From assembly GCA_018401705.1 (NCBI GenBank), contig JAGYKL010000025.1, positions 1-49,484 of the forward strand: a DNA stretch of 49,484 bases, written 5' to 3'. Positions 1 to 49,484 of this stretch are shown here, piece after piece (positions within the stretch are counted from its first letter, which is position 1; each line of letters begins with the position of its first letter). The notes beneath the pieces were generated by a model. The model had not been told where the DNA came from and did not search any database. It saw nothing but the letters and a program-made list of their open reading frames with translations. The stretch comes from Bacteroidia bacterium. GTDB lineage: Bacteria > Bacteroidota > Bacteroidia > M30B66. The translations under genes were made by a program, and so were the position numbers.

Positions 1-799
1 GCTTTCCTCCGTAATCGCGCCAGCCGGTCTCATGCAGAAGAATTTTCTTCGCTTCCTCCTTATTGTAAGGAATGAAATTGAGGATGTTGTATAGCTTCTG
101 CCTTCTAAACCGGTTATACCAGATAAGTTTCCAAACAGAGTAATGCGGATAATTGCTTAACTTCTTCCGGCCATATTTTTTATGGACGTTCTTGATATAT
201 GTCCAGTCCATATGTCCTTGCGACCATGCCTGCGGCAGGATGGCTTCGGAAGAAAAATTCACTCCCCAAATAACCGGGACACCTTCTTTGTCGGCGATTG
301 ATCGCATAAGAGCTACAATAGCGTGATCGCTGGGGATTTCAGAATCGGGTGTTGATGCTTTAAGAAACGCCAACTGAAGGTCGAGAAAAGACTCCCAATC
401 AAGCACGTAAGTATGAAGCTCAATGCCAAGCTTTTGCAATAAATTGCGGATGTTTGAAACTGCCAACTCCGAGTTCCATCCATTATCGAGATGCACTGCG
501 AGGGGTCTTAAGCCAAGCTGCTTAACAAGATATGCCACATAAGAACTGTCAACACCGCCACTAACTCCAATAACACAATCGTAATCCTTGTTTTTACCTG
601 CTTTTTTGCACTCCCTCACCATCTTCTCCAGTAGCAGTTTCCCTTGCTTTTCGCTAGGAACAAATGCTTCTTTCCTTTGTGGGTAGGCCAAACAATGTGA
701 ACACACACCTTGCTTATTGAAAGAAATATCAGGATCGCTTGAATCCATCACACAATTGACACAGTGTTGAAATTCAGAGGTCTCTTTTTTGGGATTCAT
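1..799 (-). CDS. N-acetyl sugar amidotransferase, 3' end cut by window edge
   Basis: The reading frame starts at the ATG at 799-797 and runs off the left edge without a stop (about 266 codons seen). The N-terminus has two Cys pairs, CVNC (C13, C16) and CSHC (C33, C36), spaced like the zinc-binding motif of this family. It is followed by a PP-loop ATP-pyrophosphatase signature (SGGVDSSY), then HLDNGWNSE and WGVNFSSE segments. This matches the WbpG/PseA-type N-acetyl sugar amidotransferases, which activate a sugar carbonyl with ATP and add ammonia to make acetamidino sugars for O-antigen or flagellar-type glycans. The exact sugar cannot be told. It probably belongs to a surface polysaccharide cluster continuing to the left. 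Confidence 0.85.
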   Translation of the reverse strand, partial: MNPKKETSEFQHCVNCVMDSSDPDISFNKQGVCSHCLAYPQRKEAFVPSEKQGKLLLEKMVRECKKAGKNKDYDCVIGVSGGVDSSYVAYLVKQLGLRPLAVHLDNGWNSELAVSNIRNLLQKLGIELHTYVLDWESFLDLQLAFLKASTPDSEIPSDHAIVALMRSIADKEGVPVIWGVNFSSEAILPQAWSQGHMDWTYIKNVHKKYGRKKLSNYPHYSVWKLIWYNRFRRQKLYNILNFIPYNKEEAKKILLHETGWRDYGGK

Positions 800-852
800 C
801 AATAAAACAAGGCATTTGATACAAGTATCATTTCTAAAAACAGGTCAGATGG

Positions 853-860
853 CAAATATA
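853..860 (-). promoter_or_regulatory. candidate -7 box for the amidotransferase
   Basis: Read on the minus strand the bases are TATATTTG, a full match to the Bacteroidota -7 consensus TAnnTTTG, 53 nt upstream of the ATG at 799. No TTG lies at the usual spacing of about 19 upstream, so only half of the promoter is supported. Confidence 0.35.
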
Positions 861-1013
861 GTCCGAATAAATAATCTTAAAATGGACCAAAGCAACAAAT
901 TGAATACTTGATGTGCTTTTACCTTCGACCTGTATGCTTCTGCTTTAGCATAAACAATGAAAAGAAAATCGACAAGAAGTCATTCTGTTTTATTTTAATC
1001 AAAATCTTATTCT

Positions 1014-4000
1014 TTAGGGATTATTAGCTAAGGATTTTCCCATCGGCTTTTCATAAATAATATCACCTGAAAGGTATTTCCAAACTACATCCTTCCCTTT
1101 TTGAGCAAAAAGCAATTGGTGTTCTTTAATTTCAAGCTCATTATAAATTGGATTAAGAAGTATAAATCCTCGGGCATCACACAAGCCATAAGCAGCCCCT
1201 GTTTTAGCAACATAAGCTTCATTTTCCATTTTTTTAAGATCATAATATATGGGGTTTATGATCCATTCTCCGCTATTATCAATGCAGCCCCAACCAGATT
1301 GAGTCATAACCCAGGCTCTTTCATTCTCAAAAGGAAATGCCTTTAAATAATCTTTTGCAAACATGTTTTCTCCTTTGTTATTGAGATAGCAATACATACG
1401 CTTTGATTTATTATAGCTGAGAATAAATCCGTTTGAATAATCCCCGATAAGTCTGTTTTTAGTTGAAAAAGCAATCTCACCAGCCAAATCAACCAGACAA
1501 GCCGACCCATTTGTTTCGCCTGTAGAATAACTATTGTGCATTGGTTTTATCGTCCTGAATACATATTCACCTAATAGATTTAGACTTGTATCGGCAAGAT
1601 GCCAGCCTTTTTTGCTTCTCAATGCAAAAGTTCCTTCAGAAGTTTTGCTGAAATGGCTGTACCGCTTAAGCTTTCTTTCTTTGGTATCACCATTTTTCAA
1701 ATAAACCCTTTTCCCTTTTTGCAATGCAAAAAGATCATCGCCCAAATACTTAATGCTGTTGTATTTGGTTTTAGTAAGAGCTTTTCCTGACTCTGAGTTG
1801 AGCCCCCATTTTGAACCTTCTTTTACAAGCACATATTCACAATCCATTAATGGCTTGATTCTCACATAGCTATTTTCATGCAGGGCATTCCCATCTTGGT
1901 CAGTAATAAACCATCTACGACCATCAGAAGCCATAAAACCATCCCCCGACAGGGGTTTCATATTCTTCCAGGGCAATGCTTTGCTAGTTTCACCTTTATT
2001 ATCTAAAAAGCGCCATTTTCCACGTTCTCTTACTAGAGCTTTTCCTTCTTTAAAATCATATGCCTTGGAATATACTTTTGAATTTAATAATGCCCCGTTT
2101 TCACGATAGTATTTCCAGCCAGAGTTTGCATAAACCGCAATAATACCTTCACTCATTTTTCCCATTTTCCAAGCTTCTAAAAACATATTTACTTTTTGTT
2201 CGTTAGCCGTAAAACCAAGTGAAGACGGCTGTCTTAAGAAAATATACTTTCCATCGTAAGCCCAAATATCATTCTGCTTTTCTACAGAAATTATTTCTTC
2301 GTTTTTATCTATCAGAAATAATGAGGTATCTGCCCTAGTAAGGAAGTAGAGCGTATCTCCCTGCTTTGTCGATCTGCGTATTTTTACATATTCAAAAGGC
2401 AAAACCACTGTCTCGCGATTATCAATTAAACCATATAATTTGCTGCGGTAGTTGCGTGCTATGGCAAGTTGATTATTGAAGGGCTCGGCTTCAGAATAAA
2501 ACTGTCTTGAATTGACTATATCGGGGAATAGGTAAACCCATTTTTGATCATTAAAAGTAAGCCGGTTGTTACTTTGTGGATTCCACGCTTTGGATTTGTT
2601 GAATTCGGGATTGCTAATTCTTTGAATCATCTCGAATTTGCTGTAAATCATTTCCGTGAGATTATCGGTTGATATAGGTTTTGAACCTGAAGCAAGAGCT
2701 CTAACAGGATGCTTGTCTGATTTATCAACCCATGCATAACTAGGCATTACATCCTTTGATTGTGGCAAAACTCGTTTGAATAGAAACTCCTCTGTAATAC
2801 CAAAAAACAAAGGGTTTTCTGTTGAGCCTGTTATAAAAACATCTAGATAGCGAGGCTCTACAAGTAGTTTTCCGTTTTCTTTATCAACCAGACCGGCCCT
2901 TGCACCAGTTTTGTAATATGAGTGAGCAAACTTAATTGTGTGTTCGGCTGTTTTTAGATAAACATAGGTACAATTGTAAGTTCTGTCGTTTATCACATAA
3001 TCATATACAGGAGCAATTAGAATATTTCCGTTAGCATGCTTTAAGCCCCATTTCTTTGATTTTTCATCTTTAAACCAAAGTGAAGTCGGTTCAGATGAGT
3101 CATTATTAAGTCGTTCAAGTTTTGATTCAAAAGTCTGGAATCTGTAATTGTTAACCTGAAGTCTTACCACATTGTCGAAACTCTTTTTTGAAACTACATA
3201 ACCTCGGTCGTCTACCATAAATGAAATCATAGTTGAGCCGTCAAAAAATTTTACTTTATTACCCAAAACTTCCGGTTCATGCATGTTCACAAAGCGGGTA
3301 TTTCCTTCAGAGTCAAGGAGAATCCAATCATCTTTTCTTTCAAGAACCCAGGCAGGGGCAGAAAGCGATAATATGCTGATAAATGAATCCTGTGATAAAG
3401 GTTTTCCTAGAGATGTAAAGAGCTTCCAGGCTCCATTTTCTTGTGCAAGATAGGTTCTATGTTCTTTATTTATAGAGGAATACCGGGGCATTAAGATAAA
3501 ACCTCTATCGGCATCAAAAACGCCTTTTCCACTATCGCTTTCTAAAATGGCTATTTCATCGATCAGTTCTGTTTGATGAAATGCCTTAGGAATAAACATC
3601 CCGCTTTTGCGGTTGAAAATAAATGAGCCCCTTTCATCTTCCAGTACCAAAAAACTTTGGTTACTATCAAGAAGAATATCCCATGAGCATTGAATTAGCC
3701 AGTGTTTATTTCGTGTGTTATAAAAACCTGATTTTGCCGCTTCGCCTAAGCTTAGCTGGAGCAAACCATTGGTATTTCTGCCTACGGTATTATAAATAGG
3801 CTCAACTAAGATGTTGCCATTGAAATCAATAAAGCCGGTTTTATTGCATACATTAACTTCAAAGCCTTCCATTCCGTGAAATGAAATCTCATCAAAGATA
3901 GCAGGCGTGATGATTCCTTTGCTGAGATGAGCTAGTCCGCAACTATCGCCGAGGAAATAACTGAAATAACCATTTTCGAGCAATTTGATATCGGTAAAAG

Positions 4001-4367
4001 CGTGGGGCAGAATTTCCTCTCCCGATTCATTGATGAGGTATTTTCCACAGCTTGATCGTATAATAAGAATGCTATCATTAAAGCTTTCAGGGATACCTGC
4101 CAAGGGCAAAGGCAACTTTTGTCCCTTTCGGGTGATGAAATGCCATTCGCCGTTTTGCTTCACTTTTCCATATCGTGCGAGGCCCCAATAAAGCACTGAT
4201 TCATATTGGCAAGGGATTACGGTATTACCTTGAGTATTAATAAACCCCCATTTCCCGTTTTCGTGAAAAGGCAATAATGTATCGAGCGATTGAGAAAATA
4301 AAGATGCAGCTAATCCGGCTATTAAACTTAAACAAGCAATAACGCGTAATTCAAATAAGCATCTCAT
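1014..4367 (-). CDS. large secreted WG-repeat protein
   Basis: A 1117-residue protein with an N-terminal hydrophobic signal peptide ending near residues 23-26 (ASLFSQ). The rest is made of degenerate WG repeats (PF14903 type): units of about 35-50 residues with a W-G-hydrophobic core, a short turn such as NTQGN or DARGF, and a following P-x-Y, for example KWGFINTQGNTVIPCQYE near residues 39-56 and GLCDARGFILLNPIYNEL near the C-terminus. WG repeats are presumed to fold as beta-rich repeat arrays; no enzymatic function is established. No T9SS sorting domain is visible at the C-terminus. It starts 2 nt after the upstream lipoprotein gene stops, so the two are probably co-transcribed. A CCCC-GACA-GGGG palindrome lies inside it at 1944-1955. 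Confidence 0.85.
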   Translation of the reverse strand: MRCLFELRVIACLSLIAGLAASLFSQSLDTLLPFHENGKWGFINTQGNTVIPCQYESVLYWGLARYGKVKQNGEWHFITRKGQKLPLPLAGIPESFNDSILIIRSSCGKYLINESGEEILPHAFTDIKLLENGYFSYFLGDSCGLAHLSKGIITPAIFDEISFHGMEGFEVNVCNKTGFIDFNGNILVEPIYNTVGRNTNGLLQLSLGEAAKSGFYNTRNKHWLIQCSWDILLDSNQSFLVLEDERGSFIFNRKSGMFIPKAFHQTELIDEIAILESDSGKGVFDADRGFILMPRYSSINKEHRTYLAQENGAWKLFTSLGKPLSQDSFISILSLSAPAWVLERKDDWILLDSEGNTRFVNMHEPEVLGNKVKFFDGSTMISFMVDDRGYVVSKKSFDNVVRLQVNNYRFQTFESKLERLNNDSSEPTSLWFKDEKSKKWGLKHANGNILIAPVYDYVINDRTYNCTYVYLKTAEHTIKFAHSYYKTGARAGLVDKENGKLLVEPRYLDVFITGSTENPLFFGITEEFLFKRVLPQSKDVMPSYAWVDKSDKHPVRALASGSKPISTDNLTEMIYSKFEMIQRISNPEFNKSKAWNPQSNNRLTFNDQKWVYLFPDIVNSRQFYSEAEPFNNQLAIARNYRSKLYGLIDNRETVVLPFEYVKIRRSTKQGDTLYFLTRADTSLFLIDKNEEIISVEKQNDIWAYDGKYIFLRQPSSLGFTANEQKVNMFLEAWKMGKMSEGIIAVYANSGWKYYRENGALLNSKVYSKAYDFKEGKALVRERGKWRFLDNKGETSKALPWKNMKPLSGDGFMASDGRRWFITDQDGNALHENSYVRIKPLMDCEYVLVKEGSKWGLNSESGKALTKTKYNSIKYLGDDLFALQKGKRVYLKNGDTKERKLKRYSHFSKTSEGTFALRSKKGWHLADTSLNLLGEYVFRTIKPMHNSYSTGETNGSACLVDLAGEIAFSTKNRLIGDYSNGFILSYNKSKRMYCYLNNKGENMFAKDYLKAFPFENERAWVMTQSGWGCIDNSGEWIINPIYYDLKKMENEAYVAKTGAAYGLCDARGFILLNPIYNELEIKEHQLLFAQKGKDVVWKYLSGDIIYEKPMGKSLANNP
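1944..1955. repeat. micro-palindrome CCCC-GACA-GGGG inside the WG gene
   Basis: One of at least five CCCC-N4/5-GGGG hairpins in this window. Here it encodes the PLSG part of PLSGDG in a turn of a WG repeat and keeps the frame open. Confidence 0.5.
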
Positions 4368-4369
4368 AA

Positions 4370-5716
4370 CTAAATTTCTTGAAGTAAATCGGATAAGTCA
4401 TCCGCTGTATTTACAGCGAAGCCCACTGGCTGAAGTTCAATGCTTCTCCTATTACTGTTTGATTTTGCCTGCGCTATAAAATCGAGTAATTGCTTATTTG
4501 AGACATAGGCCATTTGCCCTTCACCTAGAACAAATAATAGACGATTGATTCGTTTGGCATCGATTCTGAATTTATTGCTGTATTGACTAACTGCTGAGTT
4601 GTCGTTGCTTATTAAATAATAGGGCGGCAATTGACTAAGGAGTTTGCCATCTAGCATAAACTCAGGTTCCAATGTTAAAGGTTCTTGATATTTTATAACC
4701 CGATCGCAATTGAAGACTCCAAAACCGTTGATTTCTATGTTGCGTTGGAAACTGGCAATGCTTTGATATCTTTTGTTAGCATTAGCTAATAATTCTGCTC
4801 TTGCAGCTTCTTCAAGCTTTCGGGCTTCAGCAATTTTCTTCTCCAATTTATCCCGCTCCTTTTTGCTAATAACAGGCTGAACTTTTACTTCTTTTACTTG
4901 ATCCTGACCGGATAGCCTTAATTTAAAATCTTTCAGACCGTCGCCTGTGCTTATCAAAGTGGTTTGTTCCCAAACGACATTACTTATTTCGCTTACATTT
5001 TCAGAAGATTCTACCTGCCAAGCTAATCCATAGAAATCCTTCAACTGGGGATATTTCCGGTAGTCAACATCAATGTCTAGTAAAACTGCACCTGCCTCCA
5101 TCATTTCAGGAATTTCAATTTTAGAAGGAGTATTTGCCATTTTTTGAATAGAATCCTTAAGGTTCTTTTTAACACGGTTATCAATAGCTTTGGTAGCGCC
5201 AACTTTTATCCAATTGGCAGTAACCGTATCTAGTTGAAAGAAGTCATAGCTAAAGTCGTCGGTACGAGATGCAAGTTCAAGGTTTAAAGATTTGCCTTCG
5301 GCTACTTCAATTTGTTTTCCATTACAAGTGCCTTCAATATTGAACATTCCAGCACTTTCGAATGATTCATTTACCCCATTCTCTTCGTAGTGCATAGTTA
5401 TTCCGCTTAAAAATATGTCACTAGCCGAGTGAAACTCCTGCATTTTTATATGCACAGGCTCGGTAAGAGCATTTCCCTCTTTGTCGACAAAAGCATTTTC
5501 AGGAATACTTAACACTGTTCCGGTTTCCAAATAAAACTCGCCTCCTTTCCGAGGATCTACATTCAACATCGTTACTTGTTTTTCGATATGAGTCAAAGGG
5601 CGCTCAATAGCTTTTTGCTGTCGAGCAAAGCTCTGCTTAAGTTGTTTACGAGTGTCGCAGCCACTTGCAAATACAAGGGCAGATACAAAAATTGCACTTA
5701 CGAATGTGGTTTTCAT
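4370..5716 (-). CDS. Bacteroidota lipoprotein with ZU5-like N-terminal region
   Basis: A 448-residue protein with a lipoprotein signal (hydrophobic segment ending VFASGC, so Cys20 would be lipidated). Residues about 60-160 contain a TGTVLSIPENAF stretch followed by PVHIKMQEF and a MFNIEGTCNG region, resembling ZU5-like beta domains seen in many uncharacterised Bacteroidota lipoproteins; that assignment is tentative. Residues about 285-315 form a charged Lys/Glu/Ala-rich helix, likely a coiled coil. It is the first gene of a two-gene operon with the WG-repeat protein (2-nt gap), suggesting the pair act together at the cell envelope. No enzymatic residues recognised. Confidence 0.7.
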   Translation of the reverse strand: MKTTFVSAIFVSALVFASGCDTRKQLKQSFARQQKAIERPLTHIEKQVTMLNVDPRKGGEFYLETGTVLSIPENAFVDKEGNALTEPVHIKMQEFHSASDIFLSGITMHYEENGVNESFESAGMFNIEGTCNGKQIEVAEGKSLNLELASRTDDFSYDFFQLDTVTANWIKVGATKAIDNRVKKNLKDSIQKMANTPSKIEIPEMMEAGAVLLDIDVDYRKYPQLKDFYGLAWQVESSENVSEISNVVWEQTTLISTGDGLKDFKLRLSGQDQVKEVKVQPVISKKERDKLEKKIAEARKLEEAARAELLANANKRYQSIASFQRNIEINGFGVFNCDRVIKYQEPLTLEPEFMLDGKLLSQLPPYYLISNDNSAVSQYSNKFRIDAKRINRLLFVLGEGQMAYVSNKQLLDFIAQAKSNSNRRSIELQPVGFAVNTADDLSDLLQEI

Positions 5717-6213
5717 GCTTACAGAGATTAAGTGTGAAAGGAAAAGTTCTACATCGTGATGTGATTTTTATGGTAGTAAACCTTCAGTTAAAGGCAAAGC
5801 AATGGCTGTCCGAGAAGGCGGATAATTTTCGATTTTCAATAATTTAATTGTGTGAGTGAAGGATGTTCTAGATAATAACTACAAAACATCAAACATTGGT
5901 ATGCAAGTAGTTAAATTTTCTTAAAAGGCTTTGAAACCCCTTGATTAATTGAGTTTTTAGAATTACTTGTTGTTCTGTTTTTATCAAAAGCAAGTCGTCA
6001 AAATAGCTGGTTGGTATTACAATCTCATCTTTTTTGGATTAAAATCGGCAACATTTTCTTTTGTTTTAGGCCGTAGATTGGGATTTGAGCAAAAAATGGT
6101 GTTAGACTAAGATTTTTTCAATCAGAATATGAATAAAATAACAAGTCTTTATTATGGTTTTGAGTATTTAAATTCTCATATTAATTGTAAAATCTATTTT
6201 ACCCCATTTTTAC
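5717..6213. other. AT-rich intergenic region, no gene seen
   Basis: About 500 bases between the divergent lipoprotein gene and the outer-membrane protein gene. I find no convincing open frame, no tRNA-like fold and no clear terminator. It presumably holds the two divergent promoters; only the plus-strand -7 box at 6214 stands out. Confidence 0.5.
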
Positions 6214-6221
6214 TACTTTTG
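6214..6221 (+). promoter_or_regulatory. candidate -7 box for the 6239 gene
   Basis: TACTTTTG matches TAnnTTTG and lies 17 nt before the ATG at 6239, which would give a very short leader as is common in this phylum. No TTG at the ideal -33 spacing. Confidence 0.35.
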
Positions 6222-6238
6222 AATGATTGCTTAAATTG

Positions 6239-6856
6239 ATGCTCCGCAGCCTGCTCGCTTGTATTTTAATTCTTTGCTCTTTGCAGACATTTGCTCAGCG
6301 AAGGCCTAAAACTCGATATATTATTGATGCGGGTTTTGGCACTAGCAATGCGGTTGAGCCTTATACTTTGGGGTATAGGTCGCCAACCTTTGGCATTTTT
6401 CACGCAGAACTTGGTGCTAGAATTCTCATGAATGATTTGTTCGGGTACCGAATCATTGCAGGATATGATAAAATAGAAAATGCCAAAGACGGCAAAAGCC
6501 TGCCATTTAACACTACATATTATAGAGGTTCTGCAGAAGCCATTATTGATCTTGGGGAGATCTTGAAGTTCGATCAGTTTACTACTTTCTTTGGACTATT
6601 TCTTCATGGTGGAGCCGGTTACTCTAGATTATCAGGCTCTGGTAAATCAGCCGGGATGGCTCATTTTATCAATGGACTTACAGTGAATCTGGTTTTGACC
6701 AAAAGGATGACACTTAATTATGACATAACCAGAGTAAATCATGTATATCAACAAATCACATTTGACATGCAAAGTGCACATAGTGAGCTTGGTTTTGATG
6801 GATTGGTGTTCAACATGTCGCTCGGCCTTTCGATTGAGTTAGGCAAAATGAGATAA
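6239..6856 (+). CDS. predicted outer-membrane beta-barrel protein
   Basis: The open frame extends to a TTG at 6227, but the ATG at 6239 gives a clean signal peptide (MLRSLLACILILCSLQTFAQ) and is preferred. The mature part, about 185 residues, alternates polar and hydrophobic residues with aromatic girdle residues and Gly-rich turns (GLFLHGGAGYSRLSGSG) and ends with LSLGLSIELGKMR, typical of small outer-membrane barrels in Bacteroidota. No specific family recognised. It faces the DUF6150-like gene with a 1-nt gap. Confidence 0.6.
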   Translation: MLRSLLACILILCSLQTFAQRRPKTRYIIDAGFGTSNAVEPYTLGYRSPTFGIFHAELGARILMNDLFGYRIIAGYDKIENAKDGKSLPFNTTYYRGSAEAIIDLGEILKFDQFTTFFGLFLHGGAGYSRLSGSGKSAGMAHFINGLTVNLVLTKRMTLNYDITRVNHVYQQITFDMQSAHSELGFDGLVFNMSLGLSIELGKMR

Positions 6857-6857
6857 G

Positions 6858-7196
6858 TTAATACATGAGGTATTTCTTATCCTCATTCTTCCAGCCAGCC
6901 TCACTTTTATTATTTACAAAGTAGATTATTAAATCAGCTCTGTTGGGGTATTTAACAAAGTAAACCTTCTTTATTGCTTTGTCTTTGCTTTCAGAAAAAA
7001 ACCATAAACCGTTGTTTTCCCCAGCAGAATCTTCTCTGTCAACCCTATAAACAAGTAGGTCAGCATTCTCTGCACTCTTTGTTACAAAAATCTTCAAATC
7101 TGCATGGCTGTAGTATTCTGTTTCAAAAATCTTCTGTGCTTGCAGATTTGAGCTAAATAAAAGCGTGAAAAAACAAATAATACCAACTCTCATCAT
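6858..7196 (-). CDS. secreted DUF6150-like protein (diverged copy)
   Basis: The open frame extends upstream to 7313, but the ATG codons at 7196 and 7193 give a signal peptide (MMRVGIICFFTLLFSSNLQA) and a length of 111-112 residues, matching the 111-residue paralogue at 8203-8538. The mature protein aligns with that paralogue along its whole length (KIFETEYYSHADLKIFV; GENNGLWFF; KKVYFVKYPNRADLIIYFV; AGWKNEDKKYLMY). The repeating xxxA[D/G] positions are kept, but the YES triplets seen in the other copy have diverged. I recall this architecture as DUF6150; the function is unknown and it is presumably periplasmic or exported. Confidence 0.65.
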   Translation of the reverse strand: MMRVGIICFFTLLFSSNLQAQKIFETEYYSHADLKIFVTKSAENADLLVYRVDREDSAGENNGLWFFSESKDKAIKKVYFVKYPNRADLIIYFVNNKSEAGWKNEDKKYLMY

Positions 7197-7353
7197 CTTC
7201 TTGAATTTGTTTTGAATATAACGAAAAACGGGCAGATATAAGCAAGCTTTTAGGTTTAATACTGGAAGCTGTTTCTTTGATTTTTTTTCAGCCTGAACGA
7301 CTTTCGCAATCAATATTGAATACCATTTTGCTTCAATCTATGTTTAAACAATT

Positions 7354-7893
7354 TTACTTACGCTTAATTGTATGCTTCAGTTTGAGCAGCGCAAAATTGA
7401 ATTCGAAGGTAGTTTCGGTATCCTTTGTTTGAAGTTCATCTCCAAACAAATCATTCATCAAATTACAGGTTTGATTCATAAGGCTTTTCTTTTTCTGAGC
7501 ATCCTGCTCATTGCTTAGCTCTGAAATGGCTCCTGATAACAATCTTAAATTGGTGAATGTTTCCACGATTGCGATAGTTGTTGCTGTAGCCTTTGTGCTT
7601 TTGAGGATTGTTGCTAACATGTATAAACCCTTTTCAGTAAATGCTTTCGGTAAGAAGCGCAACTTTGAATGATTTGCGGTCAAAATTTTTGACCGCAAAT
7701 CATTCCATTCTTCTTCACTTAAAGAAAGAACATAGCCTTCAGGAAATTTCTCAGGATTGTTTCTAACAGCTTGATTCACGTGTTTGGTTTCAACGCCGTA
7801 TAGCGAAGCTACATCGAAGTCTAGTATTACGTTAATGCTGCGGACAGAGATAATCTTTTGTTCAACAACAGCATAATTTATTGGGATATTCAT
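7354..7893 (-). CDS. ORF6N domain DNA-binding protein
   Basis: A 179-residue protein whose first 90 residues match the ORF6N (KilA-N associated) domain: LDFDVASLYGVETKHVNQAV, then NNPEKFPEGYVLSLSEEEW and a LPKAFTEKGLYMLATIL segment. ORF6N proteins are widespread in phages, DNA viruses and bacterial accessory regions and are thought to bind DNA. The C-terminal 60 residues are helical and charged. It sits between the two DUF6150-like paralogues, which suggests the trio moved or duplicated together, but no integrase or other phage gene is nearby. Confidence 0.85.
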   Translation of the reverse strand: MNIPINYAVVEQKIISVRSINVILDFDVASLYGVETKHVNQAVRNNPEKFPEGYVLSLSEEEWNDLRSKILTANHSKLRFLPKAFTEKGLYMLATILKSTKATATTIAIVETFTNLRLLSGAISELSNEQDAQKKKSLMNQTCNLMNDLFGDELQTKDTETTFEFNFALLKLKHTIKRK

Positions 7894-8202
7894 TTTTAAA
7901 ATCTGTGGGACAACAGATAAATATGAATGGAATCCATCAGATATGAATCAGGATGTTGAAAAAATCCGCAGTTATTCAAAAAACGGTGGTGTAATTTCAC
8001 CAAAAGTATCGCCGGACTAATGATTTGACTTTTTTATGTAACTTAAAAGGAGGCGATAAAAAACAAGCAAATATTTACCCAGATGCCTCAGCAATTAAAT
8101 TATTTGTATTTCCCCTTCTGGGGAAGGGAACAGCAAATTTCATTTCGGATAGGAGTAAAATTCTGAATATCTATAAAACCCAATTCCATCAAAGGCAATA
8201 AG
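7894..8202. other. intergenic region with one micro-palindrome, no gene
   Basis: About 310 bases without a supported gene. It contains the TTCCCC-TTCT-GGGGAA palindrome at 8110-8125. I saw no recognisable remnant of a transposase or RNA gene. Confidence 0.45.
8110..8125. repeat. micro-palindrome TTCCCC-TTCT-GGGGAA
   Basis: Perfect 6-bp arms with a 4-nt loop in the intergenic region upstream of the ORF6N gene. Same type as the elements at 1944, 8991, 27444 and 27487. Confidence 0.5.
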
Positions 8203-8538
8203 TTAATACATCAAATGCTTCTTGGCATTATTTTTCCAGCCGGCACGGCTTTCATATTCAACGAAGAAAATTTTCAGGTCGGCACGACTCTCATAATCAA
8301 CAAAATAAATCTTCTTTTTTGCCTGACTTTCGTATTGCGTAAAGAACCATTTTCCATTATTTTCTCCAGCCTGTGACTCATAACTAAGTTTATACACCAG
8401 TAAATCGGCTTGCGATTCATATTTAACTACAAAAACCTTGACATCGGCGCGGCTTTCGTAGTCTACAGAAAACACCTTCTGGGAGTGAGCAACAAGCGAG
8501 CTTATAATAAATATTAGTAGAAGGAATAAGTTTTTCAT
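8203..8538 (-). CDS. secreted YESxA-repeat protein (DUF6150-like)
   Basis: A 111-residue protein with a signal peptide (cleavage after VAHS). The mature 92 residues contain six near-identical YES[R/Q]A motifs at about 13-17 residue spacing (VDYESRADVKVFV, VKYESQADLLVYK, LSYESQAGENNGK, TQYESQAKKKIYF, VDYESRADLKIFF, VEYESRAGWKNN). The pattern suggests short beta-strand pairs joined by YES turns. The paralogue at 6858-7196 has the same layout with diverged turns. No function is known; an exported structural or binding role is only inference. Confidence 0.65.
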   Translation of the reverse strand: MKNLFLLLIFIISSLVAHSQKVFSVDYESRADVKVFVVKYESQADLLVYKLSYESQAGENNGKWFFTQYESQAKKKIYFVDYESRADLKIFFVEYESRAGWKNNAKKHLMY

Positions 8539-8601
8539 AAATGAATTGTTTCAGTTCAGTTTGACTGATTTGACGAAAAGAACTAAATTATAAAATCACA
8601 G

Positions 8602-9705
8602 CTAAGGCTTAAAATTTAACTTAATAACTTCATTCTGACGTATACTTGTGGAAGTTGTAAGCTGGTAGGTTTTTAGCCCTGAGCGAATGCGACAAGCTGC
8701 TGTATTAGGAGGCACTTTACCTTCATTCTTTGCTACCACGGTAATCTTATTTTCACCCGGATTAAGTTCGATTCGGATTTTCTTTTCCTTCTTAACCAAG
8801 CCATAATCAATAAGAATAGGCAGTCCGTTTACATAAACCGAGATAGTATCTCCATCTATTTCTGAATTGTCCTTGAATTTGAGTACAGCTTTTTTATGTT
8901 TTAAATCTAAAGTAACGCGTTCGCGGGATGTTCTTTTGTCAAACTCAGGTATTTGAGCCAACTCGGGTTCTATTCTAATAATTTGAGGTTTTCCCCTATC
9001 GGGGGAAGCTTTTCTTTTTCTGAGAATTTCCGGATGAAACCTAACGATGACAGCCAGATAATTCAATCGAGTGAAGGCATTGGCGCTTCCAGTTGCTGTA
9101 GTTATGCGTGAGGTAAACAAATCTGAGACAGCATAATTATGATGGTAAGTAAGTCCAAGATCGAATTGGTTTTTACCCAGAAGTTTGGTAAGCCCAATTT
9201 CAGGCTCAATAAAAGGAATGTTGCCGGCTTTTACGGCAGTAAGGATGCTCATGCTACCTACTGTAGCAAATTTTTGCTCACTACTCATAAATAAATAACC
9301 GGCCCCTAAGCCAATTCTTAAGACAGAGTGCCTGTTGTTTTTGAGATTTATCAAATAGAATGCTCTGGCCTTGGTGCTGAATGTATAATGAGCAATGCTG
9401 TATGCAGAGCTTTGGGCAATTGCATTTGGGGCAAACTGATATGAATTTGTGTATGAATATCCGTTAGCAACTAATCCACCTTCGCCTGCAAAGCCAAACT
9501 TGTCTTTGTATGTCAGCATCAATCCTGAAAAAGCCGAGAAAGCTAAATCAGGCTTTGTAGAAACATTAGCCAGAGGCGTGCTCTCTATTCTAGCCAAAGA
9601 AACACCCGCGTGTATATCAATGGGAATAAAGTAGCGAATGCTTTTTTGAGCAGAAGCAGAATAAGAAAGTAGTAGAATAAGGCTTAGGATAAGACTTCGC
9701 AACAT
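8602..9705 (-). CDS. outer-membrane barrel-like protein with C-terminal beta domain
   Basis: A 367-residue protein with a signal peptide (MLRSLILSLILLLSYSASAQ). Residues 21-225 look like an outer-membrane beta-barrel with alternating strands and Gly/Tyr-rich turns. Residues about 255-367 form a second region (SEIDGDTISVYVNGLPI; IELNPGENKITVVAKNEG; PPNTAACRI), a beta-sandwich-like tail I have seen in other Bacteroidota proteins of unknown function. A charged linker between them (RKRKASPDRGKPQ) contains the translated micro-palindrome at 8991-9007. Probably envelope-located; function unknown. Confidence 0.6.
   Translation of the reverse strand: MLRSLILSLILLLSYSASAQKSIRYFIPIDIHAGVSLARIESTPLANVSTKPDLAFSAFSGLMLTYKDKFGFAGEGGLVANGYSYTNSYQFAPNAIAQSSAYSIAHYTFSTKARAFYLINLKNNRHSVLRIGLGAGYLFMSSEQKFATVGSMSILTAVKAGNIPFIEPEIGLTKLLGKNQFDLGLTYHHNYAVSDLFTSRITTATGSANAFTRLNYLAVIVRFHPEILRKRKASPDRGKPQIIRIEPELAQIPEFDKRTSRERVTLDLKHKKAVLKFKDNSEIDGDTISVYVNGLPILIDYGLVKKEKKIRIELNPGENKITVVAKNEGKVPPNTAACRIRSGLKTYQLTTSTSIRQNEVIKLNFKP
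8991..9007. repeat. micro-palindrome TTCCCC-TATC-GGGGGAA in a coding region
   Basis: Arms TTCCCC and GGGGGAA around a 4-nt centre. It is read through in frame as ASPDRGK in the linker of the barrel-like protein, consistent with an inserted palindromic unit tolerated between domains. Confidence 0.5.
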
Positions 9706-9893
9706 TCGATTAAAGTAGCGAAAATTATGCCTTGGTTTTTTTTGTGTAAATTAAGAATAGCAATATTCGAGAATCGACTAGTGATATGCGAATCGTTAAA
9801 TTCAAAAATAATTGTTCAATTTATTTTTAACTGCGCATTTAGCATCTTTGCTTATATCCTGTTAATTTTTAATAAACAAACTTGACAGAAACT

Positions 9894-10325
9894 ATGTATC
9901 AGAGAATAGCCCACATAGCCTTAGTTGTAAAAGATTATGACGAAGCTATTGACTTTTACACCAAAAAATTGGATTTCGATTTAATAGAGGATACTCAGCT
10001 GAATGAAACAAAAAGATGGGTTATGCTTGCACCAAAAGGTGCGAAAGAATGCTGTTTACTGCTAGCTAGAGCCGCGAATGAGGAACAAATTAAAAGCATT
10101 GGTAATCAGACTGGTGGTAGAGTTTTCTTGTTTCTTTTTACTGACAACTTCGAACGAGATTACAACAAGCTAGTTGAAAGGCAAATAAACTTTGTAAGAC
10201 ATCCTCAAAAGCAAGAGCACGGCATGGTCGCTGTATTTGAGGATTTGTATGGAAATCTGTGGGATTTAATTGAGCCTAGTAGTAATAACAAAGGAATTAA
10301 CTTCAATAAATCTGTTCAATCCTGA
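9894..10325 (+). CDS. VOC family protein (glyoxalase/dioxygenase fold)
   Basis: The frame opens at a TTG (9882); the ATG at 9894 gives MYQRIAHIALVVKDYDEAID, the usual start of VOC proteins. The 143 residues contain the two beta-alpha-beta-beta-beta modules: HIALVVKDYDEAIDFYTKKL, then FLFTDNFERDYNKLVERQIN and VFEDLYGNLWDLIEP. Candidate metal ligands are the early His (HIALVV) and the late Glu (LIEP). Members bind a divalent metal and act on small molecules (glyoxalase, extradiol dioxygenase, antibiotic resistance); the substrate here is unknown. It stands alone. Confidence 0.85.
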   Translation: MYQRIAHIALVVKDYDEAIDFYTKKLDFDLIEDTQLNETKRWVMLAPKGAKECCLLLARAANEEQIKSIGNQTGGRVFLFLFTDNFERDYNKLVERQINFVRHPQKQEHGMVAVFEDLYGNLWDLIEPSSNNKGINFNKSVQS

Positions 10326-10513
10326 TGGGTTTATAAAATCAGCTTTAATTTTACCAATTTTTCCAAACTCAGCTTGAAGCTTTAATCTCATAGTTAAGAA
10401 ACTGAGCAATATTCTGTGTTGGGCTCTTAACAATTCCATAACAATTAGTTCACCCCCCCTAACATTAAACCGATAATGCTTCTCTACATTTAAGACAATC
10501 AAACTTAAATGAT

Positions 10514-10946
10514 ATGAGAACAATTTTTACTATATATATGTATAGCTGTAATTTCAATTAATACCTCTCTTGCTCAAAGCATCAATTTTCAGTTTGTGGA
10601 AAGTATTTCTACAGATGTTCAAGTTGACTCAACCTTCGATGAATATGGCAATCTTGAACTTGTAACATCGGTAGCAAAAGGACTCTCTTGTCAGATCTCT
10701 GACACTTCAGGTATTGCATCTATTCGTGTTAAGCTAGGTACTGAAGAAGGTGGTTCAGATATTCTAAATTATAGCTTTAATTTCTCGGGCGAACTTGCTT
10801 CTGCCTTTTTATCCTTTTCAAGAACAGGCATCATGTGTCAGTTTGCATTGGGGCAGTTTGTTAACCGCGACTTTGCCTACCTGCACCTTGATGCCCTTTC
10901 TTCAACAGGTGCTGTTCTTGGCTCTTACACCGGAATGCTTAATTAA
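10514..10946 (+). CDS. small secreted protein, frameshifted in its signal peptide
   Basis: The open frame for the mature protein (from about 10518, first GTG at 10596) encodes SLAQSINFQFVESISTD and about 120 residues of beta-rich sequence ending SYTGMLN. An ATG at 10514 is in another frame and reaches a stop at 10559. Removing one T from the T5 run at 10524-10528 joins the two and gives a textbook signal peptide (MRTILLYICIAVISINTSLA). So the gene is complete except for one extra base, through error, mutation or slippage. No family recognised. It lies 64 nt upstream of the giant T9SS gene and may be co-transcribed with it. Confidence 0.55.
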
Positions 10947-11010
10947 TTTTTGCCTTTCCCATTGATCACAACTCAAATTCTTATAAAGACTCCATAAATC
11001 TCAATAGCTT

Positions 11011-12003
11011 ATGAAATTCTTTACCTTGTTTTTACTCTTGGGGCTATTGAGTCTGAATGGTTTTTCTCAAACATCCTATACTTGGACGGGCTCAACCAAT
11101 ACCGATTGGGCAACTTCTTCCAACTGGTCACCTGCGGGGGTTCCTTCAACCGGCGATGCTGTAAGCATTGCAAGTTTGACCAATCAGCCTGTCTTAGATG
11201 GCAATAGAACAGTTGCTTCGCTCACTTTATCAAGCAGTTCAACCTTAGACCTAAACACTTACACCTTAACGGTAAGCGGCACAGGTTCTTTTGCCTCTTG
11301 CAGTGTTTCAAACGGAGAAGTTATAACAGGCTCGTTCAATGCAAGTTCTTCAACATTTTCGGCAGACGTAAGTGCTTCAGGTTCATCCATCATTACAACA
11401 TCAAGTACCTATCAAGGAGAAGTTTCATTGAACTATACAGGTTCAGCAAATGTAAATTCGGGAGGTAATACTTTTGAGGGCGTTTGCCATATTACCCAAT
11501 CAGGTTCGGGATTATTCGTTTTTGGTCAAACCAACCCCGACGTGTTTGAAGACAGTCTTTTTGCAGTTTCCAATGGCAGCAAGACACTCGTTTTTGGAAC
11601 ATCTTCAACTGGAAATCGCTTTGAGGGATATACTTTATTTCAGAGAGGAGCTTCAGCTACTTCATCAGGTATTCAAGTTGGTAACTACGGCTCTACAACA
11701 AGCCTGCTAAATCAAGTTAAACTATCATCCAGCAACTACGCAGCAGGCTCATTCTCTACTAGTGCGATTGATTTTAGGGATTGCCTTTTTGATTCCACTT
11801 CTTCTTTAAGTATTGATACCAGCGGTTTTGCTTTAGGCCAAATTAGTTTCCTAAATACTACAGTTTTTAATCCTACAAATTTAACCTTAAGTGGCAGTTC
11901 CTCTTTCTATCTTTCGGCAGGGGCAACTTTTGAAGATAGTCTGAGTCTTTCGGCTTCAAATATGACAATCAATAATTGTACATTGAAGGACTGGAGTCAT
12001 TAA
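11011..12003 (+). CDS. N-terminal fragment of a giant T9SS-type surface protein
   Basis: 330 residues: signal peptide (MKFFTLFLLLGLLSLNGFSQ), then a TYTWTGSTNTDW / SSNWSPAGVPSTGDAV opening that is shared by many Bacteroidota adhesin-like proteins (the T9SS protein at 31492 has TWTGASNSSF / ENWQPSGVP at the same place). Ser/Thr/Gly-rich repeats of a beta-helix-like character follow. The frame ends at a TAA at 12001-12003 in the middle of the domain. The sense of the protein continues directly in the next frame (LKAVNQSTGT), so this is not the natural end. It is the first piece of a gene running to 18017. Confidence 0.75.
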   Translation: MKFFTLFLLLGLLSLNGFSQTSYTWTGSTNTDWATSSNWSPAGVPSTGDAVSIASLTNQPVLDGNRTVASLTLSSSSTLDLNTYTLTVSGTGSFASCSVSNGEVITGSFNASSSTFSADVSASGSSIITTSSTYQGEVSLNYTGSANVNSGGNTFEGVCHITQSGSGLFVFGQTNPDVFEDSLFAVSNGSKTLVFGTSSTGNRFEGYTLFQRGASATSSGIQVGNYGSTTSLLNQVKLSSSNYAAGSFSTSAIDFRDCLFDSTSSLSIDTSGFALGQISFLNTTVFNPTNLTLSGSSSFYLSAGATFEDSLSLSASNMTINNCTLKDWSH

Positions 12004-13595
12004 AGGCGGTAAATCAAAGCACAGGGACCCATCACAGCAAGTGGGGCTGTACATTTTAAAAATTCAGGAAGTGGCTCCTTTCACTTAGATGGTGGTTTTG
12101 GATTCTTACCAAGATGTGACTTTGAGAACACCTCTACTGGACACTTATCTTTGCCTGTGTTTAGAATGAACGGTAACTTAGAGACAATTATTTCAAATGG
12201 AATAATTTCAATTGGTATTTATGGGTGCTAACAACAGACTAAATCTAACAGGCGATATTTCCATCAATTCAACAGGAAAATATTTATTTTGGTGATTAAA
12301 TCATCAAAGCGGAGGTACATTAAGTTACACCAACCTTAGTGGAGGAATTACCTTTTACCCATTATAATCAATTAGGCACTTCAATGATAGACTTAACATC
12401 TACAGGGAGTGGTAATCGTTTTAACACTAGGAGCAGGCTCATCATTTTTAGGAAAATTCAAAGCAGAATTTCCATCCATTATGATTCAAGGTGGAACCTA
12501 TGCAGATTCATTAACATTAATTAAAACCAGCAATATTACCGATCAGGGTAGCGGCAATCTCACTTGTTATGGACCGGTTTCATTTAAATCGACCCACAGC
12601 AGTGGTACTTGGCAAATTAATATTCAGGTGCAGCGTGTATGTATCATAATGATGTAATTTATGATAGAAGTGGCAGTGGAGACATTTGAATTTGGTTATG
12701 TAGGCCCTCATCATTTCAAGAAAGATTTACATATTACCGGCACCCATGCCTTTGGGCAAACCAACAATTATTTCAGCTTTAATGGTACAGGCAATCAAAC
12801 CATCTCAAAGAGGTCATCTCGCTAAGTACAACCTTTGTGCGTTTAGCAGTAGATAAAACAAGTGGAGATCTAATGATAGATTTGCCTCTCACTTTAGCTT
12901 TGAATCTAAACCTTCAAAAAGGTATCATGAAGCCAACGGCAGGAAACAACTTTGTAGCTTCGTTAGGCACTAGCATTACCGGAGGTTCTGACAGTTCGTA
13001 TGTAGAAGGTCCCATGCTTAGGTATGGCACAAGTGCCTTTACTTATCCAGTCGGCGGCGGCGGAGTGTATGCTCCTGTAACTCTAGATGCCGTAGCATCC
13101 AAACAGCACATTTAAAGTTGGAATACATCCCGGAAGATCCGGATTCCTTGTATAGTCGTACAGCTAAAGACACCAGCATTGGCTTTATAAATCGCTGTGG
13201 GTATTGGAATATCGGCAGAACTACACAAAATACAACACGCTTAGGTTGGGATAATAATCCTGTTACAGCACATCCCCGTAGATGCCTCCGTAGCATTTTG
13301 GGATGGCAGCACTTGAAGGATAACAATGCTGTTACTCAGGCACAAGCACCAATGGAAATGTTAAAAGTACTGCTGCCATCACCTCATATCCTGCTATTTT
13401 GAATTTGGGTGGGGTGTACGGCCTTCAAGCAGAATTAAGCGCCAATCGATACCCCTCATAGAAAGGTTATCTGGCAACTTTTACAGCATCACCAGCAAAT
13501 CAATATAATTATAAGTTTTATGTGAATGGGGTGTTGAAGCAGCATGGGGAAAAAGTAATAAGTTTCAATCAGATTCTTTAAACAATAACGATTTA
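12004..13595 (+). pseudogene. middle of the giant T9SS gene, broken by at least ten small indels
   Basis: No long frame exists here, but coherent protein text hops between all three forward frames: ITASGAVHFKNSGSG from 12031, MGANNRLNLTGDIS from 12221, HYNQLGTSMIDLTSTG from about 12360, LGAGSSFLGKFKAEFP from about 12425, SGAACMYHNDVIYDRSG from 12624, EFGYVGPHHFKKDLH from 12688, RLAVDKTSGDLMIDL from 12837, EYIPEDPDSLYS from 13118, ATFTASPANQYNYKF from about 13470. Most switches fall at homopolymers or short runs (CCC near 12028, TTTT near 12290). The pieces join into one protein linking the 11011 and 13596 frames. Sequence or assembly error and recent decay are both possible. Confidence 0.75.
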
Positions 13596-16500
13596 TTGAT
13601 AGTCTCAGTAACAAACTCAGATAATTGTGTTGGCGTAGATTCATTAACTATCATTATGGACCTATATAATTCAACTATTCTTAATGAATATTTATCTCAA
13701 TTTAACTTTGCACATGATATATTTTCAAAAGAAAACGTAATTTCAAATAACACGGATACTGTTTTTATTTTTGGAGAAGCCTTAATGCCAGAGTTATTAT
13801 TTGCAGATATAAATGCAGTTGATACAATTATTAGCGACACAGCTCAAATTCTAAGCTTTAACAACCATCTAGAAATAATTGACAACTATGTTTTGGAAAA
13901 CATAGGCTATCTCAAGTTATATAATGATACGATTAGGATTAATGGAGGCGTGTATTCATATATTCAAGATACTACTCAAAATATTTCGATAGTTTCAAAT
14001 GCTTCAATAGATGATCATAGTATTATTTACTTTCAAGGAGTTGAACAACTCGACTCAACTTTTACATTTTTGAACCAGAATTCTTTTATTGATTCAACAA
14101 CTATTTTGATCTTCAATGATAGGGTTCAAATTAAAGATGGATTTCGATTTACAGGAACTATTATTGCCGACACGATAGAATTTGCAAATTCTGTTCCTCA
14201 ACAATATAGTTTTAAGAGTTACTCTAAACAAGTTCATAAGTTTTCTAATACTGACAACCTTTATATTAGATCTGCAGCAAGGATACTGCTTCAATCAACT
14301 TGCCCAAATTATAATGATACAATTTGTTCAAGAGTTCCTAATGGAATTAGGTTTGATGTGAATAACCAATACCCTCAGGCAGGGACAATTGACCCTTTCA
14401 CGTCAGGATTTGTATGTGGCTGGTCGAGATTTGGACCCAATACGCCTACTTTAGGCGGCGCTGTGACTGCTATTTCCGATAACTCTGCAGAAATGTGGGC
14501 ACTAGATAATGGAAATAGTGAAGGAATAATGACGAACCAGCCATTAAACTTGGTTTCTGGTACAACTTTTCGCATTTCGTTTGATCATAGAATTATAGAA
14601 AATACAATAAACGGATTAAACAACCTACCAAGATATTTCGTAATTTTATCTACAGTTGCAAACCCACCATCATCAGGTTTAGTATTCAATTGGGGGGCAC
14701 AAACATTCACAAGATTACCATTCAATTCAACAAATTATATTTCAGTTCCAATCAATGGCACTCAGGATCTTTTCGTTTATAACAATAATGAACAATATTT
14801 AGTCATATCTCAATCCGACAACAATATTGCCAATTCACCAACTCAGCAAGACCTTTCAGGCATAAATAGCCCATTGGAAAGTTGGAATACATTTTCCAGA
14901 ACTTTTACTATACCGAGTGTGATAAATGGGATCAACACGAATACATTTAATACATTAATTTTAACTCCGAAAAGACAATTCGGTGGTTTAGCAACAACTG
15001 CAACGTACACACAAATTGATAATGTGGAGATTAATGGTTGCTGCCCTTCAACGCTGGAACTTCGTGATGATATTACAACAATTGAAGACTTAGACAACCC
15101 AGATTTAACTTTAGGTTCAGATGTATACTTTTCCATAGTAGGAGGTGTAAATACGATAAATACTGGACTTACATCCATAACTAACCCAGGCCCATATCTA
15201 CATTTTAATGGAGACCTTATAGTTGATGATGATTTAACAATTGATCATGCTCATTTAGTACTTGATGATAATTCAAGAATTAGAGTACTTAGCGGTTCTA
15301 CGCTGACTATTTCAGATTCTTGGATACATGGATGTAGAGTCCTTTGGGAAGATATTCGGGTTGAAGACGGTGGCACATTAATTATGAACGATGTTACTGT
15401 TCAAGATGCAAATATTGCCATTCAAGGTATTGAAAACTTTGCTAGTCCAAATCCAGCTTCAATAGAAATCTACGATTCTGAACTCGTGTCAAATAGAATC
15501 CATATTAACTTAAGTGGGAATGGTCAAACCGGTGTTGATTGGCCTTTAGTCCTTTCCGGTAATAATTTTAGTTGCCCACAAATGCTGCTCCCGATAAGCT
15601 ATTCTAGTTGGTTATCTACTGGTTCAAATACAAATGCATTCACAAATTATTGCATCAATTTACGTGGAGTGGGAAGAGTTGTACCGATTGGTGTATTCGG
15701 TGGTAGTTCCAGCCAGTTGAATAAATTTCAAGAAGCGTATAACGGGGTGAGAGCTCAAGCCTCAAGTTGTCGAATAGACAATAATCTTTTCATTAATATT
15801 AATCCTACATTTTGGCCAAATTCACCTCAAGTGCCGAATCAATTTAATGGGGGCAATGCTCCGGGAGCTATCGTGAGTTTTGGACATAACGGGGTTGGAA
15901 ACGGGAATGCTGATATATTAATTGATATAGGAGCTAATAGTGATTTTGCCCAAATTTCTACGGGAAACACAATAACAGATTGTAGATACGGTCTATTTAC
16001 AACTAGGGTTATTAACAGGCTTTGGATGGAAAGAACAACATTTGAGAATATTGGAGGTGTTGCAATTTCTGCGTTAAATCATAATGCTTCAGAACTAGTT
16101 TTTTCGAAAAATACTTTAGAGGAAGTAGGTCAATTTGGCTTTGAGTTCAGAGAACTTTATAACTCAAGAATTACAGTGCTCAGTAATTTGATTGACAATA
16201 CAAATCTAACTAATGATGTTTTTCCAGCAACCGGAATAGCCGCTAGCAACACTTTACAGCCGCTAAATAATTCATTTTTTGAATTTTCGGATAATGAATT
16301 AGTTAATTTTAGATTTGGTTTCGATATTAATAACGTTGGGAGAATATCTAATGCTAGCATTGCCAATCTTTTGCCAGTATTCACATCAAATATTTTTAGT
16401 TTATTTTACAATAATACCGTGCGAGTCAGAATTGGAAGTTTAGGTCAGCAATCATTCGGTTTTCGGCTGCAAAACTGTCCAAGAACGACAATGGTGGAGA

Positions 16501-16955
16501 ACGCAGTTGTGAATTTCAGCACTTCAGGTGTAGGGAATTTTACTACCGGATTAGATTTTTCTAGGGTAAGTGGTAGCCTATTAGCATGTAATGTAGCCTC
16601 TGAGATGGAGATCGGATACAATTTTCATTTAAATAATCAAGGGGGAACAAGACTATGGGGCAATCGAATGGATAATTTAAACGTAGGGCTGCAAATTACC
16701 AATTCACTAAATGGAGTTGGAAAACAAGGGCCGGGTATAGGCCCAAACACGACATCTCCAAACTTGAATTCTTGGTCACCTTGGACAGATCCATCACCCT
16801 TTCAGGCACATTTACGGTCAGATAACTCTCAAGGTCAAAACAGCCCTTTTCAGTTGGGTTTTTGGACTTCAGCATGTAATACCTTCAATCCTTGGTCACC
16901 AGAGAACTTAGTGTCTGATATTACTACTGGTAATGCAATTACAACCATACCATGA
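13596..16955 (+). CDS. central beta-helix part of the giant T9SS surface protein
   Basis: 1119 residues, open from 13596 to a TGA at 16953. It begins inside an Ig-like/PKD-like unit (SVTNSDNCVGVDSLTIIMD), passes through a low-homology region with many Asn and Thr residues, a carbohydrate-binding-like region (FRISFDHRIIENTINGL; TYTQIDNVEINGC), and from about residue 500 a right-handed parallel beta-helix character (GDLIVDDDLTIDHAHLVLDD; DGGTLIMNDVTVQDANIAIQ; repeated N-x-F/I rungs). No catalytic site recognised. The frame continues past the TGA in the same phase into the T9SS-tailed piece, so the stop is internal. The DNA is visibly more AT-rich than 11011-12003. Confidence 0.7.
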   Translation: MIVSVTNSDNCVGVDSLTIIMDLYNSTILNEYLSQFNFAHDIFSKENVISNNTDTVFIFGEALMPELLFADINAVDTIISDTAQILSFNNHLEIIDNYVLENIGYLKLYNDTIRINGGVYSYIQDTTQNISIVSNASIDDHSIIYFQGVEQLDSTFTFLNQNSFIDSTTILIFNDRVQIKDGFRFTGTIIADTIEFANSVPQQYSFKSYSKQVHKFSNTDNLYIRSAARILLQSTCPNYNDTICSRVPNGIRFDVNNQYPQAGTIDPFTSGFVCGWSRFGPNTPTLGGAVTAISDNSAEMWALDNGNSEGIMTNQPLNLVSGTTFRISFDHRIIENTINGLNNLPRYFVILSTVANPPSSGLVFNWGAQTFTRLPFNSTNYISVPINGTQDLFVYNNNEQYLVISQSDNNIANSPTQQDLSGINSPLESWNTFSRTFTIPSVINGINTNTFNTLILTPKRQFGGLATTATYTQIDNVEINGCCPSTLELRDDITTIEDLDNPDLTLGSDVYFSIVGGVNTINTGLTSITNPGPYLHFNGDLIVDDDLTIDHAHLVLDDNSRIRVLSGSTLTISDSWIHGCRVLWEDIRVEDGGTLIMNDVTVQDANIAIQGIENFASPNPASIEIYDSELVSNRIHINLSGNGQTGVDWPLVLSGNNFSCPQMLLPISYSSWLSTGSNTNAFTNYCINLRGVGRVVPIGVFGGSSSQLNKFQEAYNGVRAQASSCRIDNNLFININPTFWPNSPQVPNQFNGGNAPGAIVSFGHNGVGNGNADILIDIGANSDFAQISTGNTITDCRYGLFTTRVINRLWMERTTFENIGGVAISALNHNASELVFSKNTLEEVGQFGFEFRELYNSRITVLSNLIDNTNLTNDVFPATGIAASNTLQPLNNSFFEFSDNELVNFRFGFDINNVGRISNASIANLLPVFTSNIFSLFYNNTVRVRIGSLGQQSFGFRLQNCPRTTMVENAVVNFSTSGVGNFTTGLDFSRVSGSLLACNVASEMEIGYNFHLNNQGGTRLWGNRMDNLNVGLQITNSLNGVGKQGPGIGPNTTSPNLNSWSPWTDPSPFQAHLRSDNSQGQNSPFQLGFWTSACNTFNPWSPENLVSDITTGNAITTIP

Positions 16956-16958
16956 TCT

Positions 16959-18017
16959 TTGCAGGTAAACGGTGTGCCCAACATTTTTCACGACGGAGGC
17001 GAAAATGATGTTGAGGGTTACACTGCTTGCTTTTTGCATGATTTTTTTGCTACACCGGGTACATATTTCCCGGCCGAAGAGCCTGATAACGATATCATTC
17101 ATCGAATCGAAATTATTACTCAAAACGACACAAGTCTGAATCGGTACATTCCAGAAATCCGAAATACAGCGAGAGATATTTTTACTGAACTTTATCAGAA
17201 TCAAAGCTTGTTAACCAACGATACGCTTTCGGAATTCTATGATTCTTTGTTGGTAACAACTGATGGAAAACTTGAATTAATTCAATTGCATCACTCAATG
17301 ATGGATACATTACAAGAATCTAGTTATAACGATTATTCAAAGATTGAAAGCTGGCTGGAAGATAACTTAGCTATTGTGGATAGTTGTATATCTATGAATA
17401 ATTCTTTAAATACATCAGGAGACCAATTGGCTTCATCAGAAAAAATATTTAATTCTATCTTATTTTCCCACGAAAAGGAAAAAGCGGAGTTTCAAATGGA
17501 TTTAGTTGCCTTTATTGGGAATAGTATTAATCCCGACAGTACAGCTTTAGCAATACTAGATAGTACCATTTCAATACCTTCGCTTTTACTGTGGCAAAAA
17601 GACACTATAACAACAATTTCAGAGCATTGTCCTTATGAATGGGGGGAAATTGTTTTCAAAGCAAGAGCTGCACGAGCAATGTTTGATACTACTTCGGTCA
17701 TTTTTAATTTGTGCGAATTATCAGAACCAACAGCTAGTTCGAGAATTTCAGCTCCAAAGGAGAATAAATCAGTGATAAACAATGTTATAAAGGTATACCC
17801 AAACCCATTTAATAATAATCTAACGATAAAGGGTTTAACTGATGGAGAATATAAATTTAATTTATTCGATGTAAGCAGCAGACTGATTTATGAAACTAAA
17901 TTTAGTGGCGAGGAAGAAATACATTTAAGTACAAGCCAAATACAGCCGGGAATATATTTTGTTGAAATAATATCAAGTTCAGGCAAACGAATTCTCACAG
18001 ACAAATTAATCAAATGA
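16959..18017 (+). CDS. C-terminal part of the giant surface protein, with T9SS type A sorting domain
   Basis: 352 residues in the same frame as the previous piece, separated only by a TGA at 16953-16955; the first available start is a TTG at 16959, which I consider unlikely to be real. Residues 1-250 are helical and Asp/Ser-rich. Residues about 280-352 form a T9SS type A C-terminal domain: VYPNPFNNNLTIKGL, then a beta-sandwich with LFDVSSRLIYE, ending GIYFVEIISSSGKRILTDKL. This tail directs export through the type IX system and attachment to the surface. The stop overlaps the next gene's ATG by 4 nt (ATGA). Confidence 0.75.
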   Translation: MQVNGVPNIFHDGGENDVEGYTACFLHDFFATPGTYFPAEEPDNDIIHRIEIITQNDTSLNRYIPEIRNTARDIFTELYQNQSLLTNDTLSEFYDSLLVTTDGKLELIQLHHSMMDTLQESSYNDYSKIESWLEDNLAIVDSCISMNNSLNTSGDQLASSEKIFNSILFSHEKEKAEFQMDLVAFIGNSINPDSTALAILDSTISIPSLLLWQKDTITTISEHCPYEWGEIVFKARAARAMFDTTSVIFNLCELSEPTASSRISAPKENKSVINNVIKVYPNPFNNNLTIKGLTDGEYKFNLFDVSSRLIYETKFSGEEEIHLSTSQIQPGIYFVEIISSSGKRILTDKLIK

Positions 18018-19054
18018 GGTGCTCCATTATATTCTTTGTATTTCAGTTTTGCTGCATATTTTCCTTTGGTCAGAACAATCTTATACCCAATGGGAGTTTT
18101 GAGGATTTATCTGATTGCCCGACAACTGTTCTTGGAAGTGATTATTATATAAGATACGCAATTCCATGGTGGAATGCTTCATATTCAATTGGAAGTTCTC
18201 CAGATCTTATAAACTTATGCATGAATGAGGCTCTTATAAATCATTTCGAAAATGCGGTTGGCCCACAGAATCCTTTAGACGGGTATGGGTATGTAGGTGT
18301 TTACGCTTATATGGAACCTCCTTCGAACGGGTCTCCTAATGAGATTGCGTTTTGGGGAGAATATGTGGAGTGTGAATTGACGGAGCAAATATTACCCTCA
18401 CATAATTATATATTTAAAATTAACCTTTCTTTAGCAGAGAATATCAGCAACCATAATTTAAAAAAATTGACAATTGCAATTTCTAACGATTCAATCATCG
18501 GACAAAACTTATTTTTAGGATCGAATATTATTGAAAATACATTTCCAGATTATGAGGAATATGAATTTTTCGAAATCACAGGCTTAGATAGTGTACCCTA
18601 TGATGGCTGGCAAGAATTTGAAATAGTAATAACTCCAACTCAAATAGCTCGACATATAGCAATTGGTACATTTAAATCTAATTATCAAATATTCGAAGAA
18701 AATGAACCAGTATTCTCACACTATGCAGCAGCATTTCGGCCGCAAACCTACTATTTTATTGACGAAGTTTCTTTAGTTGAAGTAATTGATACAACGAGTT
18801 TAGAAGATGTTCACAAAACAAATGTTAAAATTTCCCCTAACCCGTTTAACAACTTTTTAACTGTTAGTGGTTTGACCGATGGGGAATATATAATTAAGTT
18901 ATTCGATATGAGCAGCAGACTGATTTATGAAACTAAGTTTAAAGGAGGAAATGCTATTCAAGTTAGTACAGAACATATTCAGAACGGTGCCTACTTTCTT
19001 GAAGTATCATCCATTAATGGCAACCGCATTATTACAGAAAAAATAATTAAATGA
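18014..19054 (+). CDS. T9SS type A cargo protein, tandem paralogue 1
   Basis: 346 residues: signal peptide (cleavage near SFGQ), then a beta-sandwich domain opening with NLIPNGSFEDLSDCP, a frequent Bacteroidota motif of galactose-binding-like domains in T9SS cargo. Further landmarks are IPWWNASYSIGSSPDL, GYGYVGVYAYMEPP and FFITGLDSVPYD-type sequence (EFFEITGLDSVPYDGWQEF). Residues about 270-346 are a T9SS sorting domain (ISPNPFNNFLTVSGL; LFDMSSRLIYETKF) very like that of the upstream gene. Overlaps both neighbours by ATGA, so translationally coupled. Probable surface adhesin or glycan-binding protein; ligand unknown. Confidence 0.75.
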   Translation: MRCSIIFFVFQFCCIFSFGQNNLIPNGSFEDLSDCPTTVLGSDYYIRYAIPWWNASYSIGSSPDLINLCMNEALINHFENAVGPQNPLDGYGYVGVYAYMEPPSNGSPNEIAFWGEYVECELTEQILPSHNYIFKINLSLAENISNHNLKKLTIAISNDSIIGQNLFLGSNIIENTFPDYEEYEFFEITGLDSVPYDGWQEFEIVITPTQIARHIAIGTFKSNYQIFEENEPVFSHYAAAFRPQTYYFIDEVSLVEVIDTTSLEDVHKTNVKISPNPFNNFLTVSGLTDGEYIIKLFDMSSRLIYETKFKGGNAIQVSTEHIQNGAYFLEVSSINGNRIITEKIIK

Positions 19055-20145
19055 GACTGTTTTTTGTTTTGTTAATCGCACATCTTAGCTTTTTTAATAG
19101 TTTATCTCAGATAAACTTGTTGCCTAATGGTGGTTTTGAGGAATTGTCAGAATGTCCGACCTCATTTCAAATGATCCAGAACCCTGGAATTGAATTGGCT
19201 AATACTTGGTGGAATTGTACTAATCTAGATTCAACGTACACCAGCACATCAGATATATTTAATACTTGTTTTGATTCTTCTTTAATGCTGAATGCAAGAT
19301 TATATTTCATTGGAAATACAACGCCTTATGAAGAGAATGGTTTTGCTGGCTTTTCCTTATATGTAGAACCAACAAGTTTACCAAATCTTGTTAGTTTTGG
19401 TGAGTATCTATCGTGTGAGCTAAATAGTGGAATATTACCTTCAAGAACTTACTTACTTAGCTTTCATATTACGCTTTCAGAAGTCATTGCAAATCATAAT
19501 TTAAAGAATCTAAGAGTAGCATTTCATAGTGATTCAATTATATCACCGGGAGTTATTACGTTTCAAAATGATGTTAATTCTGCCTTCCCCGATTATCAAG
19601 ATTATGATGTATTTGAAATAACAGGTTTAGATAGTGTGCCTTATGATCAATGGATTAAAGTAGAAACTCTCATTAATCCAACGAAAACGTCAAGTCATAT
19701 GGCCATCGGTGCATTTAAGTCTAACCAATTAATCTTCGAAGATGATGAAATTGTGTATTCTCATGATATCATTTTCCCTCCGCTTACAGCACAAAGTGTT
19801 TACTATCTAATTGACAACATATCCTTAACTGAGATTGCTGATACAACGAGCATAGGAGATATTAATAATGCGAATATTACAATTTACCCTAACCCTGTGA
19901 TAAATCATTTAAATATAAACAATAAAACCATTAAGGGCAGTTTCCAGATCGCCATATCAGATGCCACCGGCCGCCTCATCCAAAACGAGCAATTCTCAGG
20001 CATAGGCACACATACGTTAAACTTAAGCGGTTTAGCCAAGGGCATTTATTATTGTCGTGTTATGCAGGGTGAGGAAGTTGTTGTGGTTGAGAAGGTGGTT
20101 GTGACCTCTCCCCTGCCTGCAGCAGGCAGGGGGAGAGGTCGATGA
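19051..20145 (+). CDS. T9SS type A cargo protein, tandem paralogue 2 with extended tail
   Basis: 364 residues with the same plan as the preceding gene: signal peptide (to SLSQ), INLLPNGGFEELSECPTS, a WWNC segment, ITGLDSVPYDQWIKVE, then a T9SS domain starting IYPNPVINHLNI. The sorting domain is of a different subtype from its two upstream neighbours (ISDATGRLIQNEQF; GLAKGIYYCRVM) and its DNA from about 19925 is richer in GC, suggesting a swapped module. After VVVVEKVVV the frame runs through a palindromic repeat that adds TSPLPAAGRGRGR, so the natural C-terminus has been lengthened. Overlaps the upstream gene by ATGA. Confidence 0.75.
   Translation: MRLFFVLLIAHLSFFNSLSQINLLPNGGFEELSECPTSFQMIQNPGIELANTWWNCTNLDSTYTSTSDIFNTCFDSSLMLNARLYFIGNTTPYEENGFAGFSLYVEPTSLPNLVSFGEYLSCELNSGILPSRTYLLSFHITLSEVIANHNLKNLRVAFHSDSIISPGVITFQNDVNSAFPDYQDYDVFEITGLDSVPYDQWIKVETLINPTKTSSHMAIGAFKSNQLIFEDDEIVYSHDIIFPPLTAQSVYYLIDNISLTEIADTTSIGDINNANITIYPNPVINHLNINNKTIKGSFQIAISDATGRLIQNEQFSGIGTHTLNLSGLAKGIYYCRVMQGEEVVVVEKVVVTSPLPAAGRGRGR
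20103..20140. repeat. 38-bp imperfect palindrome inserted at the 3' end of a T9SS gene
   Basis: Arms GACCTCTCCCC-TGCCTGC and their complement, with one bulged G, around a 2-nt centre. It is translated as TSPLPAAGRGRG before the stop. No T run follows in a suitable position, so it is a poor intrinsic terminator; it looks like a dispersed palindromic repeat of the kind that produces SPLPxxGxG tails in Bacteroidota proteins. Confidence 0.65.
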
Positions 20146-20275
20146 AGCCAGAATTATAACCAATCAAACTCTAAGATCTAATAACTTATTCGCAAGCGAA
20201 ACCCTTTAAAAATTTCACTATTACCTAATTCAAGTTCCTTAAATCTTTGAAGATACAGTATAGGCATTGTTTTCC

Positions 20276-21025
20276 TCAACTAAACACATACTCTCCACTT
20301 CCACCGACCAAAAATTTCAGTTCTTTTTTATCCGCCTGAAAGGCATCATAGCCCTTTTTAAGATTTTCCCAAAATTGAATTAATGCTTTATCATGCTTGA
20401 ATTTCTCTTTATGAGCAAGCATGTTTTGAGCTGTCATTTTAAAAGGAAACACGTAAACCGGAATGTTATTTTGACCATTGTTTTTGGCATGAACGGCATA
20501 CATGTAAATCTCCTTGATTTTATCATCGGTCATGGGCAAACATCCAATGGTAACGCAGTTGCCATGAATAAAAATATCGCCCCCTAAGTTCCCAGCGCCA
20601 CTGCGCTTCTTGTCGGCTGCGTTAGGATAGTTCAAGCCCAGAGAAAGATAATAACTACTCGAAGGATTAAATCGGTTGATGTGGTAAAAGCCTTCAGGAA
20701 CCTGCGCATCACCTTGCCTACTCTTAGGTCCTAAGCTTCCTGATTTTGAGCAAATGGCATACGTTTTAAGTTTGCCGTATGCCTTTTCATTCTTGCCTTT
20801 CACATAAAGTTCGAGTTCATCACTTTCCTTGTAAGCGATAAGCATCATTTGAAAGTCGATAAGCTTCAAACCTTTGGTTTTCAGGGCTGCTTCAATTGTC
20901 TGCTTTTTTTCTTTCGATGCGGTTCTAACGCGTTGAAACCTAAGCTGACTACTAAGGAAATCGCTCTGAAAAGAGTATAAAACAAGTACTAAAACAGGTA
21001 GCAATAGCCAAAGCCATTTATTCAT
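20276..21025 (-). CDS. YafK-like L,D-transpeptidase family protein
   Basis: 249 residues. An N-terminal hydrophobic segment (residues 4-18) is a signal or anchor. The YkuD-type catalytic domain covers about residues 60-205: ELELYVKGKN, CSKSGSLGPKSRQGDAQVPEG, then the active site HGNCVTIGCLPM with the catalytic Cys in GCLPM and the conserved His of IHG. The spacing and the MTDDKIKEIY follow-on match the YafK (DpaA) subgroup, whose E. coli member cuts the peptidoglycan-Braun lipoprotein link. A substrate here is not known since Braun lipoprotein is not typical of Bacteroidota. Acts in the periplasm. Confidence 0.85.
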   Translation of the reverse strand: MNKWLWLLLPVLVLVLYSFQSDFLSSQLRFQRVRTASKEKKQTIEAALKTKGLKLIDFQMMLIAYKESDELELYVKGKNEKAYGKLKTYAICSKSGSLGPKSRQGDAQVPEGFYHINRFNPSSSYYLSLGLNYPNAADKKRSGAGNLGGDIFIHGNCVTIGCLPMTDDKIKEIYMYAVHAKNNGQNNIPVYVFPFKMTAQNMLAHKEKFKHDKALIQFWENLKKGYDAFQADKKELKFLVGGSGEYVFS

Positions 21026-21092
21026 TTTTCTTGTTTTTCAGATAACTCATAAGTTTGACTTAACGCATCAGCTTGACGAAAATTCTCTAATC

Positions 21093-21131
21093 GTAAAATA
21101 AAAAGCGCATTTCCCTTTTGGAAAATGCGCT
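21093..21131 (-). terminator. intrinsic terminator of efp
   Basis: On the minus strand a stem AGCGCATTT / AAATGCGCT, ending 23 nt after the efp stop, is followed by a T-rich run (TTTTTATTTTA). Confidence 0.8.
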
Positions 21132-21153
21132 AGATTAAAAGAATTATTCTGGA

Positions 21154-21714
21154 TTATTTCACACGCTCCATGTATTCACCTGTGCGGGTGTCTACTTTGA
21201 TTTTCTCACCAATATTGATAAACAGAGGAATATTTACTGTTGCACCTGTTTCTACAGTTGCAGGTTTTAATGTCTTTGTGGCGGTATCTCCCTTAACACC
21301 CGGTTCGGTGTAAGTAACCTCAAGTTCAACTGTTTTTGGTGCTTCAGCGTAAATAACGCTATCGCCTTCAAAAGCAACATTTACTTCTGAATTCTCAGTC
21401 ATAAATTTAACACCATCACCAAACAGGTTCTCTTCAATATAAATTTGCTCAAACGTGTCATTATCCATACAAACCAAACTTTCGCCTTCACGATAAAGGT
21501 ATTGTAATGGGCGCATCTCAACGCGAACAACTTCAATGCTCTCTCCTGAGCGAAAACGATTTTCAGCCAATTTGCCGTTAGAAACATTCCTCATTTTAGC
21601 TTGATAAAATGCTCTAAGATTACCTGGTGTACGATGCTGCCACTCGATAATTAAACAAAGTTCACCATTGTAGCGAATAAAAGTTCCAACGTTTACGTCC
21701 TGTGTAGTTGCCAT
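21154..21714 (-). CDS. efp: elongation factor P
   Basis: 186 residues, normal length. EF-P relieves ribosome stalling at proline stretches by entering the E site and reaching the peptidyl-tRNA. All three beta-barrel domains are present: KOW-like domain I (about 1-65), OB domain II (about 67-128) and domain III with the signature VELEVTYTEPGVKGDTATK and a conserved end PLFINIGEKIKVDTRTG-YMERVK. The tip loop of domain I reads HRTPGNLRAF: the position corresponding to the beta-lysylated Lys34 of E. coli (PGKGQ) is Asn32 and the usual Gly-x-Gly is altered. A minus-strand TATATTTG lies 19 nt upstream and a strong terminator follows. Confidence 0.95.
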   Translation of the reverse strand: MATTQDVNVGTFIRYNGELCLIIEWQHRTPGNLRAFYQAKMRNVSNGKLAENRFRSGESIEVVRVEMRPLQYLYREGESLVCMDNDTFEQIYIEENLFGDGVKFMTENSEVNVAFEGDSVIYAEAPKTVELEVTYTEPGVKGDTATKTLKPATVETGATVNIPLFINIGEKIKVDTRTGEYMERVK

Positions 21715-21732
21715 ATTAATTTAATAAAGGCG

Positions 21733-21740
21733 CAAATATA
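21733..21740 (-). promoter_or_regulatory. candidate -7 box of efp
   Basis: TATATTTG on the minus strand, exact match to TAnnTTTG, 18 nt upstream of the efp ATG. No clear -33 TTG at the standard spacing. Confidence 0.4.
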
Positions 21741-21777
21741 ATAAAAAGAGGTTCAGATTTTTCGACTTATCAGCGAC

Positions 21778-22710
21778 TTAGAACCACTTCCTGCGCATGA
21801 AGATTATAAGTATTGCCATACTTAATGTAAGTGAGATTGCCATAATCCAGGTAAATGCAGAGCCCGAATCCTGTCCAGGTATTTGCACATTCATCCCAAA
21901 GAAACTGGCTATCAGGGTTGGCACATACAACACAATGGTTATCAAAGTAAGGGTTTTGATAATCTTATTCATGTTGTTATTAATGATACTGGCATAAGCC
22001 GAAGTCATTTGAAGCAAGATGTTATTGGCAATATTTGTCATCTCGATGGCCTGCTGAAATTCAGTTACTACATCTTGAAAAAGCTCTTCGTCTTCTTCAT
22101 AAGTGCGTAAAAGTTGCAGTCTATTCAAGCGAGCCATCATGAGCTCGTTAGATTTCAAGGCTGTTGTATAGTAAATGAGGACCTTCTGATACTTCAGCAA
22201 ATCGAAGATGTCTTGGTTCTTCATGCTCGACTGCAGGTCATCTTCAATCTGATCTACTGTTTTATTGATTTCCCTCAGATGCGCGAGGAATTTTGTAGCT
22301 GTTTTAAGAAGTATGAGCAACAAAAACCGGTAATGCTTGCTGGTATTGAGGTTTTTAACCCTATTATTCTCAAATTCCTGTACGATGATATTGTCTTCTT
22401 TGGTGATGGTCATGAAGTAATCATCGTTCTGCAAAACACCTAAAGGAATGGTAATAAAAGGAGCTTCATCTTTTTTACCTCTAAAATGAGGAATTTTGAT
22501 AAGAGTAAAAAGCACATCTTCATCTCTCTCTGCGCGGGCCTTCTCATCAATATCGAGGGGGTCCATGAGGTACTCTTCAGAAAAAGGAAATTCCTTAATC
22601 AGCCAGGCAAGCTCTTCATCGCTGGGGTCTACAACATTAATCCAACAGCCGGGTTCCGGCTTCTGAATTTCCTCCAGCCTGCGATTTTCTGTTTTGAAGA
22701 TCGTGATCAT
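21778..22710 (-). CDS. corA: CorA-family divalent metal ion channel
   Basis: 310 residues. An N-terminal cytoplasmic alpha/beta domain (CWINVVDPSDEELAWL; DPLDIDEKARAERDEDVLF) is followed by a long helical stalk and two C-terminal membrane helices (about 250-270 and 285-305). Between them is the signature GMN in SFFGMNVQIPG, which forms the ion selectivity mouth in CorA pentamers. The C-terminus ends in the basic RRKWF. The family imports Mg2+ and sometimes Co2+/Ni2+. The gene stands alone between efp and a repeat island. The residue after GMN differs from the classic YGMNF but is common among CorA-like transporters. Confidence 0.9.
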   Translation of the reverse strand: MITIFKTENRRLEEIQKPEPGCWINVVDPSDEELAWLIKEFPFSEEYLMDPLDIDEKARAERDEDVLFTLIKIPHFRGKKDEAPFITIPLGVLQNDDYFMTITKEDNIIVQEFENNRVKNLNTSKHYRFLLLILLKTATKFLAHLREINKTVDQIEDDLQSSMKNQDIFDLLKYQKVLIYYTTALKSNELMMARLNRLQLLRTYEEDEELFQDVVTEFQQAIEMTNIANNILLQMTSAYASIINNNMNKIIKTLTLITIVLYVPTLIASFFGMNVQIPGQDSGSAFTWIMAISLTLSMAILIIFMRRKWF

Positions 22711-22814
22711 CGTTCATGGCTTGGCGTAATGCCGGTTTTTTGGGTTCGTGGCGAAAATACGGTTTTTATTTTACAAGGGAGGAAGTAGAAAGGAAAAAGG
22801 AGAATGATTGAAAA

Positions 22815-23131
22815 TCGTACATCGTATTACGTACATCGTAATACGTACATCGTAATACGTACATCGTAATACGTACAACGTACAACGAAAGTCGTAAATC
22901 GTACAACGTAGAACGAAAACCGTACAACTTAACAATTACATCGTAAATCGAATATCGTAATACGTATATCGTACAACGAAAGTCGTAAATCGTATATCGT
23001 AATACGTATATCGTACAAAGTACAACGAAAGTCTTAAATCGTACAACGTAGAACGTACAACGAAAACCGTACAACTTAACAATTACATCGTAAATCGAAT
23101 ATCGTAATACGTATATCGTAATACGATTTAC
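22815..23131. repeat. array of CGTA/TACG-type units with a nested ~95-bp duplication
   Basis: About 320 bases made almost wholly of variants of a 14-nt unit such as ATCGTAATACGTAC, plus ACAACGTA and AAATCGTA variants. The first four units are nearly perfect tandem copies; the rest is degenerate. A stretch at about 22881-22970 (ACAACGAAAGTCGTAAATCG through TACGTATATCGTA) recurs at about 23021-23118 with few changes. Because CGTA/TACG is self-complementary, the array could form many hairpins. An open frame across it on the minus strand is a product of the repeat and not a gene. It is not a CRISPR: there are no unique spacers. Confidence 0.8.
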
Positions 23132-23246
23132 GCAGAAGACGAAAAGGCTAAATCAGATTATGAAAAGGTGAAATAGAACCTAATTATTTGACTATCAACA
23201 ACCAACCATCTGACTTCTGACTATAACTATCAACTAGCCGAACTTA

Positions 23247-23486
23247 AACGTTTAAAAACGGCTCATGTCGTTTGAATGCTTTAAATTGTTCCCGGGCAGG
23301 GGCAATTGGGCTTGTCCCTCAGCATTTTCCGGCATCTTGTCAAGCCAATAATTCCAAAATCTATTTCATTTTATCAACCCTGCTGTTTAAAACCCAAGCT
23401 GCAATGAAGCTATTCGTTTCAAACAACTATAAATGTTTAAAAATGACTTAGGTCAATCCAAACATCTAAATTGTTCCCGGGCAGGG
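23247..23486. repeat. diverged direct repeat in the intergenic island
   Basis: A unit at 23247-23301 (CGTTTAAAAACG ... CTTTAAATTGTTCCCGGGCAGG) is echoed at 23431-23486 (TGTTTAAAAATG ... CATCTAAATTGTTCCCGGGC). Between and after them lie AT-rich bases without a gene. With the array at 22815-23131 they make up the 1.1-kb gap 22711-23836, in which I find no supported coding or RNA gene. Confidence 0.5.
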
Positions 23487-23836
23487 TGCTACGACAAGCT
23501 CAGCGCCCGCAAGCTCAACATCCTTTAGAAATCTCAATGCTATGCAGGATGAAGCCGTTTCTAAATCTTTTAGTTTGTAAACTTGCAAATCAATTCTTCA
23601 AGTCTAGTATTAGTTTGTCGAGTAAAGTCCTGCTGAGTTTGTCGAGTTAAGTCCTTGTCAAGTCAAATATTCCAAATCTGGCTTAAAGTTTTTAACCTGC
23701 TTGATGATAAAGCAAAAGATTATAATCTAAAAGCAAAACAGAATCTTAAAATGATATTCTCAGAAACTTCAAATTTTAATTTAAATACTAATCGGGAACA
23801 CTCTTCCCTTTCAACTTCCCACTTTTCCCTTCCCCC

Positions 23837-24604
23837 TTACTCCATTCTCCTTCCTCTCACTACCTCATAAACTACCAAAGCAGTAGCTACCGAAACGTTT
23901 AATGATTCAGTATTGCCCGTCATCGGGATTCTCACTTTTATATCGGCTTTTTTCAGGTACTCGGGACTAATACCATCTTCTTCTGAGCCCATTAATATTG
24001 CAACAGGACCGGTAATTTTTTGATCAAACAAACCTGACTCTGTTTTTTCGGTGCAGGCCACAATCTTCAATCCCGAGTTTTTTAGATAATCAAGCGTGTC
24101 TTTTAAATTGCTGCTTCTACAAACAGGTAAATACATCAAGGCTCCGGCCGAAGTTTTTAAAGCATCAGAACCTATTCTTGCGCTGCCGCGAGATGGAACA
24201 ATAACAGCATCAACCCCGGCACATTCAGCAGTGCGACAAATAGCCCCGAAATTTCTAACATCAGTAACTCTGTCTAGAATCAGCAAAAATGGGTCACGGC
24301 CTTCTTCATACACTCGCTGCAAAACTTCCTCTAATGGAGAAAATGCAACTGGCGACATCATCCCGATTATTCCTTGATGATTGGCACGTGTGACTCTGTC
24401 GAGCTTTTCTTTAGGTACTACCTGAGAAGGCACTTCCATATCACTCAACAATTGCCTTAACTCGTTCATTTGAGGAGATCTCAATCCTGATTGAATCAAA
24501 ACCTTATCAACATCCGCCCCACTCCGCAATGCTTCCAAAACAGGAAAAATTCCAAAAATGATATCCTGTTCTTCCTTTTTTCTTGGTTTGTGGTTGTAAT
24601 GCAT
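23837..24604 (-). CDS. rlmB: 23S rRNA 2'-O-ribose methyltransferase RlmB-like (TrmH/SpoU family)
   Basis: 255 residues from the ATG at 24604; the frame extends to an upstream start at 24643, but its 13 extra residues are not typical and a TTnnTTTGC promoter-like stretch lies within them. An N-terminal RNA-binding substrate domain (IFGIFPVLEALRSGADVDKV; NHQGIIGMMSP) precedes the SpoU knot domain: motif 1 LDRVTDVRNFGAICRTAECA, motif 2 VAILMGSEEDGISP, motif 3 IPMTGNTESLNVSVATALVV. This order and the NFGA Asn/Arg and Glu-Ser-Leu-Asn residues are those of enzymes that methylate G2251 (E. coli numbering) with SAM. A TrmH-type tRNA target is less likely because of the N-terminal domain. Confidence 0.9.
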   Translation of the reverse strand: MHYNHKPRKKEEQDIIFGIFPVLEALRSGADVDKVLIQSGLRSPQMNELRQLLSDMEVPSQVVPKEKLDRVTRANHQGIIGMMSPVAFSPLEEVLQRVYEEGRDPFLLILDRVTDVRNFGAICRTAECAGVDAVIVPSRGSARIGSDALKTSAGALMYLPVCRSSNLKDTLDYLKNSGLKIVACTEKTESGLFDQKITGPVAILMGSEEDGISPEYLKKADIKVRIPMTGNTESLNVSVATALVVYEVVRGRRME

Positions 24605-24698
24605 CGCGTGTACTTTTTGCAAAGAACGAAAAAATCGAAGCAATAGCTTCAGCTCCTTTCCTTACTATGATCTTGTATAAACATCCGCCGAAAGGCGA

Positions 24699-25664
24699 TT
24701 AATAAAAATACTTTTTCTCTAAGTAATTCGTGACATAGTCTTTAACTCCTTCTTCGAGTGAAAAAAACTCATCATTGTAACCCCAAGATCGCAATTTTGA
24801 CATGTCAGCCTCAGTAAAATATTGATACTTGTCTCTGATATCAAGAGGTGTATCGATAAATCGGATGTCATTTTGCTTACCTAAAGCCGAAAATGTAGCT
24901 GAAGCTAAATCATAAAACGTTCTTGCCCGACCGGTGCCGAGATTAATTAACCCTGAATGATTTCTATGATGCATCAACCAAGCGCAGATTTTCACAATGT
25001 CCATTACATATATAAAGTCGCGTTGCTGTCCACCGTCTTCAACACCTTCTTTATGCGAGCGGAATAAATTCACAAAACCTCTATCCTGAATCTGATTAAA
25101 AGCATGCATGATAACCGATGCCATTCTACCTTTATGCAGCTCATTTGGACCATAAACATTGAAGAACTTTAAACCGGCCCAAAACCATGGAGCTCTTTCC
25201 TGAGCCAAAGCCCATTTGTCGAAATCGTTCTTAGAATCACCGTAAGGATTAAGAGGCTTGAGTTTGTCAACTACTTCGTGACTATCAGAATAACCATGCT
25301 CTCCTAAGCCATAAGTCGCAGCTGATGAAGCATAAACAAGCGGTAAACCATACTTAACGCAGGCATTCCAAACAGCTTTTGAGTAATTCAGATTAAGCTC
25401 ATCAAATATCTCGGTGTTAAATTCAGTAGTATCAGTTCTTGCGCCCAGGTGAAAAACAAATTGCACAAGATTCTCATTTTCATCAAGCCATTGCAGGAAA
25501 TCGTTGCGATGCACTTTCTCTTTGAAAATTTTATCTTCCAGATTCGGCCATTTATCTTCATGCGAAAAGTCGTCAACCAGAACCAAATCCTTATAATTGA
25601 GTTTATTTAGATGCGAAACAAGGCAAGAGGCAATGAAACCTGCAGCTCCGGTAATAACAATCAT
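24699..25664 (-). CDS. hldD: ADP-L-glycero-D-manno-heptose 6-epimerase
   Basis: 321 residues from the ATG at 25664 (the frame extends to a TTG at 25694). Extended SDR with the NAD(P)-binding TGAAGFIAS loop at the N-terminus, DDFSHEDKWPNLED, the conserved HLGARTDTT, catalytic SSAATYG Ser/Ala region with Y-x3-K in PYGDSK, and FFNVYGPNELHKGRMASV, all characteristic of HldD (RfaD). It epimerises ADP-D-glycero-D-manno-heptose at C6 to give the heptose donor for the lipopolysaccharide inner core. No other heptose gene is in the window. A minus-strand TATCTTTG at 25682-25689 may be its -7 box. Confidence 0.93.
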   Translation of the reverse strand: MIVITGAAGFIASCLVSHLNKLNYKDLVLVDDFSHEDKWPNLEDKIFKEKVHRNDFLQWLDENENLVQFVFHLGARTDTTEFNTEIFDELNLNYSKAVWNACVKYGLPLVYASSAATYGLGEHGYSDSHEVVDKLKPLNPYGDSKNDFDKWALAQERAPWFWAGLKFFNVYGPNELHKGRMASVIMHAFNQIQDRGFVNLFRSHKEGVEDGGQQRDFIYVMDIVKICAWLMHHRNHSGLINLGTGRARTFYDLASATFSALGKQNDIRFIDTPLDIRDKYQYFTEADMSKLRSWGYNDEFFSLEEGVKDYVTNYLEKKYFY

Positions 25665-25681
25665 GATTACTAATTTTTTGG

Positions 25682-25689
25682 CAAAGATA
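25682..25689 (-). promoter_or_regulatory. candidate -7 box of hldD
   Basis: TATCTTTG on the minus strand fits TAnnTTTG, 17 nt from the hldD ATG. It also lies inside the upstream TTG-initiated extension, supporting the ATG start. Confidence 0.4.
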
Positions 25690-25739
25690 GGCAATGCCGC
25701 CTCCCTTGAAGCGTTGAGATTTTAATTGATTTTTGAAGC

Positions 25740-26312
25740 ATGATTCGAATCTTAAGTCTTTTACCCATTTTTATGCTAGGTTTTATAAGCATATCGCCTG
25801 TAAAACAGGCGGATGGGAACTTGATTCATTCAAAAATAGATACTTTGTTTTGGACTGAGGGCATAAAGTTAAGCCGGTCCGATTTCTTTGGCAAAGAGCC
25901 CAGGAGAAGTCCATACGCTGGATATTCCTATACCATCATCTTGATGGATTACGAAGTTGAGTCCTTCGACAGAAGAAACATCAAACCTGTATTTAAAATT
26001 CGCTCAGCATTTAACAGAGCTAAATCGTGGATTTCAGAGTCATCAAAATCAAACCCCGACAGAGTATTGATGCATGAACAATTGCATTTTGACATATCAG
26101 AATTAACATCAAGAAAGCTTAAAGCCCGTTTAGAGAAGAAGCGTTTCACTGAAAATTTCAGAAGAGAAATCCGTGAGATTTACGATTCAGAAATCGCCAA
26201 AGGAGAAGAAATGCAGGAGAGATATGATGAGGAAACCCGACACGGATTATCAAAAGAAAGACAGAAAGCATGGGAAATAAAAATCCAAGCTTTGCTTGAA
26301 GAGGAGTCTTAA
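25740..26312 (+). CDS. DUF922-like secreted putative metalloprotease
   Basis: 190 residues with an N-terminal signal peptide (hydrophobic 3-20). The central part has WTEGIKLSRSDFFG, AGYSYTIILMDYEV and then MHEQLHFDISELTSRKLKA: the HEQxHFD motif matches DUF922, a family suggested to be Zn-dependent proteases on the basis of its HExxH-like site. In canonical HExxH the His pair is four apart (HEQLH), present here with a following Asp. The C-terminal 60 residues are strongly charged and helical. It converges on hipA with only 3 nt between stops. Function and activity are unproven. Confidence 0.75.
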   Translation: MIRILSLLPIFMLGFISISPVKQADGNLIHSKIDTLFWTEGIKLSRSDFFGKEPRRSPYAGYSYTIILMDYEVESFDRRNIKPVFKIRSAFNRAKSWISESSKSNPDRVLMHEQLHFDISELTSRKLKARLEKKRFTENFRREIREIYDSEIAKGEEMQERYDEETRHGLSKERQKAWEIKIQALLEEES

Positions 26313-26315
26313 ATT

Positions 26316-27638
26316 CTAAGAGAATATTGTAGCAAATTCGGATTTAATCGTTTTTAATATGTGCTCCCTAAGCTTCTTTTCCACACCTGTTTTTGCAGCA
26401 TATTCAGGCCAACGACTTACTACATCTTTAATTTGTCTGATAATTTCGTCTGCTTTTCGGATGTTATTTCTCAATGCAATCTGCATTAGATCAACAACAG
26501 AAATTTCTTTTCGTTTTCCCTGAATGCTTAATGCATGTTGGCTCACCCAAATACTTTGGGGATCATATGAAAAGCAAACATCATAAGCTGGTGCTAATTG
26601 CCAGTTTTCATGTTCTTTAAGGATAAATGAAAAGTTCTTGGTATGGTCATCACAATTCACTGCTAATACATTAAAAACCATCCTTCGAAACATTTGCTCA
26701 GCTTGAGGATAATCTAATTTAAGAAGTCGCATAGTTTGAAAAAGCTGCTCATAACTGAATGAATTCACCTGATTAAAATCGAAGTGTTGCATGGCACAAA
26801 ACGTTTGCACATGATGTCGAATCGAATTTCCTTCTCGGTCATAACGTTTTGTCATAAAATGAGCCCTTCCATTTTCTTCCATTAAACGGCACTCCATCAT
26901 TTCGATACCACAATCTCGAGCCATAAGATAATAGGCCATTTCTACTCGACCATAACCGTGACTTTGTCCAAATTGCGTGTCACTAACTCCATCAAGTTTC
27001 AATAGCCAATGCGAAAACCCTTCAGGTGCAGATGTTTGTCCTGATTTTACTTCTCCAGTTTGCTCGTTAAAAGCTATAACAGCCTTAGGTCTTGCGCCTC
27101 CGGCGGATGTTCCTACTTTGAGGACTTCAATCATTGCTTGGCGCTTATCCGCACTTAAATTGGTTTTGAATTGTTTCCTGTTATTAAGAATTGCACCAGC
27201 AGCTTCTACTAGACTTTTAAGTTCGAGTGATTGAGATACTATAACAGTTCCGTGTTTTGCCGGTTCAAACTCAAGAGCACCCATAGCTCTTCTACCAATA
27301 AAGCAAAGTAACTCAACTGGATTCATGCTTTGTGGCGTTCTACCGTTACTTGCAAGCCAGGCATTGATAAGCTGATTTCCATATCTGTCTGGAAGAGCAT
27401 CTGCAATTAAACCTGGCAAACCCTTAAATGTAGATGTTGCTTCCCCCGGCAGGGGACGTAAATTAGGAAAAGAATAAAGTTTATCTCCCCCTGAAAGGGG
27501 CAGTTTTAAAGGAGCCAGCTCGATTCCTTTTTTCAAGAAAGCGTTATCATACTGAAACACCCCGAGCTTCCGGTCAATATCCCAACGTAATGCTCCAGCT
27601 AAATGACCCCAGATTTTTATTTCTGCAACATCTACCAT
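26316..27638 (-). CDS. hipA: HipA-type serine/threonine kinase toxin
   Basis: 440 residues, the usual length. The N-terminal HipA_1 domain (about 1-125) includes FKGLPGLIADALPDRYGNQL; the kinase domain includes the Gly-rich VGTSAGGARPKAVIA (175-189), LLKLDG (212-217), catalytic NCDDHTKNFSF (328-338, Asp331 and Asn335) and APAYDV (Asp353, metal binding). All catalytic residues are kept, so it should be active. HipA toxins phosphorylate aminoacyl-tRNA synthetases (GltX in E. coli) and stop translation, with link to persistence. It overlaps hipB by 7 nt. Two micro-palindromes encode extra residues at 47-51 and 62-65 that break the usual P-L-x-x-Y-S-F-P region. Confidence 0.92.
   Translation of the reverse strand: MVDVAEIKIWGHLAGALRWDIDRKLGVFQYDNAFLKKGIELAPLKLPLSGGDKLYSFPNLRPLPGEATSTFKGLPGLIADALPDRYGNQLINAWLASNGRTPQSMNPVELLCFIGRRAMGALEFEPAKHGTVIVSQSLELKSLVEAAGAILNNRKQFKTNLSADKRQAMIEVLKVGTSAGGARPKAVIAFNEQTGEVKSGQTSAPEGFSHWLLKLDGVSDTQFGQSHGYGRVEMAYYLMARDCGIEMMECRLMEENGRAHFMTKRYDREGNSIRHHVQTFCAMQHFDFNQVNSFSYEQLFQTMRLLKLDYPQAEQMFRRMVFNVLAVNCDDHTKNFSFILKEHENWQLAPAYDVCFSYDPQSIWVSQHALSIQGKRKEISVVDLMQIALRNNIRKADEIIRQIKDVVSRWPEYAAKTGVEKKLREHILKTIKSEFATIFS
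27444..27455. repeat. micro-palindrome CCCC-GGCA-GGGG inside hipA
   Basis: Read in frame as PLPG (residues 62-65) in an insertion relative to typical HipA proteins. Confidence 0.5.
27487..27500. repeat. micro-palindrome CCCCC-TGAAA-GGGG inside hipA
   Basis: Second such element within 60 bp, read in frame as PLSGG (residues 47-51). Confidence 0.5.
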
Positions 27639-27991
27639 GCGAGGTCATCATCAGGATCTGGCTCTGCGGCTTGAGAGTTTGGCCTGGCTCTCTGCCTTTC
27701 TTCTCTTTTCATTTTAGCATACAAAACAGGACTAATTTCTGTTTTTACCTGAAAGGCCTCAAACACATAAAACAAATCAAGAACCCTAAGTACTTGTATA
27801 AGAGTTGCTAGAGTAACTGTTTCTCCACGCTCGAGCAAGCTCAAGGTAGAGCGACTCATACCTGCTGCTTTTGACACATCAGTCTGAGTTTTGTTCTGCT
27901 TTAGCCTATGGTGTTGAATAAAATTGCCGATTCTCTTTTGAACATCAACATCAGCCATTGCATACCATTCTATGTATGACATTTCATTCAT
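27632..27991 (-). CDS. hipB: HipB-like helix-turn-helix antitoxin
   Basis: 119 residues. A Cro/C1-type HTH spans about residues 18-75: RIGNFIQHHRLKQNKTQTDV, SKAAGMSRSTLSLLERGET, TLATLIQVLRVLDLF, with recognition helix around MSRSTLSLLERG. The last 40 residues form a charged, proline-rich, probably disordered tail ending PDPDDDLAW, reminiscent of HipB tails that touch HipA. Start could be the ATG at 27991 or the later Met4/Met12. It precedes and overlaps hipA, the standard antitoxin-first order. It would repress its own operon through the GYGAATGAT sites at 28013-28128. Confidence 0.88.
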   Translation of the reverse strand: MNEMSYIEWYAMADVDVQKRIGNFIQHHRLKQNKTQTDVSKAAGMSRSTLSLLERGETVTLATLIQVLRVLDLFYVFEAFQVKTEISPVLYAKMKREERQRARPNSQAAEPDPDDDLAW

Positions 27992-28012
27992 TGTATTGCT
28001 ATTATTTAATTT

Positions 28013-28128
28013 GTGAATGATTTACCGCACAAATATACAAATTTTTCGTAATCTCTAAACACAAATTACGAACCATATATCATTCACTAAGTTTATAATA
28101 ACATATTTGCGAATGATATATCATTCGC
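28013..28128 (-). promoter_or_regulatory. hipBA promoter and candidate HipB operator array
   Basis: Minus-strand TATATTTG at 28037-28030 fits the -7 consensus, 39 nt before the hipB ATG, with TTTG at 28065-28062 (spacer 24, longer than ideal). Around it lie four copies of GYGAATGAT: 28013-28021, 28079-28087 (complement), and the two halves of a perfect 20-bp palindrome GCGAATGATATATCATTCGC at 28109-28128. A further inverted repeat TTCGTAAT/ATTACGAA (28045-28052, 28065-28072) brackets the spacer. This layout suits autorepression by HipB. The distal palindrome overlaps the purC stop codon. Confidence 0.6.
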
Positions 28129-29071
28129 TTAATGAATTCAAAGCAGAAGAAATGCGAGCTTCAATATCCTGTATACTTTCCCCTGAAGGTCTAGCAACAA
28201 AAGGTTTGCCTGTGATTTGCTCATAAAGCTCACGATACCTCAATGAGACGTCTGAAAGAAATTCATCTGTCATCTGAGGAACAACTTGTCCCACTTTTCC
28301 TTGAAAGCCATTTGTAATTAACCATTGACGAACGAACTCTTTACTTAATTGCTTTTGCAATTCACCTTTGGCCTGGCGTTCTTCATAGCCTTGAGCGTAA
28401 AAATACCTGGATGAATCAGGAGTATGAACTTCATCAATTAAGCGAATAACACCATCTGCGTCTTTACCGAATTCATATTTTGTATCAACTAAGATAAGTC
28501 CTTGCTTGGCTGCCATGTGTGTTCCCAAAGCAAAAAGTTCACGGGTATATTTTTCTAAAATCAAATAATCATTTTCTGAAACAATACCCTGATTCAAGAT
28601 AGCTTCTCTGGATATGTCTTCGTCATGTCCTTCAGATGCCTTTGTTGTTGGAGTAATTATTGGTTCGGGAAGTTTATCATTTTCCTTCAAGCCTTCGGGC
28701 AAAACCACTCCGCATAACATGCGTTTTCCAGCTTTGTACTCCCGGGCAGCATGCCCGGCAAGGTATCCGCGAATAACCATTTCCACCTTAAAGGGTGCAC
28801 ACATTAAACCTATAGAAACATTAGGGTCGGGACTTGAAAGCAACCAGTTAGGTACAACTTCAGAAGTAGCATTTAAGAAATGTTCGGCTGTTTGATTTAG
28901 AACCTGCCCTTTAAAAGGAATCGGTCTAGGCAAAACCACATCAAATGCTGAAATCCTATTACTAGCTAGCATCACTAAAATACGATCATTGATAGTGTAA
29001 ACGTCTCTTACTTTACCTCTATAAAAAGAAGTTACACCAGGAATATTAAGCTTTTCGTCCTGAAGATTCAT
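28121..29071 (-). CDS. purC: phosphoribosylaminoimidazole-succinocarboxamide synthase
   Basis: 316 residues from the ATG at 29071 (an earlier ATG at 29098 would lengthen the overlap with the phoH-like gene from 26 to 53 nt). SAICAR synthetase ligates aspartate to CAIR with ATP in purine synthesis. Signatures: [19 protein letters not shown] at the N-terminus, [38 protein letters not shown] and [14 protein letters not shown]. It is of the longer, about 300-residue class also seen in yeast, not the 240-residue E. coli type. Its 3' end carries part of the hip operator palindrome. Confidence 0.96.
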
Positions 29072-30035
29072 TGTCTGCCTGATTCTGTTGGTATGCATGT
29101 AAAATTCTCGTCACCAGTTTATGCCTAATTACATCGCTGGTATCGAGGTGAATAATTTCAATTCCCTCTACTCCATTCAATATTTTTATGCCGTTTGCTA
29201 AGCCCGAAGGTTGATTTTTGGGCAAATCGATTTGTGTTAAATCTCCTGTGATTAAAAATTTAGCCGAACGCCCCATTCTAGTAAGAAACATCTTCAATTG
29301 AGCTTCAGTAGCATTCTGAGCCTCATCTAAAATCACAAAAGCGTTATCTAAGGTTCTTCCTCTCATGAACGCAAGAGGAGCAATCTGAATAATTCCTGCC
29401 TCAAGAAAAGAACTTAGCTTATCAGCTGGAATCATATCAAGTAGGGCATCGTAAAGTGGTTGCAAATAAGGATCAAGCTTTTCTTTTAAATCTCCCGGAA
29501 GAAACCCTAGATTTTCACCTGCTTCAACAGCCGGACGTGTAAGTATAATTCGTTTAACTTCCTTATTACGCAAAGCTCTAACCGCCAAGGCAACTGCTGT
29601 GTAAGTTTTTCCTGTTCCTGCTGGTCCAATGGCAAAAACCATATCATTTGCAAAGGATGCGGTTACAATTTTTCTTTGATTTGGAGTTCTAGCCTTTACA
29701 ACAACTCCGCTATTTCCAAATACAATAACATCAGCCGAGGGATTGCCATAAGCAGATGCTTCTTCAGATTCCTGAACAAAATCACCCGGCAGCATCAGCT
29801 TTTTAACCAATTGCTCACTTAGATTGCCATACCTTTGCTGATGTTGAATCAACAAAGAGAGCTTTTGTTCAAAAGACTCAATATCAGACTCTTCGCCTTG
29901 AATTTTTAGCTCCAAGCCTCTGGCAATAATTTTTAATTTCGGGTAGAATGTTCTTATAAGTTCTAGCGTGGAGTCGTTTACTCCATACAGTTCTACAGGA
30001 TTTATATCCGGCAGAAGAATTAGTTTTTCTGTCAA
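29046..30035 (-). CDS. PhoH-like ATPase
   Basis: 329 residues if started at the TTG at 30035, which gives (M)[18 protein letters not shown], the usual beginning of Bacteroidota PhoH proteins; the frame extends to another TTG at 30116. There is no in-frame ATG near the start. Walker A is [15 protein letters not shown]; a [19 protein letters not shown] segment follows; Walker B is [15 protein letters not shown], then [10 protein letters not shown]. This is the PhoH-like (PhoL/YbeZ) family of cytoplasmic P-loop ATPases linked to RNA metabolism and often to the YbeY RNase, which is not present here. It overlaps purC by 26 nt and is presumably co-transcribed with it. Confidence 0.9.
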
Positions 30036-30133
30036 AGGATTTTGATATGTTAATGTTTTTGAAATGCGAGGTTGCTTTTCACCTACAAATAAATGAATTT
30101 TGAAGCCGCCTTGCAATTCCCTAATTTATTCTA

Positions 30134-30919
30134 ATGGCAATTATAACTCTCACCACAGATCTTGGATTGAGCGATTACTACGTATCAGCGGTGAAAGGCA
30201 GTATTCTCAAGGAATTGCCTGAAACAAGCATTATTGATATCACGCATGATATTCCCAAATTCGACAGGATGAAAGCGGGATATATGTTAAGAAACGCTTT
30301 TAGATATTTTCCAAAAGGGAGCATTCATATTATCGGTGTTGAAAGTCTCGAGGATGAAAACACTCCTCATATAGCTTTAAAGGCTGAAGGCCACTTTTTC
30401 ATCGGAGCTGATACCGGTGTCTTTTCATTGGTATTAAAAGAAGAGGCTGAGGAGATTGTACAACTAAATTTCAGCAAGAAATTCGAAGGTTCCAGCTTTC
30501 CGCTGGAGCAAATATTTGTGCCTGCAGCTTGCCATATTGCCAGAGGTGGAACCTTACAAGTTATTGGTCGCCTTATCGGCGGATACAGACGCATGCTCAT
30601 GCCCGCGCCTACAAGAGGTGAATCGCATTTGGGAGCCAGTATTCAGTTTATCGATTCTTATGGCAACATCATAACCAATATCACACGTGACTTATTTGAC
30701 AGTGCTGGTAAGGGAAGTGCTTTTGAAATAGTCTTACGCTCCAGAATCCACTCTATCAATCGCATATCCAAAAATTACAACGATGCTCCTGAAGGTGACT
30801 TGCTTGCTTTATTTAATGCCGAAGGGCATCTTGAAATAAGTTTGAATAAAGGCTCGGCGGCTAAACTGCTTGGCCTAAAAGTAAATGACAGCTTACGTGT
30901 AGAGTTTTATGCTGATTAG
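30134..30919 (+). CDS. SAM hydroxide adenosyltransferase family protein (DUF62)
   Basis: 261 residues. N-terminal ITLTTDLGLSDYYVSAVKG, then IIDITHDIPKFDRMKAGYML, FFIGADTGVFSLV and a C-terminal beta domain (SYGNIITNITRDLF; LALFNAEGHLEISLN) match the duf-62/fluorinase-like superfamily. Members hydrolyse S-adenosylmethionine to adenosine and methionine with an Asp-Arg-His set on water; the fluorinase loop is absent. The first gene of a two-gene unit, starting 98 nt from the divergent phoH-like TTG and overlapping the ABM gene by 11 nt. Confidence 0.9.
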   Translation: MAIITLTTDLGLSDYYVSAVKGSILKELPETSIIDITHDIPKFDRMKAGYMLRNAFRYFPKGSIHIIGVESLEDENTPHIALKAEGHFFIGADTGVFSLVLKEEAEEIVQLNFSKKFEGSSFPLEQIFVPAACHIARGGTLQVIGRLIGGYRRMLMPAPTRGESHLGASIQFIDSYGNIITNITRDLFDSAGKGSAFEIVLRSRIHSINRISKNYNDAPEGDLLALFNAEGHLEISLNKGSAAKLLGLKVNDSLRVEFYAD

Positions 30920-31211
30920 AATTGTCGATATGAAGTTTAAAGAGGAATGTCGTAATGACTTTCTCGAAGTTTTCAACTCCTCAAAGGCTGCTATTGCTGC
31001 ATTTGAAGGGTGTACTCATCTTGAACTTTTAAATGACAAATTTGACCAAAACAGATTTTTAACCTATAGTCATTGGGAATCTGAGGAACACCTTGAGCTA
31101 TATCGAAATTCAGAGCTTTTTAAAAACACTTGGCAAAAAACCAAAATCCTGTTTGAAAGAAAAGCAATAGCATCCTCTTTTGAAAGACTTTTCGACTCTG
31201 ATAACAATTAG
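30909..31211 (+). CDS. antibiotic biosynthesis monooxygenase (ABM) domain protein
   Basis: 100 residues, a single ferredoxin-like ABM domain: MLIRIVDMKFKEECRNDFLE, FEGCTHLELLNDKFDQNRFL and SHWESEEHLELYRNSELF. Such small dimeric proteins (YgiN, heme-degrading and quinol monooxygenase-like) use no cofactor or bind heme; the substrate cannot be predicted. Its ATG lies 11 nt inside the end of the SAM hydroxide adenosyltransferase gene, so the two are translationally coupled. Confidence 0.85.
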   Translation: MLIRIVDMKFKEECRNDFLEVFNSSKAAIAAFEGCTHLELLNDKFDQNRFLTYSHWESEEHLELYRNSELFKNTWQKTKILFERKAIASSFERLFDSDNN

Positions 31212-31426
31212 TTAACATCTTACTTATCGAGGTTCCTGAAAGAAACAATACCTGACCGAAAGTAAAAGTTCTCAATTTCAATTATCCCCTCAATTCTTAC
31301 ACGGAAAACCATCCGAGTAATCACTCCTACAGGCTAATCATCTGATTTTTCAGGTGAAATCACGACAAGCTTTCATTATTTCTTACAATGTAAGTCCCGA
31401 TCCTATACCTAGCTATTTGGCGAGCA

Positions 31427-31482
31427 ACTGTAAAGTAGTTTTGACAGTAATAAATCTACCAAACTGTGTTAACAGTCAAAAC
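31427..31482. promoter_or_regulatory. paired ACTGT/ACAGT inverted repeats upstream of a T9SS gene
   Basis: ACTGT (31427) - ACAGT (31444) and ACTGT (31463) - ACAGT (31472) alternate just before the ATG at 31492. The outer part includes GTTTTGACAGT (31438-31448) and ACAGTCAAAAC (31472-31482), inverted with one mismatch. Could be an operator or a leader hairpin; no regulator is evident nearby. Confidence 0.4.
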
Positions 31483-31491
31483 AATTCAATT

Positions 31492-34400
31492 ATGAACCGA
31501 TTTTACGCCATTATCCTTTCCACAATTTTTGTGGGAATTTCAGCCTTCGAGACTGAAGCAGCCGAAAAAACATGGACCGGTGCAAGCAATAGCAGCTTTA
31601 ATGTTGCAGAGAACTGGCAGCCTTCGGGTGTGCCAACCATGAACGATACAATTTACTTTAGTGGAACAGTTGGCAGCGCCGACTGTGACTTACCTAATAT
31701 TGCAGTGGTCTCAGAAATGCATGTGCTCTCTGGCTACACTGGAACAATACGTTCCAACGCAAATTCATCGGGTTTATTTACTGTGCAAGGCAAAATCCTG
31801 CTTGAAGGAGGAACGCTTAATATGGGTTTGAGCAAATTTAAATCAATGCAGTTGTTACATATTAATGGAGGAAACTTCATTAAAGGCAACGGAGGTATCG
31901 CAACTATGATTAACGTAGTAATTGACAATGGTTCATTTACAGCTGCTAATTGTGAAGTTGAAATCCTTGGGGATTTTGATATGTCGGAGGGACAAATATC
32001 TTTGGGTAATGGTCCTTTCAATATGCTTGGCGACTATTCACAAACTGGTGGACTTTTTATAAAAAGCGGTGGAACAGGGGTGTTCCAAAGCAATAACCCA
32101 GTTGAAGTTAATGGAGGAGAGTTCAATAGTTCATTTTCAGCTTTATCTTTCAAAGACTTCAATCTCGCCGGAGGTCAATTCAAAGGAAATTCTTCAGTTT
32201 ATTTTACTGGAGATTTAAATATTTCTGGCCCCTCCATCTTCAATAAAATTGGAGGTTCGGTTTACTTGAGTTCTGGAACAAAGATTATTTGCTCTTCAAC
32301 TTTTAGTCCGGGAGCTTCTTCTCTGCAAGCCGATGACATTGAAATAAACGGCGGTGTTTTTAGCTTCGGCTCTGGAAACGTTGTTGTTAATGGTAACGTT
32401 ACCGCCTCAAATGCAGTAATTTCAAAAACAGGTGGTAATGCAAATATCTCACTTGATCATGATGCCAATTTCACTAATTGCTCAATAACCTGGGGAAATA
32501 GTCTATTAAACTTTGGTGCTTTATCTATTAACAATTCCGATTTATCAATAGGAAACGGAGCACTAAATGTTGATGGTAACTACATGCAATCAGGAAATAG
32601 TGCCTTTAATAAATCTGGAGGATTTGCTAATTTATCCCTCATGGGCGATGTTTTGCTAAATGGCGGAACAATGGATTTCTCTAATTGTGATGAGTTAAAC
32701 TGCGGTAATTGGAAACAAGGCGGTGGTTCGGTAAATCATGGAGATATTCCAGTAGCTATTGCTGGTCGATTACAACTTAATAATGATGGTGTTTATAACG
32801 CAACGAGCGGCATCACAGAATTATCAGGCGATTTCAGAAGAATTGGTGGTACTTTTAATCATAACGGTGGTACGTTTATCATGAACGGTGTTAGTTCATT
32901 ATCCTACCGAATCCTAGGAAACCCTTCATTCTTCATACTTGAACTTGCAAACGAAAGTGGCGTGAATACTAAAACAGTCGAAGTTTATGGAGCTGTTAGT
33001 ATTGCTTCAGAACTAAGATTTAATAATGGAAATGCCAATAACAGACCAATCAAGATTAACAACGGAAGTTTCTGGCTATACGGAAATCTAAATATCAGCT
33101 CATACAAAACAAACCTACTTAACACAGGATCCGCTAGTATCCGATTCTCGTCTTCTGGAAATCAAACAATCGTAGGAGCTTCTTCCACCGCAGGTGAAGG
33201 AATATTACCGAGAATCAGAATAGAAAAACCAGGAGGCCAGTTCTCACTTAGCGGAAATATCAGCTTCGGAAACGGATTTAGTCACCAAAGTGCCGACATT
33301 CAATTCGACCCCGACTTTCTTTTTATCATGACTGGAGGTACTTTCATGGTAGAAAACCTTCTTATTCCTCAAGTACTTGTAAATGGAGTAGCTACTCTTT
33401 CTACTAACCTTATTTCTATGGGTAACTTAGAGATTGAAGAAAATAGCTTGCTTATCAATAGCACTCAGCCAGTTAGTGTAAACGGAAGCTTTATCAATAG
33501 AGGCCGGTTCCAGAATATGACTGGGCTTACTAATGTAACAGGGCAATTTGAGAACTATGGAGAATTTGCAGCAAACAGCGGTTCAGTAAATGCATTATCA
33601 GGAATTACTCAAAACGAAGGTGTTTTTGCCTGCAATAATGGACAAGTAAATATTCTTGGAACATTAAATATTGTTGGCGGCACTTTTAGCTGTAACGATG
33701 GACTAGTTCAAGTTTCAGGAAGTCTTTCTCAAAATGGAGGAACATTAACAGGAAATTTGAATGCAGGTAGCATGACTATAAGTCAAAACTTCACCCAAAC
33801 AAATGGAACTTACGACGCTATAAACGGTACATTAAATATTGGAGGAATTCTACAAATGAACAGCCTCTTTATTCCAGGAAATGGAACAATCAATTTTAAT
33901 GGAATTGGCCCTCAAAGCATCCCTGCTTTAAACTATAACAAACTTGCAATTGCAGGAACAGGCAGGTTAATTACTCTTCCCCAGGCAGAGATTAAGATTT
34001 CTGCGCCTATCGGCGGATTTAACCCTCACCCAAGCAATTCTTATATAAGCACTAATAGTACAATTAACTACAGTTTAAATGGCGATCAGGAAATTGCTGG
34101 CTTCACTTATCATAACTTAAGTGTTTCTAGAGGTGGTGTAAAAAGCGTTATTGGAAATGCTTCTGTAAAACAAATACTATCTGTTAATAATCACGCAACT
34201 TTAGATGCTGATGGCCCATTAAATAACAAAAACCTAACTTTATTAAGTACTCAAAACTTAACTGCGCGCATCGCGCCTATGAATTCAACTGCATCAATTA
34301 CAGGTAATTTGATTGCACAACGTTGGACTCGCGGAGGAATTCGTTCTAACAGATTCTTTGCTTCTCCTGTAGATTCTATTGGAGGCATAAAAATCAAACA

Positions 34401-34959
34401 ATTCAAAGACGATATCTTAATTTATGGCCCTGGAGGAATCTCAAATGGTTTTGACCAGGCAACAGTATTCAACAGTAATATTTCTGTTTACGATGAAAGT
34501 CGCCCTAATGGAACTGAATGGAGATCTCCGGTAAACGTAAATGAGGTTGTGCCTGCCGGAAAAGGAGTTTTGGTTTATCATTTAGGTGATCGCTCTCAGG
34601 CTCCATTGCAAAATAACACAATACCTAATTCAGCTGTATTAGACTTTATTGGTACCCCAAATCAAGGAACTATAAACATACCAATGTCTTGCACTGCACC
34701 TTGCGTGCTGGCTGACAATGGAAATGGTTGGAACTTGGTTGCAAATCCATACGCTTCACCAATTGACTGGGATTCGCCAGAATGGATAAAAGGAGGTTTG
34801 TCAACTACAATTTTCATTTGGAATCCTAGAATTAACCAATATGCTTCTTATAATTTCTGCCAACCCGGCAGCCGCAACCAATGGAGGTTCAAGATATATT
34901 GGTCCCGGGCAGTCGTTTTTCATGAAAGCAACCGACAACAATCCGGTTCTAATTGCTAG
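31492..34959 (+). CDS. large T9SS surface protein, main part before a frameshift
   Basis: The true ATG is at 31492 (MNRFYAIILSTIFVGISAFE, a signal peptide), not the upstream start at 31354. A TWTGASNSSF / ENWQPSGVP opening is shared with the gene at 11011. Residues about 60-850 are a long run of 20-30-residue beta-helix-like units rich in N-G-G (NGGEFNSSF, SGGFANLSL, NGGTLNLG-type), likely a filamentous adhesin-like solenoid. Towards the end SITGNLIAQRWTRGGIRSNR and GWNLVANPYASPIDW are a conserved module found near the C-termini of Bacteroidota T9SS cargo. The frame is lost at T3 34854-34856, so residues after YASYNF are not native. Confidence 0.75.
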   Translation: MNRFYAIILSTIFVGISAFETEAAEKTWTGASNSSFNVAENWQPSGVPTMNDTIYFSGTVGSADCDLPNIAVVSEMHVLSGYTGTIRSNANSSGLFTVQGKILLEGGTLNMGLSKFKSMQLLHINGGNFIKGNGGIATMINVVIDNGSFTAANCEVEILGDFDMSEGQISLGNGPFNMLGDYSQTGGLFIKSGGTGVFQSNNPVEVNGGEFNSSFSALSFKDFNLAGGQFKGNSSVYFTGDLNISGPSIFNKIGGSVYLSSGTKIICSSTFSPGASSLQADDIEINGGVFSFGSGNVVVNGNVTASNAVISKTGGNANISLDHDANFTNCSITWGNSLLNFGALSINNSDLSIGNGALNVDGNYMQSGNSAFNKSGGFANLSLMGDVLLNGGTMDFSNCDELNCGNWKQGGGSVNHGDIPVAIAGRLQLNNDGVYNATSGITELSGDFRRIGGTFNHNGGTFIMNGVSSLSYRILGNPSFFILELANESGVNTKTVEVYGAVSIASELRFNNGNANNRPIKINNGSFWLYGNLNISSYKTNLLNTGSASIRFSSSGNQTIVGASSTAGEGILPRIRIEKPGGQFSLSGNISFGNGFSHQSADIQFDPDFLFIMTGGTFMVENLLIPQVLVNGVATLSTNLISMGNLEIEENSLLINSTQPVSVNGSFINRGRFQNMTGLTNVTGQFENYGEFAANSGSVNALSGITQNEGVFACNNGQVNILGTLNIVGGTFSCNDGLVQVSGSLSQNGGTLTGNLNAGSMTISQNFTQTNGTYDAINGTLNIGGILQMNSLFIPGNGTINFNGIGPQSIPALNYNKLAIAGTGRLITLPQAEIKISAPIGGFNPHPSNSYISTNSTINYSLNGDQEIAGFTYHNLSVSRGGVKSVIGNASVKQILSVNNHATLDADGPLNNKNLTLLSTQNLTARIAPMNSTASITGNLIAQRWTRGGIRSNRFFASPVDSIGGIKIKQFKDDILIYGPGGISNGFDQATVFNSNISVYDESRPNGTEWRSPVNVNEVVPAGKGVLVYHLGDRSQAPLQNNTIPNSAVLDFIGTPNQGTINIPMSCTAPCVLADNGNGWNLVANPYASPIDWDSPEWIKGGLSTTIFIWNPRINQYASYNFCQPGSRNQWRFKIYWSRAVVFHESNRQQSGSNC

Positions 34960-35719
34960 TGAACAAGTAAAATCATCTATTTTCCCTGATACACTGTTAT
35001 TTAGAATGGCAGCAGTGCAGAATCAACTTCGTTTGGTATTAAACAATGAAGCAGAATCTAGCCGCGATGAAGTTGTTTTAGCCTTCGATGATAGAGCAAG
35101 TGAGGATTTTGATGCACAGTTTGATGCAAATAAACCAAAGCTTCCGATGATGATTAGCAACCTTGCTTTTAGAAATGAAAATGGAGACTTTTTAGGAGTT
35201 CACACAATTGAAAAGCCCGATTTAAGTATAAAAGACAAACATATTCCTTTATCACTTGATGCAAAAGCAGGCACATACAATCTTCAAGCGCACCAAATTT
35301 CTAGCTTTAGTAATGATGTTGAGTTCTATCTTGAAAATAAGCTTAACGGAAGCATCCAACTTTTAGAAGAAGGAAAGTCTTATTCAATTGAAATAACAGA
35401 AGGAAACGAAGAAGCTCAATCTAATGCATATTCGCTAAGAATAAGGAATCAAACATCAGTTACAGTTGCCAATCCTGCAGCGATTAGGGCATTCCCGAAT
35501 CCAACTAACGGTGAAACAGTAACAGTTTGGGTGAATGACAATTCTCGCGGAACTTTAGAAGTATTTGACGCTCTTGGTAATCGCGTTGGAGGTGGTATTT
35601 TTGAGCCAAAAGACAATTCAATAAAGCTAGATTCATTTAGAAATAACGCTGCAGGAATTTATACAATTACGTGGACTACTAAAACCACTAGAAGCAGCAC
35701 CAGAATTACGGTAAATTAA
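34841..35719 (+). CDS. C-terminal part of the same T9SS protein, in a shifted frame
   Basis: Dropping one T at 34854-34856 joins YASYN to SANPAAATNGGSRYIGPGQS and restores a single protein of about 1409 residues (31492-35719). This part holds the conserved GQSFFMKA segment, a beta-sandwich (LLFRMAAVQNQLRLVLNNE; FDDRASEDFDAQFD), and the T9SS type A sorting domain (AFPNPTNGETVTVWV; LEVFDALGNRV; AGIYTITWTTK). A strong terminator follows 27 nt after the stop. Probably exported and attached to the surface if the frame is restored. Confidence 0.75.
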   Translation: MLLIISANPAAATNGGSRYIGPGQSFFMKATDNNPVLIASEQVKSSIFPDTLLFRMAAVQNQLRLVLNNEAESSRDEVVLAFDDRASEDFDAQFDANKPKLPMMISNLAFRNENGDFLGVHTIEKPDLSIKDKHIPLSLDAKAGTYNLQAHQISSFSNDVEFYLENKLNGSIQLLEEGKSYSIEITEGNEEAQSNAYSLRIRNQTSVTVANPAAIRAFPNPTNGETVTVWVNDNSRGTLEVFDALGNRVGGGIFEPKDNSIKLDSFRNNAAGIYTITWTTKTTRSSTRITVN

Positions 35720-35746
35720 GTGTAATTACCACACTCAGATTTTAAC

Positions 35747-35772
35747 AAAAGCCCTCTTACGGAGGGCTTTTT
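35747..35772 (+). terminator. intrinsic terminator after the T9SS gene
   Basis: AAAAGCCCTC-TTACG-GAGGGCTTTTT: six G/C-rich pairs with A and T runs on both sides. Confidence 0.85.
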
Positions 35773-35913
35773 CGTATATAATAGACTCGCAATCAACATC
35801 TTAAAATTTTTAGGGAAGTCCAATTTGTAGTTTAAAACAATCCTACACGGCTTAAGTCTATGCTAATTAATTTGGTTTTATTTGTGAATACAAACAAACC
35901 AAATTTTTTAATT

Positions 35914-36297
35914 ATGAGCATGTTATCAGAATTTAAAGCATTTGCTATGCGTGGCAATGTTATCGACTTAGCTGTCGGTGTTGTAATCGGGGGTGCATTT
36001 GGGGCAATTATTTCATCACTAGTTGGAGATGTTATTATGCCATTACTCGGAATATTAACAGGAGGATTAGATTTTTCTCACCTTGCTTATACCGTTGGGG
36101 ACGCTTCCATTGCTTACGGTAAATTTATTCAGGCAATTTTCACGTTTTTATTAGTTGCTTTTGCGATTTTCCTTTTCATTAAAGGGTTAAATGCAACAAA
36201 AAAGAAAGAAGAAGCAGCTCCGGCAGCACCACCTGCGCCAAGCAAAGAAGAGGTACTTCTTGGAGAAATTCGCGACTTACTAAAATCAAGAGGTTAA
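35914..36297 (+). CDS. mscL: large-conductance mechanosensitive channel MscL
   Basis: 127 residues from the ATG at 35914; the frame extends upstream to 35860, but [20 protein letters not shown] is the family start. TM1 ([20 protein letters not shown]) with the conserved Gly/Ala-packed pore, a periplasmic loop and TM2 ([16 protein letters not shown]) are followed by an Ala/Pro/Lys/Glu cytoplasmic helix ending [10 protein letters not shown]. It opens as a safety valve under hypo-osmotic shock. Eight nt before the DUF3078 gene. Confidence 0.96.
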
Positions 36298-36305
36298 GAT
36301 CGAAG

Positions 36306-37259
36306 ATGAAAAGATTTGTACTTAGTGTTATAGGATTTTTCATCCTTAGTAATATTTCATTTGCCCAAATAGCAATAGAAGAAGATACAACCGTAAACGG
36401 TTGGAAAAAGGGTGGCTTTTTTGCTCTTAGCTTCAACCAGGTATCACTAACTAATTGGGCAGCCGGGGGAGAAAGTGCTTTATCGGCAACAGCACTTGGA
36501 AGTGCATTTGTGAAATACAGAAAAGATGATTTATACTGGGAAACAGTACTTGATGCTGGTTACGGTTTTATCACAACATCTTCTCAACCATTGAGAAAGA
36601 ATGAGGATAAACTGGAATTAAACTCAAAATTCGGCAAGAAAGCCAAAGGCAAGTTTTATTATGCTGGCATGATGAACTTCAGAACTCAGTTTGCACCTGG
36701 TTTTGACTTTCCCAACGATTCAACCGAAATCTCCAGATTTCTAGCTCCAGCATATCTTTCACTTGCTTTAGGAATGGACTACAAGCCTAACAATTGGTTT
36801 TCAGCATTCATTTCACCTGCAACAGGTAGAGCTACTTTTGTATTTGATCAAAATTTGGCAGATGCCGGACAGTTTGGTGTTACTGCAGCGGTTAGAGACG
36901 ATGCGGGTGTAATTATTACCGCAGGAGAAAATGTTCGTTATGAGTTTGGTGCATACATAAGAGCCAGATTGCAAGGCGACATAGCCAAGAACATTTCTAT
37001 CATCTCAAATCTTCAGTTGTTTAACAATTATACAGACCCAATTGCTGAACAACGAGGAAACATTGATGTAAACTGGGAAACAATAATTAGTATCAAAGCA
37101 AATAAGTGGTTAACTACTACTTTATTCACTAACTTGATTTATGATCATGATATTGACATTCCTGTTACCAGAACAATTGATGGCGTTGAAGTTCAGGGTG
37201 TTGGCCCCAGAACTCAATTTAAGGAGGTGCTTGGGATTGGATTATCCTTTAAATTCTAA
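36306..37259 (+). CDS. DUF3078 outer-membrane protein
   Basis: 317 residues with a signal peptide (to SFAQ). GWKKGGFFALSFNQVSLTNW, WAAGGESALS and ISPATGRATFVFDQ are typical of DUF3078, a Bacteroidota-restricted family with beta-barrel character. It lies directly downstream of mscL and upstream of a bidirectional terminator. No function is established. Confidence 0.85.
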   Translation: MKRFVLSVIGFFILSNISFAQIAIEEDTTVNGWKKGGFFALSFNQVSLTNWAAGGESALSATALGSAFVKYRKDDLYWETVLDAGYGFITTSSQPLRKNEDKLELNSKFGKKAKGKFYYAGMMNFRTQFAPGFDFPNDSTEISRFLAPAYLSLALGMDYKPNNWFSAFISPATGRATFVFDQNLADAGQFGVTAAVRDDAGVIITAGENVRYEFGAYIRARLQGDIAKNISIISNLQLFNNYTDPIAEQRGNIDVNWETIISIKANKWLTTTLFTNLIYDHDIDIPVTRTIDGVEVQGVGPRTQFKEVLGIGLSFKF

Positions 37260-37272
37260 AATTTAGATTTTT

Positions 37273-37306
37273 AAAACGCCCTGAGCTTGCCGAAGGGCGT
37301 TTTTTT
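37273..37306. terminator. bidirectional terminator between DUF3078 and SCO genes
   Basis: AAAACGCCCT and AGGGCGTTTT arms around an 11-nt loop, with T runs on both strands; it overlaps the stop of the convergent SCO gene. Confidence 0.85.
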
Positions 37307-37970
37307 ATTGCTCTTTTAGCAAGAAGGAAATATCCTTGATCAGTTGGTTTACTTCCTTCTCGTCGGTGCCATCATAAAAGCCTCTAATTCTTCTATGTTT
37401 ATCAATCAAGGCAAAGTTTTGTGTATGAATAAAATCTTCTTCCCCTCCAAAACTTTCTGCTGCATCCAGAAGATATCCCTTACGGGCTTGATTATAAAGT
37501 TCTTCTTTTTCTCCTGTGAGGAAAATCCAACGTTTAGTGTCTGCTTTATAATCTGAAGCATACGACTTTAATTGCTCTGGCGTGTCTGTTTCAGGATCAA
37601 CGGTGTGCGACAAAATCATCACATCGGGATTATCTTTCCAAGCATCGTATACCCTATCGAGCTGCTTAGACATGATAGGACAAATGCTTTGGCATGTTGT
37701 AAAAAAGTAATCGCACACATATACTTTACCTTCTACCGCATCTTGTGTTACTTCATTACCATCCTGATTGGTGAAACTGAAATCGGGAATACTATGAAAG
37801 ATTGTGTCAATCCTCATTCCTCCATTTTCAATGGAAGTGGTATCAAGTCGATGATTCCCAACAATAGGAAGCTTTTTAAAAAGTTCTGGCTGTTGACCAG
37901 AATTAACAAAATAAAAGACTAAGGCAATTAGAATCCCTACCGGGATTATGATGGGAATATACTTCTTCAT
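37305..37970 (-). CDS. SCO1/SenC family protein
   Basis: 221 residues. An N-terminal membrane anchor (5-22) and a thioredoxin-like domain: PDFSFTNQDGNEVTQ, YFFTTCQSICPIM with the copper-binding Cys93 and Cys97, LSHTVDPETDTPEQL, and the third ligand His182 in EDFIHTQNFALID. All three copper ligands of SCO proteins are present. SCO proteins deliver copper to the CuA site of cytochrome oxidase or act as thiol reductases at the outer face of the membrane. No oxidase genes are nearby. Confidence 0.93.
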   Translation of the reverse strand: MKKYIPIIIPVGILIALVFYFVNSGQQPELFKKLPIVGNHRLDTTSIENGGMRIDTIFHSIPDFSFTNQDGNEVTQDAVEGKVYVCDYFFTTCQSICPIMSKQLDRVYDAWKDNPDVMILSHTVDPETDTPEQLKSYASDYKADTKRWIFLTGEKEELYNQARKGYLLDAAESFGGEEDFIHTQNFALIDKHRRIRGFYDGTDEKEVNQLIKDISFLLKEQ

Positions 37971-37986
37971 AACACGAAAACTTCTG

Positions 37987-37994
37987 CAAAACTA
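37987..37994 (-). promoter_or_regulatory. candidate -7 box of the SCO gene
   Basis: Minus-strand TAGTTTTG, 16 nt from the ATG, with a TTG at 38021-38019 (spacer 24, longer than ideal). Confidence 0.35.
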
Positions 37995-38047
37995 ACCCGC
38001 TCAAATGGATTAAGTTCACAAAAGCATCGGGTTTTAAGCAAATTTCT

Positions 38048-40129
38048 TTATTCGGCCTTAATTAATGGAAAGGTCCTCACTCTTCCATCCTCCGAAAGGA
38101 GGTTAAGAAAATAACTCCCGTTTTCAATATTGTCAAGTGAAAGAGCCTCATTTGCATTGATATTGCCCGACATTAAGGTTCTGCCCTTTATATCCATCAG
38201 CTGAAAGCTGATATTCTTAAAATCTCCCTTAACTTGAATTTGACTTGTGAAAGGATTTGGTTGCACTTCAAGTTTATTTAAATAATGATCATTGATTGCT
38301 ATTGGCAAAAGTGTAACAGTAATTTCGTCAGTGTAAATACAGCCGGATGGTGCTATATAAGACACATCATACGTGCCACTTTGCGTTACCGTAATACTAG
38401 GCCCCTGAGCTCCTGTGTTCCAAAAATAAGTGCCTGGAAGAGATGCAATTATATCATACGATTCGGCCATTATTTCCACATCATCTCCTAAAGAAAAATC
38501 TATGCTTTCAACCTCGATATTGATGGTATCTGAATCTATAAAATTATTATCCAAATCAAATATATCGAGATAATATGCCCCACTTTCTGCAATGCCAATT
38601 GAGCTGCTTGTTGAGCCTGTGCTCCATAAATGGTTATAATCTGAGGTAGAAATACCACTTTGAAGGAAATAAACTTGTCCAGCGCAAATTACAGTATCGG
38701 CACCAAGGTTCACGAAAGGGTCTATACTTGCGCCAAAACCAGAGTACTTAGCTAAAATGTTTTTGAATCCGGCACCAAGATTTTCATTTCCACCATTTAA
38801 ATCGAAATTGGTTGAGGGACCAAAAAAGCCGGTGAGAACTAAACTTTCACCCTGTGTAGACAGAATCATTCTATTGTCTGTTGAACTGCTTCCGAGGCTA
38901 TGAATAAACGACAAAGCCCCAAGACTGTCATATGCCAGCAAAAAATTATCTGTTCCGCCGTTCGAAACTAAATTGGTCTCATCGAGTGTTAGCAAATCGC
39001 TATAAGTTCCACAAACAACTAATAAGTCGCCATATTCTGCCATGGAAACTGAAATTTCAGCATCTGAAGAAACCATACCAAATTGCTTTGTCCAAATAAA
39101 GTCGCCAGTTTCATCTTCCAGCTTTGTTAAATAAAGCTGACGTCCATTAAATACTTCCGAATCAATTATTCCATCAGACCTCCCGTATACATACAATGCT
39201 GAATGCTTGCAAACCATGCCAGTAGCTTGACTCAAGAAACTGCCTCCTAACCTTTTTACCCATCTAACATTTGATAAATCTGCATCTAAAGAAAGCGCGC
39301 TCAGGGTAGCTGTTGCTTCACCTAAAATGCTTTCTCCATTAAAATCAGTATTTGATGCTCCACTAGTAAAAGCTATATAAACATTGTCTTCTTCATCGAG
39401 TGCGAGTTTCCTCATTACTCCCGAAAAGAAAAAGCAGGCGTTTATAAGAATTCCATCTGCATCAAAACTGATAACAGAATGAGTCATCGATGATGTTTCA
39501 AAGTACGCGGTAGAATTAATTTGCAGCCCGGTATTTACAGTTCCAGTTTGTACTGAAGCAAGGACATAAATTTCATCATTGCTAGAAATGTCAAAATCAG
39601 TAACCCCATCAACACCCGGTCCTGTAGCTGAGCTAATTCGTCTGTACCATTGGTAGTTTAAATCTGAATCAAGTTTAGCCATAAATCCGTCATAGTTTGG
39701 ATTACTATCAATCAAATCATCATTGCCGGCTATTGATAATGCCCCTCTAAAGAGACCTCCAACGATCACAGAGCCATCGCTAAGAACCATTACTTTTGAT
39801 ACAGACACAATCGTGTTTGGAGCTGAAGTTGCAATTGACGCATTTGCTTTTATTACTGTAGCAGTTATAAAATTGCCGACTGAATCATACTTTGCTATGT
39901 AGCTTGAGCTTTGACCTGTTGGACTTAATATTAATTCAGAAGCAGTTGGATCAAAATCTAATTCTTCAGAAAAATTACCTGCTACATAAATAAAGCCTTC
40001 GGCATCCTCAGCAATTGAAAAAGCCTCACCGGCGAAATAATTTTGTTCTTTAAGCCATTGAACATTAGGGCTTTGAGCCAGGACAGACAAGCCTGACAAA
40101 AGGAATAATAATACTATAATTCTTTGCAT
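38048..40129 (-). CDS. T9SS type A cargo protein with SBBP-like propeller repeats
   Basis: 693 residues with a signal peptide (to VLAQ). Residues about 30-450 contain repeats of the form D-x-x-G-F-I-Y-V-A-G-N-F-S and FDP-x-A typical of beta-propeller-like SBBP repeats (AEGFIYVAGNFSEELDFDP; GNDDLIDSNPNYDGFMAKLD; GSVIVGGLFRG). About 455-610 hold two Ig-like domains (GADTVICAGQVYFL; LWSTGSTSSSIGI; YFWNTGAQGPSITV). The C-terminal 75 residues are a T9SS type A domain (VQPNPFTSQIQVKG; LMDIKGRTLMSGN; GSYFLNLLSEDG). Exported and surface-anchored by inference. Unlike the two larger T9SS genes, it is intact. Confidence 0.85.
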   Translation of the reverse strand: MQRIIVLLFLLSGLSVLAQSPNVQWLKEQNYFAGEAFSIAEDAEGFIYVAGNFSEELDFDPTASELILSPTGQSSSYIAKYDSVGNFITATVIKANASIATSAPNTIVSVSKVMVLSDGSVIVGGLFRGALSIAGNDDLIDSNPNYDGFMAKLDSDLNYQWYRRISSATGPGVDGVTDFDISSNDEIYVLASVQTGTVNTGLQINSTAYFETSSMTHSVISFDADGILINACFFFSGVMRKLALDEEDNVYIAFTSGASNTDFNGESILGEATATLSALSLDADLSNVRWVKRLGGSFLSQATGMVCKHSALYVYGRSDGIIDSEVFNGRQLYLTKLEDETGDFIWTKQFGMVSSDAEISVSMAEYGDLLVVCGTYSDLLTLDETNLVSNGGTDNFLLAYDSLGALSFIHSLGSSSTDNRMILSTQGESLVLTGFFGPSTNFDLNGGNENLGAGFKNILAKYSGFGASIDPFVNLGADTVICAGQVYFLQSGISTSDYNHLWSTGSTSSSIGIAESGAYYLDIFDLDNNFIDSDTINIEVESIDFSLGDDVEIMAESYDIIASLPGTYFWNTGAQGPSITVTQSGTYDVSYIAPSGCIYTDEITVTLLPIAINDHYLNKLEVQPNPFTSQIQVKGDFKNISFQLMDIKGRTLMSGNINANEALSLDNIENGSYFLNLLSEDGRVRTFPLIKAE

Positions 40130-40148
40130 TTTTGAATATTTAAGGCTG

Positions 40149-40156
40149 CAAAAATA
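40149..40156 (-). promoter_or_regulatory. candidate -7 box for the 40129 gene
   Basis: TATTTTTG on the minus strand, exact TAnnTTTG match, 19 nt from the ATG; no TTG at the ideal distance. Confidence 0.35.
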
Positions 40157-40308
40157 CGCCTCTATACCTAAATTTTAAAGCTAAAATTTATCAAGTTAAT
40201 CTTCAAAAAACGAATAAAACAATAGACAGCGCCTAACCTTCTGATATATTGACAATTAAGGAAGTCAGTTTCTACAAGGATATAGGAATCAATTATTCAA
40301 TATAAAGA

Positions 40309-40854
40309 TCACTGAAACTCTTCAACACTCTCGTAAATGATGCCGAGGCGAGTATCAAAAACATCTCCGAATGTTTGACATGAATCAATTATCGGCAAAG
40401 GGCTTTGATGATTAATTAGTTTGAAATAATGCTTGATGTCTTTATACAAACCTCCATTCTTGTATACTCGAACATCTGCAACATAAATTCCAGGGTGAAT
40501 TTTTCCATCTGGGGATTTACCATCCCAAAAAAAAGAATGGATTTTAGGATTAGAATATTCAAATACAATTGCATTCTTAAATAATATTCTGCAACTCACT
40601 TCATAACTATCTGTGTTCCACGATGAGATCCAAACTCCGAATTTATCGTTAATTAAATCGCCATTTGGAGAAAATGCTGATGGCATGAAAAACAACTCAG
40701 AAAAACCAAATCCATAGCTTGCTGAATCAGCTTCAAGACTATAATAATAGTTTGGCAAGCAACAAGACCCTAACAAATCTCCCTTTTCGGAAGCTTTCTC
40801 GCATCCGGCGAAAGCCACAATTAACAAAAGAATGACTACTCTGATTTTGACCAT
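40309..40854 (-). CDS. small lipoprotein with CHU_C-like gliding motility C-terminal domain
   Basis: 181 residues. Lipobox FAGC puts the lipidated Cys at 18. Residues about 55-145 resemble the T9SS type B domain CHU_C (PF13585): FMPSAFSPNGDLINDKFGV, then FFWDGKSPDGKIHPGIYVAD. In most proteins this domain is the sorting tail at the end of a very long cargo; here it forms most of a small lipoprotein and is followed by a further 40 residues. Overlaps the barrel gene upstream by 19 nt. It may be a periplasmic or surface lipoprotein partner of that barrel. Confidence 0.7.
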   Translation of the reverse strand: MVKIRVVILLLIVAFAGCEKASEKGDLLGSCCLPNYYYSLEADSASYGFGFSELFFMPSAFSPNGDLINDKFGVWISSWNTDSYEVSCRILFKNAIVFEYSNPKIHSFFWDGKSPDGKIHPGIYVADVRVYKNGGLYKDIKHYFKLINHQSPLPIIDSCQTFGDVFDTRLGIIYESVEEFQ

Positions 40855-41477
40855 GTAAATTGAAATTGAATACCGGCGATGAAAGGCTTGAAATCATACC
40901 TGTTCGTAAACGAAATTGGAGAATATCTTAAAAATGGGCCAAGTGCATATTTTAAGTTTCCACTACCCAGAATTCTAAAAGCGCTCATTTGTATTGGTAT
41001 TGAGAATTTACCCAAAACAAATGCTTGCACTAATTCGGCATTTGAATTTTCACAAATGATGCAATCAGTAAATCTATAGGCGAAATTTATAAATGGTATG
41101 AGTGTGATTGCCGCTGAATATTTATCTGACCTGAAAGATTTAATTAAAGTTAAATTAAGCCCCAGAAAATAATATTTTTCGTTGAATTTAAGTTTAAATG
41201 CGCCGCCGGAATCAGATACACTTTCAAAATCTATTCTTTTAAGTTGATTAAATTCGGGACCTAAAAAGAACTTAAGCTTTTTACTTTCAAAAATTTTAAA
41301 TCCAAGTCCTGCAGATCTGGAGTTAATTAAAGAAAAAGAAGAATCACCTAAAAATAAAGACCTTTCTCCAATAAAGTCATTAAATCCATTAGCTCCATAG
41401 TTTAAATCAAGCCTTAGGTTTTGCGCTAAAAGCCCATTTGGCAGTATAAAAATCAGAATAAAAAGAAAGCTCCGCAT
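40836..41477 (-). CDS. predicted outer-membrane beta-barrel protein
   Basis: 213 residues from the ATG at 41477 (MRSFLFILIFILPNGLLAQ signal peptide; the frame extends to 41501). The mature protein shows alternating strand pattern, GLGFKIFESKKLKFFLGPEF, YSAAITLIPFINFAYRF and a C-terminal AGIQFQFTW, the closing strand typical of outer-membrane barrels. No named family recognised. The stop lies inside the following lipoprotein gene (19-nt overlap), so translation is likely coupled. A minus-strand TAAATTTG at 41521-41528 may be its -7 box. Confidence 0.6.
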   Translation of the reverse strand: MRSFLFILIFILPNGLLAQNLRLDLNYGANGFNDFIGERSLFLGDSSFSLINSRSAGLGFKIFESKKLKFFLGPEFNQLKRIDFESVSDSGGAFKLKFNEKYYFLGLNLTLIKSFRSDKYSAAITLIPFINFAYRFTDCIICENSNAELVQAFVLGKFSIPIQMSAFRILGSGNLKYALGPFLRYSPISFTNRYDFKPFIAGIQFQFTWSKSE

Positions 41478-41711
41478 AAAGCTATTTGCTTCTAGAAACA
41501 CTCAACTTCAAATCATATTCCAAATTTAGTATAAATACTTTTCCAATGGAATAATTGTAAATTAAATCAATTTAATTATGTATATTCCACATTATCAACA
41601 TGTTATTTGATTTCGAAATGCCCTGAGCTCTCATGAGTAGATTAAATATTATATCAATGAAAATCACAGACTTAAGACAAACCATAAATACATATAAGAA
41701 AGCTTTGCACG

Positions 41712-42077
41712 CTATCTTTTTCTCAAAATCTTCTCCATCTTCTTTCCTTTAGCCAGTTCGTCAACCAACTTGTCTAAGTACCGAACCTGTTTGGTTAATT
41801 TATTGTCAATTTCTTCGATACGATAACCGCAAATCACTCCAGTTATGAGTTGAGCATTGGGGTTGAGATTTGCTTTTTTAAAGAACGTTTCAAATGTCAC
41901 CCCCTCTTCAATAAGCACTTTTAGGGTTTTATCATCAAAACCGGTGAGCCATTCAATAACTTCTATTAGTTCTTCATGAGTTCTACCCTTGCTCTCAATT
42001 TTAGCTATGTAATGTGGATAAACTGAAGCAAAGGTCAACTTTGCCATTCGTTCATTGTGTTCGGCAGTAGTTTTCAT
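41712..42077 (-). CDS. DUF2200 family protein
   Basis: 121 residues: RMAKLTFASVYPHYIAKIES, TFETFFKKANLNPNAQLITG and VICGYRIEEIDNKL match DUF2200 along its full length. Small cytoplasmic protein, function unknown. It begins 1 nt after the DUF1801 gene stops, so the pair forms an operon. Confidence 0.85.
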   Translation of the reverse strand: MKTTAEHNERMAKLTFASVYPHYIAKIESKGRTHEELIEVIEWLTGFDDKTLKVLIEEGVTFETFFKKANLNPNAQLITGVICGYRIEEIDNKLTKQVRYLDKLVDELAKGKKMEKILRKR

Positions 42078-42078
42078 G

Positions 42079-42471
42079 TTATTTCAACTTTTCTAACTGC
42101 CCCTTTCTTTTCACAATATTCTTGTAATCCCATTGAATTTCTCTTGATTTTTTTAACCAACGAATCAATTCATTCAATTGAATTTCGGCGACATCATTGT
42201 AAAAAATCGAAGCATCTTTAAATTTACCTCCTTTGATGTTTAAGTTGTTTTCCTCAAAGTCAGCACCGCTCCAAAACATTAACCTAACTCCAGCTTTTTG
42301 TTTGCTGTAGCCAACAATCGGATTACCTTCAATAAACCAAACAGGGTGAGCGTGCCAAATCTTGCTTTCTGCTTCAGTTAATTCCAAATCAATAGTCTGA
42401 GCAAGCAAATCATAGATATTTTTAATTTCAGCGGGTTGACTATTATTATATGTCTTAATTTCTTCATTCAT
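42079..42471 (-). CDS. DUF1801 (YdhG-like) family protein
   Basis: 130 residues. The fold signature of DUF1801 is visible: ESKIWHAHPVWFIEGNPIVG, GVRLMFWSGADFEE and ELIRWLKKSREIQWDY. Members are small cytoplasmic proteins of unknown function, distantly frataxin-like in fold. Upstream partner of the DUF2200 gene (1-nt gap). No other domain. Confidence 0.85.
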   Translation of the reverse strand: MNEEIKTYNNSQPAEIKNIYDLLAQTIDLELTEAESKIWHAHPVWFIEGNPIVGYSKQKAGVRLMFWSGADFEENNLNIKGGKFKDASIFYNDVAEIQLNELIRWLKKSREIQWDYKNIVKRKGQLEKLK

Positions 42472-42693
42472 GATTTACAAACTTAATTGCTCACTATAGA
42501 AACCCTAGTTATGGCGGAAAAACTCTCAGTTATAAGAGAAATTTATCATAGAAGCTAAAGTATTACAATTTATGCGTTTAGACTAACAAATACAAATCAG
42601 GCCGGAGGCTCAAATAGCCTATTTACCTCCATTAAATGCAAATCTTAGTTATCATTTAAAAGGAAATCAAACCGAAGGTTTTAAAACTTGAAT

Positions 42694-43128
42694 TTACTTT
42701 TCTGGATCATAACTACCCGGAGCTTCTTTTTCAATCACTTCTTTTTCTGTGGTAGGAAAGCCATAAGACTTCCAGGCATCGTAACCATTTTCAAGAATAA
42801 TAACTGAGCTAAACTCATGTTCTAAAAACCATTTAGCTGCTTCGCCCGAACGATAACCTCCCTGACAAAATAGAAATACAGGCTTGTAAGTAGGAATTTT
42901 CTTTGCTTGTTCTTTAAATACTTCAGAGTCCCATTCAATATTTCTTGCGCCTTTAATCGTGCCCTGCTCATACTCTTGAGGTGTACGCAAATCAACCAAA
43001 GTACCCAACATATGAATCAGCTTTGTTTGAAACGCATAAGGATCGAGCATTTCTAATCGGCCGGTTTTCTTTTGAGCAAAACCGGCTAAAGGCAAAATCA
43101 TAAGACAAAAAGCTGCGATAATCTTCAT
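42694..43128 (-). CDS. exported rhodanese-like domain protein
   Basis: 144 residues with a signal peptide (to GFAQ). The rhodanese domain covers about 25-130: LVDLRTPQEYEQGTIKGARN and the active-site loop FCQGGYRSGEAA with catalytic Cys88. Family members transfer sulfane sulfur; a periplasmic location is inferred from the signal. Stands alone, divergent from gldF. Confidence 0.9.
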   Translation of the reverse strand: MKIIAAFCLMILPLAGFAQKKTGRLEMLDPYAFQTKLIHMLGTLVDLRTPQEYEQGTIKGARNIEWDSEVFKEQAKKIPTYKPVFLFCQGGYRSGEAAKWFLEHEFSSVIILENGYDAWKSYGFPTTEKEVIEKEAPGSYDPEK

Positions 43129-43241
43129 TTGAATTGGTTTAGTTCACAAACTTATCACTAGAAACAACCTACCCGACCTGCCTTTCAGTAATAAATCCAC
43201 AATGCATTGTGAAATATTGCGACAATCTCTTTGTTCTGTTC

Positions 43242-43273
43242 TTGTGCTTAGCCCCGAAAATCATGTAATTTTG
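43242..43273 (+). promoter_or_regulatory. promoter of the gldF operon
   Basis: TTG at 43242-43244 and TAATTTTG at 43266-43273, spacer 21, fit the Bacteroidota TTG/TAnnTTTG promoter. The ATG of gldF is 22 nt downstream, with an AAAGGA that could help ribosome binding. Confidence 0.55.
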
Positions 43274-43295
43274 GCGCTTCCATAAAAGGAATCAA

Positions 43296-44027
43296 ATGAT
43301 TGCATTACTCAGAAAAGAGATCAGCAGTTTTTTAAGTTCACTCATCGGCTACAGCGTTATCACGGTGTTTCTGCTTGCCATGGGTTTGTTTCTATGGGTC
43401 TTTCCCGGAAACTTTAACATCCTTGATGCAGGCTTTGCATCACTCGAAACCCTCTTTGTTTTCGCACCCTGGGTGTTTATGTTTCTGATTCCGGCAATCA
43501 CCATGCGCTCTTTTGCAGAAGAGCAACGAACCGGAACCATCGAATTGCTCCTCACTCGTCCAATTAGCGAGTGGCAAATAGTTTTTGCGAAATATTTAGC
43601 AGGTTTGTTGCTTGTGATTATTGCCCTTGCCCCTACCGTGGTTTATTATTTCAGCCTTCAATCGCTCGGTAATCCTCCGGGAAATGTTGATTCGGGCGGA
43701 ACTTGGGGTTCCTACATTGGCCTTTTATTTCTTGGTGGGGCTTTCGTTTCTATTGGAATGTTCGCTTCATCACTCTCCGACAATCAAATTGTATCATTTA
43801 TCCTAGCCTTCTTTCTTTGTTTCTTCTGCTACGCAGGATTTGATTCTTTGGCCAGACTTGAATTCTTCAATTCGGTTGACGACATCATTTTCAGTTTGGG
43901 AATAAACGAACATTTTGAATCAATGAGCCGCGGTGTTATTGATAGTCGCGACGTTATTTATTTCGCCAGCTTCACTTTATTCTTTCTGGCATTAACCCGC
44001 TTTAAATTGCTAAGCAGAACCTGGTAG
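43296..44027 (+). CDS. gldF: gliding motility ABC transporter permease GldF
   Basis: 243 residues with six membrane helices in the ABC-2 permease layout (first at about 18-40, then 58-78, 105-125, 140-160, 170-190, 218-235). The N-terminus MIALLRKEISSFLSSLIGYS and the SFAEEQRTGTIELLLTRPIS loop are those of GldF. With GldG and the ATPase GldA it forms an ABC transporter associated with gliding and T9SS function in some species; gldA is not in the window. First gene of a gldF-gldG-DUF4340 unit. Confidence 0.95.
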   Translation: MIALLRKEISSFLSSLIGYSVITVFLLAMGLFLWVFPGNFNILDAGFASLETLFVFAPWVFMFLIPAITMRSFAEEQRTGTIELLLTRPISEWQIVFAKYLAGLLLVIIALAPTVVYYFSLQSLGNPPGNVDSGGTWGSYIGLLFLGGAFVSIGMFASSLSDNQIVSFILAFFLCFFCYAGFDSLARLEFFNSVDDIIFSLGINEHFESMSRGVIDSRDVIYFASFTLFFLALTRFKLLSRTW

Positions 44028-44030
44028 TTT

Positions 44031-45788
44031 ATGGCTAACAACAGTAATTCCTCAAAAAGAAAACGCATAGCAATTGTTAATCTCTTGCTAATAGTTGGTG
44101 TTCTTGTATTACTCAACATAGCAGGAGCATTTAAGTTTCTGCGTTTAGACCTTACTTCAGAAAAGCGTTACACACTTAATCCTGCAACTATCGATTTATT
44201 GGAAAACCTCGATGACATTGTGTATTTCAAGGTTTACCTAGAGGGTGATTTGCCTGCCAATTATAAAAGTCTTAGAAATTCAACCAAGGAAATGCTAGAT
44301 GAATTCAGGGCCTATTCTTCTTTCATAGAATATGAATTCATTGATCCTTCAGAGGCTGACTCTGAGGAAGAAAAAAAGGCCGTTTATCGCCAACTAATCG
44401 AAGATGGTCTTGTTTACACAAATCCTATCGAAGAAAAAGCGTCAGGAGTTTCTCAAACCCTTATTTGGCCGGGTGCTGTTGTTCGCTATCGCGGGAGATC
44501 ATTACCATTGCAATTACTCAGAACACAAACTTATGCAAACGAAGAGCAACTCATAAACAGGTCGGTTAATGATTTGGAATATGAGATGACCAATGTTATT
44601 AGAAAGCTTCAAACCGTTGTTAAACCAAGAGTTGCTTTCATTGAAGGGCATGGCGAACTTGATTCTACTGCAACAAAAGACATTACGCTCGCATTAAGCG
44701 AATACTATACCGTTGAAAGAACCAATATTGACTCAAATCTCACCAGTTTGGTATTTAGAGATGATAAGGGTGATTCAATAAGATTTATCCCAAGGTTCAA
44801 GGCTATAATTATTGCTAAACCAGAGAAAGTAATCCCAGAGAAGGATAAATTCATTATTGACCAATATATCATGCGCGGAGGAAAGGTGCTTTGGCTTGTT
44901 GATAGGGTGAAGGCTGATATGGATAGCATGAGCGTATACAGTTCTAAATTGGTTTATCCTTTAGATTTGAATTTAGACGATCAGCTTTTCAAATATGGGG
45001 CTAGAATCAATGCAAACCTGGTAGCCGACTTACGTTCATCAGTTATTCCTTTGGTTGTAGGTCGTGTGGGTAACCAACCGCGCTTTCAGCCGAAACGCTG
45101 GCCATATTTTGTATTAAGCTTTCCAGACAGCAAACATCCGGTCATAAATAACCTCAACGCCAGCCGTTTCGAATTTGTTAGCACCATCGATACAGTTGAT
45201 GCTCCGGGAATTAAGAAAACTGTCTTATTACGATCCTCAAAGAGAAGCCGAGATGTAAATACACCTGCTAGAATCTCACTTAATATATTAAGAGAAGAGC
45301 CTGATCCTCGACAATATCCGAAATCAGGTTTGCCCATTGCTGTGCTACTTGAGGGGAGATTCACCTCTGTTTTCAGCAACCGATTGGTAGCTTCTTTACT
45401 TTCTTCAAATGAGGTAGGCTATTTAGAAAAAGCCATCAAGCCAGGAGCTATGATTATTGTTGGTGATGGAGATATCATTAAAAACGATGTAAACAGGTCA
45501 ACTGGACAAATTATCCCAATGGGCTTTGACCGTTACACAGGCGAGCTTTTTGGCAATAGAGACTTCATTCTTAATTGTGTGAATTATTTGTGTGATGATA
45601 CTGGATTGATAGCTGTTCGCTCACGCGATGTGCAGTTGCGTTTACTTGATGTAACGAGGATCAAAGCTTCAAGAACACTTATTCAAATGCAAAATGTAGT
45701 ATTCCCAATTGCCCTAATATTGCTGGCTGGGGCAGTTATTATCATGTTAAGAAAAAGGCATTTTAGCAAATCAAAAACTAAGAATTAA
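44031..45788 (+). CDS. gldG: gliding motility ABC transporter subunit GldG
   Basis: 585 residues. N-terminal membrane helix (about 12-35), a large extracytoplasmic part starting LDLTSEKRYTLNPATIDLL and including ARVAFIEGHGEL-type sequence (RVAFIEGHGELDSTATKD) and GGKVLWLVDRVKADMDSM, and a C-terminal helix (about 555-575, VVFPIALILLAGAVIIML). This is the GldG (ABC-type uncharacterised transport) layout. Starts 3 nt after gldF and overlaps the DUF4340 gene by 1 nt. Confidence 0.95.
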   Translation: MANNSNSSKRKRIAIVNLLLIVGVLVLLNIAGAFKFLRLDLTSEKRYTLNPATIDLLENLDDIVYFKVYLEGDLPANYKSLRNSTKEMLDEFRAYSSFIEYEFIDPSEADSEEEKKAVYRQLIEDGLVYTNPIEEKASGVSQTLIWPGAVVRYRGRSLPLQLLRTQTYANEEQLINRSVNDLEYEMTNVIRKLQTVVKPRVAFIEGHGELDSTATKDITLALSEYYTVERTNIDSNLTSLVFRDDKGDSIRFIPRFKAIIIAKPEKVIPEKDKFIIDQYIMRGGKVLWLVDRVKADMDSMSVYSSKLVYPLDLNLDDQLFKYGARINANLVADLRSSVIPLVVGRVGNQPRFQPKRWPYFVLSFPDSKHPVINNLNASRFEFVSTIDTVDAPGIKKTVLLRSSKRSRDVNTPARISLNILREEPDPRQYPKSGLPIAVLLEGRFTSVFSNRLVASLLSSNEVGYLEKAIKPGAMIIVGDGDIIKNDVNRSTGQIIPMGFDRYTGELFGNRDFILNCVNYLCDDTGLIAVRSRDVQLRLLDVTRIKASRTLIQMQNVVFPIALILLAGAVIIMLRKRHFSKSKTKN

Positions 45789-46804
45789 TGAAGCAGAATA
45801 GACTACTTCTCATTGTTTTAGTAATTCTGGCTGCTGGAATTTCGTGGTTTATTTTCTCGCGTTCTTCCAGCACGCTCGGAAGAGAACTTCAGAATTTCTC
45901 AATTGAGGATACTGCTAGCATCGATAAGATTTTTATTGCCGATAAGAACGGAAACTCATCCACCCTTGACAGGGTGAATTCTGGCTCATGGAAAGTCAAT
46001 AACAAATATCCCGTTCGCGTTGATGCGATGAAAACCTTGCTCGAAACTTTTCACAAGATGAAAGTGCGTAATCCGGTTGCAAAATCTCTTGAACCGAAGG
46101 TTTTAAGAGACCTAGCCGGACCAGTCCAAAAGAAAGTTGAGATTTTCTCCAAAGGCAAGTTGTTGAAGACCATGTATATTGGAAATGAATCTGTAGATAA
46201 ACTTGGAACTTATATGCTTCTCGAGAATTCATCAGTTCCATTCGAAGTTCATATTCCAAGTCACAAAGGTTTTTTACAATCTCGTTTCATTGTAGATGAA
46301 GATATCTGGAGAGATCCTGTGTTTTTCAGATACGACTATCGCGATATCCGAACTATTGAGGTTAGATACCCCGAAATCCCAGAAGAAGGATTTGACCTCT
46401 CATTCGACGGTAAAACATTGCAGCTAAGTGCTCCAGGTTCTAAGAAGCCATCACCCAGCTTAGACACGCTTCGAGGAATGCAATACCTCAACGATTTTAG
46501 AACTATTGGTTATGAATATGTTATTGTACCAACATTTCCTCAAGCTAAGAAAGACTCGATACTTTCTTCTCAACCATTTTGTTATGTAAAAGTTACTGAT
46601 AAAAACGGCGTCGTAAATGAAGTTAAAGGATTTCATCGTGCTTCGCCGGGACCAATATCAGAATTGCTGAAATCGCAAGTTTATGAATATGATGTTGACC
46701 GCCTTTATGGCCTAGTGAATGAAAGAGATTTTGTACTTATCCAATTTTTTCAATTCGACAGGGTGTTGAAAACTCGATCTTGGCTCGAAGGCAACGAGGA
46801 GTAA
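45788..46804 (+). CDS. DUF4340 domain protein
   Basis: 338 residues: N-terminal membrane helix (5-24), then an extracytoplasmic domain with IDKIFIADKNGNSSTLDRV, WKVNNKYPVRVDAMKTLLE and KTMYIGNESVDKLGTYML, matching DUF4340. Its gene is commonly next to gldG in Bacteroidota and here overlaps gldG by 1 nt (TAATG), suggesting a role in the same transporter. Confidence 0.88.
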   Translation: MKQNRLLLIVLVILAAGISWFIFSRSSSTLGRELQNFSIEDTASIDKIFIADKNGNSSTLDRVNSGSWKVNNKYPVRVDAMKTLLETFHKMKVRNPVAKSLEPKVLRDLAGPVQKKVEIFSKGKLLKTMYIGNESVDKLGTYMLLENSSVPFEVHIPSHKGFLQSRFIVDEDIWRDPVFFRYDYRDIRTIEVRYPEIPEEGFDLSFDGKTLQLSAPGSKKPSPSLDTLRGMQYLNDFRTIGYEYVIVPTFPQAKKDSILSSQPFCYVKVTDKNGVVNEVKGFHRASPGPISELLKSQVYEYDVDRLYGLVNERDFVLIQFFQFDRVLKTRSWLEGNEE

Positions 46805-46896
46805 GGCTTTTGAAAATCTGGCATTATTTGCACGATAAGCATGAAATGTAATTGAGTTCAATATCCTATATTTACGCCCCCTAAAAATAAAGATTA

Positions 46897-48021
46897 ATGA
46901 AATTCATTATTTCCAGCACCTCTTTGCTTAAGCAACTGCAAGCTATTTCAGGCGTTCTAGCCAATAACAGCAGTTTGCCAATTTTGGAGGATTTCTTATT
47001 TGAAATTGAAGAAGGGCAAATCAAAGTATTTGCATCCGATCTTGACAATACTATCAGCACTATTATGAAAGCTGAAGCTTCAGAGCCAGGAAGAATTGCT
47101 ATTCCAGCAAAAATGCTTCTGGAATGTTTGAAGAGCTTCCCTGATCAGCCATTAACTTTTCTAATTAATGATGAGAACTTCGGTATCGAAATTTCTTCAG
47201 GATATGGAAAATATAAGCTTACAGGTCATGATCCTGAAGAGTTCCCAAGGCTTCCAGAAATTGAAGATGCTTCTTCTTTTGAAGTAGACTCTTCAACTCT
47301 TTTTAGTGGAATAAACAAAACCATTTTTGCTACAGGAAACGATGATCTTCGCCCTGTAATGTCGGGAGTATTCATGCAAGTTGGCACAGACCATATGACC
47401 ATGGTAGCTACTGATTCTCATCGTCTGGTTCGTTATAGAAGAAATGACGTGAAAGCTTCTGAAGATGCTTCGTTCATTTTGCCAAAAAAACCTCTCAATA
47501 TGCTTAAAAACCTTTTAGGCTATTTCGATGGTAATGTTGGTATCAAGTTCAATGCAAAGAATGCTTCTTTCACTTTCGACAATATCATTCTTATTTGTCG
47601 CCTGATTGAAGGTAGATATCCAAACTACGAAGCGGTAATACCTAAAGAAAATCCTTTCGAGCTAACTATGTCTCGTCAGGATTTGATGAACTCTATTCGT
47701 CGTGTGGCAATTTTCTCGAGCAAAAGCACTAATCAGGTAAAGCTTTCAATTCATGGAAGTGAGCTTCAACTTACTGCTGAAGATCCTGATTACGCGAATT
47801 CTGCAGCTGAACGTCTTACTTGTCAATATGAAGGAGAAGATATGGATATCGCTTTCAACTCGAAATTCATTTCTGAGATGTTAAGTAATCTTGAAACAGA
47901 TCGTATTCATTTACATATGAGTGCTCCTAATCGAGCAGGAATTCTTCTGCCTGATCAAGACAACTCTGATAAAGATGAAGATTTGCTCATGCTGGTGATG
48001 CCGGTGATGCTTAATAACTAA
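46897..48021 (+). CDS. dnaN: DNA polymerase III beta subunit (sliding clamp)
   Basis: 374 residues, normal length, with three clamp domains: MKFIISSTSLLKQLQAISGV, then MTMVATDSHRLVRYRR in the middle and LICRLIEGRYPNYEAVIPKE, ending MLVMPVMLNN where many clamps end PMRL. It encircles DNA as a ring of two and tethers polymerases. Located downstream of the gld operon and followed by a strong terminator. No dnaA or origin-like boxes were noticed nearby. Confidence 0.97.
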   Translation: MKFIISSTSLLKQLQAISGVLANNSSLPILEDFLFEIEEGQIKVFASDLDNTISTIMKAEASEPGRIAIPAKMLLECLKSFPDQPLTFLINDENFGIEISSGYGKYKLTGHDPEEFPRLPEIEDASSFEVDSSTLFSGINKTIFATGNDDLRPVMSGVFMQVGTDHMTMVATDSHRLVRYRRNDVKASEDASFILPKKPLNMLKNLLGYFDGNVGIKFNAKNASFTFDNIILICRLIEGRYPNYEAVIPKENPFELTMSRQDLMNSIRRVAIFSSKSTNQVKLSIHGSELQLTAEDPDYANSAAERLTCQYEGEDMDIAFNSKFISEMLSNLETDRIHLHMSAPNRAGILLPDQDNSDKDEDLLMLVMPVMLNN

Positions 48022-48026
48022 TTTTC

Positions 48027-48050
48027 AGGCCGGTTTTACCGGCCTTTTTT
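48027..48050 (+). terminator. intrinsic terminator of dnaN
   Basis: AGGCCGGT-TTT-ACCGGCCT perfect 8-bp stem followed by a T run. Confidence 0.9.
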
Positions 48051-48106
48051 ATTCCCTATTGTTATAGTGATTTCACTATTTTTAGGTCAACAAAACAAAT
48101 TACAAA

Positions 48107-48907
48107 ATGAAGAGTTCCCACGAAATTGATTATCGCATTATTGGTTCTGAAATGCAATGCGTAGAAATTGAGCTAGACCCTCAAGAAGCTGTTGTTGCTG
48201 AGGCGGGTTCATTTATGATGATGGATCAGCAAATCAGAATGGACACTATTTTCGGAGATGGAAGAGCTCAGCAACAGAGTTTCTTTGGAAAACTGGTGTC
48301 GGCAGGAAAAAGGGTACTTACCGGAGAAAGCCTTTTCATGACAGTTTATACTAATGAAGGAAATGGGAAACAGCAGGTAACCTTTGCCGCTCCATATCCC
48401 GGTAAAATCATACCTCTCGATTTAAGTATGTATCGAGGCAAACTTATTTGCCAAAAAGATGCTTTTCTATGCGCAGCAAGAGGCGTTTCAATTGGAATTG
48501 AATTTCAAAAAAGACTAGGAACAGGATTATTCGGAGGAGAAGGTTTCATCATGCAAAAATTAGAAGGCGACGGTTGGGCTTTTGTTCATTCTTGCGGAAC
48601 AATCATTGAAAGAGAACTTCAACCGGGCGAACGTTTAAAAATCGATACTGGCTGTATCGTAGCTTTTACTCAGGAAGTAGACTACGATATTCAGTTTGTT
48701 GGTGGTATTAAAAACACGTTATTCGGTGGAGAGGGTGTTTTTTATGCCGTACTTACCGGCCCCGGAAAAGTATGGATTCAATCTTTGCCTTTTAGCCGTC
48801 TAGCGGGCAGAGTGCTACGCTATGCTCCGCAAAACCGAAGCGGAGGAAAAGAAGAAGGAAGTATCTTAGGAGGACTAGGAAATCTGCTTGATGGTGATAA
48901 TAGATAA
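48107..48907 (+). CDS. TIGR00266 / AIM24 family protein
   Basis: 266 residues: [54 protein letters not shown] and [15 protein letters not shown] followed by a Gly-rich C-terminus ([14 protein letters not shown]) are typical of TIGR00266, a beta-rich cytoplasmic family related to mitochondrial AIM24. Function unknown. A 6-bp inverted repeat ATAGTG-ATTT-CACTAT at 48064-48079 lies in its leader. Confidence 0.9.
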
Positions 48908-48931
48908 GTTAGTGAGCATGGTAATTTATGC

Positions 48932-49484
48932 TCATTGCTTATTTATTTGAAAATCTTTAGGAATCAAGATTCTTTTAACCTTCCACTTTGTTCTTAAAGA
49001 TGATATTTCATTGGGCTTAACTGCCCTGAACCCTCTTTTCTTAAGCTCATTATAATTAACGTAGTTCACGCTTCCGAAATAGAAAGATTCAATCTCTGAC
49101 TCTTTAAATTCTAAAGAAGAATAAGTACCTAAAATATCAATCGCTTTTACCAGTAATTCAGCTCCATTGATGCAAAGACCTTCTTGAATTTTCAAGAAAG
49201 TGTCACCAGGTTGATAGTTGTATTTGTATTGAGTAATAATGTTACCGGTATCAAGATTCTTATCAATTAGGTGGCAGGTTACCCCAATAAGATCAGTTAA
49301 TCCATAAAACAAGCACCAGAATGTTGACTTAATGCCTCTAACTTCTGGAGCAAGCCCATGATGAACATTTAGGGTACCTTTTCGTGCAATTGAAAATATA
49401 TTTTCTTTTAATATGCCTGCTCCGGCTTGAACTATTATATCAGGATTTAGGCCCTTAATTAAGTCTTCTGTTGCAGAATCATTT
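48932..49484 (-). CDS. formyltransferase family protein, 5' end cut by window edge
   Basis: About 184 codons seen, open to the right edge. GTLNVHHGLAPEVRG carries the Asn and His of the formyltransferase N-H-D triad, and GVTCHLIDKNLDTGNIITQY the Asp plus the conserved HxxD...DxGxI loop. The catalytic domain is present and the C-terminal tail (FRAVKPNEISSLRTKW) is short, unlike the OB-fold tail of Met-tRNA formyltransferase. A sugar N-formyltransferase acting on a dTDP- or UDP-amino sugar is more likely than a tRNA or purine enzyme, but the substrate is not shown. Confidence 0.8.
   Translation of the reverse strand, partial: NDSATEDLIKGLNPDIIVQAGAGILKENIFSIARKGTLNVHHGLAPEVRGIKSTFWCLFYGLTDLIGVTCHLIDKNLDTGNIITQYKYNYQPGDTFLKIQEGLCINGAELLVKAIDILGTYSSLEFKESEIESFYFGSVNYVNYNELKKRGFRAVKPNEISSLRTKWKVKRILIPKDFQINKQ

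Follow-up and report, generated by a model that had tools for sequence, protein, structure and literature searches.

Between the corA and rlmB genes of a Bacteroidia bacterium lies a long array of CGTA-containing repeats, and the locus raises the question of what such an array is: a structured RNA, a site for a nucleoid protein or for recombination, or a selfish low-complexity expansion, the three roles proposed in an earlier note on this DNA. We analysed the array in its window (the whole stretch of 49,484 nt), in the genome that contains it (G000; 3.74 Mb in 95 contigs) and in related and more distant genomes. The array is probably one locus of a dispersed, degenerate, minisatellite-like family of heptanucleotide repeats that changes by 7-nt slippage and block duplication, with no dedicated function needed; among the three proposed roles, the selfish expansion fits best.

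The corA-rlmB array and its unit

Based on Pfam matches to CorA and SpoU_methylase, the array is correctly placed between corA and rlmB, in a gap of 1126 bp. Given the minus-strand orientation of both genes, the array is 5' of corA and follows the rlmB stop at a distance of about 700 bp. The putative promoter element of corA is located between this gene and the array, so the array would be upstream of that promoter as well. The features of the region are as follows.

21778..22710, minus strand: corA, Mg2+ transporter family (Pfam PF01544, CorA, E = 9e-55)
22752..22759, minus strand: putative -7-like promoter element of corA, TATTTTCG, proposed by comparison with TATTTTTG / TACTTTTG 5' of corA in relatives
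22816..23132, plus strand: CGTAHWW heptamer array, complete, 45 units (TRF, repeat finder, heptamer parse)
22816..22831, no strand: left end of the array, a 15/16 inverted match to the right end (end comparison; not seen in most other arrays)
22816..22882, plus strand: most regular part, alternating CGTACAT / CGTAATA (sequence, heptamer parse)
22876..22973, plus strand: copy A of an internal block duplication (pairwise alignment)
23016..23120, plus strand: copy B of the duplication, with one extra 7-nt unit, CGTACAA (pairwise alignment)
23117..23132, no strand: right end of the array, inverted match to the left end, where the units turn over to CGATTTACG (end comparison)
23763..23869, minus strand: second, weaker period-7 tract, pyrimidine-rich on the plus strand, of CCCTTTT/CACTTTC type (lag-7 identity, multi-lag scan)
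23837..24643, minus strand: rlmB-like SpoU rRNA 2'-O-methyltransferase (Pfam PF00588, SpoU_methylase; PF08032)

That the array is a real repeat is evident from its lag-7 identity of 0.616, where shuffles give 0.284 +/- 0.025 (z = 13), and from the pattern CGTANNNCGTANNNCGTA, which matches 15 times in the array and on average 0.00 times in shuffles of the window. Its unit had been taken as 14 nt. Such a 14-mer is present, as CGTACAT followed by CGTAATA in the most regular part, but the true unit is 7 nt, because identity is raised at all four lags (0.62, 0.69, 0.61 and 0.72 at lags 7, 14, 21 and 28) and all 45 units can be read as head-to-tail heptamers, with no off-period indels. The units follow the pattern C-G-[T/a/c]-A-[C/A/T]-[A/T]-[T/A], with the consensus CGTAHWW, and run in tandem in constant phase, as in a heptanucleotide SSR. 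The heptamers are continuous, and the lack of unique spacers between them sets the array apart from CRISPR, as had been recognised. On the minus strand, a frame is open for 102 aa (22766-23074); its YDVR.TIYVLR pattern is a translation of the repeat, and automatic annotation could call a gene here.

The internal duplication that had been reported at 22881-22970 and 23021-23118 is likewise real, and its limits were right to within a few bases. The alignment of copies A and B shows two substitutions within the block, a mismatch at its edge and a single insertion, exactly 7 nt long. This difference of one whole heptamer is direct evidence for a block duplication followed by the gain or loss of a single unit, the unit-wise length change of an SSR.

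A structured RNA or terminator, for which the array would have to be transcribed and fold, is highly improbable as an explanation. Compared with shuffles, the minus strand has a somewhat better fold (z = -2.11), which is no more than expected from nested repeats of a partly self-complementary unit; the plus strand gives z = -0.56, and no Rfam match was found within positions 20000-26000. Hairpins could arise in some other genomes, where inverted arrays come in pairs. At the corA-rlmB locus, however, no terminator-like site was found, and the distance from the rlmB stop and the position upstream of the putative corA promoter speak against a terminator, as does the occurrence of arrays between tandem, convergent and divergent genes alike.

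Arrays of the same unit in the genome

Approximately 14 CGTAHWW arrays were found in G000, every one of them intergenic. A search of the genome gave 83 matches of the three-unit pattern CGTANNNCGTANNNCGTA at these loci and none of a reversed-pattern control, and one consensus unit at many intergenic loci is also a character of an SSR family. Outside the arrays, no excess of CGTA-7-CGTA was found in 280 kb together with the remainder of the window.

Across the 301 units of these arrays, the first four positions are C in 92%, G in 91%, T in 74% (A 18, C 7) and A in 91%, followed by C/A/T, A/T and A/T. The information content is 1.46-1.53 bits at core positions 1, 2 and 4 and 0.33-0.76 bits at the last three positions, values that are biased toward core conservation by the use of the CGTA core to locate the arrays. 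The arrays have a vocabulary of heptamers in common, with CGTACAT in 12 of 14 loci and CGTACAA and CGTATTA each in 9 of 14. The longest strings common to pairs of arrays are no longer than those given by unit-shuffled arrays (p < 0.05 in 2 of 66 pairs), indicating that the order of the heptamers is set locally.

The genes flanking the arrays, called as longest ORFs, are mixed, mostly encoding housekeeping or secreted proteins, and neither a functional theme nor a transposase domain was found among them; type IX secretion tails among the genes place the genome in Bacteroidota. The neighbouring genes are arranged in tandem at nine arrays, convergently at three and divergently at two, and several arrays start 5-17 bp from a gene end.

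It is possible, if unlikely, that CG.A at every 7 bp is a recognition site for a regulator, a nucleoid protein or a protein that organises the chromosome, and that selection keeps the core and its spacing. The roughly 91% conservation of positions 1, 2 and 4 would suit such a protein, as would degenerate CGTA-cored arrays in unrelated Bacteroidota (G108, G112 and G066) and two arrays that lie just upstream of a putative promoter. The same conservation, beside three variable last positions, weighs against slippage in that it could mean constraint rather than a founder effect, and plain slippage also leaves the common CG.A core at every locus and the seeding of new loci unaccounted for. However, neighbouring genes and orientation are without pattern, which argues against a bound protein, as do the array-free collinear loci of relatives, the failure to find a four-unit array in the congener G001 (only 73% complete) and the drift of the core itself, in phase, to other heptamers. 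A recombination site is likewise possible, with the conserved core on one side and the mixed gene context and the array-free collinear relatives on the other.

This drift was noticed by eye in three arrays, which run in phase into a different heptamer. CGTAATA changes to CTTAATA in array C12a, TACGTTG changes to TACTTTC and CCCTTTT/CACTTTC in C3a, and CGTATTA changes to CGCACTA and then to ACTTAAT/ACTAAAT in C2a. Hence the period outlasts the sequence. That there are only three such transitions, found by eye, counts against resting the slippage reading on them.

Counterparts in relatives and other genomes

Relatives were compared with G000 at two collinear loci, using one genome per species and taking gap sizes as distances between BLAST-matched blocks. 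Fructose-bisphosphate aldolase and phosphoglucose isomerase (PGI) adjoin in G002, G003, G004, G006, G007 and G008 as they do in G000, and none of these aldolase-PGI gaps holds a CGTA array. The distance is 145 bp in G002 versus 407 bp in G000, and the corresponding values are 124 versus 444 bp for G003, 276 versus 519 bp for G004, 267 versus 510 bp for G008 and 401 versus 660 bp for G006. Between nitronate monooxygenase and serine hydroxymethyltransferase, the distance is 67 bp in G003 versus 258 bp in G000, where the array stands between two divergent promoter-like elements that are both kept; the same gap in G002 is longer, with other sequence. The array-free gaps of the family members examined at both loci indicate that the arrays are lineage-specific, and these empty sites are too diverged for target-site duplications to be read. 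The corA-rlmB junction is kept in no relative examined, so the window locus stands without an empty-site comparison, a further point against slippage there.

Four of five genomes of the sister genus carry CGTA arrays. The genus also has many degenerate AGT[A/C]NNN (AGTM) arrays (G004, G006, G007 and G008), which resemble CGTAHWW in their degenerate 7-nt units, short fixed core and many loci per genome, but have the core AGT[A/C] instead of CGTA and lie partly inside dispersed repeats. Of the 296 genomes in the phylum sample, 22 have five-unit CGTA arrays and about 12 match a control pattern read backwards; arrays of heptamers are thus not peculiar to CGTA. The absence of similar arrays from the rest of the phylum, which the earlier note had named as part of an argument for a neutral expansion, is not what was found: they are present in the same genome, in the sister genus and, sporadically, in other genomes. 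CGTA heptamer arrays are also present in named genomes of many phyla, mostly as uniform repeats, with degenerate ones in some Bacteroidota and Chloroflexota, and 27 viral contigs have a five-unit match; the scan of named genomes gives no pointer to a source.

In the sister genus, CGTA heptamers are also found mid-way in a dispersed repeat, roughly 150 bp long, whose flanks are conserved and which has 43 matches in G007 and 19 in G006. The copies at L065 and L066 of G007 and at L061 of G006 look like a MITE-type element. By analogy, the arrays of G000 might derive from a MITE- or REP-like element moving from one intergenic site to another, as degraded copies of it or as its middle part, and the inverted ends of the corA-rlmB array would agree with this. 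We consider it quite unlikely, as the 150-bp repeat has no match in G000, the array flanks are unrelated except for those of the neighbours C3b/C3c and a single heptamer tract in common, and the array-flanking genes carry no transposase domain. Of the 11 arrays tested, just two have inverted ends at p < 0.05 (the corA-rlmB array and C6a, with C8 at p = 0.05), and such ends are thus not a feature of the whole family; the recurrence from site to site of one element with inverted ends and common borders, the mark of a MITE or REP element, is not seen here.

A broader proposal is that in these Bacteroidota intergenic DNA is added in 7-nt steps by a dedicated process, under which the period and a short core persist and the other positions drift. 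One activity, such as that of a template-switching polymerase or of a protein counting 7 bp, would then have produced the CGTA, AGTM and CCCTTTT-type arrays alike, but we hold this to be very unlikely.

The reading of the array as one locus of a slipping repeat family can be set out in a few steps. Short multi-unit seeds would land in intergenic DNA, and the arrays would then grow and shrink by replication slippage in 7-nt steps and by the duplication of longer blocks. Point mutations would create unit variants that may themselves be amplified. The arrays would be tolerated because their position in gaps spares promoters and genes, with no need for a dedicated cellular function.

Known heptamer repeats and neighbouring repeat types

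Heptamer repeats are over-represented among bacteria, and the reason for a length of seven is unsettled (PMC4692102, PMC4679880). The CGTAHWW family is a new sequence type of this known but poorly understood kind of bacterial repeat. Its closest parallels include the heterogeneous heptameric repeats (GGGANTN)n of Xanthomonas and GGGGA(C/T)T of Nostoc (PMC4692102), in which a 7-nt unit likewise combines a conserved core with variable positions. Those repeats, too, have many loci per genome, are mostly intergenic, often near one neighbouring gene, occur on both strands and differ in length between relatives. The CGTAHWW family differs from them in that it has about 14 loci rather than about 186 and changes in phase to other heptamers. 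It is also not G-rich and therefore cannot form G-quadruplexes; the G-run that each unit of a G-quadruplex heptamer repeat would carry is absent.

The direct repeats of the heptamer TAACTGA in Beggiatoaceae, Cyanobacteria and some Bacteroidetes (PMC4679880) are also intergenic tandem arrays, the gaps of relatives being shorter and repeat-free and other heptamers occurring in the same gaps. In contrast to CGTAHWW, they consist of one fixed heptamer, usually in few copies just before start codons. The degenerate CGTAHWW unit is a different one and has no fixed position relative to start codons, and the two repeats are not identical.

The tandem heptanucleotide repeats of the cyanobacterium Calothrix are named STRR. 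As far as they are described where they are cited (PMC4692102), they resemble CGTAHWW in being tandem heptanucleotides of unknown function and differ in unit and phylum.

What the CGTAHWW family adds is that a single genome shows a common vocabulary without a common order, the gain or loss of one unit, and a period that survives a change of sequence. It separates the growth step, slippage of seven, from the seeding step, and offers loci with clear absent states in relatives at which both could be measured.

Further repeats were observed in the corA-rlmB gap and beside the arrays. The second period-7 tract of the gap has a lag-7 identity of 0.52 over 100 bp, above the threshold of the multi-lag scan, and resembles the tract adjoining array C3a (L052, around 4545). 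The gap also contains a 62-bp direct repeat, 77% identical, at 23241-23301 and 23425-23486, with TTGTTCCCGGGCAGGG near its end; this motif did not occur in the other sampled stretches of the same genome. ACTTAAT/ACTAAAT arrays, which read AGTATTW on the opposite strand, stand beside or near CGTA arrays at L050 (1190-1290), L294 and L295, and are common to two genera of the family. At L052, related repeats at 11372-11450 and 14151-14230, made of ATGAGYCCCC and GCTTGCCGAATGGG-like units, come after two CGTA arrays that stand on either side of one gene for a secreted FG-GAP protein.
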